Shown: in pieces, positions 1-64,000 of the stretch
How the letters are laid out: every line of letters starts with the position of its first letter
Numbering within the stretch: the stretch's first letter is position 1
DNA from: Geomonas oryzisoli
Lineage (GTDB): Bacteria > Desulfobacterota > Desulfuromonadia > Geobacterales > Geobacteraceae
Length of the DNA stretch: 64,000 nt
Direction of reading: 5' to 3'
Assembly (NCBI RefSeq): GCF_018986915.1
Contig: NZ_CP076723.1
Span: forward strand, 963,501-1,027,500
Position numbers and translations under genes: made by a program
Notes under the pieces: model-generated
Database searches by the model: none
What the model was told of the DNA's origin: nothing
Seen by the model: only the letters and a program-made list of their open reading frames with translations

Positions 1-1
1 A

Positions 2-454
2 GCTGCCTCGACACACGATTCTGTCAAGATCAAGGAGCGCAAGGCTGCTGAGGGGGAGGCCGTGAAGCACTTGGACTCTGTGGCGGCGTTCTACCAACTC
101 GCCGCGGTTAGCGACCCCAACGTCCTCCTCTATACTGGATTCACTCCGGCGCCGACACGTAAGGGGGAACCGCTACTGTCGATGCCGCAGGGGCTTGCCA
201 TCTACCAGGGGCCGGTTCTCGGCAGCGCCGCTGTCACGGTAAATCATCTTCAGGGTGTGATGTTATGGGAGCTTCAGGTGGCGGAAGGGGACCTATCCCT
301 GGAACGGAACTGGCGCCCACACATCTTTACCGTGGGAGATCCGATGATTATCAACGGCCTGACCGTCGAGCGGGAACACGGCTTCCGGGTCAGGGGGTAT
401 AACCGAGCGGGTGCGGGGCCGTGGTCGCCGCCGGTGACTTTTACCCCGAAGTAG
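2..454 (+). CDS. Partial protein with fibronectin type III-like C-terminus
   Basis: The reading frame is open from base 2, so the 5' end lies outside the window; the GTG at 62 is probably internal. The visible 150 residues end in a short beta-rich segment (GFRVRGYNRAGAGPWSPPV) typical of the last strands of an FN3 module, where a Tyr, an Asn/Arg-rich turn and a Gly-Pro-Trp-Ser loop precede the final strand. No catalytic motif or membrane segment is visible. Such proteins in Desulfuromonadia are usually uncharacterised, and the true function is unknown. The gene ends 17 bases before a strong shared terminator. Confidence 0.6.
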   Translation, partial: AASTHDSVKIKERKAAEGEAVKHLDSVAAFYQLAAVSDPNVLLYTGFTPAPTRKGEPLLSMPQGLAIYQGPVLGSAAVTVNHLQGVMLWELQVAEGDLSLERNWRPHIFTVGDPMIINGLTVEREHGFRVRGYNRAGAGPWSPPVTFTPK

Positions 455-471
455 GGATGGCCGGATAATGA

Positions 472-506
472 AAAGGCGTCCTCCTGGTGCAGGAGGACGC
501 CTTTTT
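472..506. terminator. Bidirectional intrinsic terminator
   Basis: A GC-rich perfect stem (AAGGCGTCCTCCT / AGGAGGACGCCTT, small loop) is flanked by A and T runs. It sits between the convergent FN3-like and FMN-binding genes and can serve both. Confidence 0.9.
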
Positions 507-535
507 TGAACTCGAACCAACGAACGGATGCGCAG

Positions 536-958
536 CTAGAGCTGGATGAACTCTTTGGGGTCGGTATTGGTCGCCATGGTCCATACCGTAGCGATCCCCT
601 TCTTGAGTACGTACACCGCCAATTGCTCGTAGCCGACCTTGTCGACCCATGGCTTAAGGAATTCCCGCTTGGCAACGATCTGCTTTTTAAGGTCGAGGTC
701 TTCCAGCGACTCGACCGTGCCGGCAATCCGGACCTGGATCAGGTTCTCGAAGATGCCGTTGCTGAAGCAGAGCTCCACCTTCGGGTTCTTGGTCAACTGG
801 TGGTAAAGATCCTTGATCTTGCCGGTGTTGAAGATGATGCCGTTCTCGTCCGCCCTGTACAACAGCATGCCTCGCACGTGCGGCGTATCGCCGTCGGCAG
901 TGGCCATGTGGAATATCGGGTTGGAGTTCATAAAGCTCAGGATCTCTTGCTTGTTCAT
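536..958 (-). CDS. Pyridoxamine 5'-phosphate oxidase-like FMN-binding protein
   Basis: This 140-residue protein has the split-barrel fold signature of small PNPOx-like proteins. An N-terminal helix (MNKQEILSFMNSNP) is followed by strands reading IFHMATADGDTPHVRGM and a later KVELCFSNG strand, the usual FMN-phosphate-binding side. These proteins bind FMN or F420-like cofactors, and the substrate cannot be predicted. The start at 958 is chosen because AAGGAG lies 7 to 8 bases upstream; the frame stays open further upstream, but that part is low-quality sequence overlapping the promoter. Single gene, convergent with its left neighbour. Confidence 0.85.
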   Translation of the reverse strand: MNKQEILSFMNSNPIFHMATADGDTPHVRGMLLYRADENGIIFNTGKIKDLYHQLTKNPKVELCFSNGIFENLIQVRIAGTVESLEDLDLKKQIVAKREFLKPWVDKVGYEQLAVYVLKKGIATVWTMATNTDPKEFIQL

Positions 959-1009
959 ATGTCGCTCCTTCAAAGCCCGCTGATGGTCGCTGGTGCTCAG
1001 ACAACGGAT

Positions 1010-1036
1010 ATTATACAACAAAGTTGAATGCTGCAA
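1010..1036 (-). promoter_or_regulatory. Sigma-70-type promoter for the FMN-binding gene
   Basis: Read on the minus strand there is TTGCAG, a 15-base spacer and a perfect TATAAT, about 50 bases before the start codon. The spacer is short, so the -35 assignment is less certain than the -10. Confidence 0.5.
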
Positions 1037-1191
1037 GACTGGGTGTTGGGTAACATGATTAGGAGTGGCCAATAAAAATACCGGCGGGCGGTAGCCAGGA
1101 AGCGGCCATCCGGTAAAATGGTGGCCTATCGGAATTCCTGTAGGCATATGGTGCAATCGGTCGCAGCACAAGAGTACAGGAGGTTACCGCA

Positions 1192-1551
1192 ATGAAAACA
1201 GCCATCGCGCTCCTTGCATTACTGTTTGCCTTGCCGGCACACGCCCTCGACAAGGACAAGATCTCCCATTTCGGGGGCGGCACCATCCTGGGCCTGGCCT
1301 CGGACACGATACTGTACCACGCGACGGACCTGGAGCGGCCCAAACGGATGATAGCTGCCACGGGGCTGGCCATGGTACCGGGCTTTGCTATCGAAGTGGC
1401 GGACGAGTTTACGGGGACCCACTTCGGTTGGTATGATCTTCTTGCAGACGGCCTGGGAGCGGCGACCGGCGTGGTAGCCGGCGAACTGATCAACGGCAAG
1501 CTCTGGGTCAAGGCTTCGGCGCGCCAGGTGCAGTTGACCGGGCGTTGGTGA
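1192..1551 (+). CDS. Small exported protein, DUF2279/YfiM-like
   Basis: The 119-residue protein begins with a signal peptide (MKTAIALLALLFALPAHA, likely cleaved after AHA). The mature part starts DKDKISHFGGG, resembling the Asp-Lys-x-x-His-Phe start of DUF2279/YfiM-type periplasmic proteins. It then has two hydrophobic, Gly/Ala-rich stretches (about residues 30-45 and 60-75) and a WYDLLADGLGAATG segment like VanZ-type small membrane proteins. AGGAGG lies 7 bases before the ATG. It is followed 16 bases later by a 57-residue ORF, probably in the same transcript. The molecular role is unknown. Confidence 0.75.
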   Translation: MKTAIALLALLFALPAHALDKDKISHFGGGTILGLASDTILYHATDLERPKRMIAATGLAMVPGFAIEVADEFTGTHFGWYDLLADGLGAATGVVAGELINGKLWVKASARQVQLTGRW

Positions 1552-1567
1552 TGTCGAGGTGGGGAGC

Positions 1568-1741
1568 ATGAAAGAAGAACGCGATACAGATCCCGCGCAG
1601 CGCTGGGTCGCCACCTTCACCTGGGAAGACAGGCTCATCGCCAGGTTTTTCCCGCGCTTCTTCAAGCGTTATGCGCCCGAGGAGGTGCAGCGGCAGTGGG
1701 AACTGCTCCAGGCCCGCAAACGGGAGCGCAGCGACGGTTAG
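1568..1741 (+). CDS. Small hypothetical protein (57 aa)
   Basis: A short charged protein with a Trp/Phe/Arg-rich centre (WEDRLIARFFPRFFKRY) that looks like an amphipathic helix. A purine-rich AGGTGGGG sits just before the ATG at 1568; a GTG nine bases upstream is the alternative start. It closely follows the DUF2279-like gene and is followed by an intrinsic terminator, which supports a two-gene unit. No family recognised. Confidence 0.55.
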   Translation: MKEERDTDPAQRWVATFTWEDRLIARFFPRFFKRYAPEEVQRQWELLQARKRERSDG

Positions 1742-1764
1742 GTGCCGCAGTTTCCGGAAACGGC

Positions 1765-1796
1765 AAAGGCCAGGCTACCCGGGCAGCCTGGCCTTT
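1765..1796. terminator. Intrinsic terminator (bidirectional)
   Basis: A perfect 12-bp stem (AAAGGCCAGGCT / AGCCTGGCCTTT) with an 8-base loop lies between the 57-residue ORF and the convergent BON-domain gene. Confidence 0.85.
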
Positions 1797-1821
1797 GTCT
1801 TAGCTGTGCGCCTCAGCGCAG

Positions 1822-2271
1822 CTACTTCTGTTCTTTCTCGTCCTTCTTTTCCTTCTTTTCCTTCTTCTCTTTCTTCTCCTTGGGCGGCGCGACTTCCAGT
1901 TCGTTGCTCACCTTCCCCTTGCCGACCACGGCGACTGCGGCCTTTTCCACGGTCTTCTTCTCGTCTTCGCTCTTCACCGGCCCTTTCAGGGTGACGTGCC
2001 CGTCCTTGGTGATGATCTTCACGTTGTGAGCCGTGATGGACAGGGACTTGTCTTTGACCACCGTGCGCCGGATCTCCCGGGTGATCTCCCGGTCGGTCTT
2101 GTTCTCCTTCTGCTGATCGGCGGTCGCACCCTTGTTCTCTTCCTTGTTCTTCCTGGTGTTGTCGGCTTTGGTGGTGTCGGCTTTGTCCTGGGCTGCCTGC
2201 AGCATGGGCGGTGCGCCCAGGGCGACGGCGGCTGACAGTGTGGCGGCGAGTAGCAGATTGATCGTTTTCAT
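1822..2271 (-). CDS. Exported BON-domain protein
   Basis: The 149-residue protein has a signal peptide (about residues 1-26, ending MLQAA). A Lys/Asp/Thr-rich linker follows, then one BON domain at about 60-128 with the typical ITREIRRTVVKDKSLSI start and a VKIITKDGHVTLKG strand pair. The C-terminus is a low-complexity run of alternating Lys and Glu (about 20 residues). BON domains, as in OsmY, bind membranes or phospholipids and are often linked to envelope stress. The extreme Lys/Glu tail is unusual and may interact with surface polymers, but that is a guess. It has its own promoter and no operon partner. Confidence 0.85.
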   Translation of the reverse strand: MKTINLLLAATLSAAVALGAPPMLQAAQDKADTTKADNTRKNKEENKGATADQQKENKTDREITREIRRTVVKDKSLSITAHNVKIITKDGHVTLKGPVKSEDEKKTVEKAAVAVVGKGKVSNELEVAPPKEKKEKKEKKEKKDEKEQK

Positions 2272-2331
2272 CGTGGAAACCCTCCTTCATCTTTGTGTTA
2301 TTGGGGTCATGCCCGTTTTGTGAATTAGTAA

Positions 2332-2360
2332 AAACTAATGCAAAGAGTGTAGGATGTCAA
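2332..2360 (-). promoter_or_regulatory. Probable promoter of the BON gene
   Basis: On the minus strand a perfect TTGACA is followed by a 17-base spacer and a weak -10, TAGTTT. The -10 overlaps a small inverted repeat (TTAGT-AAAA-ACTAA), a possible operator. Confidence 0.5.
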
Positions 2361-2493
2361 CACATCGTGCAAGCAAAGTAACGGAAAGGGAGCCGCAGTA
2401 CCTGCGGGGGGCTCTTTGACTTCTGCAGAATGTTGGATATCATTGGACTTTTCGGACCACGGTTCGATGATCACGATGTAAAGGAGAACGACG

Positions 2494-4563
2494 ATTCCAG
2501 CCCCCGACGTTTCTCACATCCGAAATATCGGCATCATCTCCCACATCGATGCAGGGAAGACTACTGTCACTGAGCGCATCCTCTTCTACAGCGGTGAAAC
2601 GCACAAGATGGGAGAGGTGCATGACGGCCAGGCGGTCATGGACTGGATGCCTCAGGAGCAGGAGCGGGGGATAACCATCACCGCCAGCGCCACCTCATGC
2701 CGCTGGGGAGAATACCGGATCAACCTGATCGACACCCCGGGGCACATAGACTTCACCATCGAGGTGGAGCGGAGCGTCCGGGTGCTGGACGGCGCGGTGG
2801 CCATCTTCAGTGCCGTCGAGGGGGTGCAGCCCCAGAGCGAGCTGGTATGGCGCCAGGCCGATCGCTATCGCGTACCCCGGATCTGCCTGATCAACAAGAT
2901 GGACCGCCTGGGGGCGGACCACGCCCATGTGCTGCATCACATGACCGAGCGGCTGGGGGCACGGGCGGTTCTGCTGCAGCTTCCCATGGGAACGGAGACC
3001 GCGTTTTCCGGTGTGATCGACCTGATCGATGAGGAGGCCTTCTCGTTTTCGGAGCAGGACCTGGGACGGACGGTGCTGCGCGCCCCGGTACCCGCCGAAT
3101 ACGCAGACTCGGTGCTTAAGGCACGCCTGCAGTTGACGGAGGTGGCCGCGGATTTCGACGACCAGGTGATGGCGGACTTCCTGGAGGGGCGCAAGGTGGC
3201 GCCTGCAGATCTGCACCGCGCGCTGCGCACGGGGACCCTTTCCTGCCAGATCTTCCCGGTGCTGCTGGGGTCGGCGCTGCGCAACAAGGGGGTGCAGCCG
3301 GTCCTCGACGCGGTCTGCCTCTATCTGCCGTCCCCGCTGGACCTCCCGGCCATGGTAGGGAGGCAGCCGGGCAACGGCGAGGCTGAGATCTTCAGTTGCG
3401 ATCCGGACCATCCCCTGCGCGCGCTGGCCTTCAAGGTCATGGCGGAGGAGGGGCGGCGCCTTACCTACCTGCGCATCTATTCGGGGAGGGTGAAAACGGG
3501 AGCGAGCCTGCTCAATGCCAGCCGCGGCGGCAACGAGCGCATCAGGCACCTGTTTCGGATGCACGCCCACCGCAGAGAGGAGGTCGCCGAGGCCATCGCG
3601 GGGGACATCGTGGCGGTAACCGGCTGCCAGTCGACCCTCACCGGCGACACCCTCTGCGATCCGGAGCATCCCCTGATCCTGGAGGGGGTGAGCGTGCCCG
3701 ACCCGGTCGTCTCTCTGGCCGTGGAGGCAAAGGGGGTGGAAGACCGGGCGCACCTGTTGGGCGCGCTGGAGTTTTTCCAGTGGGAGGACCCCACCTTCCG
3801 GGTGCACGAGGACAAGGAGACCGGGCAGACCATCCTCACCGGGATGGGAGAACTGCATCTGGAGATCGTCATCGACCGCCTGCGGCGCGAGTACGGCGTG
3901 CAGGTGAAGACGGGGCGGCCGAGGGTGGTGTACCGCGAGGCGCTGCGGCGCGAGGTGTCCCGGCGCGAGGTGTTCCAGTCCATGGCCGACAAGCGCCCGG
4001 AACCTGCCGAGCTCTTGCTGCGCCTGGTTCCGCTGCCCCGGGGCGCCGGAGTGAGGACCATGCTTCCGGCGCCGGCGGCCCCGATCACCCCTGAGCTGCT
4101 GGCCGCAGTGCAGGAGAGCCTGCTGGAGGCGTGCCGCGGCGGCTGTGTGACGGGGTACGCCCTGACCGACCTGGAGGTGCGGGTGGAGGAGATCCCGGTG
4201 GAGCCGGGCGCTCCGGCCCCCTCTGAGCTCTCCCTGCGCGGTGCGGCGCAGCGCGGGGTGGTGCTGGCGGCGCGCGAGGGGGATCCCATGCTGCTGGAGC
4301 CGATCATGAAACTGGAGCTGGAAACGCCGACGGAGCACCTTGGGAAGGTGCTGGGGGGGCTGCAGCAGAAAAGGGGGCGGGTGGAGGGGCTGGACCGGCG
4401 TGGGGAGCTCGAGCTGGTCAAGGCAACCGTCCCGCTGGCCGAGATGTTCGGCTACATGACCGAGCTGCGCAGCGCAACCAAGGGGCGCGGGAGTTACACC
4501 ATGGAGTTCCAGGGATTCGAAGAGGCCCCGGCGGAGGTGCAGCAGCGCTTCGGTTTGCAGTAG
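2494..4563 (+). CDS. fusA: Elongation factor G paralogue, apparent ATT start
   Basis: This translational GTPase drives ribosomal translocation in canonical form; at 689 residues it is full EF-G length. All GTPase motifs are visible: G1 SHIDAGKTT (16-24), G2 RGITIT (59-64), G3 DTPGH (80-84) and G4 NKMD (134-137). Domain II, the [20 protein letters not shown] region of domain III, and domains IV-V follow. The first ATG in frame (2608) lies after G1 and would delete the P-loop. A stop at 2479 closes the frame upstream. Between them the only plausible initiator is ATT at 2494, seven bases after AAGGAG. The gene stands alone, away from rpsL/rpsG/tuf, so it is probably a second EF-G (fusA2-like). 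A sequencing error at the start codon is the alternative. Confidence 0.9.
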
Positions 4564-4578
4564 CGGCAGGAAAAGTGA

Positions 4579-4607
4579 GGGGACTGGCTCCGCAGGTGCC
4601 AGTCCCC
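4579..4607. repeat. 29-bp palindromic repeat acting as terminator (copy 1)
   Basis: An imperfect palindrome starting GGGGACTGGCTCCG and ending TGCCAGTCCCC fills the 49-bp gap between two convergent genes. Its exact reverse complement recurs at 11122-11150 and a close variant at 11070-11099. It is probably a dispersed REP-like element that also serves as a bidirectional terminator. Confidence 0.8.
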
Positions 4608-4612
4608 CTGTG

Positions 4613-7420
<2,808 letters not shown>

Positions 7421-7735
7421 TGCTCCGCTTCCTGGTTTTGCCAACGAGGGTGAAGAAACACAACAGATAGGTTTATATCAGATAGTGCTGAATGTTCAAT
7501 TGCAGGAGGTCCTATGGGGCTCATCGAATGACAGTTGCAGCGACGGCTGAGTTGTTGACAGTGACAGGGCGTGCTGTCAATGGTTCGGCGCATGGCGTCG
7601 GTTTTTTGTGTCGCTGCCGCCTTTTTTGCACCGCTTTGCCAGTGTCACGGGCGCAAGATCGAGGGTTTATGTCATTGGTTGGATTATTGCATACACATGT
7701 GGGCTTGCCTATACTGTCTAAAAAGGAGCAACCCC
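7421..7735. other. Intergenic region with inverted repeat
   Basis: There is no convincing gene here. An inverted repeat TTGACAG ... CTGTCAA (7555-7561 and 7574-7580, 12-base gap) could be an operator for the divergent kinase gene or the rightward transcript. Confidence 0.4.
7687..7715 (+). promoter_or_regulatory. Sigma-70-type promoter
   Basis: TTGCAT, a 17-base spacer and TATACT. It lies 20 bases before a Shine-Dalgarno and short ORF (7736-7918) and upstream of the DUF523 gene. Confidence 0.6.
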
Positions 7736-7918
7736 GTGTTCTTGATGCTCAAAACGTTCCCCGACCGCAGGGAGAATCGTCACCCCAAGCAGCAGCCTCT
7801 GCTGGACGGTAACACGAACCACGTTGCCAGGCATGATCTGAGAATGCCGCTACCTCCCCGACAGGTGCGGCTCTGCATCGGCGAGGGGCTCTTCGGCCAA
7901 GAGGCGCCGCTCTTTTAA
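7736..7918 (+). CDS. Possible small protein (60 aa)
   Basis: An ORF starting at GTG 7736 with AAGGAG eight bases upstream and a good promoter just before it. The product is basic and His/Arg/Pro-rich in the first two thirds, then ends PPRQVRLCIGEGLFGQEAPLF. No family is recognised. Support comes from promoter, ribosome site and the neat stop at 7916. Against it are ordinary composition and the lack of recognisable homologues. It may instead be the leader of the following gene. Confidence 0.35.
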   Translation: MFLMLKTFPDRRENRHPKQQPLLDGNTNHVARHDLRMPLPPRQVRLCIGEGLFGQEAPLF

Positions 7919-7999
7919 CGACAGTCCTTCCCGCTGGCGCAGGAGGCGTTTTTCTGCCACAATGTCTCCCGCCCCATCGATGCACCAGGGAGGTTATTC

Positions 8000-8956
8000 A
8001 TGTCCGGATCCGGCGCACCCATAAAAATCGGCGTCAGCTCCTGCCTTTTGGGAGAGAAGGTACGCTACGACGGCGGCCACAAGCACGACCCCTACATCAC
8101 GGCGGTCCTGGGACGGTTCTTCAGTTTCGTGCCGGTCTGTCCGGAGGTGGAGTGCGGCATGACCACGCCGCGCGAGGCGATGCGCCTGGAGGGCGATCCT
8201 GAAAAGCCGCGGCTCATGACGCACCGCAGCCGCATCGACAAGACCGAACAGATGCTCGAGTTCTGCCGCAACAAGGTGGAGCAGTTGGCGCACGAGGACC
8301 TGTGCGGCTTCGTCTTCAAGAAGGGCTCCCCCTCCTCGGGGCTGTTCCGGGTCAAGGTGTACCGGGAGGGAATGGCGCCGGCAACCGGCAGCGGCCTCTT
8401 CGCCGCTGCGGTGGCGCGACGCTTCCCGCAACTCCCCATGGAGGAGGAGGGGAGGCTGAACGACCCGGTACTCAGGGAAAACTTCATCGAGCGGGTGTTC
8501 GCCTTCAGGCGCTGGAAGGACTTTCTCGGCCAGGGACCGGACCTTGGCAAGCTGGTGCAGTTTCACACCTGCCAGAAGCTGCTGATCATGTCGCACAGCA
8601 CCCAGCTCTACCGCGAACTCGGGGCGCTGGTGGCACGGGGGAAGGAGCTTCCTCTGGCCGAGCTGCTGGAGCGCTACCAGGAGCTCTACATGAAGGCCCT
8701 GGAGCTGCACGCGACGGTGAAGAAGCAGACCAACGTACTGATGCACATCATGGGGTACTTCAAGAAGGAACTCTCCGCCGACGAGAAACAGGAGCTTTTG
8801 CAGCTGATCGGCCAGTACCACGACGGGATGGTGCCGCTGGTGGTCCCCCTGACGATGCTCAAGCATTACGTCGCCAAGTACCGGCAGGAGTACTTGCGGC
8901 AGCAGGTCTATCTCTCCCCCCACCCGGCGGAGCTCATGCTGCGTAACCACGTCTAG
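8000..8956 (+). CDS. DUF523 and DUF1722 domain protein
   Basis: A 318-residue two-domain protein. The N-terminal DUF523 part (about 8-150) has the family signature KIGVSSCLLGEKVRYDGGHK with Cys near the start, plus PVCPEVECGM and the GSPSSG loop. The C-terminal DUF1722 part (about 195-312) has HTCQKLLIMSHS and a long helical end. The fusion resembles the YbgA (DUF1722) family attached to DUF523 and is common in bacteria. YbgA often neighbours photolyase genes, but none is present here. The conserved Cys residues suggest metal or FeS binding, which is not established. GGGAGG precedes the ATG. Confidence 0.9.
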   Translation: MSGSGAPIKIGVSSCLLGEKVRYDGGHKHDPYITAVLGRFFSFVPVCPEVECGMTTPREAMRLEGDPEKPRLMTHRSRIDKTEQMLEFCRNKVEQLAHEDLCGFVFKKGSPSSGLFRVKVYREGMAPATGSGLFAAAVARRFPQLPMEEEGRLNDPVLRENFIERVFAFRRWKDFLGQGPDLGKLVQFHTCQKLLIMSHSTQLYRELGALVARGKELPLAELLERYQELYMKALELHATVKKQTNVLMHIMGYFKKELSADEKQELLQLIGQYHDGMVPLVVPLTMLKHYVAKYRQEYLRQQVYLSPHPAELMLRNHV

Positions 8957-9059
8957 CCGCCCGGGCTCACCATCCCCAAACCCGCCTATTAGATTTTCTC
9001 TATCCTGGAACGCCCTCTTCGGCTATAGTTTGCCCATTCCGCAACTGCAGAGGTGCCGT

Positions 9060-11063
9060 ATGGAAGCGACACGCGAGATCTACTGGAACGTCAACCATGC
9101 CCTGATCTGGGTCATGTACCTGTTCGCCTTCCTCGCCCTGGGCGGATGCGCCTGGGGCTTCTGGTCGCGGCTGCCGCTGTACCGGCAGGGGAAGCCCCTG
9201 GACCGGCTGGATCGGCTCTCGCTGCGCCTGAAGCTCATGGTGCGCGGCGCACTGACCCAGGCCAAGGTGCTCCGGGTGCAGGTGCCGGGGACGCTGCATG
9301 CCTTTTTCTTCTGGGGATTCCTGCTCCTGTTCATCGGCACGCTGCTCATCATGCTGCAGGCCGACTTAACGGCGCCGCTGGCGGGATGGACCTTTCTGAA
9401 GGGGACCTTCTACAAGGGGTATTCCCTCACCCTGGACCTGGCGGGGATGATCGCCATCCTCATGCTGGCCGGGCTCTTCGTGCGCCGCTTCCTGGTCAGG
9501 CCCCCGGCGCTCCCCACCAAGAGGGACGACTACCTGGCGCATGCGCTCCTCTTCACCATCCTGATAACGGGATTCGTGGTGGAGGCGCTCCGGATGGCCG
9601 CCACCGAGGTGCACCAGAACCCGGAGTTGGCCAGGCTCTCCCCGGGGGGGCTGCTGCTAACCCCCCTGTTCGCCGGGATGACCCCCGCCGGCATCTCCAT
9701 CACCCACAAGGCCCTGTGGTGGATTCACTTCTTCCTGGCCATGGCCTTCATCGTCGCCATCCCCTTCACCAAGCTGCGGCACCTGTTCACCGATCCGGCC
9801 AACTACCTCTTCACCGATCTGCGTCCCAAGGGGGCCATCGCGACCATCAACCTCGAGGACGAGACCGCCGAGCAGTTCGGCGCGGCCAAGGCCGCCGACC
9901 TCGCCTGGAAGGACATCTACGATGCCGACGCCTGCACGCTGTGCAAGCGCTGCCAGGACCGCTGCCCGGCCTGGAACACCGAGAAGCCGCTTTCCCCGAT
10001 GCGGGTGGTGCAGCAGGTGGGGGAGCTGGCGCTCAACGACCCGCAGGGGGACCTGTGCCGTTACGTCACCGAGGAGGTGCTCTGGGACTGTACTACCTGC
10101 CGGGCCTGCCAGGAGATCTGCCCGGTAGACATCGAGCACGTCAACAAGATCCTTGAGATGCGGCGGAACCTGGCCCTCATGGAGGGGAAGTTCCCCGGCG
10201 ACGAGGTGCGGGGCGCGATGGGGAACTACGAGGTGAACGGCAACCCCTTCGGCCTGGCCTGGGCCGAGCGCGGCGCCTGGGCCGAGGGGCTCGACGTGGT
10301 CACGCTGGAGAGCGGCGAGCCCTTCGACGTGATGTACTTCGTGGGGTGCTACGCCTCCTTCGACCGCAGGAACCGGGAGGTGGCCAAGGCCTTCGCGAGG
10401 ATCTGCTCCGCGGCGGGGATCAGGCTCGGCATCCTCGGTAAGGAAGAGAAGTGCTGCGGGGAGCCGCCGCGCAAGCTGGGCAACGAGTACCAGTACCAGA
10501 CCATGGCCCAGGAGAACATAGAACGGATCAAGGGGTACGGGGTGCGGGAGATCGTGACCACCTGTCCCCACTGCTTCAACACCCTGGCGCGCGACTACCG
10601 CGAGCTCGGCCTGGAGGTCCCGGTACGCCACTACAGCACCTTGCTGGCGGAACTGGTGCAACAGGGACGGCTGCAGCTGGAACCGGGCGAGAGCTTCGAC
10701 TGCACCTACCACGATTCCTGCTACATCGGACGCTACGCCGACATCTTCGAACCGCCGCGCGAGGTCGTGCAGCTCTTGGGAGGCACCATCGCCGAGATGG
10801 ATAGAAACCGCATGGAGAGCTTTTGCTGCGGCGGGGGAGGGGGGCGCATCCTCGCCGAGGAGAAGGTAGGCACGCGCATCAGCGCAGCCCGGGTGCAGAT
10901 GGCCGGGGAAACCGGCGCTCCCATGCTGGTTTCCAACTGCCCCTTCTGCCTCACCATGTTCGAGGACGGCATCAAGACCGGCGGCCTGGAAGGAAGCCTC
11001 GCGGCGCGCGACCTGGCCGAGCTCGTGGCGGCGCGGCTCCCGGCGCCCGGCTCCGGCCGTTGA
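9060..11063 (+). CDS. Membrane-bound FeS oxidoreductase (HdrD/CCG type)
   Basis: A 667-residue fusion. About residues 1-250 hold several membrane helices of the nitrate-reductase-gamma cytochrome b type. Two 4Fe-4S motifs follow, CTLCKRCQDRC and CTTCRACQEIC (about 300-365). Two CCG (cysteine-rich) domains come last, with FVGCYASFD, EKCCGEPPRK, TTCPHCFN, YHDSCYIGRY and FCCGGGGG. The family passes electrons between soluble carriers, commonly electron-transfer flavoprotein, and the quinone pool. In Geobacteraceae it often sits next to etfAB, which is not the case here, so the partner is unknown. ATG 9060 follows AGAGGTG. The gene is followed by the palindromic repeat pair. Confidence 0.9.
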   Translation: MEATREIYWNVNHALIWVMYLFAFLALGGCAWGFWSRLPLYRQGKPLDRLDRLSLRLKLMVRGALTQAKVLRVQVPGTLHAFFFWGFLLLFIGTLLIMLQADLTAPLAGWTFLKGTFYKGYSLTLDLAGMIAILMLAGLFVRRFLVRPPALPTKRDDYLAHALLFTILITGFVVEALRMAATEVHQNPELARLSPGGLLLTPLFAGMTPAGISITHKALWWIHFFLAMAFIVAIPFTKLRHLFTDPANYLFTDLRPKGAIATINLEDETAEQFGAAKAADLAWKDIYDADACTLCKRCQDRCPAWNTEKPLSPMRVVQQVGELALNDPQGDLCRYVTEEVLWDCTTCRACQEICPVDIEHVNKILEMRRNLALMEGKFPGDEVRGAMGNYEVNGNPFGLAWAERGAWAEGLDVVTLESGEPFDVMYFVGCYASFDRRNREVAKAFARICSAAGIRLGILGKEEKCCGEPPRKLGNEYQYQTMAQENIERIKGYGVREIVTTCPHCFNTLARDYRELGLEVPVRHYSTLLAELVQQGRLQLEPGESFDCTYHDSCYIGRYADIFEPPREVVQLLGGTIAEMDRNRMESFCCGGGGGRILAEEKVGTRISAARVQMAGETGAPMLVSNCPFCLTMFEDGIKTGGLEGSLAARDLAELVAARLPAPGSGR

Positions 11064-11069
11064 CCGAAA

Positions 11070-11153
11070 GGGGACTGGCTCCGTAAGGTGCCTGTCCCCC
11101 TTTACTTCTGACTGGCACAAAGGGGACTGGCACCTGCGGAGCCAGTCCCCTTT
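11070..11153. repeat. Two inverted copies of the 29-bp palindromic repeat
   Basis: A variant copy (11070-11099) and an exact reverse-complement copy (11122-11150) of the element at 4579. The second is flanked by AAA and TTT, giving a strong terminator after the FeS oxidoreductase gene. Confidence 0.8.
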
Positions 11154-11260
11154 CTCATGAGCTTCATTGACTTGTGCACTTCAGGCGTGCGATAGTGGGA
11201 CGGGCTTCTGCGTCGCCGCCGGCGGCACAGAGCCCGCATCCCAGCTTTGAGGACGATGCA

Positions 11261-13069
11261 GTGGTCCACCGCGCCCTGACAGGCAAAACGCACACCTTCG
11301 GCACCAGGTTTCTCCGCTTTGTGCGGGCGCTCCCCGGCACGACGCTCCTGGTCTTGTTCCTTTTGCTGGTCCCGCTGTGCCTTGCCGCCCCCGCCGATTT
11401 CATCCCCGACCCCGCGCATCAGGCGCCCGCGACCGTCGTGGTGGGGGGGGACCGCGCCTATCCCCCCTACGAGTTCATCGACAAGGACGGCAACCCCGCC
11501 GGTTACAACGTCGACCTGACCCGCGCCATCGCCGAGGTGATGGGGATGAAGGTCCGCTTCGTCTTCGGCAACTGGTCCGAGGTGCGCGCCGGGCTGCAAA
11601 ACGGCAGCATCGACATCCTGCAGGGACTCTCCTATTCCGCTCAGCGCCTGAGCTCGGTGGAATTCTCACCCCCCCACACCATCGTGCACCACGCCATCTT
11701 CGCCCGGCGCGACGCCAAACCGGTCAAGAGCCTGGAGGAGTTGCGCGGCAAGAAAGTGCTGGTCTTCCAGTCCGGCATCATGCACGAGCGCCTGAAGCAG
11801 ATGGGGTTCGAGAAGGACCTGGTGCTCACGCCGACCCCGGCCGAGGCGCTCAGGCTGCTCGCCTCGGGGCAGGGTGACTACGCCGTGGTGGCGCAACTTC
11901 CCGGCATCTACCTGATCCGCGAACTGCGCCTCACCAACCTGGTGCCGGTCGCCAAGGCCGTGGTGAGCGAGCAGTACTGCTACGCGGTGCAGCGCGGCGA
12001 CAAGGAACTGCTGGCCCGCTTCAACGAGGGGCTCGCCATCGTCATCAAGACCGGGCAGTACGCGCAGATCTACAACCGCTGGCTCGGGGTGAACGACCCC
12101 CCCCGGGTGACCCGCGAGCTGGCTCTCAAGTACGGCGCGATGATCCTGATCCCCCTGCTGATCGTGCTGGCGGTGACGGCGCTTTGGTCCAAGACCCTGC
12201 ACAAGCGGGTGGCTGAGCGGACCACGGCGCTGGCCCAGGAGGTTGCCGAGCGCAACAAGGCGCTGGAGGAGCTGAAGCGCCACCAGGACAAGCTGATCCA
12301 GGCGGACAAGATGACCTCGCTGGGAACCCTGGTCTCCGGCGTCGCCCACGAGATCAACAACCCCAACGGCCTGCTTTTGCTGGACATCCCGGTGCTCAAA
12401 AGGGTGCATGACGACGCGGAGGAGATCCTGGAGGCGCATTACCGCGAGCAGGGAGACTTCATGCTCGGCGGGGTCCCCTACTCGGAGATGCGCGACGAGA
12501 TCCCGCGCATCCTGGACGAGATGCAGGACGGCGCCCAGCGCATCAAGCGCATCGTCAACGACCTGAAGGACTTCGCGCGCAAAGACATGGGGCAGAAATC
12601 GCTCATCGACCTGGATGCGGTGGCAAGGACCGCGCTCCGGCTCGTGGACCCCACCATCCGTTCCTCGACCGACCACTTCCAGTCCGCCTTCCACGGCTCG
12701 CTCCCCCAGATCCTGGGCAACGGCCAGCGCATCGAGCAGGTCATCGTCAACCTGGTGCTCAACGCCTGCCAGGCGCTCCCCAACCGCGACTGCGGGGTCT
12801 TCATCGGCACCAGTTACGATGCCGAGCGCGGCCAGGTCCTGCTCCAGGTCACCGACCAGGGGGTGGGGGTGGCGCAGGAACACCTTCCCTACCTGCTCGA
12901 CCCCTTCTTCACCACCAAGAGGGAGAGCGGCGGCACCGGCCTCGGGCTCTCCGTCTCGGCGGGCATCGTCAAGGAGCACGGCGGCGCCCTGCAGTTCCAG
13001 TCCACACCGGGGAGGGGTACCACGGTGACCCTCTCGTTTCCCGTCCCCGACAGGAGTCCGCTGACATGA
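11261..13069 (+). CDS. Sensor histidine kinase with periplasmic substrate-binding domain
   Basis: A membrane kinase of about 602 residues. A signal segment (about 25-45) leads to a periplasmic SBP_bac_3 domain (about 50-275; VVVGGDRAYPPYEFID, GYNVDLTRAIAEVMG and SYSAQR are typical). A membrane helix (LIPLLIVLAVTALW, about 295-310), a short coiled coil and a kinase core follow. The phospho-acceptor is His363 in VAHEINNPN, with N box LVLNACQA, DQGVGV and FTTKRESGGTGLGLS. The domain probably binds a small amino or organic acid. The gene overlaps the response regulator by 4 bases, and dctA follows, so it likely works like DctB. GTG 11261 has GAGGA upstream; GTG 11174 is the alternative start. Confidence 0.85.
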   Translation: MVHRALTGKTHTFGTRFLRFVRALPGTTLLVLFLLLVPLCLAAPADFIPDPAHQAPATVVVGGDRAYPPYEFIDKDGNPAGYNVDLTRAIAEVMGMKVRFVFGNWSEVRAGLQNGSIDILQGLSYSAQRLSSVEFSPPHTIVHHAIFARRDAKPVKSLEELRGKKVLVFQSGIMHERLKQMGFEKDLVLTPTPAEALRLLASGQGDYAVVAQLPGIYLIRELRLTNLVPVAKAVVSEQYCYAVQRGDKELLARFNEGLAIVIKTGQYAQIYNRWLGVNDPPRVTRELALKYGAMILIPLLIVLAVTALWSKTLHKRVAERTTALAQEVAERNKALEELKRHQDKLIQADKMTSLGTLVSGVAHEINNPNGLLLLDIPVLKRVHDDAEEILEAHYREQGDFMLGGVPYSEMRDEIPRILDEMQDGAQRIKRIVNDLKDFARKDMGQKSLIDLDAVARTALRLVDPTIRSSTDHFQSAFHGSLPQILGNGQRIEQVIVNLVLNACQALPNRDCGVFIGTSYDAERGQVLLQVTDQGVGVAQEHLPYLLDPFFTTKRESGGTGLGLSVSAGIVKEHGGALQFQSTPGRGTTVTLSFPVPDRSPLT

Positions 13070-14472
13070 AAAAGACACTCTTCCCCACCTTCGGCATCCT
13101 GCTGGTCGACGACGAGCCGGCCTGGCTCAAGTCGTTCGCGCTCACGCTGAAGAGCTGCGCGGGGATCAACAACATCGTCACCTGCCAGGAGAGCCGCGAG
13201 GTGATGGGGCTTTTGGACCAGGGAGACATCGGCCTGGTGCTGTTGGATCTCACCATGCCGCAGCCGTGCGGGGAAACGCTGTTGCAGCAGATCGGGGAGA
13301 GCCACCCCGAGATCATGACCATCATCGTGAGCGGGATGAACCAGCTGGAGACGGCGGTGCGCTGCATGAAGCTGGGGGCCTTCGACTACATCGTCAAGAC
13401 CGACGAGGAGGACCGCCTGGTGAGCGGGGTGCTGCGTGCCGTGCGCATCCTGGAGCTGCAGCAGGAATTCCGCACCATGTCGGACCGGATGCTGTCGCGG
13501 GAGCTGAAGCACCCGGAGGCGTTCGTCGACATCGTCACCTGCGACCCCCGCATGCACGACCTGTTCAACTACGTGGAGGCGGTTTCCCCGAGCCACCAGC
13601 CGCTGCTGATCACCGGGGAAAGCGGAGTGGGCAAGGAACTGGTGGCCCGCGCCGTGCACGCCCTGAGCGGCTGCTCCGGTCCGCTGGTCGCCGTCAACGT
13701 CGCCGGGCTTGACGACACGGTGTTCGCGGACACCCTGTTCGGCCATGTCCGCGGCGCCTATACCGGCGCCGACCAGGCCCGTCCCGGCATGATCGAGCAG
13801 GCCGGCAACGGGACGCTGTTTCTGGACGAGATCGGCGATCTGAGCATCGCCTCCCAGGTAAAGCTGTTGCGCCTGCTCCAGGAGGGTGAGTACTTCCCGC
13901 TGGGGGGTGACCGCCCCAAGCGGATGAACGCGCGCATCGTGGTGGCGACCCACCGCGACCTGGCCGCCCGGGAGGCCGCGGGGCAGTTCCGGCGCGACCT
14001 GTACTACCGCCTGTGCACCCACCGCATCAACATCCCCTCCCTCAGGGAGAGGGTAGGGGACATCCCGCTGCTGCTCGATTACTTCCTGAACGAAGCGGCC
14101 AAGTCGCTGGGGAAGAAAAAGCCCACCCCGCCCAAGGAGCTGGCGCAGGTGCTGGCCACCTACAGCTTCCCCGGCAACGTCCGCGAGCTGCGCGGCATGG
14201 TCTACAATGCGGTCAGCCTGCACAAGGAACGCATCCTTTCCATGGAAAGTTTCCTGAAGGCGATCGGGCAGAGCCGCGACACCGCCAACCCGCCGCTCCA
14301 AAGTCAAAACCCGTTTGCGACTTTCGAACGGCTGCCCACCTTCGTCGAGGCCGCCGAGCTGCTGGTGGAGGAGGCGATCAGCCGCGCCAACGGCGTACAG
14401 GCTATTGCGGCGCGGCTTTTAGGCATTTCCGCGCCCGCACTGAACAAGCGTCTCAAGATGTCACGCAAGTAG
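13066..14472 (+). CDS. Sigma-54-dependent response regulator (DctD-like)
   Basis: A 468-residue NtrC-family activator. The receiver (1-120) has phospho-Asp61 in VLLDLTMP. The AAA+ domain (about 155-390) has Walker A GESGVGK (184-190), the sigma-54-contacting loop GAYTGA (230-235) and Walker B LFLDEIGDL (251-259). The C-terminus (about 430-468) is a Fis-type helix-turn-helix. It is translationally coupled (ATGA) to the kinase. A sigma-54 promoter and palindromic sites lie between it and the dicarboxylate symporter gene, so dctA is its likely target. The ligand sensed is inferred from this context only. Confidence 0.92.
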   Translation: MKKTLFPTFGILLVDDEPAWLKSFALTLKSCAGINNIVTCQESREVMGLLDQGDIGLVLLDLTMPQPCGETLLQQIGESHPEIMTIIVSGMNQLETAVRCMKLGAFDYIVKTDEEDRLVSGVLRAVRILELQQEFRTMSDRMLSRELKHPEAFVDIVTCDPRMHDLFNYVEAVSPSHQPLLITGESGVGKELVARAVHALSGCSGPLVAVNVAGLDDTVFADTLFGHVRGAYTGADQARPGMIEQAGNGTLFLDEIGDLSIASQVKLLRLLQEGEYFPLGGDRPKRMNARIVVATHRDLAAREAAGQFRRDLYYRLCTHRINIPSLRERVGDIPLLLDYFLNEAAKSLGKKKPTPPKELAQVLATYSFPGNVRELRGMVYNAVSLHKERILSMESFLKAIGQSRDTANPPLQSQNPFATFERLPTFVEAAELLVEEAISRANGVQAIAARLLGISAPALNKRLKMSRK

Positions 14473-14589
14473 GCCCGGCGGCGGAGAGTTTCCTCCCTCT
14501 CCGCCTCCGGATCGGCGATTTTTTTTCCCGCCCGCACCCCCGAAACTCACCCTGCCCGCGCCTTACCCCCCGTTACGGGGTGAATGGTC

Positions 14590-14621
14590 TTAACTTTGGT
14601 TAACTGCTTAACCATGGTTAA
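14590..14621. promoter_or_regulatory. Palindromic upstream activator sites before dctA
   Basis: Overlapping palindromes: TTAACTTTGGTTAA (14590-14603, near-perfect), GGTTAA-CTGC-TTAACC (14598-14613) and the perfect TTAACCATGGTTAA (14608-14621). They lie about 150 bp upstream of the sigma-54 promoter, a usual enhancer distance. The remaining intergenic sequence from 14473 to 14870 shows only a further half-site near 14683. Confidence 0.6.
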
Positions 14622-14767
14622 GCGCCGCATCCTGCCGAAACGTAAACGCTTCCCCGATTGCAACAGCAAAGGTGTTCACTTAGGTTAATGCCTTTTGCGA
14701 GCCTTTTTGCGCGTAAAACATTATTTTCCGATGTAAATACGGCAACTTGCATCCGTATACGTATGCT

Positions 14768-14783
14768 TGGTACCGCTCTTGCT
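14768..14783 (+). promoter_or_regulatory. Sigma-54 promoter of dctA
   Basis: TGGTACCGCTCTTGCT carries GG and GC exactly ten bases apart (-24/-12 type, consensus TGGCAC-N5-TTGC). Transcription would start near 14794 and give a leader of about 77 bases. Confidence 0.75.
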
Positions 14784-14870
14784 GATATGGAGTGTCAAAC
14801 AGTGTTATCGGCTAACGCCTTTGTCGGATCTACAATCCAGGTTCACGAGAACCAACCAAAAGGAGAGACC

Positions 14871-16184
14871 ATGAAAACGAAGAAGTTTTACCAGGTTCTG
14901 TACTTCCAGGTGCTGTTGGCGATATCCATCGGTATCGCACTGGGCTACTACCTGCCCGACACCGGAGCGGCCATGAAGCCCCTGGGCGACGGCTTCATCA
15001 AGATGATCAAGATGATCATCACCCCGGTGATCTTCTGTACCGTGGTCACCGGCATCGCCGGCATGGACGACATGAAGAAGGTCGGTCGCGTCGGCGGCAA
15101 GGCGATGCTGTACTTCGAAGTGGTCTCCACCCTGGCGCTGGGTATCGGCCTGTTGGTGATCAACGTGATCCAGCCGGGCGTGGGCATGAACGCCGACGTC
15201 ACCAAGCTCGACACCAAGGGGCTCGCGACCTACACCGCCACCGCCGCCAAGTCGCACAGCTTCGCCGACTTCGCCCTGGGCATCATCCCGACCAGCGTCG
15301 TGGACGCCTTCGCCAAGGGTGAGATCCTCCAGGTGCTCTTTTTCGCCATCTTCTTCGGCCTGGCGCTTGCCGCCCTCGGCGAGAAGGGCAAGCCGATCTA
15401 CAAGTTCATCGACGACGTCTCCCACGCCCTGTTCGGGGTGGTCAACCTGATCATGAAGTTCGCACCGATCGGCGCCTTCGGCGCCATGGCCTTCACCATC
15501 GGCAAGTTCGGCCTGGGCTCGCTGGCCAAGCTCGGCATGCTGATGGGCAGCTTCTACCTCACCTGCCTCCTGTTCATCTTCGTGGTACTCGGCACCATCG
15601 GTAAGATCTGCGGCTTCAACATCTTCAAATTCATCTCCTACATCAAGGAAGAGCTACTGATTGTGCTGGGAACCTCCTCCTCGGAATCCGCGCTGCCGCG
15701 CATGATGGCGAAGCTTGAGAACCTTGGCTGCACCAAGTCCGTCGTCGGCCTGGTCATCCCGACCGGCTACTCCTTCAACCTGGACGGCACCTCCATCTAC
15801 CTGACCATGGCCGCCATCTTCGTGGCGCAGGCCACCAACACCCCGCTCACCATGACGCAGACCCTCACCATCCTGGGTGTGCTTATGCTGACCTCGAAAG
15901 GCGCCGCGGGCGTTACCGGCAGCGGCTTCGTGACGCTCGCTGCGACCTTCGCCGCCATCCCCACCATTCCGGTGGCGGGTCTGGCCCTGATCCTTGGCAT
16001 CGACCGCTTCATGTCCGAGGCGCGCGCCCTCACCAACCTGGTCGGCAACGGCGTCGCCACCGTGGTGGTCTCGCGCTGGGAGAACGAGCTCGACGTTGAG
16101 CGCATGAACCGCGTGCTGAACAACCAGGAGGTCGAGGAGGAGCCCGAGATGGGCCTCCTGGAGCCGGAGCCGGAAGAGGCGTAA
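14871..16184 (+). CDS. dctA: C4-dicarboxylate/cation symporter (DctA family)
   Basis: A 437-residue inner-membrane symporter of the DAACS (SDF) family that imports succinate, fumarate, malate or related acids with protons or sodium. Visible family features are the N-terminal GIALGYYLP and [22 protein letters not shown] helices, the serine-rich loop [23 protein letters not shown] in the transport core and the later [12 protein letters not shown] hairpin. The C-terminus has an acidic Glu/Pro tail. The start at 14871 has AAGGAGAG upstream; a longer open frame upstream overlaps the sigma-54 promoter and is excluded. Context (two-component system, malic enzyme) favours C4 acids over glutamate. Confidence 0.9.
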
Positions 16185-16199
16185 GCCGGCGATGGCACC

Positions 16200-16240
16200 T
16201 TCCCCCACCCCCTAACCCCCTCCCGCAAGGGGAGGGGGGA
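16200..16240. repeat. C/G-rich short palindrome after dctA
   Basis: CCCCCTCCC-GCAA-GGGGAGGGGG hairpin preceded by C-rich repeats, of the same general type as the element at 55886. It may reduce read-through between dctA and maeB. Confidence 0.55.
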
Positions 16241-16349
16241 TTCAAACATTTCCGCCCCGAGAGGGGCTTTCCGAGAGAGGGCTAGCACAGTGTTGCTGCT
16301 GCCCTCTTTTTTTGAACCTGAATTTGGCTGAACAGAGGAGGAAACATAG

Positions 16350-18599
<2,250 letters not shown>

Positions 18600-18603
18600 C
18601 TGT

Positions 18604-18662
18604 GGGACCGTCGGGTCCCGGTCCCCCATTCCCGCCTTGAGGCGAGGAATGGGGGATTTTTT
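18604..18662 (+). terminator. Terminator after maeB (two hairpins)
   Basis: A first hairpin GGGACC-GTCG-GGTCCC (18604-18619) is followed by CCCCCATTCC ... GGAATGGGGG (18623-18655) and a T run to 18662. Confidence 0.85.
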
Positions 18663-18925
18663 GTGCCTGTCTCCTTTTGCGTTTACGACGTGTTTTATTT
18701 TGGAACTTCGGTGTTTCTCCTGGTCTGTAACGGTAAATATTGCTGTATTACAATGTAACCAAATAACGTTGCCGAAGCTGTTCTATCGTTACCGACTGGT
18801 TGCGGCGGATCCCTGGTTTGTCTTGGTTTTACCGTGTAAATGTCGGTAATTCAAACAATCGTTCGGTGGTTTGGGCGCCGCGCGCGGCGGATGTGGTGCA
18901 TCCATTTTCGGCAGATACCTTGGTC

Positions 18926-18955
18926 TTACCAATTTTTTTGTGGATCGATTATAAA
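18926..18955 (+). promoter_or_regulatory. Candidate promoter for sucCD and PFOR
   Basis: TTACCA, an 18-base spacer and TATAAA, about 135 bases before sucC. The surrounding 18663-19095 stretch is distinctly AT-rich compared with the genes, with no convincing ORF. A second weaker option, TTGACC near 19003, exists. Confidence 0.45.
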
Positions 18956-19095
18956 AGTGTTTGCTAAATTTTCGTCATGGGAGTATATGAGTGTGGTGCG
19001 ACGTTGACCCCCGTTTTTAGGCCAAAATAAAACAAGAAACGGTTAATGTTATGCACCCGGCAGGTTTGTTAAAACAGAGGCTTTAAGGAGGGAGT

Positions 19096-20265
<1,170 letters not shown>

Positions 20266-20275
20266 GGGGGACGCC

Positions 20276-21148
20276 ATGAGCATATTGATCGGCAAGGAGA
20301 CCAAGGTCATCACGCAGGGGATCACCGGCGCGACCGGCCTGTTCCACGCGCAGGGCGCCCGCGAGTACGGCACGCAGATGGTGGGAGGGGTGACCCCCGG
20401 CAAGGGGGGGACCGTGATCGACGGCTTCCCGGTGTACGACACGGTCGCCGAGGCCGTGTACCAGACAGGCGCCACCGCGAGCGTCATCTACGTCCCGCCG
20501 CCGTTTGCCGCGGACTCGATCATGGAGGCGGTGGATGCGGGCGTGGAGCTAGTCTGCTGCATCACCGAGGGGATCCCGGTCCTCGACATGGTGAAGGTGA
20601 AGCAGTACCTGGTGGGCAAGAAAACCCGGCTGGTCGGTCCCAACTGCCCCGGCGTGATCACCCCCGGCGAGTGCAAGATCGGCATCATGCCCGGCTACAT
20701 CCACAAGCCGGGCAAGATCGGCGTCGTTTCCCGCTCCGGCACGCTCACCTACGAGGCGGTCTGGCAGCTGACCTGCATCGGCCTCGGGCAGTCCACCTGC
20801 GTCGGGATCGGCGGCGACCCGGTGAACGGCACCAGCCACATCGACTGCCTCAGGCTCTTCGAGGAGGACCCGGATACCGAGGCGGTGATCATGATCGGCG
20901 AGATCGGCGGCAGCGCCGAGGAGGAGGCCGCCCGCTTCGTCAAGGAGAACATGACCAAGCCGGTGGCGGCCTACATCGCCGGGGTCACCGCTCCCCCGGG
21001 GAAGAGGATGGGACATGCCGGCGCCATCATCTCCGGCGGCAAGGGAACCGCGACCGAGAAGGTGGCGGTCCTCAAGGAGTGCGGCATCAGCGTCGCGGCC
21101 ACCCCCGCCGAGATGGCGCAGGCGCTGCTCAAGGTCTACAAACCGTAA
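20276..21148 (+). CDS. sucD: Succinyl-CoA ligase, alpha subunit
   Basis: The 290-residue alpha subunit carries the CoA-binding Rossmann domain ([25 protein letters not shown]) and the phosphorylated histidine, His247, in [12 protein letters not shown]. Further family features are [12 protein letters not shown] and [11 protein letters not shown]. It forms the catalytic unit with SucC, encoded ten bases upstream. The product is normal in length. It is followed by a short ribbon-helix-helix gene in the same transcript. Confidence 0.95.
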
Positions 21149-21186
21149 CGACGCGGAGGCGCCACCCGGAGGTGGCGGAGGTCGAT

Positions 21187-21348
21187 ATGAAAAAGAAAGA
21201 AAACCCACGTTACCACGTGCTCTCGGTGCGGGTGAGCCGCGAGGAGCGCGAGACCATCGAGAAGATTTCCAAGGAAGTGAACATGAAGGTGTCCGACCTG
21301 ATGCGGGAGGCCCTGCAGGACATGGTCCCCTGGCAGAGCGCGCCGTAG
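21187..21348 (+). CDS. Small ribbon-helix-helix protein
   Basis: A 53-residue protein with the pattern of a MetJ/Arc-type ribbon-helix-helix: a basic start, a strand HVLSVRVSREE, helix RETIEKISKEVN and helix KVSDLMREALQDM. Such proteins bind DNA as dimers. It sits 38 bases after sucD and 59 bases before the PFOR gene, so it may autoregulate or tune this central-carbon operon; that is inference. The gene is easily missed because of its length. GGAGG is about 8 bases before the ATG. Confidence 0.75.
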   Translation: MKKKENPRYHVLSVRVSREERETIEKISKEVNMKVSDLMREALQDMVPWQSAP

Positions 21349-21407
21349 CGCAACCCGGGCAGACGGTAACAGAACTTCACTGCATTACAGATAAGAGGAG
21401 CGAGAGC

Positions 21408-24992
<3,585 letters not shown>

Positions 24993-25012
24993 CAGACCGA
25001 GACTGCGGCAGC

Positions 25013-25045
25013 AAAAAAGGGCCGGGGATATCCCCGGCCCTTTTT
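25013..25045 (+). terminator. Terminator after PFOR
   Basis: A perfect stem AAGGGCCGGGG / CCCCGGCCCTT with a short AT loop, flanked by A and T runs. Confidence 0.92.
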
Positions 25046-25120
25046 ACGTCTTGCTGCACCCTTTCCCGGTCTCCGTAGCGACGCCGGGAGATGGGGAAGA
25101 TGAGACGCGTCAAAAGAAAA

Positions 25121-25148
25121 TTGACAAACGTGGCCAGTTGCATATTAT
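25121..25148 (+). promoter_or_regulatory. Promoter for the DUF4124 gene
   Basis: A perfect TTGACA, a 16-base spacer and TATTAT, about 40 bases before the ATG. Confidence 0.65.
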
Positions 25149-25190
25149 CTTCGGCCTGGAACTGCATCAACTTATCATCCCGGAGGGGAC

Positions 25191-25775
25191 ATGCGACGTA
25201 CCACGATGCTTGCCGCTGTTTTGATCCTTGCAGCACCCGCGCTGGTCCTTAGCGGCACCTACCAGTGGCGCGACGATGCCGGAACCGTTCATTTCACCGA
25301 CGATTCCGAGCGGATTCCCGACCGATACCTGAAGCGCGCGCAGGAGGTCGATTCCGCAGGCGCCGCGAAGCCCGCGGCGACCGCCCCCAAACAGGACGCC
25401 CCGGTGGCGCCCGCCGCAAAGGGAGTCGGTGCGGCACCCGAGGGTGACGTGACTAGCGCCCAGCGCACCCGGCTTACCGCGGAGCTGGCGCGGCTCCGCG
25501 GCGGACTGGAGGGGAAGAAAAAGGAACTGCAGAGGCTGCATCACAAGTGGATGGTGGCCAAGGGACGTACCCCGACCCTGGATGAGGCCAAGGAATTCCA
25601 GAAGGAACTGGCCGAGAGGAAGACGAGCGACAAGCAAAATCCCTATATAAGTAAGAACAGTGCCTTGTCTTCGTCGGGTGCCGCCCGTGCCGCTTACTAC
25701 AAGAAGCTCGTGGAAGTCCGCGAGGACGACGCGCGGGTGCAGCAGCTGGAGCGCGAGCTCGAGGCGCTTAAATGA
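25191..25775 (+). CDS. Exported DUF4124-domain protein
   Basis: A 194-residue protein with a signal peptide (about 1-21) and an N-terminal DUF4124 unit (YQWRDDAGTVHFTDDSERIP, residues 24-43), a short beta motif common in proteobacterial envelope proteins. An Ala/Pro-rich linker (55-85) and a long charged helical, probably coiled-coil, part (about 95-194) follow. The stop overlaps the next gene's start by 4 bases (ATGA), so the M28 peptidase is translationally coupled. The role is unknown. Confidence 0.8.
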   Translation: MRRTTMLAAVLILAAPALVLSGTYQWRDDAGTVHFTDDSERIPDRYLKRAQEVDSAGAAKPAATAPKQDAPVAPAAKGVGAAPEGDVTSAQRTRLTAELARLRGGLEGKKKELQRLHHKWMVAKGRTPTLDEAKEFQKELAERKTSDKQNPYISKNSALSSSGAARAAYYKKLVEVREDDARVQQLERELEALK

Positions 25776-26686
25776 GCGCGCTGACGGCGGCGACCGTTTC
25801 CAGGGAGCGGATCGAGGGGCACCTGAAAGCCCTGGAGGGGGTAAGACATCCGGTGACGGCACCAGCCGCCCTGCAGCGTGCCTGCTGCTACGTCGAGGAT
25901 ACCCTGCGCGGCCTGGGCTACGCGGTCGACCTGCACCCCTTCGAGGACGGCGGCAGCGAGTACCACAACGTGGTCGCCACGAGGCTCGGGACCCGCCTCC
26001 CCGACAAGAGGGTCCTGGTGATCGCCCACTACGACACCGTTTCCGTTTCCCCCGGGGCGGACGACAACGCAAGCGGCGTGGCGCTGATGCTGGAACTGGC
26101 GACGATTTGCAGGGAGTGGCGTCCGGAGCTTACGCTTCATTTTATCGGGGTCAACCTGGAGGAAAACTCCGAAGAGGGGGTGCGGGGGACCGGGCTTCGA
26201 GGGAGCCGGGCCCTGGCCCGCTTCGCCGTGCAGCAAGGGTGGGATATCGAGGCCGTGCTGGTGCTCGAGTCGGTGGCCTATGCGGGGGCGTCGCTGCGCC
26301 AGAGTGTGCCTGCCGGACTGCCGTTCCAGGTGCCGCAGACCGGGGATTTCCTCGCCGTGATCGGGAACGAACATTCCCGGGGGGTGGTGGGGCGATTCGT
26401 GCTGGTGGTGCAGGACTTCGGCATCGCTCTTCCGGTGGTGCCCCTGGTGGTGCCCGGCAACGGCGAGGCGGTCCCGGACACCCGGCGCTCGGACCACGCT
26501 CCCTTCTGGGATGCCGGCTACCCAGCGATCATGCTGACCGATACCACCAATTTCCGCAACCCCCACTACCATGAACCCAGCGACACCCTGGAGACCCTGA
26601 ACCTCGCCTTCGCGGCCCGCGTCTGCCACGCTACGGCTGCGTTTCTGCTGGGCCTGGCCTGCGGTGAAGGCCCAGTTCCAAGCTGA
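25772..26686 (+). CDS. M28-family zinc aminopeptidase
   Basis: A 304-residue peptidase without a signal peptide. Zinc-site features are visible in order: VLVIAHYDTV (His and Asp), GADDNASGVA (bridging Asp), NLEENSEEG (catalytic and zinc Glu), and the final DHAPFWDAGYPAIM (zinc His) with HEPSDT. These predict removal of N-terminal residues from peptides, with unknown specificity. It is coupled to the DUF4124 gene. Its last 56 bases overlap, on the opposite strand, the end of the CHAD-domain gene. Confidence 0.88.
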   Translation: MSALTAATVSRERIEGHLKALEGVRHPVTAPAALQRACCYVEDTLRGLGYAVDLHPFEDGGSEYHNVVATRLGTRLPDKRVLVIAHYDTVSVSPGADDNASGVALMLELATICREWRPELTLHFIGVNLEENSEEGVRGTGLRGSRALARFAVQQGWDIEAVLVLESVAYAGASLRQSVPAGLPFQVPQTGDFLAVIGNEHSRGVVGRFVLVVQDFGIALPVVPLVVPGNGEAVPDTRRSDHAPFWDAGYPAIMLTDTTNFRNPHYHEPSDTLETLNLAFAARVCHATAAFLLGLACGEGPVPS

Positions 26687-27590
26687 TCTTCGCCGTCAGC
26701 GGCTCGATCGGCTGCTCCCGGTGGGTCCGGGCGAAGTCGGCGAAGAGGTCGTTGCGGCGGGCGGCCAGTAGCTGCAGCAGCTCGTCCCGTCCCGTTCCCG
26801 GCGCTACCCGCTCCTGCACCATCTCCTTGAAAACGTCGAGGTCGTGCAGTTTCCCCAAGAGGTCCTGGTAGCGCTTGAGGAGCCGGCGCAGTTTTTCGCC
26901 ATGGTCCTCCAGAAGCGGTGCCAGGATCTCCAGCCGGTAACGCAGCTTCTTGAACGCGATGCGCAGCCTGTGCTGTGCCACCGTGTCTTCCTCGCGCAGC
27001 GCTGCCGGGAAAAGTTCCCTCACCAGGGCGATCCGCTCGGCCAACGCACCTTCGGCAAAGATGCCGACCTCTGTGAAGGGGTCGATCCCACCTGCTGCAC
27101 GTTTTCTGAACGGGTTCAACTGCTCCGACAACCCCGCCAATTGTTTCTTCAATTTCCCCGCCTGGAACTGCGCCAGGGCCCCTGCCACTTCCGTTTGGGC
27201 CGCCTCCCGCTCCTTCGACAGCGATTGCTGCAGTTGATCGGCCTCGGTGCGGCAGCGCTCCCTTTCTTGTTCCTCCAGCCCTGAGAAGAAGAGCAGGGCT
27301 TCGTCGATGTTGCGCAACTCTCCCAGCAGGGTGGTGAGCTTTTTCACCCGGCGCGACAGCAGTGTCACCTTTTTCTGCGACAGGAGGGGGGCAAAGAGGG
27401 CAAGTCCTTCACGCAGACGGCGCGAGGATACCCGCAGGTCGTGCACCTCGTCCAGGTCGAACCCCCGCAGCGCGCCGCGCCAGTGGGCGAAGATATCCTT
27501 GCGGAGCACGGCAAGCAGGTGGGAGGCGGCAAACCACAGGTGCACCGGGCGGAGTTGCAAAGAGTCGGTGTGATCGGCTGGAGTAGTCAT
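26631..27590 (-). CDS. CHAD-domain protein
   Basis: A 319-residue alpha-helical protein of the CHAD family with the usual conserved His and basic residues: an early HDLRVSSRRLREGL and the related TVAQHRLRIAFKKLRYRLE in the second half. CHAD domains bind inorganic polyphosphate and often accompany CYTH phosphatases, which are absent here. The C-terminal 18 residues are encoded by DNA that is also the end of the M28 peptidase gene. It has its own extended -10 promoter. Confidence 0.88.
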   Translation of the reverse strand: MTTPADHTDSLQLRPVHLWFAASHLLAVLRKDIFAHWRGALRGFDLDEVHDLRVSSRRLREGLALFAPLLSQKKVTLLSRRVKKLTTLLGELRNIDEALLFFSGLEEQERERCRTEADQLQQSLSKEREAAQTEVAGALAQFQAGKLKKQLAGLSEQLNPFRKRAAGGIDPFTEVGIFAEGALAERIALVRELFPAALREEDTVAQHRLRIAFKKLRYRLEILAPLLEDHGEKLRRLLKRYQDLLGKLHDLDVFKEMVQERVAPGTGRDELLQLLAARRNDLFADFARTHREQPIEPLTAKISLELGLHRRPGPAETQP

Positions 27591-27613
27591 AAGCCTTTAC
27601 CAAGACTGACACT

Positions 27614-27622
27614 ATTATAGCA
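27614..27622 (-). promoter_or_regulatory. Extended -10 promoter of the CHAD gene
   Basis: On the minus strand TGCTATAAT (perfect -10 with extended TG) lies about 25 bases before the start codon. No good -35 is present, as is usual for extended -10 promoters. Confidence 0.5.
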
Positions 27623-27674
27623 TCTCTGCATAGAGGATAGCACAGCTGGTCTGAAGGTATGTCAACACGCCGAA

Positions 27675-27839
27675 TCAGTGTGGTTTGTGGATGGAGATAA
27701 GGAATTCCATGACTGCCAGGAGGTTGGTGAGCCTTCTGAAGAGGATGTTCTTTTCCCGCAGGTCCTTGGTGGTCTTGAATTTCGCCATCAGCAGCTGGTA
27801 CTGTTCATGGGCCAGATCGAAAGGTTTCATCTTTTTCAA
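27675..27839 (-). CDS. Small hypothetical protein (54 aa)
   Basis: The ORF reads MKKMKPFDLAHEQYQLLMAK at its start if initiated at TTG 27839, nine bases after AAGGAG; ATG 27830 is the alternative (51 residues). The product is helical and amphipathic, with a basic middle (KTTKDLREKN) and a hydrophobic C-terminal helix (LTNLLAVMEFLISIH). It has no recognised family. A near-consensus promoter lies directly upstream on the same strand, making it a likely real gene although it is very short. It is followed by the CHAD gene on the same strand, which has its own -10. Confidence 0.6.
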   Translation of the reverse strand: MKKMKPFDLAHEQYQLLMAKFKTTKDLREKNILFRRLTNLLAVMEFLISIHKPH

Positions 27840-27875
27840 CGTGCCGCTCTCCTTTTGCTGTTATAAGATTAAAGT

Positions 27876-27904
27876 TTTATAACTGTATACGACTAATCTG
27901 TCAA
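27876..27904 (-). promoter_or_regulatory. Near-consensus sigma-70 promoter
   Basis: On the minus strand TTGACA, a 17-base spacer and TATAAA. It is one of the best promoter matches in the window and drives the 54-residue ORF. Confidence 0.75.
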
Positions 27905-27961
27905 GCAGGCGGTAGCGAAAAACGTCGTGGAGGCTCCAGGAAGAAAAAATGAAAGGCGTGA

Positions 27962-27989
27962 TTGGTAAATTTTAATGCTGTGCTATAGT
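27962..27989 (+). promoter_or_regulatory. Promoter of the Gly/Thr-rich protein gene
   Basis: TTGGTA, a 16-base spacer and TATAGT, about 37 bases before the ATG. Confidence 0.6.
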
Positions 27990-28025
27990 GGGGCGGTTGT
28001 TTATCAAACCATCGGGAGGCTGACT

Positions 28026-28418
28026 ATGAAGAGAGTATTGTCCACCATCGTAACGACCCTGGTAGTCGTATCCTTCGCAGGCATGGTCTGGGCGGCAGAC
28101 ACGACCGGAACCGGTACGGGATCCTACGGCGGCCAGGGAACCGGCATGTCGACCGGGGCGCAGAGCGACCAGGGGACTGCGGAAACCACCCAGACCAAGA
28201 CGAAGAAGACCAAGAAGAAGAGAAAGAAAAGCGGCAAAAAGTCCAAAAAACACACACGAAGGAACACGGGGACAGGTGCTTCGGGCATGGAACCTAACTA
28301 TGGCACGCCGGCCACTGGCGGCCCCAGCGGTACCATGGGGACCGGAGGCGCAGGAACCGGCGGCACCGGCGGGGGCATGGGCACCGGAACCGGGGAGCCC
28401 GGGGGGACTGGACGCTAA
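28026..28418 (+). CDS. Secreted low-complexity Gly/Thr-rich basic protein
   Basis: A 130-residue protein with a clear signal peptide (about 1-24, ending VWA). The mature part has a Gly/Thr-rich segment, a strongly basic Lys cluster (KTKKTKKKRKKSGKKSKK, about 60-78), then a Gly/Thr/Met repeat tail to the end. No catalytic domain is seen. The composition suggests an unstructured envelope or extracellular protein able to bind acidic polymers; this is inference. GGGAGG precedes the ATG at 28026, and an upstream in-frame ATG at 27975 would disrupt the signal peptide. Confidence 0.7.
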   Translation: MKRVLSTIVTTLVVVSFAGMVWAADTTGTGTGSYGGQGTGMSTGAQSDQGTAETTQTKTKKTKKKRKKSGKKSKKHTRRNTGTGASGMEPNYGTPATGGPSGTMGTGGAGTGGTGGGMGTGTGEPGGTGR

Positions 28419-28570
28419 GAGAAGTGCAGTGACAGGGGCAATTGGGGCCGCACCGCAAGGCGCGGCCTATTTCGTTGCACCCGTTTTACCGGTTGCGCGG
28501 GGTAGTGGAAGCGATCCTGTCGCCATTGCTCTCCGCAGGCCGGTCGTGATGGTTTACCCAGGTGTGGGTG

Positions 28571-28582
28571 ATTTGCCCCACC
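28571..28582 (-). promoter_or_regulatory. Candidate enhancer motif upstream of the parvulin gene
   Basis: On the minus strand GGTGGGGCAAAT; on the plus strand it forms an imperfect palindrome with the preceding GGTGTGGG. It lies about 150 bp upstream of the sigma-54 promoter at 28731. The same core recurs at 31638-31649 and 31824-31833. The rest of 28419-28730 shows no gene. Confidence 0.45.
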
Positions 28583-28730
28583 TCTTTGCACCCCTCCTCG
28601 GCACCGCCGGTAAAGCACCTGGGCCGTCGCCGCGTCGAAAATCCTGAAACTGCCGAAAACATGACCTGTTTCCTGAACCGGCACAGGGACACAGAGTGAT
28701 TAGGTTTCCCGTCACCGCCCAGCTCTTTTC

Positions 28731-28747
28731 TAGGTACGGCTCTTGCT
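28731..28747 (+). promoter_or_regulatory. Sigma-54 promoter of the parvulin gene
   Basis: TAGGTACGGCTCTTGCT has GG and GC ten bases apart and is nearly identical to the dctA promoter. The predicted start is near 28757, 35 bases before the ATG. Confidence 0.7.
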
Positions 28748-28792
28748 GTGACATGGCTGTTTCAGCCCTACAATTCATAAAAGGAGATTTTC

Positions 28793-29761
28793 ATGTCTGC
28801 ATTGAAGAATTTGATCCCGGCGGCAGTGGCCGCCCTGGCCCTGTGCGTGCTTCCGGGGTGTTCGGAAAAGGGGCCCAGCGGCGCGCCGGTAGTCAAGGTG
28901 AACGGGACCACCATCACCAAGCCGGAGCTGGACCGTGCCGTGAAGACCCTCCTGGCGCAAAACCGGGTCAACCAGACCCTGCCGCCTGACCAGATGAAGA
29001 AGGCGACGGACGCAGCCCTGGAGCAGCTCACCTCGGCGGAGCTTCTCTACCAGGAGGGGAAGAAACTGGCCATTAAGGACCTGGATCAACTGGTCGAGCA
29101 GAGGTACCAGAAAAACCGGGCCGCCTTCCCGACCAAGGAAGAGTACGACAAGGCGCTCCAGGCAGTCGGCATGACCGAGGCCGAGGTGCGCGACTCGATG
29201 CGCAAGGAGATCGTGGTCAACTACTTCGTGGACCAGCAGTTCTCGGCCAAGGCGACCTGCTCGGACGACGAAGCCCGCAAATTCTACGACGACAACAAGG
29301 CGAAACTGTTCCAAAAGGGTGAGCGCCTGCGGGCCAGCCACATCCTGGTGAGCGTGGACCAGAAGGGGAGCGCCGAGGAAAAGAAAAAGGCACGCGACAA
29401 GGCGGAAGCGCTGTTGAAAAGGGTGCAAAAAGGGGAGGATTTCGCCGCGGTGGCCAAGGCCGAGTCGACCTGCCCCAGCCGCACCAAGGGCGGGGAACTG
29501 GGCGTCTTCGGCAAGGGGCAGATGACTCCCCCCTTTGAGAAGGCAGCCTACGCCCTGAAAACCGGGGAGATCAGCAAGGTGGTGGAGACGGAGTTCGGCT
29601 ATCACATCATCAAGCTGCAGGAGCGGATCGCCCCCTCCACCGACCGGTTCGAGGACGTGAAGTTCCAGATCGTGCAGTACCTGAAGATGGAGCAGACCCG
29701 TAAGGCGGTGGCGGCCTTCCTCACCGAGGTACGCCGCAAGGCGAAGATCGAGAAGGTCTAG
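28793..29761 (+). CDS. Peptidylprolyl isomerase lipoprotein (parvulin/SurA-PrsA type)
   Basis: A 322-residue lipoprotein. The signal peptide ends in lipobox LPGC (Cys23). A SurA-like N-terminal chaperone region (about 30-170) is followed by a parvulin rotamase domain (about 178-280; RASHILVSVDQKG, EDFAAVAKAES, GGELGVFGKGQM, GYHIIKLQER). It would fold exported proteins, for example outer-membrane cytochromes, in the periplasm; the clients are inferred. AAGGAG precedes the ATG. Control by sigma-54 is unusual for a folding factor. A strong terminator follows. Confidence 0.9.
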   Translation: MSALKNLIPAAVAALALCVLPGCSEKGPSGAPVVKVNGTTITKPELDRAVKTLLAQNRVNQTLPPDQMKKATDAALEQLTSAELLYQEGKKLAIKDLDQLVEQRYQKNRAAFPTKEEYDKALQAVGMTEAEVRDSMRKEIVVNYFVDQQFSAKATCSDDEARKFYDDNKAKLFQKGERLRASHILVSVDQKGSAEEKKKARDKAEALLKRVQKGEDFAAVAKAESTCPSRTKGGELGVFGKGQMTPPFEKAAYALKTGEISKVVETEFGYHIIKLQERIAPSTDRFEDVKFQIVQYLKMEQTRKAVAAFLTEVRRKAKIEKV

Positions 29762-29783
29762 CCGCAGAGTCCCGGACGCAGAT

Positions 29784-29819
29784 CGGCCCGGAGGGGAGTT
29801 CCCCTCCGGGCCGTTTTTT
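29784..29819. terminator. Intrinsic terminator
   Basis: A perfect stem CGGCCCGGAGGGG / CCCCTCCGGGCCG with a T run, between the parvulin gene and the convergent NtrC-type gene. Confidence 0.93.
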
Positions 29820-29869
29820 GTCATGGGGCATACCTACTGCGGGGCGCAGCGAGCGGCGGCCGGGTGAGC

Positions 29870-31366
<1,497 letters not shown>

Positions 31367-31637
31367 GGTGAACGTTCCTTCCTGGACCTGCTGCGGGAGA
31401 CTCCGCAGATTCTCGCTAGGCTGAAACCGGTGATGGCCGTAGTGTGGGGACGCCCCCCGCGCCGGTCAGCAGGCGGCTGGACTTTATCATGCATTTAATA
31501 ATTTGTGTATTGTTTTTTTTGAATACAATGCCGTAACCCGGTAACGAGGGAGCAGGCACCTGCAGAACCGGTTCCCCGTCATGGGGAAGTCGGCTCTTTC
31601 ACTCCGTGTGGTGGGGGATATCACCCGCTTCTGCGGC

Positions 31638-31649
31638 ATTTGCCCCACC
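31638..31649 (-). promoter_or_regulatory. TGGGGCAAAT-type motif (copy 2)
   Basis: The minus strand reads GGTGGGGCAAAT, identical over 12 bases to the copy at 28571. A nearby GGTGGGGGATATCACCC (31609-31625) gives an inverted partner. Confidence 0.45.
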
Positions 31650-31823
31650 GTTTCGGCCGCAATGACCGGTCTGGGTCGATATTGCGCGCCTAGTTACAAT
31701 TTTGTGGCTACTGCGTTATTTGGCGCAAAAGGGTGGGGCTTTTGCAACAGCACACCTCCCCAAGACGCGGCAAAGCCCCTGCGCCGGCGTGCCCCGGCGG
31801 CGGTAGCATGGTCTTGCGGAACA

Positions 31824-31833
31824 TGGGGCAAAT
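31824..31833 (+). promoter_or_regulatory. TGGGGCAAAT-type motif (copy 3)
   Basis: A plus-strand TGGGGCAAAT about 210 bp upstream of the sigma-54 promoter of the Sel1/kinase genes. Confidence 0.45.
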
Positions 31834-32041
31834 GACCAACTTTCCGCCCCTTAGCCCACTGCCGGCGCGGTTTCGCGCAACGAGTCGGCGAGTTTCCTCT
31901 TTTCCCACCGGCGAATGTGCCATCTGCGGAGGTTACGTTAGCAGGATGCGTGCCGAGCCTCCCGCGTCATCCCGACCCCAGGGCGCCCCCCGCTCCGTCC
32001 CGCCTCCGGAAACGCACCTGCACCCCCACTCTGCACGGTAT

Positions 32042-32056
32042 GGCAAGTAAAATGCA
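32042..32056 (+). promoter_or_regulatory. Sigma-54 promoter of the Sel1/PAS-kinase operon
   Basis: GGCAAGTAAAATGCA, preceded by T, matches TGGCA(C)-N-(T)TGC with GG and GC ten bases apart. The predicted start is near 32067, 26 bases before the ATG. Confidence 0.6.
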
Positions 32057-32092
32057 TATACAATCTTCATTTCACTATGAAAGGTGGTTTCC

Positions 32093-32584
32093 ATGAGACT
32101 GAAGCAGGTGGCGTTGTGGGTTTGCCTGTCGATTGCCGTCGGCGCCGGACAGGTAGCGGCTTACGATGGTGTGGATCTGAAGGAGATAAAGAAGCTGGCC
32201 GAGCAGGGTAACCCCGAAGCCCAGATGAAGCTGGGGGTGATGCTCTCATCGGGGGTGGGGGTTCCCCTGGACAAGCAGGAGGGGCTCAAGTGGTACCAGA
32301 AGTCGGCGAACCAGGGATATGCGCCGGGACAGTGGAACCTCGCCTTCGTGTACATCCGTGGCGAGGTGGTCTCCCAGGACTTCCAGAAGGCCTTCGACCT
32401 GCTGCAGAAATCCGCCGACGCCGGTTACGACAGCGCGCAGTACGACCTCGGCATGATGTACCTCCAGGGACTCTCCCTCTCCGCGCCTGACCAGGAGAAG
32501 GCGGAAGTCTGGTTCCGGCGGGCGGCCGCCCAGGGGAACCGGGATGCCAAGAAGATCCTGAAGGAGTTGGCCGCAAACCAATGA
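32093..32584 (+). CDS. Exported Sel1-repeat protein
   Basis: A 163-residue protein with a signal peptide (about 1-23, ending VAA) and consecutive Sel1-type helical repeats (for example AEQGNPEAQMKLGVMLSSG, SANQGYAPGQWNLAFVYIRG, SADAGYDSAQYDLGMMYLQG and a final AAAQGNRDAKKIL). Such solenoids mediate protein-protein contacts in the periplasm. It lies 58 bases before the PAS kinase and may be its accessory or share its signal, which is inference. ATG 32093 follows AAAGGTGG; a GTG nine bases upstream is less likely. Confidence 0.85.
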   Translation: MRLKQVALWVCLSIAVGAGQVAAYDGVDLKEIKKLAEQGNPEAQMKLGVMLSSGVGVPLDKQEGLKWYQKSANQGYAPGQWNLAFVYIRGEVVSQDFQKAFDLLQKSADAGYDSAQYDLGMMYLQGLSLSAPDQEKAEVWFRRAAAQGNRDAKKILKELAANQ

Positions 32585-32642
32585 TCCGGGAATGACCCGG
32601 GCTGCCGGTCAGCAGCGAGAACCACGTTTCCAGGAGTAGCCC

Positions 32643-34655
32643 ATGCCTAACATTTTCAATGCCCAAAACGCGATCGCCCCGGCAGAATCGGGCTCTCGCG
32701 TCTGTTTCGATTTCAGCCACGTCGCCGGCGAACTGGAGGAGAGCCGCAAGCGGCTGAGCGCCGTATTCGATACCGTCCAGGTCGGCATCGTCATCATCGA
32801 CGCCGAAACCCACACCATCGTCGATGCCAACCCCAAGGCGGTGGAGATGATCGGGAGGGTGAAGGAGGAGGTGGTCGGCTCCGTCTGTCACTGCTTCATC
32901 TGTCCCGAGGAGAGCGGGCACTGCCCCATCACCGACCAAGGTCAGCGCATCGACAACGCCGAGCGCCTGTTGATGAAGGCCAACGGCGAGAGCATCACCA
33001 TCGTGAAGACCGTGGCGCGGGTGAAGCTGTACGGGCGCGACCACCTGATCGAGAGCTTTTTGGACATAAGCGACCGGAAGCGGGCCGAGGAAGAGCTGAG
33101 GGAGAGCGAGGAGCGCTACCGCGACATCCTGGAAAATGCCAACGACCTGATCCAGAGCGTTGACGCCAAGGGAAACTTCATCTACGTGAACAGCGCCTGG
33201 AAGAGGACCTTGGGGTATTCGGACCAGGATATCGCCTCGATGAACATCTTCGACGTGATCAAGCCCTGCTGCCAAAGCCACTGCGCCACCATGTTCGATC
33301 AGCTGAAGAGCGGCGCGAGGATCCCGCGGGTCGAGGTGGAGTTTCTCGCCAAGGACGGCCGCAGCATCATCCTCGAAGGGAGCATAAACTGCAACACCAG
33401 CGACGGGCAGGTCAGCACCAGGGGGGTCTTCCGCGACATCACCGAGCGCAAGCAGATGGAAGCCGAACTCACCCAGAGTGAGGACCGTTACCGCAAGCTC
33501 TTCGAGAACGCGCCTGAGGCGATCCTGGTGCAAAGCGAAGGGCGCTACGTGTGCGCCAACAGGGAGGCCTGTCACCTTCTGGGGGTGGGGAGTCCCGAGG
33601 AACTGGTCGGTCAGTCCATCTTCTCATTCGTGCATCCCGACTTCCACGGCATGGTGGTCGAGCGCATCCAGCACATCCACGAAACAGGTGATCCCTCGCC
33701 GCTGCGGGAATCGCGCATGGTGCAAAAAAACGGAACCGTGATCGACGTTGAGGCTGTGGCGACCGGGATCGTGTTCCAGGGGCAGCAGGCGATCCAGGTC
33801 ATCATCCGTGACATCACCGAAAGAAAGCAGGTCGAGGAGCAGCGCAGGGAGCTGAACAGCCGTCTGGAAAAGATGGTGGAGGAGAAGACCCGGCACCTCA
33901 AGGAGGCCCAGGCCAAGCTGATCCAGTCGGAAAAGATGGCGACCCTGGGCGAGGTCATCGCGGGCGCGGCCCACGAGCTCAACAACCCGCTGGCCGGAAT
34001 CCTGGGTGCCATCCAGATGCTGCGCAGCAACGCGCTGGCCCATCCGATCGATCCCGAGTTGATGGAGGGAATCGACGTGCTGGAGAGCATCGAGAACGCC
34101 GCGGTGCGCTGCCAGAAGATCGTCGAGGACCTGGTCCGCTTCACCACCCAGGCCCGCTGCAACTTCAGCGACATGGATATCAACGAGGTGCTCAAGGACA
34201 CCATGGAGATCATGGCCGGCCCCTTCGAGGAGCAGAAGATCAAGGTCGCGCTGCACCTGGACCCGGAGGTGCCCCAGATCGAGGGAGACTTCGTGAAGCT
34301 GCTGGAGGTCTACGTGAATCTCCTGCAGAATGCGAAGAGCGCCCTTCCCAACGGCGGCCGGATCGACATCAGCACCGCACTGGTGAAGAAGTACGGCGAG
34401 CCGCTGCAGGTGTCGGTGGTGATCCGCGATAACGGCTGCGGCATCCCGCCCCAGAACCTGGCCAAGATCTTCGATCCCTTCTTCACCACCAAGCCGGCAG
34501 GGAAGGGGCCCGGGCTCGGCCTCACCGTAAGCTACGGCATCGTGAGGCGGCACGGAGGCGATATCGACGTTCGCTCGACAGTGGGGAAGGGGACCGAAGT
34601 GACGGTCACCGTCCCGGTCCGGCAGCAAAAAGCCACCACCTACCAGGCCGGCTGA
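32643..34655 (+). CDS. PAS-domain sensor histidine kinase
   Basis: A 670-residue soluble kinase. Three PAS/PAC units lie at about 30-150, 155-275 and 280-400, each ending in the usual DI(S/T)(D/E)RK(Q/R) segment. The first contains a Cys cluster (CHCFICPEESGHCPI) that could bind metal or heme. A coiled coil (about 400-435), HisKA with His444 (GAAHELNNPLAG) and HATPase with NLLQNAKSA, DNGCGIPP and FFTTKPAGKGPGLGL follow. No receiver is attached, so it needs a separate partner; the NtrC-type regulator next door is the obvious candidate. Confidence 0.9.
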   Translation: MPNIFNAQNAIAPAESGSRVCFDFSHVAGELEESRKRLSAVFDTVQVGIVIIDAETHTIVDANPKAVEMIGRVKEEVVGSVCHCFICPEESGHCPITDQGQRIDNAERLLMKANGESITIVKTVARVKLYGRDHLIESFLDISDRKRAEEELRESEERYRDILENANDLIQSVDAKGNFIYVNSAWKRTLGYSDQDIASMNIFDVIKPCCQSHCATMFDQLKSGARIPRVEVEFLAKDGRSIILEGSINCNTSDGQVSTRGVFRDITERKQMEAELTQSEDRYRKLFENAPEAILVQSEGRYVCANREACHLLGVGSPEELVGQSIFSFVHPDFHGMVVERIQHIHETGDPSPLRESRMVQKNGTVIDVEAVATGIVFQGQQAIQVIIRDITERKQVEEQRRELNSRLEKMVEEKTRHLKEAQAKLIQSEKMATLGEVIAGAAHELNNPLAGILGAIQMLRSNALAHPIDPELMEGIDVLESIENAAVRCQKIVEDLVRFTTQARCNFSDMDINEVLKDTMEIMAGPFEEQKIKVALHLDPEVPQIEGDFVKLLEVYVNLLQNAKSALPNGGRIDISTALVKKYGEPLQVSVVIRDNGCGIPPQNLAKIFDPFFTTKPAGKGPGLGLTVSYGIVRRHGGDIDVRSTVGKGTEVTVTVPVRQQKATTYQAG

Positions 34656-34841
34656 CCCCGGCAGCGGGGGGCGGATTTGCGGCGGCTACGCCGTGAGCTT
34701 AATTTCATTTGACATTTCCCTCCCTATCTGGTTAAACCTTCTACGCGATGGCAAGGGCAGCAACCGCTGCCTGAGCCAATCGGGGGGGCTTGCGGGTCCG
34801 ACTCGAAGCGCGCCAGAACGGACAGCACCGGAAAAAAGATA

Positions 34842-34922
34842 AACGATAATACTAAACCATCCGCGAGGGTGGGACGGAAAGCCCAAGGGTCTCCCTGAGA
34901 CAGCCGGGTTGCCGAAATATCT
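34842..34922 (+). ncRNA. GEMM-I riboswitch, probably the cyclic AMP-GMP (GEMM-Ib) class
   Basis: The sequence has the GEMM core in order: AAACCATCC, GGGTGGGACGGAAAGCC, a GGGTCTCCCTGAGACAGCC hairpin arm and closing GGGTTGCCGAAATATC that pairs with the 5' side. It is nearly the same as Geobacter GEMM-Ib aptamers shown to prefer 3',3'-cGAMP over c-di-GMP, recalled rather than searched. An overlapping terminator follows. The upstream part (34656-34841) contains no gene; the promoter is not clear. Confidence 0.88.
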
Positions 34923-34962
34923 GGCAGAAATTCAGCTAAGATACCGGCAACCCGTTTTTTTT
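34905..34962 (+). terminator. Riboswitch expression-platform terminator
   Basis: CGGGTTGCCG (34905-34914), which is also the 3' strand of the aptamer's closing stem, can pair with CGGCAACCCG (34945-34954) followed by eight T. Ligand binding would hold the first strand in the aptamer and allow read-through, giving an ON switch. Confidence 0.85.
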
Positions 34963-35102
34963 TGCCCGCTTCTAATGATGTTTCCCTAAGCCTGCCCCCT
35001 GGCCGTGACGGCGCAGCAGCGCAACCGCCGCACCCATCGCTTTTTTCTTTAACGCAGACATTCATGCCAAGGCCCTCAGGGGCGGCGGCAGGAGAGACCC
35101 AC

Positions 35103-36884
35103 ATGCACGATGCGGCTAACGCCCCACAAAGTAGCCTGCAGCTGGGGTCCTGCTCCGGGCAGTTGCTGAGTCAACTGCAGCAGGACGATGAGCGCCTGGC
35201 GATGCTGAAGGAAGCCATCGACTGTCTTCCCATCGGCGCGGGGATCACCATAAGCGACCGGGACGGCAAAATCGTCTACGCGAACCACGCGGAGTCGGAG
35301 ATGCACGGTTACGCTCCCGGCGAGCTCGCCGGCAGGCCGGCCCACATCCTGGCTCCCGAGGGCAAAGGGGGGGGGCGTATCAACCACCGCACGGCGGGCC
35401 TGTGGAAGCGCGAGTGCCTGAACGTGCGCAAGGACGGCAAGATCTTTCCGGTCCAGCTCACCTCCCGGCCGATCAGGAACGCCGCCGGCGACTACCTCGG
35501 TATGCTGACCGCTTGCGAGGATATGACCCAGAAAAAGCTCTGCGAACAGCAGCTCGAAACCCTCGCCTACTACGACAGCGTCACCAAGCTCCCCAACCGG
35601 GCGCTGCTCATGGACCGCCTGCACCAGGCCCTCGCCCTCGCCCAGCGTGAGCGGCGCGAGCTGGCTCTGCTCTTTCTCGACCTGGACAACTTCAAGGACC
35701 TCAATAGCTCCAAGGGGCACGAGGTGGGGGACAAGTTCCTGCAGGAAGTGGCGGGCCGGCTGGCGGGGTGTCTGTGCGAATCCAACACCCTGGCGCGGCT
35801 TGGGGGGGATGAGTTCGTCATCGTGATCAATTCCGTCCCCGGGGAAGAAGGCGTGGCCGCCACCGCGGCCAGACTGCAGGCCCTCTTCGCCGAGCCCTTT
35901 CTTATCAATGGGGAGGAACTCTACGGCAGCACCAGCATCGGCATCGCCCTGTTCCCCGAGGACGGCCGGGACGTGGAGAGCCTCTTGCGCTGCGCGGATG
36001 CCGCGCTGTACCAGGCCAAGAGCCAGGGGAAGGCAGGCTACCAGTTCTTCTCCCAGGAGATGAACCAGGTCAACATGCGGCGCGTGGCGCTGGAGAACGG
36101 GATGCGCCAAGGGCTGGCGCGGGGGGAATTCTACCTGTACTTCCAGCCCCAGTGGGACCTTAAGAGCCTGCGGCTCACCGGGGCGGAGGCGCTTTTACGC
36201 TGGCACAGCGCCGAGTTCGGCGTGGTGGGGCCGGACGAGTTCATCCCCATCGCCGAGTCGTGCGGCTTCATCTTCGACCTGGGGGAGCTGGTGCTGCGGG
36301 AGGCCTGCCTGCATGCGGTGGAGTGGGGACGGTTCTGTCCCGGCCTCAAGGTCGCCGTCAACATCTCGGGGCGGCAGTTCCGGCAACCAGACTTCCTGGA
36401 GACGGTGGCGCGCATCGTCCAGGAGACCGGTGTCCGCCCAAGCTCCCTCGAGCTGGAGTTCACCGAGAGTGTCATCATGGAACGTGCCGAGAAGAACGTC
36501 CATGCGCTGCAGGCGCTGAAAAAGATGGGGATGAAGCTCAGCATCGACGACTTCGGGACGGGCTATTCCTCGCTCAACTATCTCAAGCACTTCCCCATCG
36601 ATGCCATCAAGATAGACCGCTCCTTCATCGCCGACCTCGTCACCGACAGCGACGACGCCGCCATCGCCGAGGCCATCATCTCCATGGCCCACAGCTTGAA
36701 GCTCAAGGTCATCGCCGAAGGGGTCGAGGGGGACGCGCAGCTCGACTTCCTGGTGGAACGAAGCTGCGACGAGGCGCAGGGCTTCTACTTCGCCCCCCCC
36801 ATGCCGGGGGAGGATTTTACCGGCTACGTCAAGCGGTTTTCCGTAGCGGAAGGTGATCTCAAACCGTTGAGTGTCGCAGGCTGA
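35103..36884 (+). CDS. PAS-GGDEF-EAL cyclic dinucleotide protein
   Basis: A 593-residue protein without membrane segments. PAS (about 35-150; ITISDRDGKIVYANHAES) is followed by GGDEF (about 160-320) with intact LGGDEF (234-239) and the substrate-recognising FKDLNSSKGHEVGD. EAL (about 335-585) has EALLRW (362), VNISGRQF, LEFTES, SIDDFGTGYSSL, IKIDRSFI and AEGVE intact. The Asp of HEVGD is retained, so this GGDEF looks like a c-di-GMP cyclase, not a Hypr cGAMP synthase (which carries Ser). Both activities may be present. Expression is apparently controlled by the riboswitch upstream. ATG 35103 has AGGAGA upstream. Confidence 0.92.
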   Translation: MHDAANAPQSSLQLGSCSGQLLSQLQQDDERLAMLKEAIDCLPIGAGITISDRDGKIVYANHAESEMHGYAPGELAGRPAHILAPEGKGGGRINHRTAGLWKRECLNVRKDGKIFPVQLTSRPIRNAAGDYLGMLTACEDMTQKKLCEQQLETLAYYDSVTKLPNRALLMDRLHQALALAQRERRELALLFLDLDNFKDLNSSKGHEVGDKFLQEVAGRLAGCLCESNTLARLGGDEFVIVINSVPGEEGVAATAARLQALFAEPFLINGEELYGSTSIGIALFPEDGRDVESLLRCADAALYQAKSQGKAGYQFFSQEMNQVNMRRVALENGMRQGLARGEFYLYFQPQWDLKSLRLTGAEALLRWHSAEFGVVGPDEFIPIAESCGFIFDLGELVLREACLHAVEWGRFCPGLKVAVNISGRQFRQPDFLETVARIVQETGVRPSSLELEFTESVIMERAEKNVHALQALKKMGMKLSIDDFGTGYSSLNYLKHFPIDAIKIDRSFIADLVTDSDDAAIAEAIISMAHSLKLKVIAEGVEGDAQLDFLVERSCDEAQGFYFAPPMPGEDFTGYVKRFSVAEGDLKPLSVAG

Positions 36885-36907
36885 CCTCATCATCCAAGGA
36901 GGAACAC

Positions 36908-37627
36908 ATGTCAACGATGCAACAGATAGCGCGTGCGCTCGTACTGCAGGCAGTCGCCCTGCCGCTCATGCTCTCACAGGCACAGGCTGGCAACGTCGGA
37001 GTCGACGTCAACATTCACCTGGGCAGCGACCCCCGCCCCGTGGTGGTGGCCCCGGCCCCCGCACCCCGTCCGGTCGTGGTGGCGCCCGCGCCGGTGCCGG
37101 TGTACCAGCCCGATCCCTACTACTACGACGAGCCCGAGGAGGACGTTCAGTTCATCTACCCGCAGCCGTTGGGGTTCTACGTGGCGGTCGGGGTGCCCTA
37201 TGACCTCTTCTACCTCAACAACGTCTACTTCGTCTTCCGTGACGGGCGCTGGTACAGCTCGCCCAACAACCGCGGCGGCTGGGTTCCGGTCGGGTACCGC
37301 GAGCTTCCCTCGCCGCTGCGCCGCTACCGCATCGAGCGCATCCGCGAGTACCGCGCCCGCGAGTACGCCGTGTACCAGCGCGACCGGGACCACTACCATG
37401 GCAGGCACAGAAGCGACCGCGGCTACTGGAAGGCGCGCCACGAGCAGCAAAAGGACGAGAAGAGGTTCGCCAAGGAGCAGAGAAAGGAAGAGAAACGCTT
37501 CGAAAAGGAGCAGAGAAAGGAAGACAAGCGTTTCGAGAAGGAGCAGAGGAAGGAGCAGAAACGCTACGAGCACGAGCAGCGCAGGGAAGAGAGGGGCTTC
37601 GACCGTGACCGTCACGGCCGCGACTAG
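36908..37627 (+). CDS. Exported protein with charged C-terminal repeats
   Basis: A 239-residue protein with a signal peptide (about 1-27, ending AQA), a Pro/Val/Ala-rich segment (45-75), an acidic Tyr-rich stretch (PDPYYYDEPEED), and a central domain (about 85-140) with FYVAVGVPYDLFYLNNVYFVF and RDGRWYSSPNNRGGW. The C-terminal third consists of near-repeats of KRFEKEQRKE, likely a long helix. Similar exported YXXW-rich proteins are found in many proteobacteria without known function. AGGAGG precedes the ATG. The end overlaps the tag gene by 23 bases. Confidence 0.75.
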   Translation: MSTMQQIARALVLQAVALPLMLSQAQAGNVGVDVNIHLGSDPRPVVVAPAPAPRPVVVAPAPVPVYQPDPYYYDEPEEDVQFIYPQPLGFYVAVGVPYDLFYLNNVYFVFRDGRWYSSPNNRGGWVPVGYRELPSPLRRYRIERIREYRAREYAVYQRDRDHYHGRHRSDRGYWKARHEQQKDEKRFAKEQRKEEKRFEKEQRKEDKRFEKEQRKEQKRYEHEQRREERGFDRDRHGRD

Positions 37628-38195
37628 CCCGAAGCGCTGCGGCTGGGCCGGGAGCGATCCCCTTTACTGTGCCTACCATGACCTCGAATGGGGAGTGCCG
37701 GTGCACGACGACCGCCTCCTCTTCGAGTTCCTGACCCTGGAAGGGGCGCAGGCGGGGCTCTCCTGGATCACCATCCTGCGCAAGCGCGAGGGATACCGCC
37801 GCGCCTTCGCAGGCTTCGATCCGGAGCTTGTGGCCCGCTTCTGTGAAGCCGACCAGGCCCGGCTCATGGCGGACCCCGCCATCGTCCGCAACCGCCTCAA
37901 GATAGGTTCGACAGTCGACAACGCGCGCGCCTTTCTCGGGGTGCAGCAGGAGTTCGGCTCCTTCGACGCCTACCTCTGGCGCTTCGTGGACGGCGTCCCC
38001 GTGCAGAACGCGTGGCGCAGCCTCTCCGAGATTCCCGCAAGAACCGACCTCTCGGACCTGTTGAGCCGCGACCTCAAGCGGCGCGGCTTCCGGTTCGTGG
38101 GGAGCACCATCTGTTACGCCATGATGCAGGCGGTCGGCATGGTGAACGACCATACCGTCGACTGCTTCCGCTGGTCCGAGCTGCAAAACCGCTGA
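37605..38195 (+). CDS. tag: DNA-3-methyladenine glycosylase I
   Basis: Removes 3-methyladenine from alkylated DNA as the first step of base-excision repair. The 196-residue protein has the family start RCGWAGSDPLYCAYHDLEWG (zinc Cys, Tyr and Glu of the lesion pocket), the LEGAQAGLSW loop and the C-terminal GSTICYAMMQAVGMVNDHTVDC (His and Cys zinc ligands). Length fits (about 187-195). The start is GTG 37605, with GAGGGG upstream inside the previous gene. The frame is open further left only as a shadow of that gene. Confidence 0.92.
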   Translation: MTVTAATSPKRCGWAGSDPLYCAYHDLEWGVPVHDDRLLFEFLTLEGAQAGLSWITILRKREGYRRAFAGFDPELVARFCEADQARLMADPAIVRNRLKIGSTVDNARAFLGVQQEFGSFDAYLWRFVDGVPVQNAWRSLSEIPARTDLSDLLSRDLKRRGFRFVGSTICYAMMQAVGMVNDHTVDCFRWSELQNR

Positions 38196-38368
38196 CCCGC
38201 CCAACTCCCAGGAAAAACCTACCGATACGCATTGCGCCCCGCCCCGATTTCGGGTAATTATTTAGGGTCGTTCCTCAAGCAGTACATCCCCCTTTCACGA
38301 GCCGGCACGGCACGGCGGGCGGGTTCAATGAACCGTCTCCCGCGCCCCCGGTTCCACCAGGAGAACCC

Positions 38369-39817
<1,449 letters not shown>

Positions 39818-39832
39818 TCCTGCTTCTGTATC

Positions 39833-39859
39833 GGGGCGGCCTGGTGCCGCCCCCTTTTT
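39833..39859 (+). terminator. Terminator after pyk
   Basis: Stem GGGGCGGC / GCCGCCCC with a 5-base loop and T5. Confidence 0.9.
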
Positions 39860-39978
39860 GTTTGTGCAGCTTTGAGCAGCGCCCTCAACGGCATAAGAGG
39901 GGCAACCCGCAGGCTTTCCGAGCGACAGTTCCCGCAGCAATCACGGCAGGTAGCTCTCAGATTACGTTCATTTAGGCG

Positions 39979-40007
39979 TTGCGCTGGGGTGGGGTAGGTG
40001 TTATAAC
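39979..40007 (+). promoter_or_regulatory. Promoter of galE and downstream genes
   Basis: TTGCGC, a 17-base spacer and TATAAC. It leaves a leader of about 145 bases before galE with no recognised riboswitch. The rest of 39860-40159 shows no gene. Confidence 0.55.
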
Positions 40008-40159
40008 TATCGCGATCGCTCGTATGAGGATCGGCGCTGCGCTCTGGCCGACGATGGGGCTGATATATCACAATCCGTCCTGTCCCGTTGCCGCGTACCG
40101 AGGGTTTAGTCCAATGGCTAGACCCTCTTTCATTATCTCATGTCATGGAGGTAGCTGTT

Positions 40160-41146
40160 ATGAGCGTCATACTCGTTACCGGCGGCGCCGGTTACATAGG
40201 AAGTCACGTTGTCAGGCAGCTCTCTGAGGCCGGGCATGAGGTGGTGGTCTACGATAACCTCTCCACCGGATCGGCCGACGCGCTGGTGCACGGTGAGCGG
40301 CTCATCGTCGGGGATCTGGCCGACCAGGGCAGGATACGCGACGTACTCAAGGAGACCGGGGCTAGGTCGGTGCTGCATTTCGCCGCGGCGATCATCGCGC
40401 CGGAGTCGGTGACGCTGCCGCTCAAGTACTACGGCAACAACACCAGGAACACGCTGAACCTTTTGCAGGCCTGCGTGGAGCACGGTGTTGAGCGCTTCAT
40501 CTTCTCCAGCACCGCCGCGGTGTACGGCATTCCCGAGGGGGGAGCGGCCTCGGAAGAAAGCCGCACCGCCCCCATCAACCCCTACGGCACCTCCAAGTTG
40601 ATGAGCGAGTGGATGCTCAGGGATGCCGCCTTCGCGCACGGCTTCTCCTATGTGGCGCTGCGCTATTTCAACGTGGCGGGGGCCGACCCGCAGGCGCGCA
40701 TGGGGCAGCGGACGCCGGAGGCGACCCACTTGATCAAGGTGGCCTGCCAGGCGGCGCTTGGAGCACGCGACAGTGTCTCCATCTTTGGAACCGACTACGA
40801 CACCCCCGACGGCACGGGCATCCGCGATTACATCCATATCGAGGACCTCGCCTCGGCGCACCTGGCCGCCCTGGGCTACCTGGAGCGCGGCGGCGCCTCC
40901 CAGGTGATCAACGTGGGGTACGGCAAGGGGAGCAGCGTGCGTGATGTAATCAGGGTGGTGAAGGACGTAAGCGGCGTCGACTTCAAGGTCAACGAGGCGC
41001 CCAGGCGTCCGGGCGACCCCGACAGCCTGATCGCGGTGGCGGACAAGATCCGCACAGTCCTTGGCTGGACCCCGTCTTACAACGACCTACATACCATCGT
41101 CGCCGACGCGTGGCGCTGGGAACAGAAGCTTTGGCAATCCCGCTAG
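40160..41146 (+). CDS. galE: UDP-glucose 4-epimerase
   Basis: A 328-residue extended short-chain dehydrogenase/reductase that interconverts UDP-glucose and UDP-galactose for surface polysaccharide. The NAD-binding start is VTGGAGYIGSHV. The catalytic site has SSTAAVYG and YGTSK (Tyr and Lys), with the later RYFNVAGAD and RDYIHIEDLA. GGAGGT lies 7 bases before ATG 40160. It is followed 28 bases later by the yicC-like gene and probably shares its transcript. Confidence 0.93.
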   Translation: MSVILVTGGAGYIGSHVVRQLSEAGHEVVVYDNLSTGSADALVHGERLIVGDLADQGRIRDVLKETGARSVLHFAAAIIAPESVTLPLKYYGNNTRNTLNLLQACVEHGVERFIFSSTAAVYGIPEGGAASEESRTAPINPYGTSKLMSEWMLRDAAFAHGFSYVALRYFNVAGADPQARMGQRTPEATHLIKVACQAALGARDSVSIFGTDYDTPDGTGIRDYIHIEDLASAHLAALGYLERGGASQVINVGYGKGSSVRDVIRVVKDVSGVDFKVNEAPRRPGDPDSLIAVADKIRTVLGWTPSYNDLHTIVADAWRWEQKLWQSR

Positions 41147-41174
41147 TAGCAAAGAGCGGGGACAAGGAGAAGGC

Positions 41175-42053
41175 ATGATAAAAAGCATGACCGGCTATGG
41201 CAAGGGCGAGGCCGTCCACGAAGCAGGACGCTTCGTCGTCGAGGTGCGCTGTGTGAATCACCGCTACGGCGAAATCACCGTGAAGCTCCCGCGCGTGCTG
41301 CTGCAGTTCGAGAACGAGATCAAGAAGAGGGTGGGCGAAAGGCTCGTGCGCGGCAAGATCGACGTCTTCATCCAGGTGGAGAACGCGGTGGCGCTCGGTG
41401 TGCCGACTGCCAACCTGCCGCTGGCCCGCGGCTACCTGAAGGCCTTCCAGAGCATCGGCGAGGCGCTGGGCCTCTCCGGCGAGGTGGATCTCGCGCTGGT
41501 CGCGTCGCAGCGTGACGTGGTCACCGTGGCGGCCGAGGCGGAGGCGACCCTCGAGGAGATGCCGCAGGAACTGACCTCCGCGCTGGAGGACGCCCTGCGC
41601 CGGGTGGACGAGATGCGCCTGTTCGAGGGTGAGTCGCTGTACGCCGACTTCCAGAGACGTCGCGAGACCCTGGCCCAGCTGATCGCCCAGGTCGCCGCGC
41701 GCGCCCCGCAGGTGGTGGCCGAGTACGGTCAGCGCCTGAAGGAGAGGATCGCGCAGCTCTTGGGCGAGGCATCCCTTCCCGAGGAGCGCCTGGTCCAGGA
41801 GGTCGCGGTCATGGCCGACAAGTGCGACGTCACCGAGGAACTGGTGCGTCTGGAGAGCCACCTGCGCCAGTTCGACGAGACGCTGGCCAAGAGCGAACCG
41901 GTGGGGAGAAAGCTCGATTTCCTGCTCCAGGAGATCAACCGCGAGGTGAACACCATCGGCTCCAAGGGGAACGACGCCCAGATGGCGGTGCTGGTGGTGG
42001 AGCTGAAGGCTGAGCTGGAGAAGATCCGCGAGCAGGTCCAGAACATAGAGTAG
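41175..42053 (+). CDS. YicC/YloC-family endoribonuclease
   Basis: A 292-residue protein with the family start MIKSMTGYGKGE and the C-terminal DUF1732 part (EVAVMADKCDVTEELVRLESH and LDFLLQEINREVNTIGSK). YicC in E. coli and YloC in Bacillus are endoribonucleases that affect small-RNA turnover. Location before gmk and rpoZ is widely conserved in bacteria. AAGGAGAAGG precedes ATG 41175; the frame open upstream lies inside galE. Confidence 0.93.
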   Translation: MIKSMTGYGKGEAVHEAGRFVVEVRCVNHRYGEITVKLPRVLLQFENEIKKRVGERLVRGKIDVFIQVENAVALGVPTANLPLARGYLKAFQSIGEALGLSGEVDLALVASQRDVVTVAAEAEATLEEMPQELTSALEDALRRVDEMRLFEGESLYADFQRRRETLAQLIAQVAARAPQVVAEYGQRLKERIAQLLGEASLPEERLVQEVAVMADKCDVTEELVRLESHLRQFDETLAKSEPVGRKLDFLLQEINREVNTIGSKGNDAQMAVLVVELKAELEKIREQVQNIE

Positions 42054-42124
42054 GGGAACTTTACAGTTTGGGGTTCCGCCTGCCTCTTTTCGTAGCGGAT
42101 CCCGACAACGGCAACGGGTGAACT

Positions 42125-42733
42125 ATGAAACGAGAAGGCGTATTGTACGTGATTTCGGCCCCTTCGGGGGCGGGCAAGACCTCGCTGTGTAAGGAAATAA
42201 TTGACATCTTTCCGAACTTGCGGCATTCTGTCAGCTACACGACGCGCCCTCCCCGGAACGGAGAGGTGCACGGGCGTGATTATTTTTTTGTGGGTAAGGA
42301 AGAGTTCGACCGGATGGTCGAGGCCGGGGAGTTCGCAGAGTGGGCCGAGGTGCACGGCAACTTCTACGGCACGTCGCTCGCCACCCTCAAGGAATCCCGT
42401 GCCGAGGGAATCGACCTTATCCTTGATATCGACTGCCAGGGTGCGCGGCAGCTGAAAGGGCGTTTCGAAGGAGGGGTCTACATCTTCGTACTCCCGCCCA
42501 GCATCGAGGAGCTCAGGCGCCGCCTGGACAACCGCTCCTCCGACTCGCAGGAAGTCATCGAGCGCCGCATCCACAACGCCTCCGGCGAGATCAAGGAAGC
42601 GCGCTGGTACGATTACATCATCGTCAACGACAAGTTTTCCGAGGCCCTGGACCAGCTCAAAAGCGTGCTGATCGCCGAGCAGTGCCGCACCACCCGCCTG
42701 CTGCACGGCCTTTCCAGGGTCTTCACGATTTAG
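42125..42733 (+). CDS. gmk: Guanylate kinase
   Basis: A 202-residue nucleotide kinase converting GMP to GDP with ATP. The P-loop is SAPSGAGKTSL; the GMP-binding SYTTRPPRNGEVHGRDYFF and LDIDCQGARQL are intact. It is followed after 29 bases by rpoZ and then spoT, so purine nucleotide supply and (p)ppGpp metabolism are encoded together. Normal length. Confidence 0.96.
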   Translation: MKREGVLYVISAPSGAGKTSLCKEIIDIFPNLRHSVSYTTRPPRNGEVHGRDYFFVGKEEFDRMVEAGEFAEWAEVHGNFYGTSLATLKESRAEGIDLILDIDCQGARQLKGRFEGGVYIFVLPPSIEELRRRLDNRSSDSQEVIERRIHNASGEIKEARWYDYIIVNDKFSEALDQLKSVLIAEQCRTTRLLHGLSRVFTI

Positions 42734-42762
42734 ACGTTTAACATCACAAAGGGGATTCACTT

Positions 42763-42969
42763 ATGGCAAGGGTTACCGTAGAAGATTGCCTCGAGAAGGT
42801 GGACAACCGCTTCCTCCTGGTCATGCTCGCCTCCAAGAGGGTGAAGCAGCTGTTCAAGGGCGCGAAGCCGCTCATCGACAACAGGGCAGCCAACAAGAAC
42901 GTGGTCGTCTCCCTCAGGGAAATCGCCGCCGGCAAGATCGGCTGCGAGATCGGCAAGAAAGGTCGTTAA
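42763..42969 (+). CDS. rpoZ: RNA polymerase omega subunit
   Basis: A 68-residue omega subunit with [20 protein letters not shown] and [18 protein letters not shown], both conserved. Omega assists beta-prime folding and forms a ppGpp-binding site with it; the spoT gene downstream fits. AAGGGG precedes the ATG. An intrinsic terminator follows. Confidence 0.95.
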
Positions 42970-42975
42970 CAGACG

Positions 42976-43009
42976 AAAGGGAGACGCATGAACGGTCTCC
43001 CTTTTTTTC
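42976..43009 (+). terminator. Terminator after rpoZ
   Basis: Stem AGGGAGAC / GTCTCCCT followed by T7. spoT downstream would need read-through or its own promoter in the 80 bases that follow. Confidence 0.85.
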
Positions 43010-43089
43010 AAACCGGCTGGGGCTATCGGCTGACGGGGCATCTGCCCCGGTGCTGTTAGCCCCTTCTTTTTCCGCATGAAACGGACGCG

Positions 43090-45240
43090 ATGATACGACT
43101 TAACGACATACTCGACAAGGTTTCCTCCTACAACCCGGGCGCGGACCTGGATCTCCTGCGCAAGGCCTACGTCTTCTGCGCCAAGGTGCACCAGGGGCAG
43201 ACCCGGCTCTCGGGGGAGCCCTACCTGATCCACCCGATGGAGGTGGCGGGGATCCTGGCCGACCTGAAGCTGGATCTTCCCGCCGTGGTGACCGGCCTGT
43301 TGCACGACACCGTCGAGGACACCCTCACCACCCACGAGGAGCTGGAGGCGCTCTTCGGCGCCGAGGTGGCGCGCCTGGTGGACGGGGTCACCAAGATCGG
43401 CAAGATCCATTTCAAGACCAAGGAAGAGAGCCAGGCCGAGAACTTCCGCAAGATGCTGCTCGCCATGGCCAACGACATCCGGGTCATCCTGGTGAAACTC
43501 GCCGACCGCCTGCACAACATGCGCACCCTGCAGTACCAGCCCGAGCCCAAGCAGCGCACCATCGCCAAAGAGACGCTGGACATCTACGCCCCCATCGCCA
43601 ACCGGCTCGGTATCTCCTGGGTCAAGGGCGAACTGGAGGACCTCTCCTTCCGCTACCTGGAGCCGCAGCTCTACTACGATCTCGCCGGCAAGGTGGCCAA
43701 GAAGAAGCAGGAGCGCGAGTCCTACGTCGCCACGGTCAAGGACATCATCAAGAAGCAGCTGGAGGAACACGGCATCAAGGGTGACGTCTCCGGCCGCTCC
43801 AAGCACCTCTACTCCATCTACAAGAAGATGCAGAGCCGCAACGTCGACATCGACGAGATCTACGACCTGATCGCGATCCGCGTCTCGGTGGACGACATCC
43901 GCGAGTGCTACGAGGTGCTGGGGATCATCCATTCCACCTGGAAGCCGATCCCCGGGCGCTTCAAAGACTACATCGCCATGCCCAAGGGGAACATGTACCA
44001 GTCGCTGCACACCACCGTGATCGGTCCCTACGGCGAAAGGATGGAGGTGCAGATCCGGACCGCCGAGATGCACCGGGTCGCCGAAAGCGGCATCGCGGCG
44101 CACTGGAAGTACAAGGAAGGGAAGGGGTACGACGAGAAGGAGGTCCGGCGCTTCACCTGGATTAGGCAGCTTCTGGAGTGGCAGCAGGAACTGGACGACT
44201 CCAAGGAGTTCATGGACACCGTCAAGGTCGAGCTCTTCCCGGAGGACGTCTTCATCTTCACCCCGAAGGGGGACGTGAAGGGGTTCCCGAAAGGCTCCAC
44301 CCCCATCGATTTCGCCTACTCGGTGCACACCGACGTCGGCCACCGCTGCGTCGGCGCCAAGGTGAACGGCAAGCTGGTGCCGCTTAAGTACGAGCTGAAG
44401 ACCGGCGACATCGTCGAGGTGATCACCTCGCCGCACCACACCCCGAGCAAGGACTGGCTGAAGATCGTCAAGAGCTCGCGGGCGCGCAACAAGATCCGCG
44501 CCTGGGTGAAGACCGAGGAGCGCATGCGCAGCATCACCCTCGGGCGCGAGATCTGCGAGAAGGACTTCCGCCGCTATTCCCTCAACTTCGGCAAGCTGCA
44601 GAAGACGGGTGAGCTTAAGAAGGTGGCCCAGGAGTTCGGCTTCCAGACCGAGGACGACCTGATGGCGTCGGTGGGCTACGGCAAGCTCTCCGCCAACCAG
44701 GTGGTCGGCAAGTTGGTCCCGGCCGACAAGATAGAGGCGGCCAAGGAGCAGAAGGAAACCCGCATCGGCAAGGTGATCGGGGCCCTCAAGGGGAAATCGT
44801 CCTCCGCCATCGAGATCAACGGCGTCGAGGACGTGCTGGTGCGTTTCGGCAAGTGCTGCAACCCCCTTCCCGGCGACGAGATCACCGGCTTCATCACCCG
44901 CGGACGCGGCGTCACCGTGCACACAGCCGACTGCCCCTTTGCCATGGCGCTGGAGCCGGAGCGGCGCATCGAGGTGGCCTGGAACAAGGGGAAAAAGAGC
45001 GCGCTGCCGGTCAAGATCCGGGTCGTATGCAACGACGAGAAGGGGATCCTGGCCAACATCGCCACCGCCATCACCAACTGCGAGGCCAACATCTCCAGCG
45101 CCTCCATCCAGAGTACGCTGGATAAAAGGGGTGAGAACCTGTTCGAGGTGGACGTCACCGACCTCGATCACCTGAAGAAGGTGTTCGCCGCCATCATGAA
45201 GGTGAAGGGCGTCATCAAGGTGGAGAGGTTGAAGAGCTAG
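43090..45240 (+). CDS. spoT: Bifunctional (p)ppGpp synthetase/hydrolase (RelA/SpoT)
   Basis: A 716-residue long RSH protein. The hydrolase HD domain (about 40-190) is intact: PYLIHPMEVAGIL, LLHDTVEDT and VKLADRLHNMRT. The synthetase domain (about 230-345) has SIYKKMQSRNVDIDEIYD and MYQSLHTTVIGP. TGS (about 385-450; FIFTPKGDVKGFPKGSTPIDFAY), a Zn-finger/CRIS part (KCCNPLPGDEI) and ACT (about 640-716) follow. Both activities are predicted from these motifs. The reading context with rpoZ and ridA is common. A purine-poor region precedes the ATG, so translation start is less well supported than for its neighbours. Confidence 0.95.
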   Translation: MIRLNDILDKVSSYNPGADLDLLRKAYVFCAKVHQGQTRLSGEPYLIHPMEVAGILADLKLDLPAVVTGLLHDTVEDTLTTHEELEALFGAEVARLVDGVTKIGKIHFKTKEESQAENFRKMLLAMANDIRVILVKLADRLHNMRTLQYQPEPKQRTIAKETLDIYAPIANRLGISWVKGELEDLSFRYLEPQLYYDLAGKVAKKKQERESYVATVKDIIKKQLEEHGIKGDVSGRSKHLYSIYKKMQSRNVDIDEIYDLIAIRVSVDDIRECYEVLGIIHSTWKPIPGRFKDYIAMPKGNMYQSLHTTVIGPYGERMEVQIRTAEMHRVAESGIAAHWKYKEGKGYDEKEVRRFTWIRQLLEWQQELDDSKEFMDTVKVELFPEDVFIFTPKGDVKGFPKGSTPIDFAYSVHTDVGHRCVGAKVNGKLVPLKYELKTGDIVEVITSPHHTPSKDWLKIVKSSRARNKIRAWVKTEERMRSITLGREICEKDFRRYSLNFGKLQKTGELKKVAQEFGFQTEDDLMASVGYGKLSANQVVGKLVPADKIEAAKEQKETRIGKVIGALKGKSSSAIEINGVEDVLVRFGKCCNPLPGDEITGFITRGRGVTVHTADCPFAMALEPERRIEVAWNKGKKSALPVKIRVVCNDEKGILANIATAITNCEANISSASIQSTLDKRGENLFEVDVTDLDHLKKVFAAIMKVKGVIKVERLKS

Positions 45241-45266
45241 TTGAAAAAACCATCAAGGAGGACGGC

Positions 45267-45647
45267 ATGAAGGAAATCATCAGCACTGAAAACGCGCCCA
45301 AGGCGATCGGCCCGTACTCCCAGGGGGTGAAAGCCGGGGGCTTTCTCTTCCTCTCCGGCGCCATAGCGCTCGACCCGGCCACCGGTGAAGTGGTGCAGGG
45401 GGGAGTCGTGGCGGAGACCGAGCAGGTCATGAAGAACATCGGCGCGCTTTTGGCGGCCGCCGGCCTGGGCTTCCAGGACGTGGTCAAGACCACCATCTAC
45501 CTGGCCAACATGGGGGATTTTGCAACGGTGAACGGCATCTATGGTGGCTACTTCCAGGAGAACCCGCCGGCCCGCAGCACCGTCGAGGTGAAGGGGTTGC
45601 CGCGTGGCGTCCTGGTGGAGATAGAGGTCACCGCTCTTTGCCGCTAA
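45267..45647 (+). CDS. ridA: RidA-family enamine/imine deaminase
   Basis: A 126-residue protein. MKEIISTENAPKAIGPYSQG, FLSGAIALDPATGE, KTTIYLANMGDFATVN and the closing PARSTVEVKGLPRGVLVEIE are the family signature, with the active-site Arg in the PARS segment. RidA hydrolyses reactive 2-aminoacrylate-type imines released by PLP enzymes. AAGGAGG precedes the ATG. It is 26 bases after spoT. Confidence 0.95.
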   Translation: MKEIISTENAPKAIGPYSQGVKAGGFLFLSGAIALDPATGEVVQGGVVAETEQVMKNIGALLAAAGLGFQDVVKTTIYLANMGDFATVNGIYGGYFQENPPARSTVEVKGLPRGVLVEIEVTALCR

Positions 45648-45666
45648 GGGAAGGGGCGGACACAAA

Positions 45667-45700
45667 TAAAGCCGCGGGCGCTGATTGCGCCGCGGCTTTA
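45667..45700. terminator. Bidirectional terminator between ridA and rpmB
   Basis: TAAAGCCGCGG ... CCGCGGCTTTA stem with a bulged G, between convergent genes. Confidence 0.9.
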
Positions 45701-45721
45701 GGGACTGTGCGGAAGATCTTC

Positions 45722-45913
45722 TTAGAGAGCCTTGGTGACGTGACCGGAGCGGATGCAGCGGGTGCAGACCTTGATGCTCCTGACGGTACCGTTTTTCACG
45801 GCCTTGATCTTCTGCAGGTTCGGGCGCCAAATTTTGCTGGTCTTGTTGTTGGCGTGGCTAACGTTGTTCCCGAAGCTAGGGCCTTTACCGCAAATCTCGC
45901 ATATTCTGGACAT
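45722..45913 (-). CDS. rpmB: Ribosomal protein L28
   Basis: A 63-residue large-subunit protein. The start [20 protein letters not shown] is typical, and the CEIC and CTRC pairs make this the zinc-binding (C+) paralogue type. Arg/Lys-rich strands ([16 protein letters not shown]) contact rRNA. Encoded alone on the minus strand between ridA and the DUF218 gene. Confidence 0.96.
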
Positions 45914-46018
45914 TTCTTTGTACCCTCCGGTGATTACTGAAGTCGCAATTAATAGCAGAAAGTCGTCACGGTTGCAAGTAAAAAGTGGCGGTGTTCTTGT
46001 TTTTTCAGGTGCTAAATC

Positions 46019-46609
46019 ATGGCTTTATTGAAGGGGCTGTTCTCCCTGTTGTTGCTGATACTGATCGTGCTGAGTGTGCTGTTCGTGGACTTCGTCTACA
46101 AGACCTTCTCCCTTACCCCGCGCGATGTGAAGAGTGACGCCATCGTGGTGTTGACCGGCGGCCGCGGCCGGGTCGAGGAGGGGGTGCGTCTGTACCGGGC
46201 CGGGCAGGGGAAGAAGCTGTTCCTGATCGGCGTTGATCCCGCGGTGAAAAAACGCGAGTTGTACCAGGGGGAGGGTGCGGGGAACGTCTACCTGGAGCAG
46301 AACTCCCGCAACACCCTGGAGAATGCGATCTACGCCCGGGATCTCATCATGAAGCACAAGGTCGGTTCCATCAAGCTGATCACCTCGCGTTACCACATGA
46401 AGCGTTCCACCATCCTGTTCCGCAACGCCCTCCCCAAGGACGTGGCCATCTATCCGCACCCTGTCGATTCCAGCAACCTCAAGGAGGAGTGGTGGAGTCA
46501 TTCCGGGAGCTTCAAACTCTTGTTCTCCGAGTTCTACAAGTACTGCATCCTGCGTTTCTTCTTCATGTTCGCGCCCGGCGAGCTGCGGCCGCTGCCGGGG
46601 AACAACTAA
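46019..46609 (+). CDS. YdcF/ElyC-like DUF218 membrane protein
   Basis: A 196-residue protein with one N-terminal membrane helix (about 5-27) and a DUF218 domain (about 35-190): [35 protein letters not shown] and [13 protein letters not shown]. In E. coli ElyC-type proteins affect envelope polysaccharide or lipid-carrier metabolism. The ribosome site is weak (CAGGTG). Its neighbour downstream, metG, is convergent across a palindromic element. Confidence 0.88.
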
Positions 46610-46613
46610 GGCG

Positions 46614-46793
46614 TCTCACGCAAAGCCGCAAAGGCGCAAAGAAAGAACCAACTGCATAAACAAACAGAGATAAAAGGGATCAAAGGGATAAACCAAACTA
46701 CGCTTTGGTTTTATCCCCGTTATCCCTTTTATCCCTGTTAAACGTTGTACGCCTTGCTTTCTTTGCGTCTTGGCGGCTTTTGCGTGAGGCTTG
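46614..46793. repeat. Nested inverted repeat (MITE-like)
   Basis: Outer arms read CTCACGCAAAGCCGCAAAGG and its imperfect complement ending GGCTTTTGCGTGAGG. Inner arms are made of AAAGGGAT-type units (46670-46695) opposed by TTATCCC-type units (46710-46738). The element fills the gap between the convergent ydcF-like and metG genes. No ORF or target duplication was recognised. Confidence 0.7.
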
Positions 46794-46796
46794 TCT

Positions 46797-48326
46797 TTAC
46801 TCCGCCTTTTCCTCGATCCTCGGGAAGAGGGCCTCGGCCTTGGCGATGGTGGTGCCGGGCTTGAGGCCGCCCCAGGCGAGCCCTTCGGCGCTGGCTTCTT
46901 CCGGCCAACCCAGGCAGCACAGACCCTTCTGCGCGGTCTTGGGCATGAAGGCGGAGAGAAGCGTGTAGACCACCCTCTGGCTCTCCAGCATGTAGTACAT
47001 GACGGTGGAGAGACGCTCCCGCTGCTCGGGGTCCTTGGCCAGGGCCCACGGGGCGGTTTCATCGATGTACTTGTTGCCGGCGGAGATCACTTCCCAGATC
47101 GCCTGCAGCGCGCGGCTGAAGGCCAGCTCCTCTATGAAGTTGTCCACCTGATCGATCATGGCCACGGTCTTCTCACGGTACGCCTTGTCCAACTCGGTTT
47201 CCTCGCCCGGCGCCTGCAGTATCCCGCCGAAGTACTTGCCCAGCATGGCGGTGGAGCGGTTCAAAAGGTTGCCCAGGTCGTTGGCCAGGTCGGAGTTGAT
47301 GCGGTGAATGAGCGCCTGGTGCGAGAAGTCGCCGTCGAGACCGAAGGGGACCTCGCGCAAGAGGAAGTAGCGCACCGCGTCCACGCCGTACTTGTCGACC
47401 AGCATGTTGGGCTCGACCACGTTCTGCAGGCTCTTGCTCATCTTCTGCCCCTCGACGGTCCACCAGCCGTGGGCGAACACCTTCTTCGGGATCGGGAGGC
47501 CGGCCGCCATCAGGAAGGTGGGCCAGTAGACGGTGTGGAACCTCAGGATGTCCTTGCCGATCAGGTGCACGTCGCAGGGCCAGTACTTGCCGAAGTCGCC
47601 GCCCTCCTCGGGGTAGCCGAGCGCGGTGATGTAGTTGGTGAGCGCGTCGAACCAGACGTAGACCACGTGCTTGTCGTTGCCCGGGACCGGGATCCCCCAC
47701 TGGAAGGTGGTGCGGGACACGGAGAGGTCACGCAACCCCTCTTTCACGAAGGAGATGATCTCGTTCCTACGGCTCTTGGGCTGGATGAAGTCCGGGTTGG
47801 CCTCGATGTGGGCCAGCAACTGGTCCTGGTACTTGCTCATCCTGAAGAAGTAGGACTCCTCCTTGAGCTTTTCGGTGGGACGGTTGCAGTCCGGGCACTT
47901 GTAGTCGATCAGCTGGGTCTCGGTCCAGAAGGTCTCGCACGGGGTGCAGTACCAATCCTCGTACTCGCCCAGATAGATGTCGCCCTTCTCCATGACCCGC
48001 TCAAAGAGGACGGAAACCCCCTTCTTGTGGCGCTCCTGGGTGGTGCGGATGAAGTCGGTGTTGGAGATCTCCAGCTTCTCCCAGAGCGACTGGAAGCGCT
48101 TCATGACGCGGTCTGCCAGCTCAAGCGGGGTCTCGCCGGCCGCGGTGGCTGCCTTCTCGACCTTCTGGCCGTGCTCGTCGGTGCCGGTCAGGAAGAAGAC
48201 GTCGAAACCCTTGAGCCGTTTGTAGCGCGCCAGCACGTCCGCGGCCAGGGTGGTGTAAGCGTGCCCTATGTGCGGGACGTCATTTACGTAGTAGATGGGG
48301 GTGGTGACGTAAAAAGCGGGTTTCAT
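46797..48326 (-). CDS. metG: Methionyl-tRNA synthetase
   Basis: A 509-residue class I synthetase charging tRNA-Met. Signature PIYYVNDVPHIGHAY (HIGH), TGTDEHGQK, zinc site CTPCETFW ... CPDCNRP and KMSKSLQN (KMSKS) are intact. It lacks the C-terminal EMAP/tRNA-binding extension of E. coli MetG (677 residues), which is normal for the short form. AAGGAGA precedes the ATG, and its start overlaps the ricT stop by 3 bases (ATGA). Confidence 0.96.
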   Translation of the reverse strand: MKPAFYVTTPIYYVNDVPHIGHAYTTLAADVLARYKRLKGFDVFFLTGTDEHGQKVEKAATAAGETPLELADRVMKRFQSLWEKLEISNTDFIRTTQERHKKGVSVLFERVMEKGDIYLGEYEDWYCTPCETFWTETQLIDYKCPDCNRPTEKLKEESYFFRMSKYQDQLLAHIEANPDFIQPKSRRNEIISFVKEGLRDLSVSRTTFQWGIPVPGNDKHVVYVWFDALTNYITALGYPEEGGDFGKYWPCDVHLIGKDILRFHTVYWPTFLMAAGLPIPKKVFAHGWWTVEGQKMSKSLQNVVEPNMLVDKYGVDAVRYFLLREVPFGLDGDFSHQALIHRINSDLANDLGNLLNRSTAMLGKYFGGILQAPGEETELDKAYREKTVAMIDQVDNFIEELAFSRALQAIWEVISAGNKYIDETAPWALAKDPEQRERLSTVMYYMLESQRVVYTLLSAFMPKTAQKGLCCLGWPEEASAEGLAWGGLKPGTTIAKAEALFPRIEEKAE

Positions 48327-49261
48327 TGTGGTTTCTCCTTTTTCCTTTCCTTGACGTCGACGGGCCTGTTGCGGCGCTGCTTGCCGGGACCCTGGGGTTT
48401 CCCCTTGTCGCCCCCCTGCTGTTCACCCTTGCCCTGCGGCGGCTTCTTGACGCGGTCGCTGATGTTCTCGGGTGCGATGTCCTCCCCTTTCAGCGTCACC
48501 AGCGAGTCGTCGGCCGTTTTCAGCGTCACCGTCTGTTCCAGCACGTTCACCTTGACCACCTCGCCGTCGTGGCAGCCGCACTGCACCCGCTTGCCGCACT
48601 TGGGGAGACCCTTTCTGAGCGAGCAGTAGGTGTCGAACTCGTAGGAGAGGCAGCACAGGAGCCTGCCGCATTGCCCCGAGATCTTGCTCGGGTTGAGCGC
48701 CAGGTTCTGTTCCTTGGCCATCTTTACCGAGACCGGCTCGAACTCGCGCAGGTAAGAGGAGCAGCAAAGCTCGCGACCGCAGATGCCGATGCCGCCGACC
48801 ATCTTGGATTCGTCCCTCACCCCGATCTGGCGCATCTCGATTCTGGTGTGGAAGGCGTGGGCCAGGTCCTTGACCAGTTCGCGGAAGTCCACACGGCCGT
48901 CGGCGGTGAAGTAGAAGATCGCCTTGGAACCGTCGAAGAGGTATTCAACCTTTACGAGCTTCATGTCCATGTTCCGCTCTTTGATCCGGGCGAGGCAGAA
49001 CTTGTGGGCTTCCTTCTCCTTTGCCGTGTTAGCGGCAAGGGTCGCCAGGTCGGCCAGTTCGGCCAGACGCTGCACCGGCTTGGTCCCCTCCGGGACCAGC
49101 GCGTCGTCCACCTCGATGGGACCCGCCACGACCTGTCCTATGCTTTTACCCCGCTCGGTCTCCACGATAACCCGGTCGCCCGCCTTCACGTTGGCCTTGC
49201 CGGCGGTGAAGTCGTAGAGTTTGCCCGCGGTGGTGAATTGAATCCTTACAATCTTTGCCAA
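48323..49261 (-). CDS. PSP1/RicT-like protein
   Basis: A 312-residue PSP1-domain protein. VRIQFTTAGKLYDFTAG begins it, and the Cys-rich core VGGIGICGRELCCSSYL with ISGQCGRLLCCLSYE is the family hallmark. In Bacillus the YaaT (RicT) homologue joins a complex with RicA/RicF that affects RNase Y and carries FeS clusters. The C-terminal extension (about 255-312) is basic and disordered. Start: TTG 49261 has GGAGG five bases upstream; TTG 49273 would make the ribosome site part of the gene. The gene lies between holB and metG, an order seen in many bacteria. Confidence 0.9.
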   Translation of the reverse strand: MAKIVRIQFTTAGKLYDFTAGKANVKAGDRVIVETERGKSIGQVVAGPIEVDDALVPEGTKPVQRLAELADLATLAANTAKEKEAHKFCLARIKERNMDMKLVKVEYLFDGSKAIFYFTADGRVDFRELVKDLAHAFHTRIEMRQIGVRDESKMVGGIGICGRELCCSSYLREFEPVSVKMAKEQNLALNPSKISGQCGRLLCCLSYEFDTYCSLRKGLPKCGKRVQCGCHDGEVVKVNVLEQTVTLKTADDSLVTLKGEDIAPENISDRVKKPPQGKGEQQGGDKGKPQGPGKQRRNRPVDVKERKKEKPQ

Positions 49262-49325
49262 AAATGCCTCCAAAGAGAAAACAGGTCTTGGTTAACCTGT
49301 GGTTCGTGTACCAGGTGCTACTGGT

Positions 49326-50288
49326 CTACCGCGCCGCGAGGCGCATGAAGAAAACCTCCAGTGCCAGCCTCGCGTTCACGTTGCGAACAAGCAGGCGGCG
49401 CATGCTGACCAGCTGCTCGATCAGTTCGATGCTTGCCTCCTCCGTGCAGCGCCCGGCCTCTCTCGCCACCAGGTGCGCCAGGTCCGAGTTGGCCAGCGCG
49501 TCCGGCGTCGAGCGGTAGATGAGCACGTCCCGGAGAAAGGACAGGAGCAGCTCGAGGAATCCGGGAAGCCCTTCCTTATCCGCGGCAAGTTCCTCCGCGG
49601 TGGAAAACAGGGTGTTGATGTCCTTGAGGTTCAGGGCGAGCACCCGTTCCAGAAAGCTCACCCGACCTTCGAGGACGCCGTCCCCGGCAACCTCCAGGGC
49701 CCGGCTCAGGCTGCCGCCGGAAAGCGAGGCCGCCACCCGCGCCGCCTCTGCCGGGAACTGGTCCCGCACCAGGCGCCCCTCGATCAGCTCGGCCGGTAGC
49801 GGCTGGAAATCGAGCGTCTGGCAGCGGGACAGGATGGTCTGCAAGACGGCGGAGCGCTCGGCGGTGATCAGGATCATCAGCGCGTTGCCAGGCGGTTCCT
49901 CCAGGGTCTTCAGCAGGGCGTTGCCCGAGGCCAGGTTGAGCTTCTCGGCGCCGTCGATGATGCACGCCTTCTTGGGCGCCTCGAACGGACGGTAGGAGAG
50001 CTCCTTCTGCAGTTCCCTGACTTGGTCGATCTTGATGAAGGCGCCGTCGGGCTCCAGGATGTGCAGGTCCGGGTGCTGCCCGCTGGCGATCTTGCGGCAG
50101 GAGGAGCAGACCCCGCAGGCCTCTTCCTTGCCGCAGAAAACCGCCTGAACCATGGCCAGGGCGGTCTTTTTCTTGCCGCACCCGTCGATGCCGGAGAAGA
50201 GGTACGCATGCGCCACCCGCTCCAGCGCAATGGAGCGCTTCAGCACCGAGATGGCCCGGTCCTGTCCGATTACTTCCGAGAAGGGCAT
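49326..50288 (-). CDS. holB: DNA polymerase III delta-prime subunit
   Basis: A 320-residue AAA+ clamp-loader subunit. AYLFSGIDGCGKKKTALAMV (P-loop-like), zinc-type CGVCSSCRKIASG, the PDLHILEPDG segment and KACIIDGAEKLNLASGNALL followed by TLEEPPGNALMILIT are typical. Delta-prime usually does not hydrolyse ATP and acts as stator of the complex. Directly follows tmk with no gap; ricT and metG lie downstream in the same orientation. Confidence 0.93.
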   Translation of the reverse strand: MPFSEVIGQDRAISVLKRSIALERVAHAYLFSGIDGCGKKKTALAMVQAVFCGKEEACGVCSSCRKIASGQHPDLHILEPDGAFIKIDQVRELQKELSYRPFEAPKKACIIDGAEKLNLASGNALLKTLEEPPGNALMILITAERSAVLQTILSRCQTLDFQPLPAELIEGRLVRDQFPAEAARVAASLSGGSLSRALEVAGDGVLEGRVSFLERVLALNLKDINTLFSTAEELAADKEGLPGFLELLLSFLRDVLIYRSTPDALANSDLAHLVAREAGRCTEEASIELIEQLVSMRRLLVRNVNARLALEVFFMRLAAR

Positions 50289-50936
50289 CTAGCGCCTACC
50301 TGCCGGGAGTCGGTCCATGAGCGCCGCGGTGACCAGTACCTCGGTCCTCGCCACGTCGCCGGAGCCGTCCACCACCACGAAGCGTTCCGGATAGGCCCGC
50401 GCCAGCGCCAGGTAGCCATCGCGCACCCGCTCGTGGAAGCGTACCGATTCCAGCTCGAAACGCTCTTCGCGTGCGCCGGTGGTGGCCTCGATGCGGGACA
50501 GGGCGCGGGACAGCCCTACCTGGACCGGGCAGTCGATGAGCACGGTGAGGTCCGGTTGTACCCCGCCGGTGGCGAGCACGTTCAACTGGTGGATGACGTC
50601 GAGGTCGAGCTCCCTGCCGTGTCCCTGGTAGGCCACGGTGGCGTCGGTGAACCGGTCGCACAGCACCGTTTCGCCCCGCTTAAGCGCCGGGGCGATCACC
50701 TCCTGAACGTGCTGGGCGCGTGCCGCCGCGTAGAGCAACAGTTCGGCCAGCGGCGTGATGGCGCTGTTATTGGCGTCGAGCAGGATGGCGCGCATCTGGT
50801 CCGCGATGGGGCACCCCCCCGGCTCGCGGGTCGCCACCACCGTCTCTCCGGCCGACTCCAGGCGCTCCTTGAGGAGCCTCAACTGGGTTGTTTTGCCGCA
50901 CCCTTCAACGCCTTCAAATGTAATGAAAAAGCCCAT
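50289..50936 (-). CDS. tmk: Thymidylate kinase
   Basis: A 215-residue kinase phosphorylating dTMP to dTDP. The P-loop is FEGVEGCGKTTQ; DR(F/Y) in LCDRFTDATVAYQGHGRELD and the substrate-side TREPGGCPIADQMR are present. The first gene of the minus-strand block tmk-holB-ricT-metG. Confidence 0.95.
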   Translation of the reverse strand: MGFFITFEGVEGCGKTTQLRLLKERLESAGETVVATREPGGCPIADQMRAILLDANNSAITPLAELLLYAAARAQHVQEVIAPALKRGETVLCDRFTDATVAYQGHGRELDLDVIHQLNVLATGGVQPDLTVLIDCPVQVGLSRALSRIEATTGAREERFELESVRFHERVRDGYLALARAYPERFVVVDGSGDVARTEVLVTAALMDRLPAGRR

Positions 50937-51119
50937 GTCTTAGGTCTCATGATCCCCTATAAAATCACTGAATTATATGGGAGGGGTGATTATTATGCAA
51001 GATTTAAATGCCCCCGCGAAGGCCTGTGGCGCAAGGGCTGGCCGCCACTGGCGCCGGTTTACGTGACACCGCCGGAAGAGCTCCCTCACGCGGCCACGCC
51101 GCTGCCGCTGAGAACCCTA

Positions 51120-51148
51120 TTGCCATGCCGCCCCCCTTTGTCTATATT
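51120..51148 (+). promoter_or_regulatory. Promoter for rnc operon
   Basis: TTGCCA, a 17-base spacer and TATATT, about 35 bases before rnc. Confidence 0.6.
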
Positions 51149-51182
51149 TGGCTCAAATTAAGGATAGGTACGGGCATTCATC

Positions 51183-51881
51183 ATGAACGAAAAGCTGGAC
51201 GATACCCTGGCGGGACTCGAGGCGCGCATCAAGTACCGGTTCGCCAACCCCGAGCTGCTGCAAGAGGCGCTGACCCATCGCACCTACGTCAACGAGGCAG
51301 GGGGGAAGGACAATCAGCGGCTGGAGTTCTTCGGGGACGCCGTGCTCGATTTCCTGCTCTCCGATCTTTTGCTGCGACGCTTTCCGGAGAGCCGCGAGGG
51401 GGAGCTGACCAAGATGCGGGCGGCGCTGGTGGACGAGGTGAGTCTGGCACGCATCGCTGCCGAACTGGAGCTGGGCGCCTCCCTGCGCCTCGGGCGCGGC
51501 GAGGAGAAAGGGGGAGGGCGGCAGAAACGCTCGCTTTTGGCGGACGCCTTCGAGGCCCTGCTCGCCGCACTCTATCTGGACGGCGGCATCGAGGCGGCGC
51601 GGCGCGTGGTGCACGAGCTGTTCGAGCCCCTGCTGGATTCTCCGGATATGCTCTGCGGGCGGGACGCCAAGACCGAGCTGCAGGAGCAGGCGAGAACCCT
51701 GCGCCGGGAGCTGCCGCGCTACCAACTGAAAGAGGCCACCGGCCCCGACCACGACCGCCGCTTCACCGTCGAGGTGTACCTGGGCGATGATCTGATGGGG
51801 GAGGGGGTGGGCAGGACCAAGAAAGAAGCCGAGCAGGACGCCGCCCGTGCCGCTACCTTCCTCCTCAAGGGGGAGCGGTGA
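51183..51881 (+). CDS. rnc: Ribonuclease III
   Basis: A 232-residue double-strand-specific RNase that matures rRNA and degrades structured RNA. The catalytic signature is NQRLEFFGDAVLDFLLS with Glu and Asp metal ligands, and the second acidic set is LLADAFEALLAALYLDGG. The C-terminal dsRNA-binding domain (about 155-230) ends GVGRTKKEAEQDAARAA. The stop overlaps the next gene by 4 bases. Confidence 0.96.
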   Translation: MNEKLDDTLAGLEARIKYRFANPELLQEALTHRTYVNEAGGKDNQRLEFFGDAVLDFLLSDLLLRRFPESREGELTKMRAALVDEVSLARIAAELELGASLRLGRGEEKGGGRQKRSLLADAFEALLAALYLDGGIEAARRVVHELFEPLLDSPDMLCGRDAKTELQEQARTLRRELPRYQLKEATGPDHDRRFTVEVYLGDDLMGEGVGRTKKEAEQDAARAATFLLKGER

Positions 51882-52930
51882 GACCGCTGCTGGTCCCCTT
51901 CTTCATTTCCCACCAGGGGTGCCCGCACCGCTGTGTGTTCTGCAATCAGGTCCGGGTTGCCGGCGCGGCAGGGACCCTGCCTACCCCGGCGCAACTGCTG
52001 CACCGCATCGAGGAGTACCACCTGGGAGCTCCGGCGCGGCAACTGGAAGTCGCCTTTTACGGCGGCAGCTTCACCGCTATGCCGCGCCGGGACCAGGAGG
52101 GGCTGTTGCTCCCCCTGCAACCGCTTTTGCGCGCCGGCGCCCTGCAGTCGGTGCGGCTCTCCACGCGACCCGATGCAGTAGACCCGGATACGGCGCGTTT
52201 CCTGAAACGGCACGGCGTGGCCACCGTTGAGCTCGGTGTGCAGTCGCTGCATGCCGAGGTGCTCGAGCTGTCCGGGCGCGGCCATGGGGCAGACGAGGTG
52301 GAGCGGTCGGTGGCGGTCCTCAAGGAGGCTGGCATCGAGGTCGGCATCCAGCTCATGCCGGGACTCCCCGGCGATACGCCGCAGCGCGCGCTCGCTTCGC
52401 TGCGGCGGGCCCTCGATCTGAAACCTGCCTTTCTGCGCATCTACCCCACCCTGGTGATCGAGGGGACCGAACTGGCGCGGCGCTACCGCGAGGGAAGCTA
52501 CCGGCCCCTCGACCTGCCGCAGGCGGTGACCCTGTGCAAGGAGATGTTGGAGGCGGCCGGGCGGGCAGGCATCCCGGTGATCCGCTTCGGGCTGCAGCCC
52601 ACCTCCGAGCTCGACTCGCCCGGGGTGGTGCTGGCCGGTCCCTACCATCCAGCCTTCGGACAGCTGGTCGAGTCCGAACTCTGCTTCGACCGCATGTGCG
52701 ACCTGCTCGACGGGGTTCCCGCCGGAAGCCGGGTCAGCTTTGGCGCTCCTCCCGGCAGGGTTTCCGACCTCGTCGGGCAGAGAAGGGCAAACCTCCACCG
52801 GCTGGCGGCACGCTACGGCGTGACGGCTTCCGTGAGCGAGGAGCACGACCTCGCCCCCGACGTCATCTCCCTCACCTGGGACGAGCTCAGGCGGCACGCC
52901 CGACTCTTCGAGCCTCATTCCCGCCACTAG
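51878..52930 (+). CDS. Radical SAM protein, elongator protein 3-like
   Basis: A 350-residue radical SAM enzyme. The cluster motif is HQGCPHRCVFCNQ (C-x3-C-x2-C), followed by EVAFYGGSFTAMP, a GGE-like element, and VELGVQSLHAEVLELSGRGH. The HAT half of true Elp3 is absent, so it is of the short Elp3-like/YhcC-type. GTG 51878 overlaps the rnc stop (GTGA). The reaction is unknown. Proximity to rnc and era, both RNA-related, is suggestive only. Confidence 0.88.
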   Translation: MRPLLVPFFISHQGCPHRCVFCNQVRVAGAAGTLPTPAQLLHRIEEYHLGAPARQLEVAFYGGSFTAMPRRDQEGLLLPLQPLLRAGALQSVRLSTRPDAVDPDTARFLKRHGVATVELGVQSLHAEVLELSGRGHGADEVERSVAVLKEAGIEVGIQLMPGLPGDTPQRALASLRRALDLKPAFLRIYPTLVIEGTELARRYREGSYRPLDLPQAVTLCKEMLEAAGRAGIPVIRFGLQPTSELDSPGVVLAGPYHPAFGQLVESELCFDRMCDLLDGVPAGSRVSFGAPPGRVSDLVGQRRANLHRLAARYGVTASVSEEHDLAPDVISLTWDELRRHARLFEPHSRH

Positions 52931-53067
52931 GCAGAACGCCTGTTCGAGGTATACTGTGTCGGTGCGCCTTACACCGGTGCGGATGCAAAGAACGCTTTCC
53001 TTGCCGAATCAATTCCCGTATGTTGTAACGCTTTGACTACCGCAACAAGAGCCAGGAGGGCATGTAG

Positions 53068-53964
53068 ATGTCTGATAAGATATTCCGTTCCGGTTTCGTC
53101 TCCATCGTGGGGCGGCCGAACGTCGGTAAATCCACGTTGTTGAACCGCATCCTCGGTGAGAAGCTGATGATCACCTCGGACAAGCCGCAGACCACCCGCA
53201 ACCAGATCAAGGGGATCCACAACGTGCCGGGGGGGCAGATCGTTTTCCTCGACACCCCGGGCATCCACCGCGCCAAGACCCGCCTCAACAAGTTCATGGT
53301 CGAGGAGGCGCTCTCCTCGGTGCAGGGCGTGGACCTGATCCTGTTCCTGGTCGACGGCGCCTTCGATCCCGAGAAAGAGGCGGGCATGATCAAGGAGGTC
53401 CTCTCCGGCGTCGAGGCCCCGGTGATCCTGGTGCTGAACAAGATCGACCTGATACCGAAGGGGGATCTGCTGGGGCGCATGGCGGCCTACGGGGAGACCT
53501 ACCCCTTCAAGGAGATCATCCCGGTGTCCGCCGCTTCCGGCGACGGCGTCGAGCAACTGGTGCAACTGGTGCACGGGCTCTTGCCCGAGGGGCCCTGCTA
53601 TTTTCCGGACGACATCCTGACCGACGTGCCGGAGCGCTTTATCGTGGCCGAGATCATCCGCGAGAAGATCTTCCGGCTGACCCGCGACGAGGTTCCCTAT
53701 TCGACGGCGGTGGTGGTGGACAGCTTCAAGGAGCGGGAAACCGGGGTGGTGGCGATCCAGGCCACCATCAATGTGGAGCGCGACTCCCAGAAGGGGATCA
53801 TCATCGGCCGCAAGGGCGACATGCTCAAGAAGATAGGTTCCCAGGCGCGCCAGGAGATCGAGCGGCTCTTGGACACCAAGGTTTTCCTGGAGCTGTTCGT
53901 GCGGGTGAGTGGCGAGTGGAGCGACAACAGCCGCATGCTCAAGGAGTTCGGCTACGACTCGTGA
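53068..53964 (+). CDS. era: GTPase Era
   Basis: A 298-residue GTPase required for 30S ribosome assembly. Motifs: G1 [10 protein letters not shown]3 DTPG, G4 NKID, G5 VSAASG. The C-terminal KH domain (about 205-298) has [19 protein letters not shown] and contacts the 16S rRNA end. Follows the radical SAM gene by 137 bases. Confidence 0.96.
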
Positions 53965-54155
53965 TGGGAGGATAACGCCTCCCGGGGCTCCTCATGAGTA
54001 ATCGCTTGCATCGTATAAGTTTGTTTGATAGTATAACATTGTTTTTTAATTCTGGATCGCTGGCTTCAGTGGTCACTTCAATTCTCCAGTTTTTTCTGCG
54101 GGTTTTTCGTAGATAGCCGTTTTAAAATATCGCGTATACATTAACATAGTTTTTT

Positions 54156-54184
54156 TTGACATAAGTCATGTCGGATAGTAAGGT
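54156..54184 (+). promoter_or_regulatory. Candidate promoter with palindrome before the ImcH-like gene
   Basis: TTGACA with a weak -10 (TAAGGT, 17-base spacer). The -35 overlaps a palindrome GACAT-AAGTC-ATGTC (54158-54172) that could be an operator. Confidence 0.4.
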
Positions 54185-54235
54185 TCTGCCCTATTTTTCT
54201 GTAACCATACGTAAACACGCAAGGAGACGAACACT

Positions 54236-55762
54236 ATGGCACTTAGAAAGTATGCCGGCTACGCCTGGAACCTGATCAGTCTGGTCGGCATGATCCTGGC
54301 CGTCACCGCGACGGGCCTGATCATCGGCTTCCTCTCCTACGAGGGGATCACCGGCGTTGAGAAGCCCTACCTCGGCCTGATGACCTACTTCCTCTTCCCG
54401 GGCATGCTTATCGTGGGCCTCATCCTGGTCCCGCTGGGCGCGTACGTGGTACGGGAAAAGAGGCGCAGGCACCCCGACGAGGACATCCCCCCGTTCCCGC
54501 GGGTGGACTTCAACGACGCGCACAAGCGCCATCTGTTTCTCTTCTTCGTCGTCGCCAGCATCGGCTTCGTGCTCATCGTCTCCGTGGCCTCCCTGAAAGG
54601 GTACGAGTTCACCGAGTCGACCACCTTCTGCGGTGAGCTCTGCCACCAAGTCATGGAGCCCGAGCACGTGGCGTGGGCCAACTCCCCGCACGCCAAGGTG
54701 AAATGCGTCGAGTGCCACGTGGGCCCCGGCGCCGCCTGGTACGTCAAGGCCAAGATCTCCGGCATGAGGCAGCTCTACGCGGTAGCGTTCCACACCTACC
54801 CGGAGACCATCGAAACCCCGATCGACAACCTCCGTCCGGCGCGTGATACCTGTGAGCACTGCCATTGGCCCGAGAAGTTCTACGCCGGGCGCCAGAAGGT
54901 GTTCTACCACTACGCTCCCAACGAGGAGAACACCCCGCGCGAGATCAACATGCTGATCAACATCGGCGGGACCCCGAAGAGCGAGCACCACAGGGGCATC
55001 CACTGGCACATCGGCCAGGAGGTCTCCTACATCGCTCTCGACAGGCAGCGCTCGAGCATCCCGTACATCGCCGTCAAGGAGAAGGACGGGTCCGTGACCG
55101 AGTATATGGATACCGAGAAGCCGCTCTCCAAGGACGACGTGGCCAAGGCGCAGAAGCGGGTCATGGACTGCCTGGACTGCCACAACCGTCCGGCGCACGT
55201 GTACCGCTCCCCGGCTGTGGAGATGGACGAGGCCTTCGCCGCCAAGCGCATCGATCTCGGCCTGCCGTACCTGAAGAAGGCCGCGGTGGAGATCCTGACC
55301 AGGCCGTACAAGAACAAGGAAGAGGCCAAGGCGACCATCGCCAAGGAACTCCCCGAGTACTACAACAAGAATTATCCGCAGGTGGCCAAGGACAAGGCGA
55401 AGGAACTCGCCCACGCCGTGACCGTGGTGCAGGACATCTACAACAGGAACTTCTTCCCCGCGATGAAGATCACCTGGAACACCTATCCGAACCACATCGG
55501 GCACTTCTACAGCCCGGGATGCTTCCGCTGCCACGACGGCAAGCATAAGACCGCGGCCGGCAAGGTGATTTCCAAGGACTGCAACATGTGCCACACCGTG
55601 CTGGGGCAGAAGCAGGAGAACATCCCTGCGACCAGCGCACCGGTGAAACAGTTCGTCCACCCGGTCGACATCGGCGACGAGCTCTACAAGGCGAACTGCA
55701 GCGACTGCCATGCGGCAGGCGGCCAGGACGTCCCCGGCGGCGAGAAGCACGCCAAGAAATAA
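54236..55762 (+). CDS. imcH: NapC/NirT-type multiheme cytochrome, ImcH-like
   Basis: A 508-residue inner-membrane quinol-oxidising cytochrome. Three N-terminal membrane helices (about 10-35, 45-70 and 98-122) precede a periplasmic heme region. Six CXXCH sites are visible (CVECH, CEHCH, CLDCH, CFRCH, CNMCH, CSDCH), and the first site reads CGELCH (Cys132), a CX3CH spacing, so seven hemes are likely. Length, helices and heme number fit ImcH, which is required in G. sulfurreducens for electron transfer to high-potential acceptors. The name is assigned by resemblance. AAGGAGACG precedes the ATG. Confidence 0.85.
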   Translation: MALRKYAGYAWNLISLVGMILAVTATGLIIGFLSYEGITGVEKPYLGLMTYFLFPGMLIVGLILVPLGAYVVREKRRRHPDEDIPPFPRVDFNDAHKRHLFLFFVVASIGFVLIVSVASLKGYEFTESTTFCGELCHQVMEPEHVAWANSPHAKVKCVECHVGPGAAWYVKAKISGMRQLYAVAFHTYPETIETPIDNLRPARDTCEHCHWPEKFYAGRQKVFYHYAPNEENTPREINMLINIGGTPKSEHHRGIHWHIGQEVSYIALDRQRSSIPYIAVKEKDGSVTEYMDTEKPLSKDDVAKAQKRVMDCLDCHNRPAHVYRSPAVEMDEAFAAKRIDLGLPYLKKAAVEILTRPYKNKEEAKATIAKELPEYYNKNYPQVAKDKAKELAHAVTVVQDIYNRNFFPAMKITWNTYPNHIGHFYSPGCFRCHDGKHKTAAGKVISKDCNMCHTVLGQKQENIPATSAPVKQFVHPVDIGDELYKANCSDCHAAGGQDVPGGEKHAKK

Positions 55763-55772
55763 CAGTGGCAAC

Positions 55773-55804
55773 AAAAAGCCCCCGGAGCGATCCGGGGGCT
55801 TTTT
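55773..55804 (+). terminator. Terminator after the ImcH-like gene
   Basis: Perfect stem AAAAAGCCCCCGGA / TCCGGGGGCTTTTT with a 4-base loop. Confidence 0.93.
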
Positions 55805-55885
55805 CATTTCACCGGGACCTGCAGAGTATGTTGCCCACCAAACGTTGAACGTGATCCGCGTTCCCGATGCTGCACGTGAATCGGC

Positions 55886-56012
55886 GTTCCCCCCCTTTAA
55901 CGAAGGGGGGACAGGGGGGATTTGCAGTTTAGCCAGGCATCCGCAAAGGACAGGGGGATAAGCACAAGGCAAATCCCCTCTGTCTCCCCTTCGCAAAGGG
56001 GAGGACGTGGGG
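55886..56012. repeat. Inverted pair of C/G-rich repeat units
   Basis: CCCCCCTTTAACGAAGGGGGGACAGG-type unit (split here as CCCCCCTTT ... GAAGGGGGG) ending in GGGGATTTGC is opposed by GCAAATCCCC ... CCCCTTCGCAAAGGGG. Together they could form a long hairpin. The remainder of 55805-56149 shows no gene. Confidence 0.65.
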
Positions 56013-56149
56013 GCAACGGTAGAGCTTCGGTATGGGCTGTTTCCTCTGGGCGAGGCGACAAAGATTCGCTTGTAGTCATGACGGTGTCTTTTCTGCCGAT
56101 TCGGGCCGCCAACCGGCCGGGAAGATTCGCTTTTTCGACATTAACGACG

Positions 56150-56178
56150 TTGCATCTTCATCTTAACGGTGCTATACC
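56150..56178 (+). promoter_or_regulatory. Promoter of the HTH-EIIA gene
   Basis: TTGCAT, a 17-base spacer and TATACC, about 30 bases before the ATG. Confidence 0.6.
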
Positions 56179-56209
56179 TTTTCCTGTTCTGCAATGGGGG
56201 TAACTGTCG

Positions 56210-56884
56210 ATGTTGATGAAGGCTTCAGAAGTGGCCGCGCTGCTGCACCAGGACGAGAGCACGGTCCTCAAGTGGATCAAGAAGGAAAAGCTCCCCGCCA
56301 CGCTGGTGCACGGCATCTACCAGATCAACCGGGTCGACCTCCTCGAGTGGGCCACCGAGCACGGCATCAAGGTGCCCCCCGAGCTGTTCGAGGCGGTGCA
56401 GGCGGACCTCGACCTTCCTTCCCTGGCCCAGGCGCTGGAGGCCGGCGGGATTCACTGCGGCGTGCCCGGAGACGACAAGCTCTCCGTGCTGCGCAACGTG
56501 GTGAACCTGATGCAGCTCCCGCCGCAGGTGGACCCCGAGTTCCTGCTCCAGGTGCTCCTGGCCCGCGAGGCGCTGGGCACCACCGCCGTCGGCGACGGCA
56601 TCGCCATTCCCCACGTCCGCAACCCCATCCTGCTGCAGACCAAACCGAAGCCCGCGGTATCCCTCTGCTTCCTGGAGCACCCGATCGACTTCGGGGCTCT
56701 CGACGGCATCCCGGTGCGCATCCTGTTTCTCATCACCAGCCCCACCGTGAAGGTCCACCTGCACCTTCTGTCCCGGCTCGCCTACGCCCTGCACGACCGG
56801 GAGTTCCGGGGCACCCTCAACGCCTGTCATCCCACGACCATCATGGAGGCCGCCCGACGCTGCGAGCGCGGCAAGAGGAGCTGA
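56210..56884 (+). CDS. HTH-EIIA(Ntr) fusion regulator
   Basis: A 224-residue two-domain protein. The N-terminus (1-55) is an excisionase/MerR-like helix-turn-helix (MKASEVAALLHQDESTVLKWIKK). The C-terminus (about 75-220) is a PTS EIIA-type domain with IAIPHVRNPI (likely phospho-His) and FLITSP. This resembles PtsN-type regulators, where phosphorylation state controls activity. Two bases separate its stop from the HyfB-like start at 56887, so it probably regulates or senses the energy state for that gene. Confidence 0.85.
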   Translation: MLMKASEVAALLHQDESTVLKWIKKEKLPATLVHGIYQINRVDLLEWATEHGIKVPPELFEAVQADLDLPSLAQALEAGGIHCGVPGDDKLSVLRNVVNLMQLPPQVDPEFLLQVLLAREALGTTAVGDGIAIPHVRNPILLQTKPKPAVSLCFLEHPIDFGALDGIPVRILFLITSPTVKVHLHLLSRLAYALHDREFRGTLNACHPTTIMEAARRCERGKRS

Positions 56885-56886
56885 TC

Positions 56887-58893
56887 ATGACCTTCTCCGG
56901 CGAGCCTGCGACTTCTCTTGGACTGTTGTTGCTCGCCGTTTGCTGCCAAGCCGTGTCCGGGCTGCCGCTGCTTTGGCGCAAGGGGTCGGACCTCGCCCAG
57001 CGCGCGGGAGCCGCCCTCATGGCGGCAGCGTCGCTGATCGGCTGTGCCGGTGCCCTCTGCGCCGTCTTCTCTCCCACCGCCGGAACCTGGCTGCTCCCGT
57101 CCGGCCTTCCCTTCGGGGGGCTGGAGGTCGGGGTCGATGCCCTTTCCGCACTGTTTCTGCTCCCCATCTTCATCGTCACCGGCTGCTGCGCCGTCTACGG
57201 TGCCGGCTACTGGCCGGTGGCACGCCACATGGAGCACGGCGGCAAGCTCGCCTTCTTCCTGGGACTGCTGTCCGCGGCCCTCACCGTCGTGCTGCTGGCC
57301 AAAAGCACCATGCTCTTCCTAATGGGATGGGAGGTAATGGCCCTGGCCGCCTACTTCGCCCTTACTACCGAGGACGAAAAGCACGAGGTGCGCGAGGCGG
57401 GGGTACTCTACCTGATCACGGCCCACCTGGGCGCCCTGGCGCTCTTTGCCACCTTCTCGCTCCTCAACGCCGCCACCGGCGCCTACATCTTCCCGGCGCC
57501 CGGCTCTCTTACTGCTGCAGGTCCCTTGGCCACCGCCGTCTTTCTGACCGCCCTGTTCGGCTTCAGCATGAAAGCCGGGGTGATGCCGCTGCACATCTGG
57601 CTCCCCTCGGCGCACGCCAACGCCCCCAGCCACGTTTCTGCCATCCTTTCCGGCGTGGTGTTGAAAACCGGCATCTACGGGATGATGCGCGTCTTCTCCG
57701 CCTTTGCTGATCCGCCGCTATGGTGGGGCGCCCTGGTCCTCGTGTTGGGCTGCATCTCGGCCGTGCTCGGGGTCGCCTACGCCATCGGACAGCACGACCT
57801 AAAGCGGCTTCTGGCCTACCACAGCATCGAGAACATCGGCATCATCCTGATCGGACTGGGCATGGCGCTCATCGGCGCGAACCAGGGGTGGGAGGCGCTG
57901 GTCGCTCTGGGCGCGGCGGGCGCGCTCTTGCACGTCGTGAACCACGCCCTGTTCAAGGCGCTGCTCTTTCTTTCGGCCGGTTCGGTCATTCATGCCACCG
58001 GTACCAGGGAGATCGATCTCATGGGAGGCGTGGCGCGCCGGCTGCCCAGGACGGCGCTGCTTTTCCTGGTGGGAGCGGTCGCCATCTGCGGCCTTCCCCC
58101 TTTGAACGGGTTCGTCAGCGAGTTGATGATCTACCTGGGCGCGTTCAACTCGATCGGCGCAGCGGTCGGCCTGGGACCGTCGCTCCCCGCACTGGCCGCG
58201 CCGGTGCTGGCGCTGGTGGGTGGGCTGGCGGTTGCCTGCTTCGTGAAGGTGTACGGGGTCGTTTTCCTGGGGCTGCCGCGCTCGAGGGTGCATGAAGGAG
58301 CACACGAGGCGGGTGTCGGGATGCTGGTTCCCATGGGGATCCTGGCGGGGTGCTGCGTGCTGATCGGGTTGGCGCCGGGGCTCTTCGTTCCCGTCTTGAA
58401 TGGCGCCCTGCGCGAGTACGGCGGAGCGCTGGCGTTGCAGCAAGGGGTCGCGGGGCTGGTTCCCTTCGGATGGATTTCGATTCTGGGGGTGGGGCTGCTT
58501 CTGCTGCTGGTCCTGCTCTGGGTTTTCTTTGCCAGGCGTGCCGCCATGTTGCCGGTTCCGGTCGCTCCCACCTGGGGCTGCGGCTACCTGAGGCCCGCGC
58601 CCCGGATGCAGTACACGGCCTCCTCCTTCGGCGCCATCCTGGTGGGATGGTTCGCGCTGCTGCTCCGTCCCGTGCGGCACCGCACCGAGGTGCAGGGGCT
58701 TTTCCCGGGGCACTCGAGCCACGAGAGTCACGTTCCGGAGACGGTGCTGGAGAAAGGGTACCTTCCGTTTCTCGAGTACCTGTTCGAAAAAGCGCAGCCG
58801 GTACGGCGTCTGCAGCATGGCAAGTTGAATATCTACATCTTTTACACCTTCGTGACGCTGGTGTTGCTGCTTGCCATTACCAGCGGGCAGTAG
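56887..58893 (+). CDS. Proton-conducting membrane subunit, HyfB/NuoL-like (copy 1)
   Basis: A 668-residue, about 16-helix antiporter-type subunit. The proton-translocation core has conserved parts such as FLMGWEVMALAAYF, SMKAGVMPLHIWLPSAHANAPSHVSA, DLKRLLAYHSIENIGII and FKALLFLSAGSVIHATGTR; the C-terminus has GCGYLRPAPRMQYTASSFGA. These occur in group 4 hydrogenase-type and Ehr-like complexes. Here it is alone, with no hydrogenase or Nuo genes next to it. ATG 56887 has AGAGGAG upstream, and the frame left of it is only a shadow of the preceding gene. Paralogous to the gene at 62047. Confidence 0.9.
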   Translation: MTFSGEPATSLGLLLLAVCCQAVSGLPLLWRKGSDLAQRAGAALMAAASLIGCAGALCAVFSPTAGTWLLPSGLPFGGLEVGVDALSALFLLPIFIVTGCCAVYGAGYWPVARHMEHGGKLAFFLGLLSAALTVVLLAKSTMLFLMGWEVMALAAYFALTTEDEKHEVREAGVLYLITAHLGALALFATFSLLNAATGAYIFPAPGSLTAAGPLATAVFLTALFGFSMKAGVMPLHIWLPSAHANAPSHVSAILSGVVLKTGIYGMMRVFSAFADPPLWWGALVLVLGCISAVLGVAYAIGQHDLKRLLAYHSIENIGIILIGLGMALIGANQGWEALVALGAAGALLHVVNHALFKALLFLSAGSVIHATGTREIDLMGGVARRLPRTALLFLVGAVAICGLPPLNGFVSELMIYLGAFNSIGAAVGLGPSLPALAAPVLALVGGLAVACFVKVYGVVFLGLPRSRVHEGAHEAGVGMLVPMGILAGCCVLIGLAPGLFVPVLNGALREYGGALALQQGVAGLVPFGWISILGVGLLLLLVLLWVFFARRAAMLPVPVAPTWGCGYLRPAPRMQYTASSFGAILVGWFALLLRPVRHRTEVQGLFPGHSSHESHVPETVLEKGYLPFLEYLFEKAQPVRRLQHGKLNIYIFYTFVTLVLLLAITSGQ

Positions 58894-58929
58894 CTTCGTG
58901 AAAAGAAAGGCGGGCGAATGCGAAGAAAA

Positions 58930-58964
58930 GCGGGCGAATAATTATTCGCCCGCCTCTGTTTTTG
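58930..58964. terminator. Terminator after HyfB-like copy 1
   Basis: Stem GCGGGCGAATA / TATTCGCCCGC followed by CTCTGTTTTT. Confidence 0.8.
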
Positions 58965-59050
58965 TAACGCCTGTTACCCTTCACCCCCGCCTCTCTTCCA
59001 CCTGCGCCTAGGCTACGGTGGACATGCCCGGAGGGCGAGGGGCGGCAACG

Positions 59051-59127
59051 TAGAACTTAGAACTTAGAACGTAGAACGTAGAACTTAGAACGTAGAACGT
59101 AGAACGTAGAACGTAGAACGTAGAACG
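59051..59127. repeat. Heptamer tandem repeat (11 copies)
   Basis: Eleven uninterrupted 7-base units, TAGAACG or TAGAACT (8 and 3 copies), lie between the convergent HyfB-like and Cbc4-like operons. Non-coding. The unit length is not a multiple of three, and copy number would be prone to slippage. Confidence 0.92.
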
Positions 59128-59139
59128 TCCTTCGCCTTT

Positions 59140-60387
59140 TCAATGTGTTTCCTTGAACACCGGCATCACCTTGTTCAGCAGGTAGAACAGGCAGAACGGC
59201 ACCCCGGCGACGATGAGGGCGCCCACCAGCCCCTCCTTCAGCGTTTCCATGCTGTCCGGCCACAGCGGCAGGACGTAGTGCATGAACCCTGAGAAGGACG
59301 ACGAGAACGCCTGCCCGCCGATGACGACGTTCCAGCGCATCATGAAGACGCCCAAAAGCACCAGCACGGTCCCCACCGCTGCCCGCCGTATGGTCAACCC
59401 CGGAATCAGGAACAGGACGAACGGCACCAGGTTCCCCAGCCCGTACTGCACCACGAAGATGTTCACGAAGTCCCGCTCATAGATGACGCTCCTCAGGATG
59501 TCCCACGACTTTACCGCCGTATAACCCCTGAATATCAGGTCCAAAAGCTCCAGCGTGATGGCCGCCACCATGAACATGAGCAGGTAGCGCGAGGTCATGG
59601 CCACGACGTGGGCTTCCGCGCTCTTCAACTCGTCCATGGAGGGGAGCTCGGGGTGGGCGAGCCTGCGCCGACGTGACAGCTGCTTTCGTATCTCCATGGT
59701 GAGGATGTAGGTCAGGATGCACAGGGCGATGCCGGAAACGACCGCGGAACAGATGAAGATGACCGGCATGAGCGGCGTCATCCAAAGCGCGTTCGCCTTG
59801 ACGGAGCCGAAGATGAACCCGGCGTAGCCGTGCAGGAAGCAGGCAACCGGGATACCGGCGGCGGCAAGCTTCTTGACCGCCCGCTCGTCCGCCTCGAGCG
59901 CATCGTGGGAGATGTCCCAGGCCCCAAGTGTCAGGATGCTGAACAACAGATACTGCCCCTGTTGCAGTACGGTCCGTCCCTCTATCGCCTTGAGCGCAAG
60001 CGCCGTCTCCACGAAGTGCTTGCGAAACACGAACCAGAGCTCGGAGGCGACGATCATGCCGTAGGTGCTGAACACGATGCCGAAGGCGGCGATGGCGGAG
60101 GTGAAGTGCGGCGTCAGCATCACCTCGATACCGCGCAGCGGCTGCTGCAGGTGCATCAAAAGGGGGAGCATGGCGACCGGCAGCAGCGCGAAGGAAAACA
60201 CCAGCGAGAACCGCGCGATCCCCTTCAACTGCTTCACGCCGAAGACGTGGTACAGCGAGGAGAGTACGAAGGCGCCGGCGACGAGGCCGGTCATGAACGG
60301 GTACATGACGATCTGGATGGTCCAGTAGATGTACTCGTTGGGGTAGGTGAAAAACTCCTTTATGGTCCAGGCTTCTCCGTGCACCAT
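59140..60387 (-). CDS. NrfD-type membrane subunit of Cbc4-like complex
   Basis: A 415-residue polytopic protein (about 10 helices) of the NrfD/PsrC family, starting MVHGEAWTIKEFFTYPNEYIYW. It would bind menaquinol and pass electrons to the FeS subunit; no heme sites are visible. ATG 60387 has AAGGAGGT upstream; the frame is open further right only inside the FeS gene. Last of three genes (cytochrome, FeS, membrane), corresponding to CbcU in G. sulfurreducens by gene order and type. Confidence 0.87.
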   Translation of the reverse strand: MVHGEAWTIKEFFTYPNEYIYWTIQIVMYPFMTGLVAGAFVLSSLYHVFGVKQLKGIARFSLVFSFALLPVAMLPLLMHLQQPLRGIEVMLTPHFTSAIAAFGIVFSTYGMIVASELWFVFRKHFVETALALKAIEGRTVLQQGQYLLFSILTLGAWDISHDALEADERAVKKLAAAGIPVACFLHGYAGFIFGSVKANALWMTPLMPVIFICSAVVSGIALCILTYILTMEIRKQLSRRRRLAHPELPSMDELKSAEAHVVAMTSRYLLMFMVAAITLELLDLIFRGYTAVKSWDILRSVIYERDFVNIFVVQYGLGNLVPFVLFLIPGLTIRRAAVGTVLVLLGVFMMRWNVVIGGQAFSSSFSGFMHYVLPLWPDSMETLKEGLVGALIVAGVPFCLFYLLNKVMPVFKETH

Positions 60388-60389
60388 GG

Positions 60390-61172
60390 CTATTTCACCT
60401 CCTTGGAAAGGCCGAGGTAGAAGACCTGCGGCTTGGTGCCGTACTCTTCCTTGAGCACGTTGACCCGCTCGGTCATGATGACTTTGGTCACCGGGTCCTC
60501 GGGGTCCCTGAGGTTTCCTACCCGGCGCGCCCCGAAGGCACAGCTGTCGACGCAGGCGGTCTGCATCCCCTTGGTGATGCGGTGGTAGCAGAAGTTGCAC
60601 TTCTCCGCGACGTGGAAGACGGGATGGAAGAAGCGCACGCCATAGGGGCACCCCATGATGCAGTAGCCGCAGCCGATGCACCACTTCCGGTCCACCAGCA
60701 CCACGCCGTCCGCGGTCTGGTAGGTGGCCCCCACCGGACAGACCTGGACGCAGGGCGGGTTGTCGCACTGGTTGCAGAGCTTGGGCACGAAGAACGCCTT
60801 TTCGATGTCCTCGTCCTTGATCTCCTCCAACTTGCCATGGCCGATGTCGATCCCCTTGTTGGGGAAGCCGTCGCGTGCCCCCTTGGGGGAGTCGATGTGG
60901 GTCTTGCCGTCCTTGGTCACCACGTAGCGCTCCACCCAGGTGCGGGTCACGTTGGCGTCGTAAGGCACTTCGTTCTCCACCTTGCACCCCTTGACGCAGA
61001 AGCCGCACCCCACGCATTTGCGGGTGTCGACCAGGAAGACCCAGCGCGCCCCTTTCTCGTCCTTCTCGGCGAGAAGCCGTTTCGGGTCGAAGAGTTCCAG
61101 GCAGGAGAGGGGAATCGCCAGCCCCCCGGCGATGAGCAGGGATTTCTTGCAGAAGGATCGTCTCGAAATCAT
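60390..61172 (-). CDS. Tat-exported 4Fe-4S ferredoxin subunit of Cbc4-like complex
   Basis: A 260-residue periplasmic FeS protein with a twin-arginine-type start (SRRSFCKK, then hydrophobic IAGGLAIPL). Four cluster motifs are visible: CVGCGFCVKGC, CNQCDNPPCVQVC, CIGCGYCIMGC and CNFC...ACVDSC, as in DsrO/HybA/PsrB proteins. It would link the membrane subunit with the tetraheme cytochrome. Corresponds to CbcT by order. Its start overlaps the cytochrome stop by 4 bases. Confidence 0.9.
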   Translation of the reverse strand: MISRRSFCKKSLLIAGGLAIPLSCLELFDPKRLLAEKDEKGARWVFLVDTRKCVGCGFCVKGCKVENEVPYDANVTRTWVERYVVTKDGKTHIDSPKGARDGFPNKGIDIGHGKLEEIKDEDIEKAFFVPKLCNQCDNPPCVQVCPVGATYQTADGVVLVDRKWCIGCGYCIMGCPYGVRFFHPVFHVAEKCNFCYHRITKGMQTACVDSCAFGARRVGNLRDPEDPVTKVIMTERVNVLKEEYGTKPQVFYLGLSKEVK

Positions 61173-61645
61173 CTCTTGTGCCCCTCCTTCCTGGGATCGT
61201 GCGGCCAGTGGCAGGTGACGCAGTCCAGTCCGACGTTGTGGGTCTTGGGGTCGATCCCCTTCATCACGCCGCGTCCGCTGTTGGGGTAGGGGAGGCGGGT
61301 GTGGCAGCGGGCACAGAGCTCGCGGCTACGGTCGATGGTCAACGACTTGGGATCGTCCGGATGGTTGAGGGCGGGGCCGTGGCAGTTCTCGCAGTTGATG
61401 TTGCGGTGCGGCGATTCCTTCATCTCGTCATACTTGTCGGGATGGCAATCCTTGCAGAAGGCGGCGGTCTTGTACTTCACCTTCACGTCCTTCCACTGCT
61501 GCTCGTTGCCGGCGCGATGCCAGCCGTACATGTACCCCCTGGCGCCGATCCCGAAATCGGCCGGGACCAGCACTTCGCGCGCCACCAGCACCAGGGCGAT
61601 CACCGCCAGCACCACGACCAGCGGGCGCCAAACATGACTCTTCAC
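61169..61645 (-). CDS. Tetraheme cytochrome c of Cbc4-like complex
   Basis: A 158-residue membrane-anchored cytochrome: one N-terminal helix (about 6-28) and four CXXCH sites (CKDCH, CENCH, CARCH, CVTCH). GTG 61645 has AAAGGAGGG upstream. First gene of the operon; corresponds to CbcS by order. Would pass electrons from the menaquinol oxidoreductase to periplasmic cytochromes, as inferred from the family. Confidence 0.88.
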   Translation of the reverse strand: MKSHVWRPLVVVLAVIALVLVAREVLVPADFGIGARGYMYGWHRAGNEQQWKDVKVKYKTAAFCKDCHPDKYDEMKESPHRNINCENCHGPALNHPDDPKSLTIDRSRELCARCHTRLPYPNSGRGVMKGIDPKTHNVGLDCVTCHWPHDPRKEGHKR

Positions 61646-61842
61646 AGGTTCCCTCCTTTGATGCAGTCGTAACGGTTTCCGACAGCGCCGGGCAAAAACT
61701 CCGGGCCGTCGATGTTCCTATAACAATGTTCGAAACAAAAACGAAACTCGTGTTTAATGATAACGGCAGACCGCTTGAAAACAAGCAACTTCGCCAGTAT
61801 TGTTGTTTTATCGGCCTTGCCAAACAGATTAGAAATCTTTTT

Positions 61843-61871
61843 TTGACAAATCGATTTTCAGGGAGTATGGT
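61843..61871 (+). promoter_or_regulatory. Promoter for HyfB-like copy 2
   Basis: A perfect TTGACA, a 17-base spacer and TATGGT, leaving a leader of about 170 bases. The rest of 61646-62046 is AT-rich and holds no convincing gene; the divergent Cbc4-like operon must also start here. Confidence 0.6.
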
Positions 61872-62046
61872 GAGGTCCCTGTCGCCCTTGTATACCGTAT
61901 CGACACCCAGTCGCTGCAGTTGAAGGGAAAAGCGGCAGTTCTGGCAGCCTTGCTCCCCTTCCGCACCGCCGGCATTCCCGGTTGCGCGGAAGGTTGAAAC
62001 TCGATGGGCAGATTGACGATCCGTTCCTGGTTCGAAAGGGTGGGTT

Positions 62047-64000
62047 ATGTTGTTTTTTGACATGATGCGGGACCCGGCTATCCTGGTCCTTTGCTCAATA
62101 GCTCTAGCCGGCTGTTCGGGGCTTCCCGGTCTTGTGTTGCGAGACGGGACACTCGGACAACGGCTGGCCTCGGTAGCCGCGCTGACCAGCTCTCTCCTCG
62201 CGCTTCCGTCTCTTCTCTACCTGCTGATAGGTGGTGGAGAAGCAAGCTTCCTCCTGAACTGGAACCTCCCTTTCGGCCCCTGCGAAGTCGCCCTCGACCC
62301 TCTCTCTCTATTCTTTCTGATCCCCATCTTTCTGATCTTCCCCGCCGGCTCCCTCTACGCCCTTGGTTACTGGCCCGCCGCCTCGCACAGCTCCCAAAGA
62401 AGCGTCACCTTTTTTTACGGTTTGCTGGCCTGCGCGATGGCGCTGGTGGTGGTGTCCCGCAACGGCGCCCTGTTCGTGATGGCGTGGGAGATCATGGCCC
62501 TTTCCGGCTATTTCCTGCTGGTCGCTGAGCACCGTGAAGGTGAGGTCCGCGGTGCCGGTACGGTCTACCTGGTGGCGAGCCATCTCGGCGGCGCGGCGCT
62601 CCTGGTCCTGTTCGCCTCGCTGTTCATGATCACCGGCAGCTTCGGATTTCCCGCGGCCGGCTCGCTTGCCGTCGGCGCGGGGCTTGCTGCGACGCTGTTT
62701 TGGCTCGTCCTGGCCGGCTTCGGATCGAAGGCGGGCATCATGCCGCTGCACCTGTGGCTCCCCTCTGCCCACGCCAACGCCCCGAGTCACGTCTCGGCGC
62801 TCCTCTCCGGCGTCATGCTGAAGATCGGGATCTACGGCATCCTGCGCGTGATCTCGTTCTTTACGGAGCGCCCGCTCTGGTGGGGCGGGGTGCTCACCGT
62901 GGCGGGGCTTGGCTCGGCCGTGATGGGGATCTGTGTCGCCTCGGCACAGAAGGACATCAAGCGCCTTTTGGCCTACAGCAGCATTGAGAACCTCGGCATC
63001 ATCAGCGCCGGTATCGGGATGTTCCTCTTAGGGGATGGGACCGGCAACCAGCGGCTCGCCTTCCTGGGGCTTGCCGGCGCGCTCTTCCACGTGCTGAACC
63101 ACGTCATCTTCAAGCCGCTGCTCTTCTTCTGTGCCGGAAGCGTCATGCACGCCACCGGTACCCGCGACCTGGACCGGATGGGGGGGCTGGCGCGCCGGCT
63201 GCCTTACACCGCCTTCTTCACCCTGTGCGGCGCCGTCGCCATCTGCGGCCTCCCCCCCTTCAATGGTTTCGCCAGCGAAATGCTTCTCTACCTTGGCTTC
63301 TTCGGCGAGGCCCGTGCCGGCCAGCCCTTCGTCGCCCTCGGCGCGCCGGTGCTGGCACTGGTGGGGGGCGTCGCGGTGATCTCCTTCGTGAAACTCTACG
63401 GCATCGCCTTTTTGGGTGAGCCGCGCACGGCTGCCGCAGCCGAGGCCCACGAGGCGACCGGCACCATGCTTGCCCCCATCGCCCTGCTCGCCTGCCTCGC
63501 CCTCACCGGCGGACTTTTCCCGCAACTCTTCCTTGCCCTGGTGCAGCCCGCCATGCGGGTCCTCGCCCCTGGCCTGGCCCGCGCAGCCGTGCTCCCCATC
63601 GCACCGGTCTGGTTCGCGCTGGCGGGGGTAAGCGTCATCTGCCTGGCGGCGATCCTGTACCTGTTCCTGAAGGCGAAGACCGGCGGCAGTGCGGTATCCG
63701 CCCCCACCTGGGGCTGCGGCTACCTCCGTCCCTCCCCGCGCATCCAGTACACCGGGAGTTCGTTCGGCGCGTTCTTCTCCTCGCTTTCAGGCTCGTTGAT
63801 CCGTACCCGGATCACGGTGGGGCAGGTGGCCGGCCTTACCCCGGCAGCGGTACGGTTGAGCTATCACCCCGAGGAAACCCTGCTGCACCGGGTGGTGCTG
63901 CCGGTGCTGAACGTCCTCGGCATCGGCTGCGCCTTCGTGAGGAGGCTGCAGCACGGCGAGGTGCAGATCTATATTCTCTATATCTTCGTGACGTTGATGT
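62047..64000 (+). CDS. Proton-conducting membrane subunit, HyfB/NuoL-like (copy 2, partial)
   Basis: The frame is open to the window edge (651 codons), so the 3' end is outside. Starts MLFFDMMRDPAILVLCS after AAAGGG. Conserved blocks match copy 1: VMAWEIMALSGYFLL, SKAGIMPLHLWLPSAHANAPSHVSA, DIKRLLAYSSIENLGII, FKPLLFFCAGSVMHATGTR, and near the end GCGYLRPSPRIQYTGSSFGA. Only a few residues are probably missing. It may be the first gene of an Ehr-like or formate-hydrogenlyase-like complex continuing rightwards. Confidence 0.9.
   Translation, partial: MLFFDMMRDPAILVLCSIALAGCSGLPGLVLRDGTLGQRLASVAALTSSLLALPSLLYLLIGGGEASFLLNWNLPFGPCEVALDPLSLFFLIPIFLIFPAGSLYALGYWPAASHSSQRSVTFFYGLLACAMALVVVSRNGALFVMAWEIMALSGYFLLVAEHREGEVRGAGTVYLVASHLGGAALLVLFASLFMITGSFGFPAAGSLAVGAGLAATLFWLVLAGFGSKAGIMPLHLWLPSAHANAPSHVSALLSGVMLKIGIYGILRVISFFTERPLWWGGVLTVAGLGSAVMGICVASAQKDIKRLLAYSSIENLGIISAGIGMFLLGDGTGNQRLAFLGLAGALFHVLNHVIFKPLLFFCAGSVMHATGTRDLDRMGGLARRLPYTAFFTLCGAVAICGLPPFNGFASEMLLYLGFFGEARAGQPFVALGAPVLALVGGVAVISFVKLYGIAFLGEPRTAAAAEAHEATGTMLAPIALLACLALTGGLFPQLFLALVQPAMRVLAPGLARAAVLPIAPVWFALAGVSVICLAAILYLFLKAKTGGSAVSAPTWGCGYLRPSPRIQYTGSSFGAFFSSLSGSLIRTRITVGQVAGLTPAAVRLSYHPEETLLHRVVLPVLNVLGIGCAFVRRLQHGEVQIYILYIFVTLM

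Follow-up and report, generated by a model that had tools for sequence, protein, structure and literature searches.

In Geomonas oryzisoli, a riboswitch of the GEMM-Ib (cGAMP) type precedes a gene encoding a PAS-GGDEF-EAL protein. For the 64,000-nucleotide stretch of DNA analyzed here (the window), the original prediction was of a cGAMP-type RNA that may turn on a c-di-GMP enzyme, and the sequence supports this through the match of 13 of 13 pocket residues, the anatomy of an ON switch, the enzymatic motifs, and the pairing of riboswitch and enzyme in 13 of 13 genomes. We refined it in two respects: the conserved output is more likely that of a phosphodiesterase than that of a cyclase, and the wiring is local to Geomonas as far as the leaders examined show. 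The explanation that we favor, and to which we give about an even chance of being correct, is an operon turned on by cGAMP whose enzyme would act mainly as a phosphodiesterase, so that rising cGAMP would lower c-di-GMP and release GacA. If true, an RNA reading one cyclic dinucleotide governs an enzyme of another. The leader contains the following features.

34709-34737 (+), putative promoter, assigned from leader conservation: TTGACA at 34709-34714, a 17-nt spacer, and the extended -10 element TGG-TTAAAC (TTAAAC at 34732-34737)
34838-34921 (+), GEMM-I aptamer with the features of GEMM-Ib (cGAMP), P1b GATA/TATC included; RF01051, 49.7 bits
34851 (+), selectivity position, occupied by A (the equivalent of position 20; A14 in 4YAZ), assigned by alignment to published pocket residues
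34905-34963 (+), intrinsic terminator, assigned from fold energy and arm pairing; 5' arm 34905-34914 common with the aptamer, U9 at 34955-34963

The aptamer was the single Rfam match at the gathering score in the whole 64-kb window. RF01051 matched positions 34841-34916 of the forward strand with 49.7 bits (gathering score, 35; E = 1e-06), and the outer P1b helix, GATA/TATC, widened the aptamer from there to 34838-34921. A GEMM-Ib aptamer core had been read from the sequence in the original prediction, which named the Rfam c-di-GMP-I (GEMM) covariance models as a check; the match above the gathering score and the A at position 20 bear this reading out. The related model RF03167 gave 49.3 bits, under its own gathering score of 59, in a permissive Rfam scan of 34600-35120. 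A second aptamer suspected by eye at 34745-34840 was rejected, since the same scan gave the known aptamer alone; the sole other match at the permissive threshold was asR3, on the opposite strand and at chance level. A further covariance model (R1) was built from 15 such aptamers, the window aptamer included. Its score of 105.9 bits on the window aptamer is not independent evidence because that aptamer was in its training set, and independent support comes from RF01051. The 24 pairs of the aptamer model were 97.5% paired across 15 aptamers, and three pairs were altered on both sides. The outcome of the shuffling control was mixed: 15 of 500 shuffles matched the both-side changes, 20 of 500 matched the further pair types, and 0 of 500 matched the other three measures, in a set of 15 aptamer rows that were mostly paralogs of one genome.

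All 13 pocket residues reported for the Geobacter cGAMP structure (PDB 4YAZ) were matched by the window aptamer at one constant offset, which was set in this analysis with residues taken from published lists rather than from the crystal RNA sequence. One list comprises G8, A9, A11, A12, A14, C15, G40, A41, A42, and C75 (PMC6274999), and the second G8, A11, A12, U13, A14, C15, A41, A42, G74, C75, and C76 (PMC7288161). The resemblance to Geobacter cGAMP riboswitches noted in the original prediction thus extends to the contact residues. With the GEMM-Ib riboswitches of Geobacter (pgcA/GSU1761, Gmet_0970, and pilM; PDB 4YAZ) the window riboswitch has in common the fold, A20, the pocket, and a terminator placed on the 3' strand of the aptamer. 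In the Gmet_0970 riboswitch, the A20G exchange turned selectivity from cGAMP to c-di-GMP (PMC6456294), and two riboswitches of G. sulfurreducens and G. metallireducens favor cGAMP ~1200- and ~1600-fold (PMC6456294, PMC8835794). The ligand of the window riboswitch is predicted with high confidence to be cGAMP.

A promiscuous or c-di-GMP-preferring aptamer would instead make the arrangement an ordinary feedback of c-di-GMP on a c-di-GMP enzyme. At least one aptamer of the A20 type, that of omcST, responds to cGAMP and c-di-GMP alike (PMC6456294), so that cGAMP selectivity of the window aptamer is likely and not certain, and the Rfam family itself is the c-di-GMP-I riboswitch. We nevertheless consider such a feedback quite improbable in view of the complete match to the reported cGAMP-pocket bases and of a separate set of eight aptamers in the same genome with G at the selectivity position. 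In total, that genome has 21 GEMM-I matches (20 above the cut-off), with A at the selectivity position in 13 and G in 8. Twelve of the 13 A-type aptamers are closely alike (L007-L018, L007 being the window aptamer). The 13th, L005 (G000:C1:3289977-3290052), combines A at position 20 with a background that resembles GEMM-Ia. In another genome, a GEMM-Ib-like aptamer (L251, G036:C24:25705-25789) has G rather than A at the selectivity position, possibly a natural reversal to c-di-GMP.

The terminator stem comprises 10 bp, formed by 34905-34914 and 34945-34954, and is followed by the U9 tract. Folded alone, the terminator gave -26.5 kcal/mol (z = -4.68), and 0 of 200 shuffles were equally good. 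The whole leader gave -42.8 kcal/mol (z = -2.76; 1 of 200 shuffles equally good), and its minimum-energy fold had the terminator present and the aptamer closing helix absent. Because the 3' strand of the aptamer is the 5' arm of the terminator and the leader fold favors the terminator, both structures compete for one strand. The use of the aptamer closing strand by the terminator had been predicted, and 34905-34914 indeed belongs to both. C34912, the ligand-pairing C of the aptamer, is paired with G34947 in the terminator. Among 18 Geomonas leaders, the terminator arms were fully paired (10 of 10) in 15 and lacked a single pair (9 of 10) in three, with the 3' arm chosen by script as the best-pairing placement near the U-tract, a choice that favors pairing; paired changes in these arms were to G-U, on the free side. 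The terminator was missing from a simple consensus scan, whose loop limit was 8 bases.

In pilM of G. metallireducens, cGAMP binding excludes the terminator, and the terminator captures C75, which makes the element an ON switch (PMC9262584). The same anatomy was found here, with aptamer and terminator mutually exclusive and the ligand-pairing C sequestered by the terminator, and the window riboswitch is very likely to turn transcription on with ligand. In the absence of cGAMP, the aptamer 3' strand at 34905-34914 would pair with 34945-34954, the terminator would form, and transcription would stop. With cGAMP bound, the strand would stay in the aptamer, C34912 would pair with the ligand, and RNA polymerase would read through. 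As to the start of the transcript, the stretch 34707-34741 has a mean pairwise identity of 0.81 among 13 orthologous leaders, compared with 0.46 on its upstream side and 0.60 on its downstream side. A consensus promoter scan found no promoter in the leader; TTGACA-17-TTAAAC with its preceding TG is the likely promoter of the riboswitch operon.

The enzyme gene follows the leader.

35087-35094 (+), ribosome-binding site GGCAGGAG ahead of the ATG at 35103, conserved across the aligned leaders with the exception of L115
35103-36884 (+), PAS-GGDEF-EAL gene, 593 aa; PAS 35235-35531, GGDEF 35565-36032, EAL 36102-36800, assigned with Pfam

The sole exception to the conservation of GGCAGGAG before this ATG, L115, is the most diverged leader row, and the likely gene start is the ATG at 35103 behind GGCAGGAG. 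An in-frame TTG at 34962 is disfavored as a start, as the conserved GGCAGGAG precedes the ATG in most aligned leaders. All three Pfam domains were above their cut-offs (PAS_9, 2.2e-13; GGDEF, 3e-46; EAL, 5.1e-73). The GGDEF domain has Asp at the Hypr position, in FKDLNSSKGHEVGD (GHEVGD), together with LGGDEF, and thus carries the canonical GGDEF signature. Because of this canonical Asp, a Hypr (cGAMP-making) reading of the domain was ruled out. Its FK..N site is intact, the Asp of NDxxGH is replaced by Ser, and motif inspection of the protein gave no RxxD I-site. Aligned to MorA, the EAL motifs are complete (EALLRW, VNISGRQF, LEFTES, IDDFGTG, IKIDRSF, AEGVE, and AQGF), read against what we take to be the catalytic and metal residues of the EAL site (EAL, N, E, DD, K, E, and Q). 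The original prediction had listed GGDEF, the Asp of HEVGD, and intact EAL residues, and GHEVGD, GGDEF, EAL, DDFGTG, and AEGVE were all found. The closest solved chain was that of MorA (PDB 4rnh, 433.6 bits), which has its architecture and EAL motifs in common with the window protein; the latter differs in having one PAS domain and no I-site. MorA is not known to be riboswitch-controlled. The nearest NCBIfam models were phosphodiesterases, all below their curated cut-offs: among the phosphodiesterase equivalogs (DibA, PdeR, and others) none was above cut-off, the best being DibA with 524.2 bits against 980.

EAL domains are known as c-di-GMP phosphodiesterases, and published proteins that combine intact GGDEF and EAL motifs differ in their net output. 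The EAL motifs were present in all 13 riboswitch-linked orthologs, some with the variant LELTES, and the GGDEF motif was intact in 12 of the 13. The most diverged of them, that of genome G026, has GTDQF in place of GGDEF, FKYLLD, and an intact EAL; its identity to the window protein is 49% in the GGDEF and 71% in the EAL domain. Mean dN/dS in the clade of the window protein was 0.105 for GGDEF and 0.093 for EAL (28 pairs). The GGDEF domain is constrained as strongly as the EAL domain, which indicates a function for it, be it in catalysis or in regulation. Since the G026 protein combines GTDQF with an intact EAL, a conserved phosphodiesterase output is more likely than a cyclase, and we predict with moderate confidence that the net output is that of a c-di-GMP phosphodiesterase. 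Under a net cyclase, cGAMP acting through the same riboswitch would raise c-di-GMP and GacA would be inhibited, a negative feedback. The intact GGDEF, FK..N, and GHEVGD and the strong constraint on the GGDEF domain would fit this, as would the lack of an I-site motif, with which product inhibition is not expected; yet the degenerate GTDQF and altered FK..L site beside an intact EAL in G026 speak against it, as does the varying output of proteins with both motifs, and we regard a net cyclase as unlikely. Less probable still would be cleavage of cGAMP itself by the EAL domain, in which case the riboswitch would drive a plain negative feedback on the cGAMP that it senses. The predicted cGAMP control of the operon agrees with such an activity, and the excerpts of the Geobacter literature consulted for cGAMP name no cGAMP phosphodiesterase, but EAL domains are known for c-di-GMP and the motifs give no pointer to cGAMP.

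An enzyme ortholog with at least 57% identity was found at this locus in 13 of the 19 genus genomes searched, the own genome included, and the aptamer lay upstream of the enzyme in all 13. Seven species are named among them: G. diazotrophica, G. propionica, G. anaerohicana, G. paludis, G. azotofigens, G. oryzae, and G. edaphica. In 13 distinct leaders, 73 of the 84 aptamer positions were invariant; mean pairwise identity was 0.955 in the aptamer, 0.908 in the 3' strand of the terminator, and 0.77 around the start codon; in the other leader stretches it was 0.46, 0.60, 0.54, and 0.52. The 12 riboswitch-linked rows of the protein tree formed one clade (100/100), and five unlinked orthologs formed a separate clade (99/96). 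The G026 row stood outside this tree, as the motif filter demanded GGDEF, which is degenerate in G026. The unlinked orthologs (G035, G036, G046, G019, and G024; 52-59% identity) had no R1 match in the adjoining DNA searched. Their I-site position is occupied by RxxD (RESD and RDCD, for example). The linked orthologs are without an RxxD I-site, G025 keeping the Asp alone and G026 the Arg alone.

R1 gave 247 matches in 14 genomes of the family. Among the matches listed, 130 other GEMM-Ib leaders were examined, and none had GGDEF or EAL downstream, with ~1.5-3 kb of downstream DNA for 128 of them and 483 and 1026 bases for two. About 117 matches lay outside the 130, some of them tandem partners and about 97 of them beyond the listing. 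The 130 also do not include the known positive leader of G026 (L115/L302). A link of riboswitch and GGDEF-EAL gene general in the family is contradicted by this count among the matches listed, from which we deduce a wiring local to Geomonas; in this sample of about half the matches, the pairing looks special to that genus. In the same genome, 1 of 21 GEMM-I leaders precedes a GGDEF/EAL gene, namely that of the window. Inspected by eye, the GEMM-Ib leaders L011, L013, and L015 of this genome have apparent signaling genes behind them, for a receiver-domain, a hemerythrin-like, and a PAS-kinase-like protein. In the excerpts surveyed, the targets named for Geobacter GEMM-Ib riboswitches comprise cytochromes, pili, and lipoprotein transpeptidases as well as one transcriptional regulator and hypothetical proteins (PMC6456294), whereas the first target here is a cyclic-dinucleotide enzyme. 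A cGAMP riboswitch before a GGDEF-EAL gene is undescribed in the excerpts of PMC6456294, PMC8835794, PMC9262584, PMC6274999, PMC7288161, and PMC13130476; a mention in Kellenberger 2015 or Nelson 2015 is possible.

Two further genes follow the enzyme gene, and the transcription unit probably extends into both.

36908-37627 (+), small protein with a signal-peptide-like start, of a family labeled 'VGVDVN' in this analysis, found in the leader survey
37605-38195 (+), 3-methyladenine DNA glycosylase I-like gene (tag) with a GTG start, assigned from reading frame and gene neighborhood

The small-protein gene starts 24 nt after the GGDEF-EAL stop. The family sequence reads AGNVGVDVNIHLG..., and the small protein matched no Pfam or NCBIfam family. 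Relatives occur behind 15 of the 130 GEMM-Ib leaders examined among the matches listed and are spread over 12 of 14 genomes. All lie on the same strand; 14 start at most 300 bases from the leader and the remaining one at 744. The family may thus belong to the core of the cGAMP regulon, and the small-protein gene is likely the older target of the window riboswitch. The product of 37605-38195 is presumably a 3-methyladenine DNA glycosylase I-like protein. As tag overlaps the end of the small-protein gene by 23 nt, it may be under the cGAMP riboswitch too, and it is kept beside the riboswitch operon in the Geomonas loci examined.

The order in the linked genomes (seven named contigs and the window) is kinase, riboswitch, GGDEF-EAL, small protein, tag, and pyk. 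G026 has riboswitch, GGDEF-EAL, tag, and pyk, and the small protein was not found adjoining. In G014, G015, G022, G019, and G024, the riboswitch stands directly before the small-protein gene, followed by tag, and the enzyme is absent from the locus. In the first three of these, pyk follows tag, and G022 retains similar sequence from the kinase gene upstream. The link can be dispensed with, as G014, G015, and G022 keep the riboswitch and its neighbors without GGDEF-EAL. The enzyme gene probably entered a pre-existing cGAMP operon in Geomonas, and loss of the enzyme in the group of G014, G015, and G022 is possible; a SpoT tree, poorly resolved at the base of Geomonas, left a single gain followed by this loss unsettled. 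These loci would also suit an operon in which the small-protein gene and tag are what the riboswitch controls to any purpose, the GGDEF-EAL protein being a passenger of little effect. The small-protein family directly behind 15 of the 130 leaders examined among the matches listed and the same operon without the enzyme in three genomes point that way. We judge it very improbable, because the enzyme is under purifying selection and stands beside the riboswitch in every genome that has it at this locus, and because G026 retains the pair even though the small protein was not found adjoining.

The favored explanation, an enzyme acting mainly as a phosphodiesterase, leads to GacA. GacA (GSU1658), a Hypr GGDEF cGAMP synthase, belongs to the same signaling pathway; compared with it, the window protein has Asp instead of Ser at the Hypr position, an added EAL domain, and no RxxD I-site. 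The same genome encodes a Rec-GGDEF protein of 459 aa (L151; GHLIGS, RDVD, and GGDEY) beside a hisS-like gene. Its best solved match was 6d9m, the GacA domain of G. metallireducens (229 bits; the next, 146), and by sequence we identify L151 as the GacA ortholog with an RxxD I-site motif. GacA of G. sulfurreducens is inhibited by c-di-GMP; a cGAMP reporter rose 30-fold with the I-site mutant R393A and ~3-fold when the cyclase EsnD was lost (PMC6456294). If the first product of the operon is mainly a c-di-GMP phosphodiesterase, more cGAMP would mean less c-di-GMP, and the drop in c-di-GMP would free GacA from I-site inhibition and reinforce the cGAMP state. Because c-di-GMP inhibits GacA, a cGAMP-induced phosphodiesterase would favor more cGAMP, and the presence of a GacA ortholog with an I-site makes a loop of mutual antagonism between cGAMP and c-di-GMP plausible. 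The enzyme could feed back on GacA via c-di-GMP, to which we give somewhat less than an even chance. More tentatively, we propose a double-negative (toggle-like) loop closed by RNA, which would have arisen when the GGDEF-EAL gene joined the cGAMP operon and lost its I-site.

Work in G. sulfurreducens has shown cGAMP and c-di-GMP to be opposed, with GacA held back by c-di-GMP; the reverse arm, from cGAMP to c-di-GMP, is undescribed in the excerpts of the literature surveyed. The Geomonas locus is a direct candidate for this arm in culturable relatives, and the same operon without the enzyme in G014, G015, and G022 offers a ready natural control. GSU0946, a GGDEF-EAL protein of G. sulfurreducens, is likened here by its description, as it is likewise a putative phosphodiesterase and has been proposed to feed back on GacA via c-di-GMP; in contrast to the window gene, it came from a mutation screen and not as a riboswitch target (PMC8835794). 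The genome has 26 GGDEF genes (27 matches, as one gene was matched in two halves), with Asp at the Hypr position in 23, Thr in one (L154), and Ser in two (L151 and L158). L158 (G000:C1:4744146-4744433) combines the Ser with GGDDF, like GSU1937 as described in PMC8835794, and this genome may encode two cGAMP synthases.
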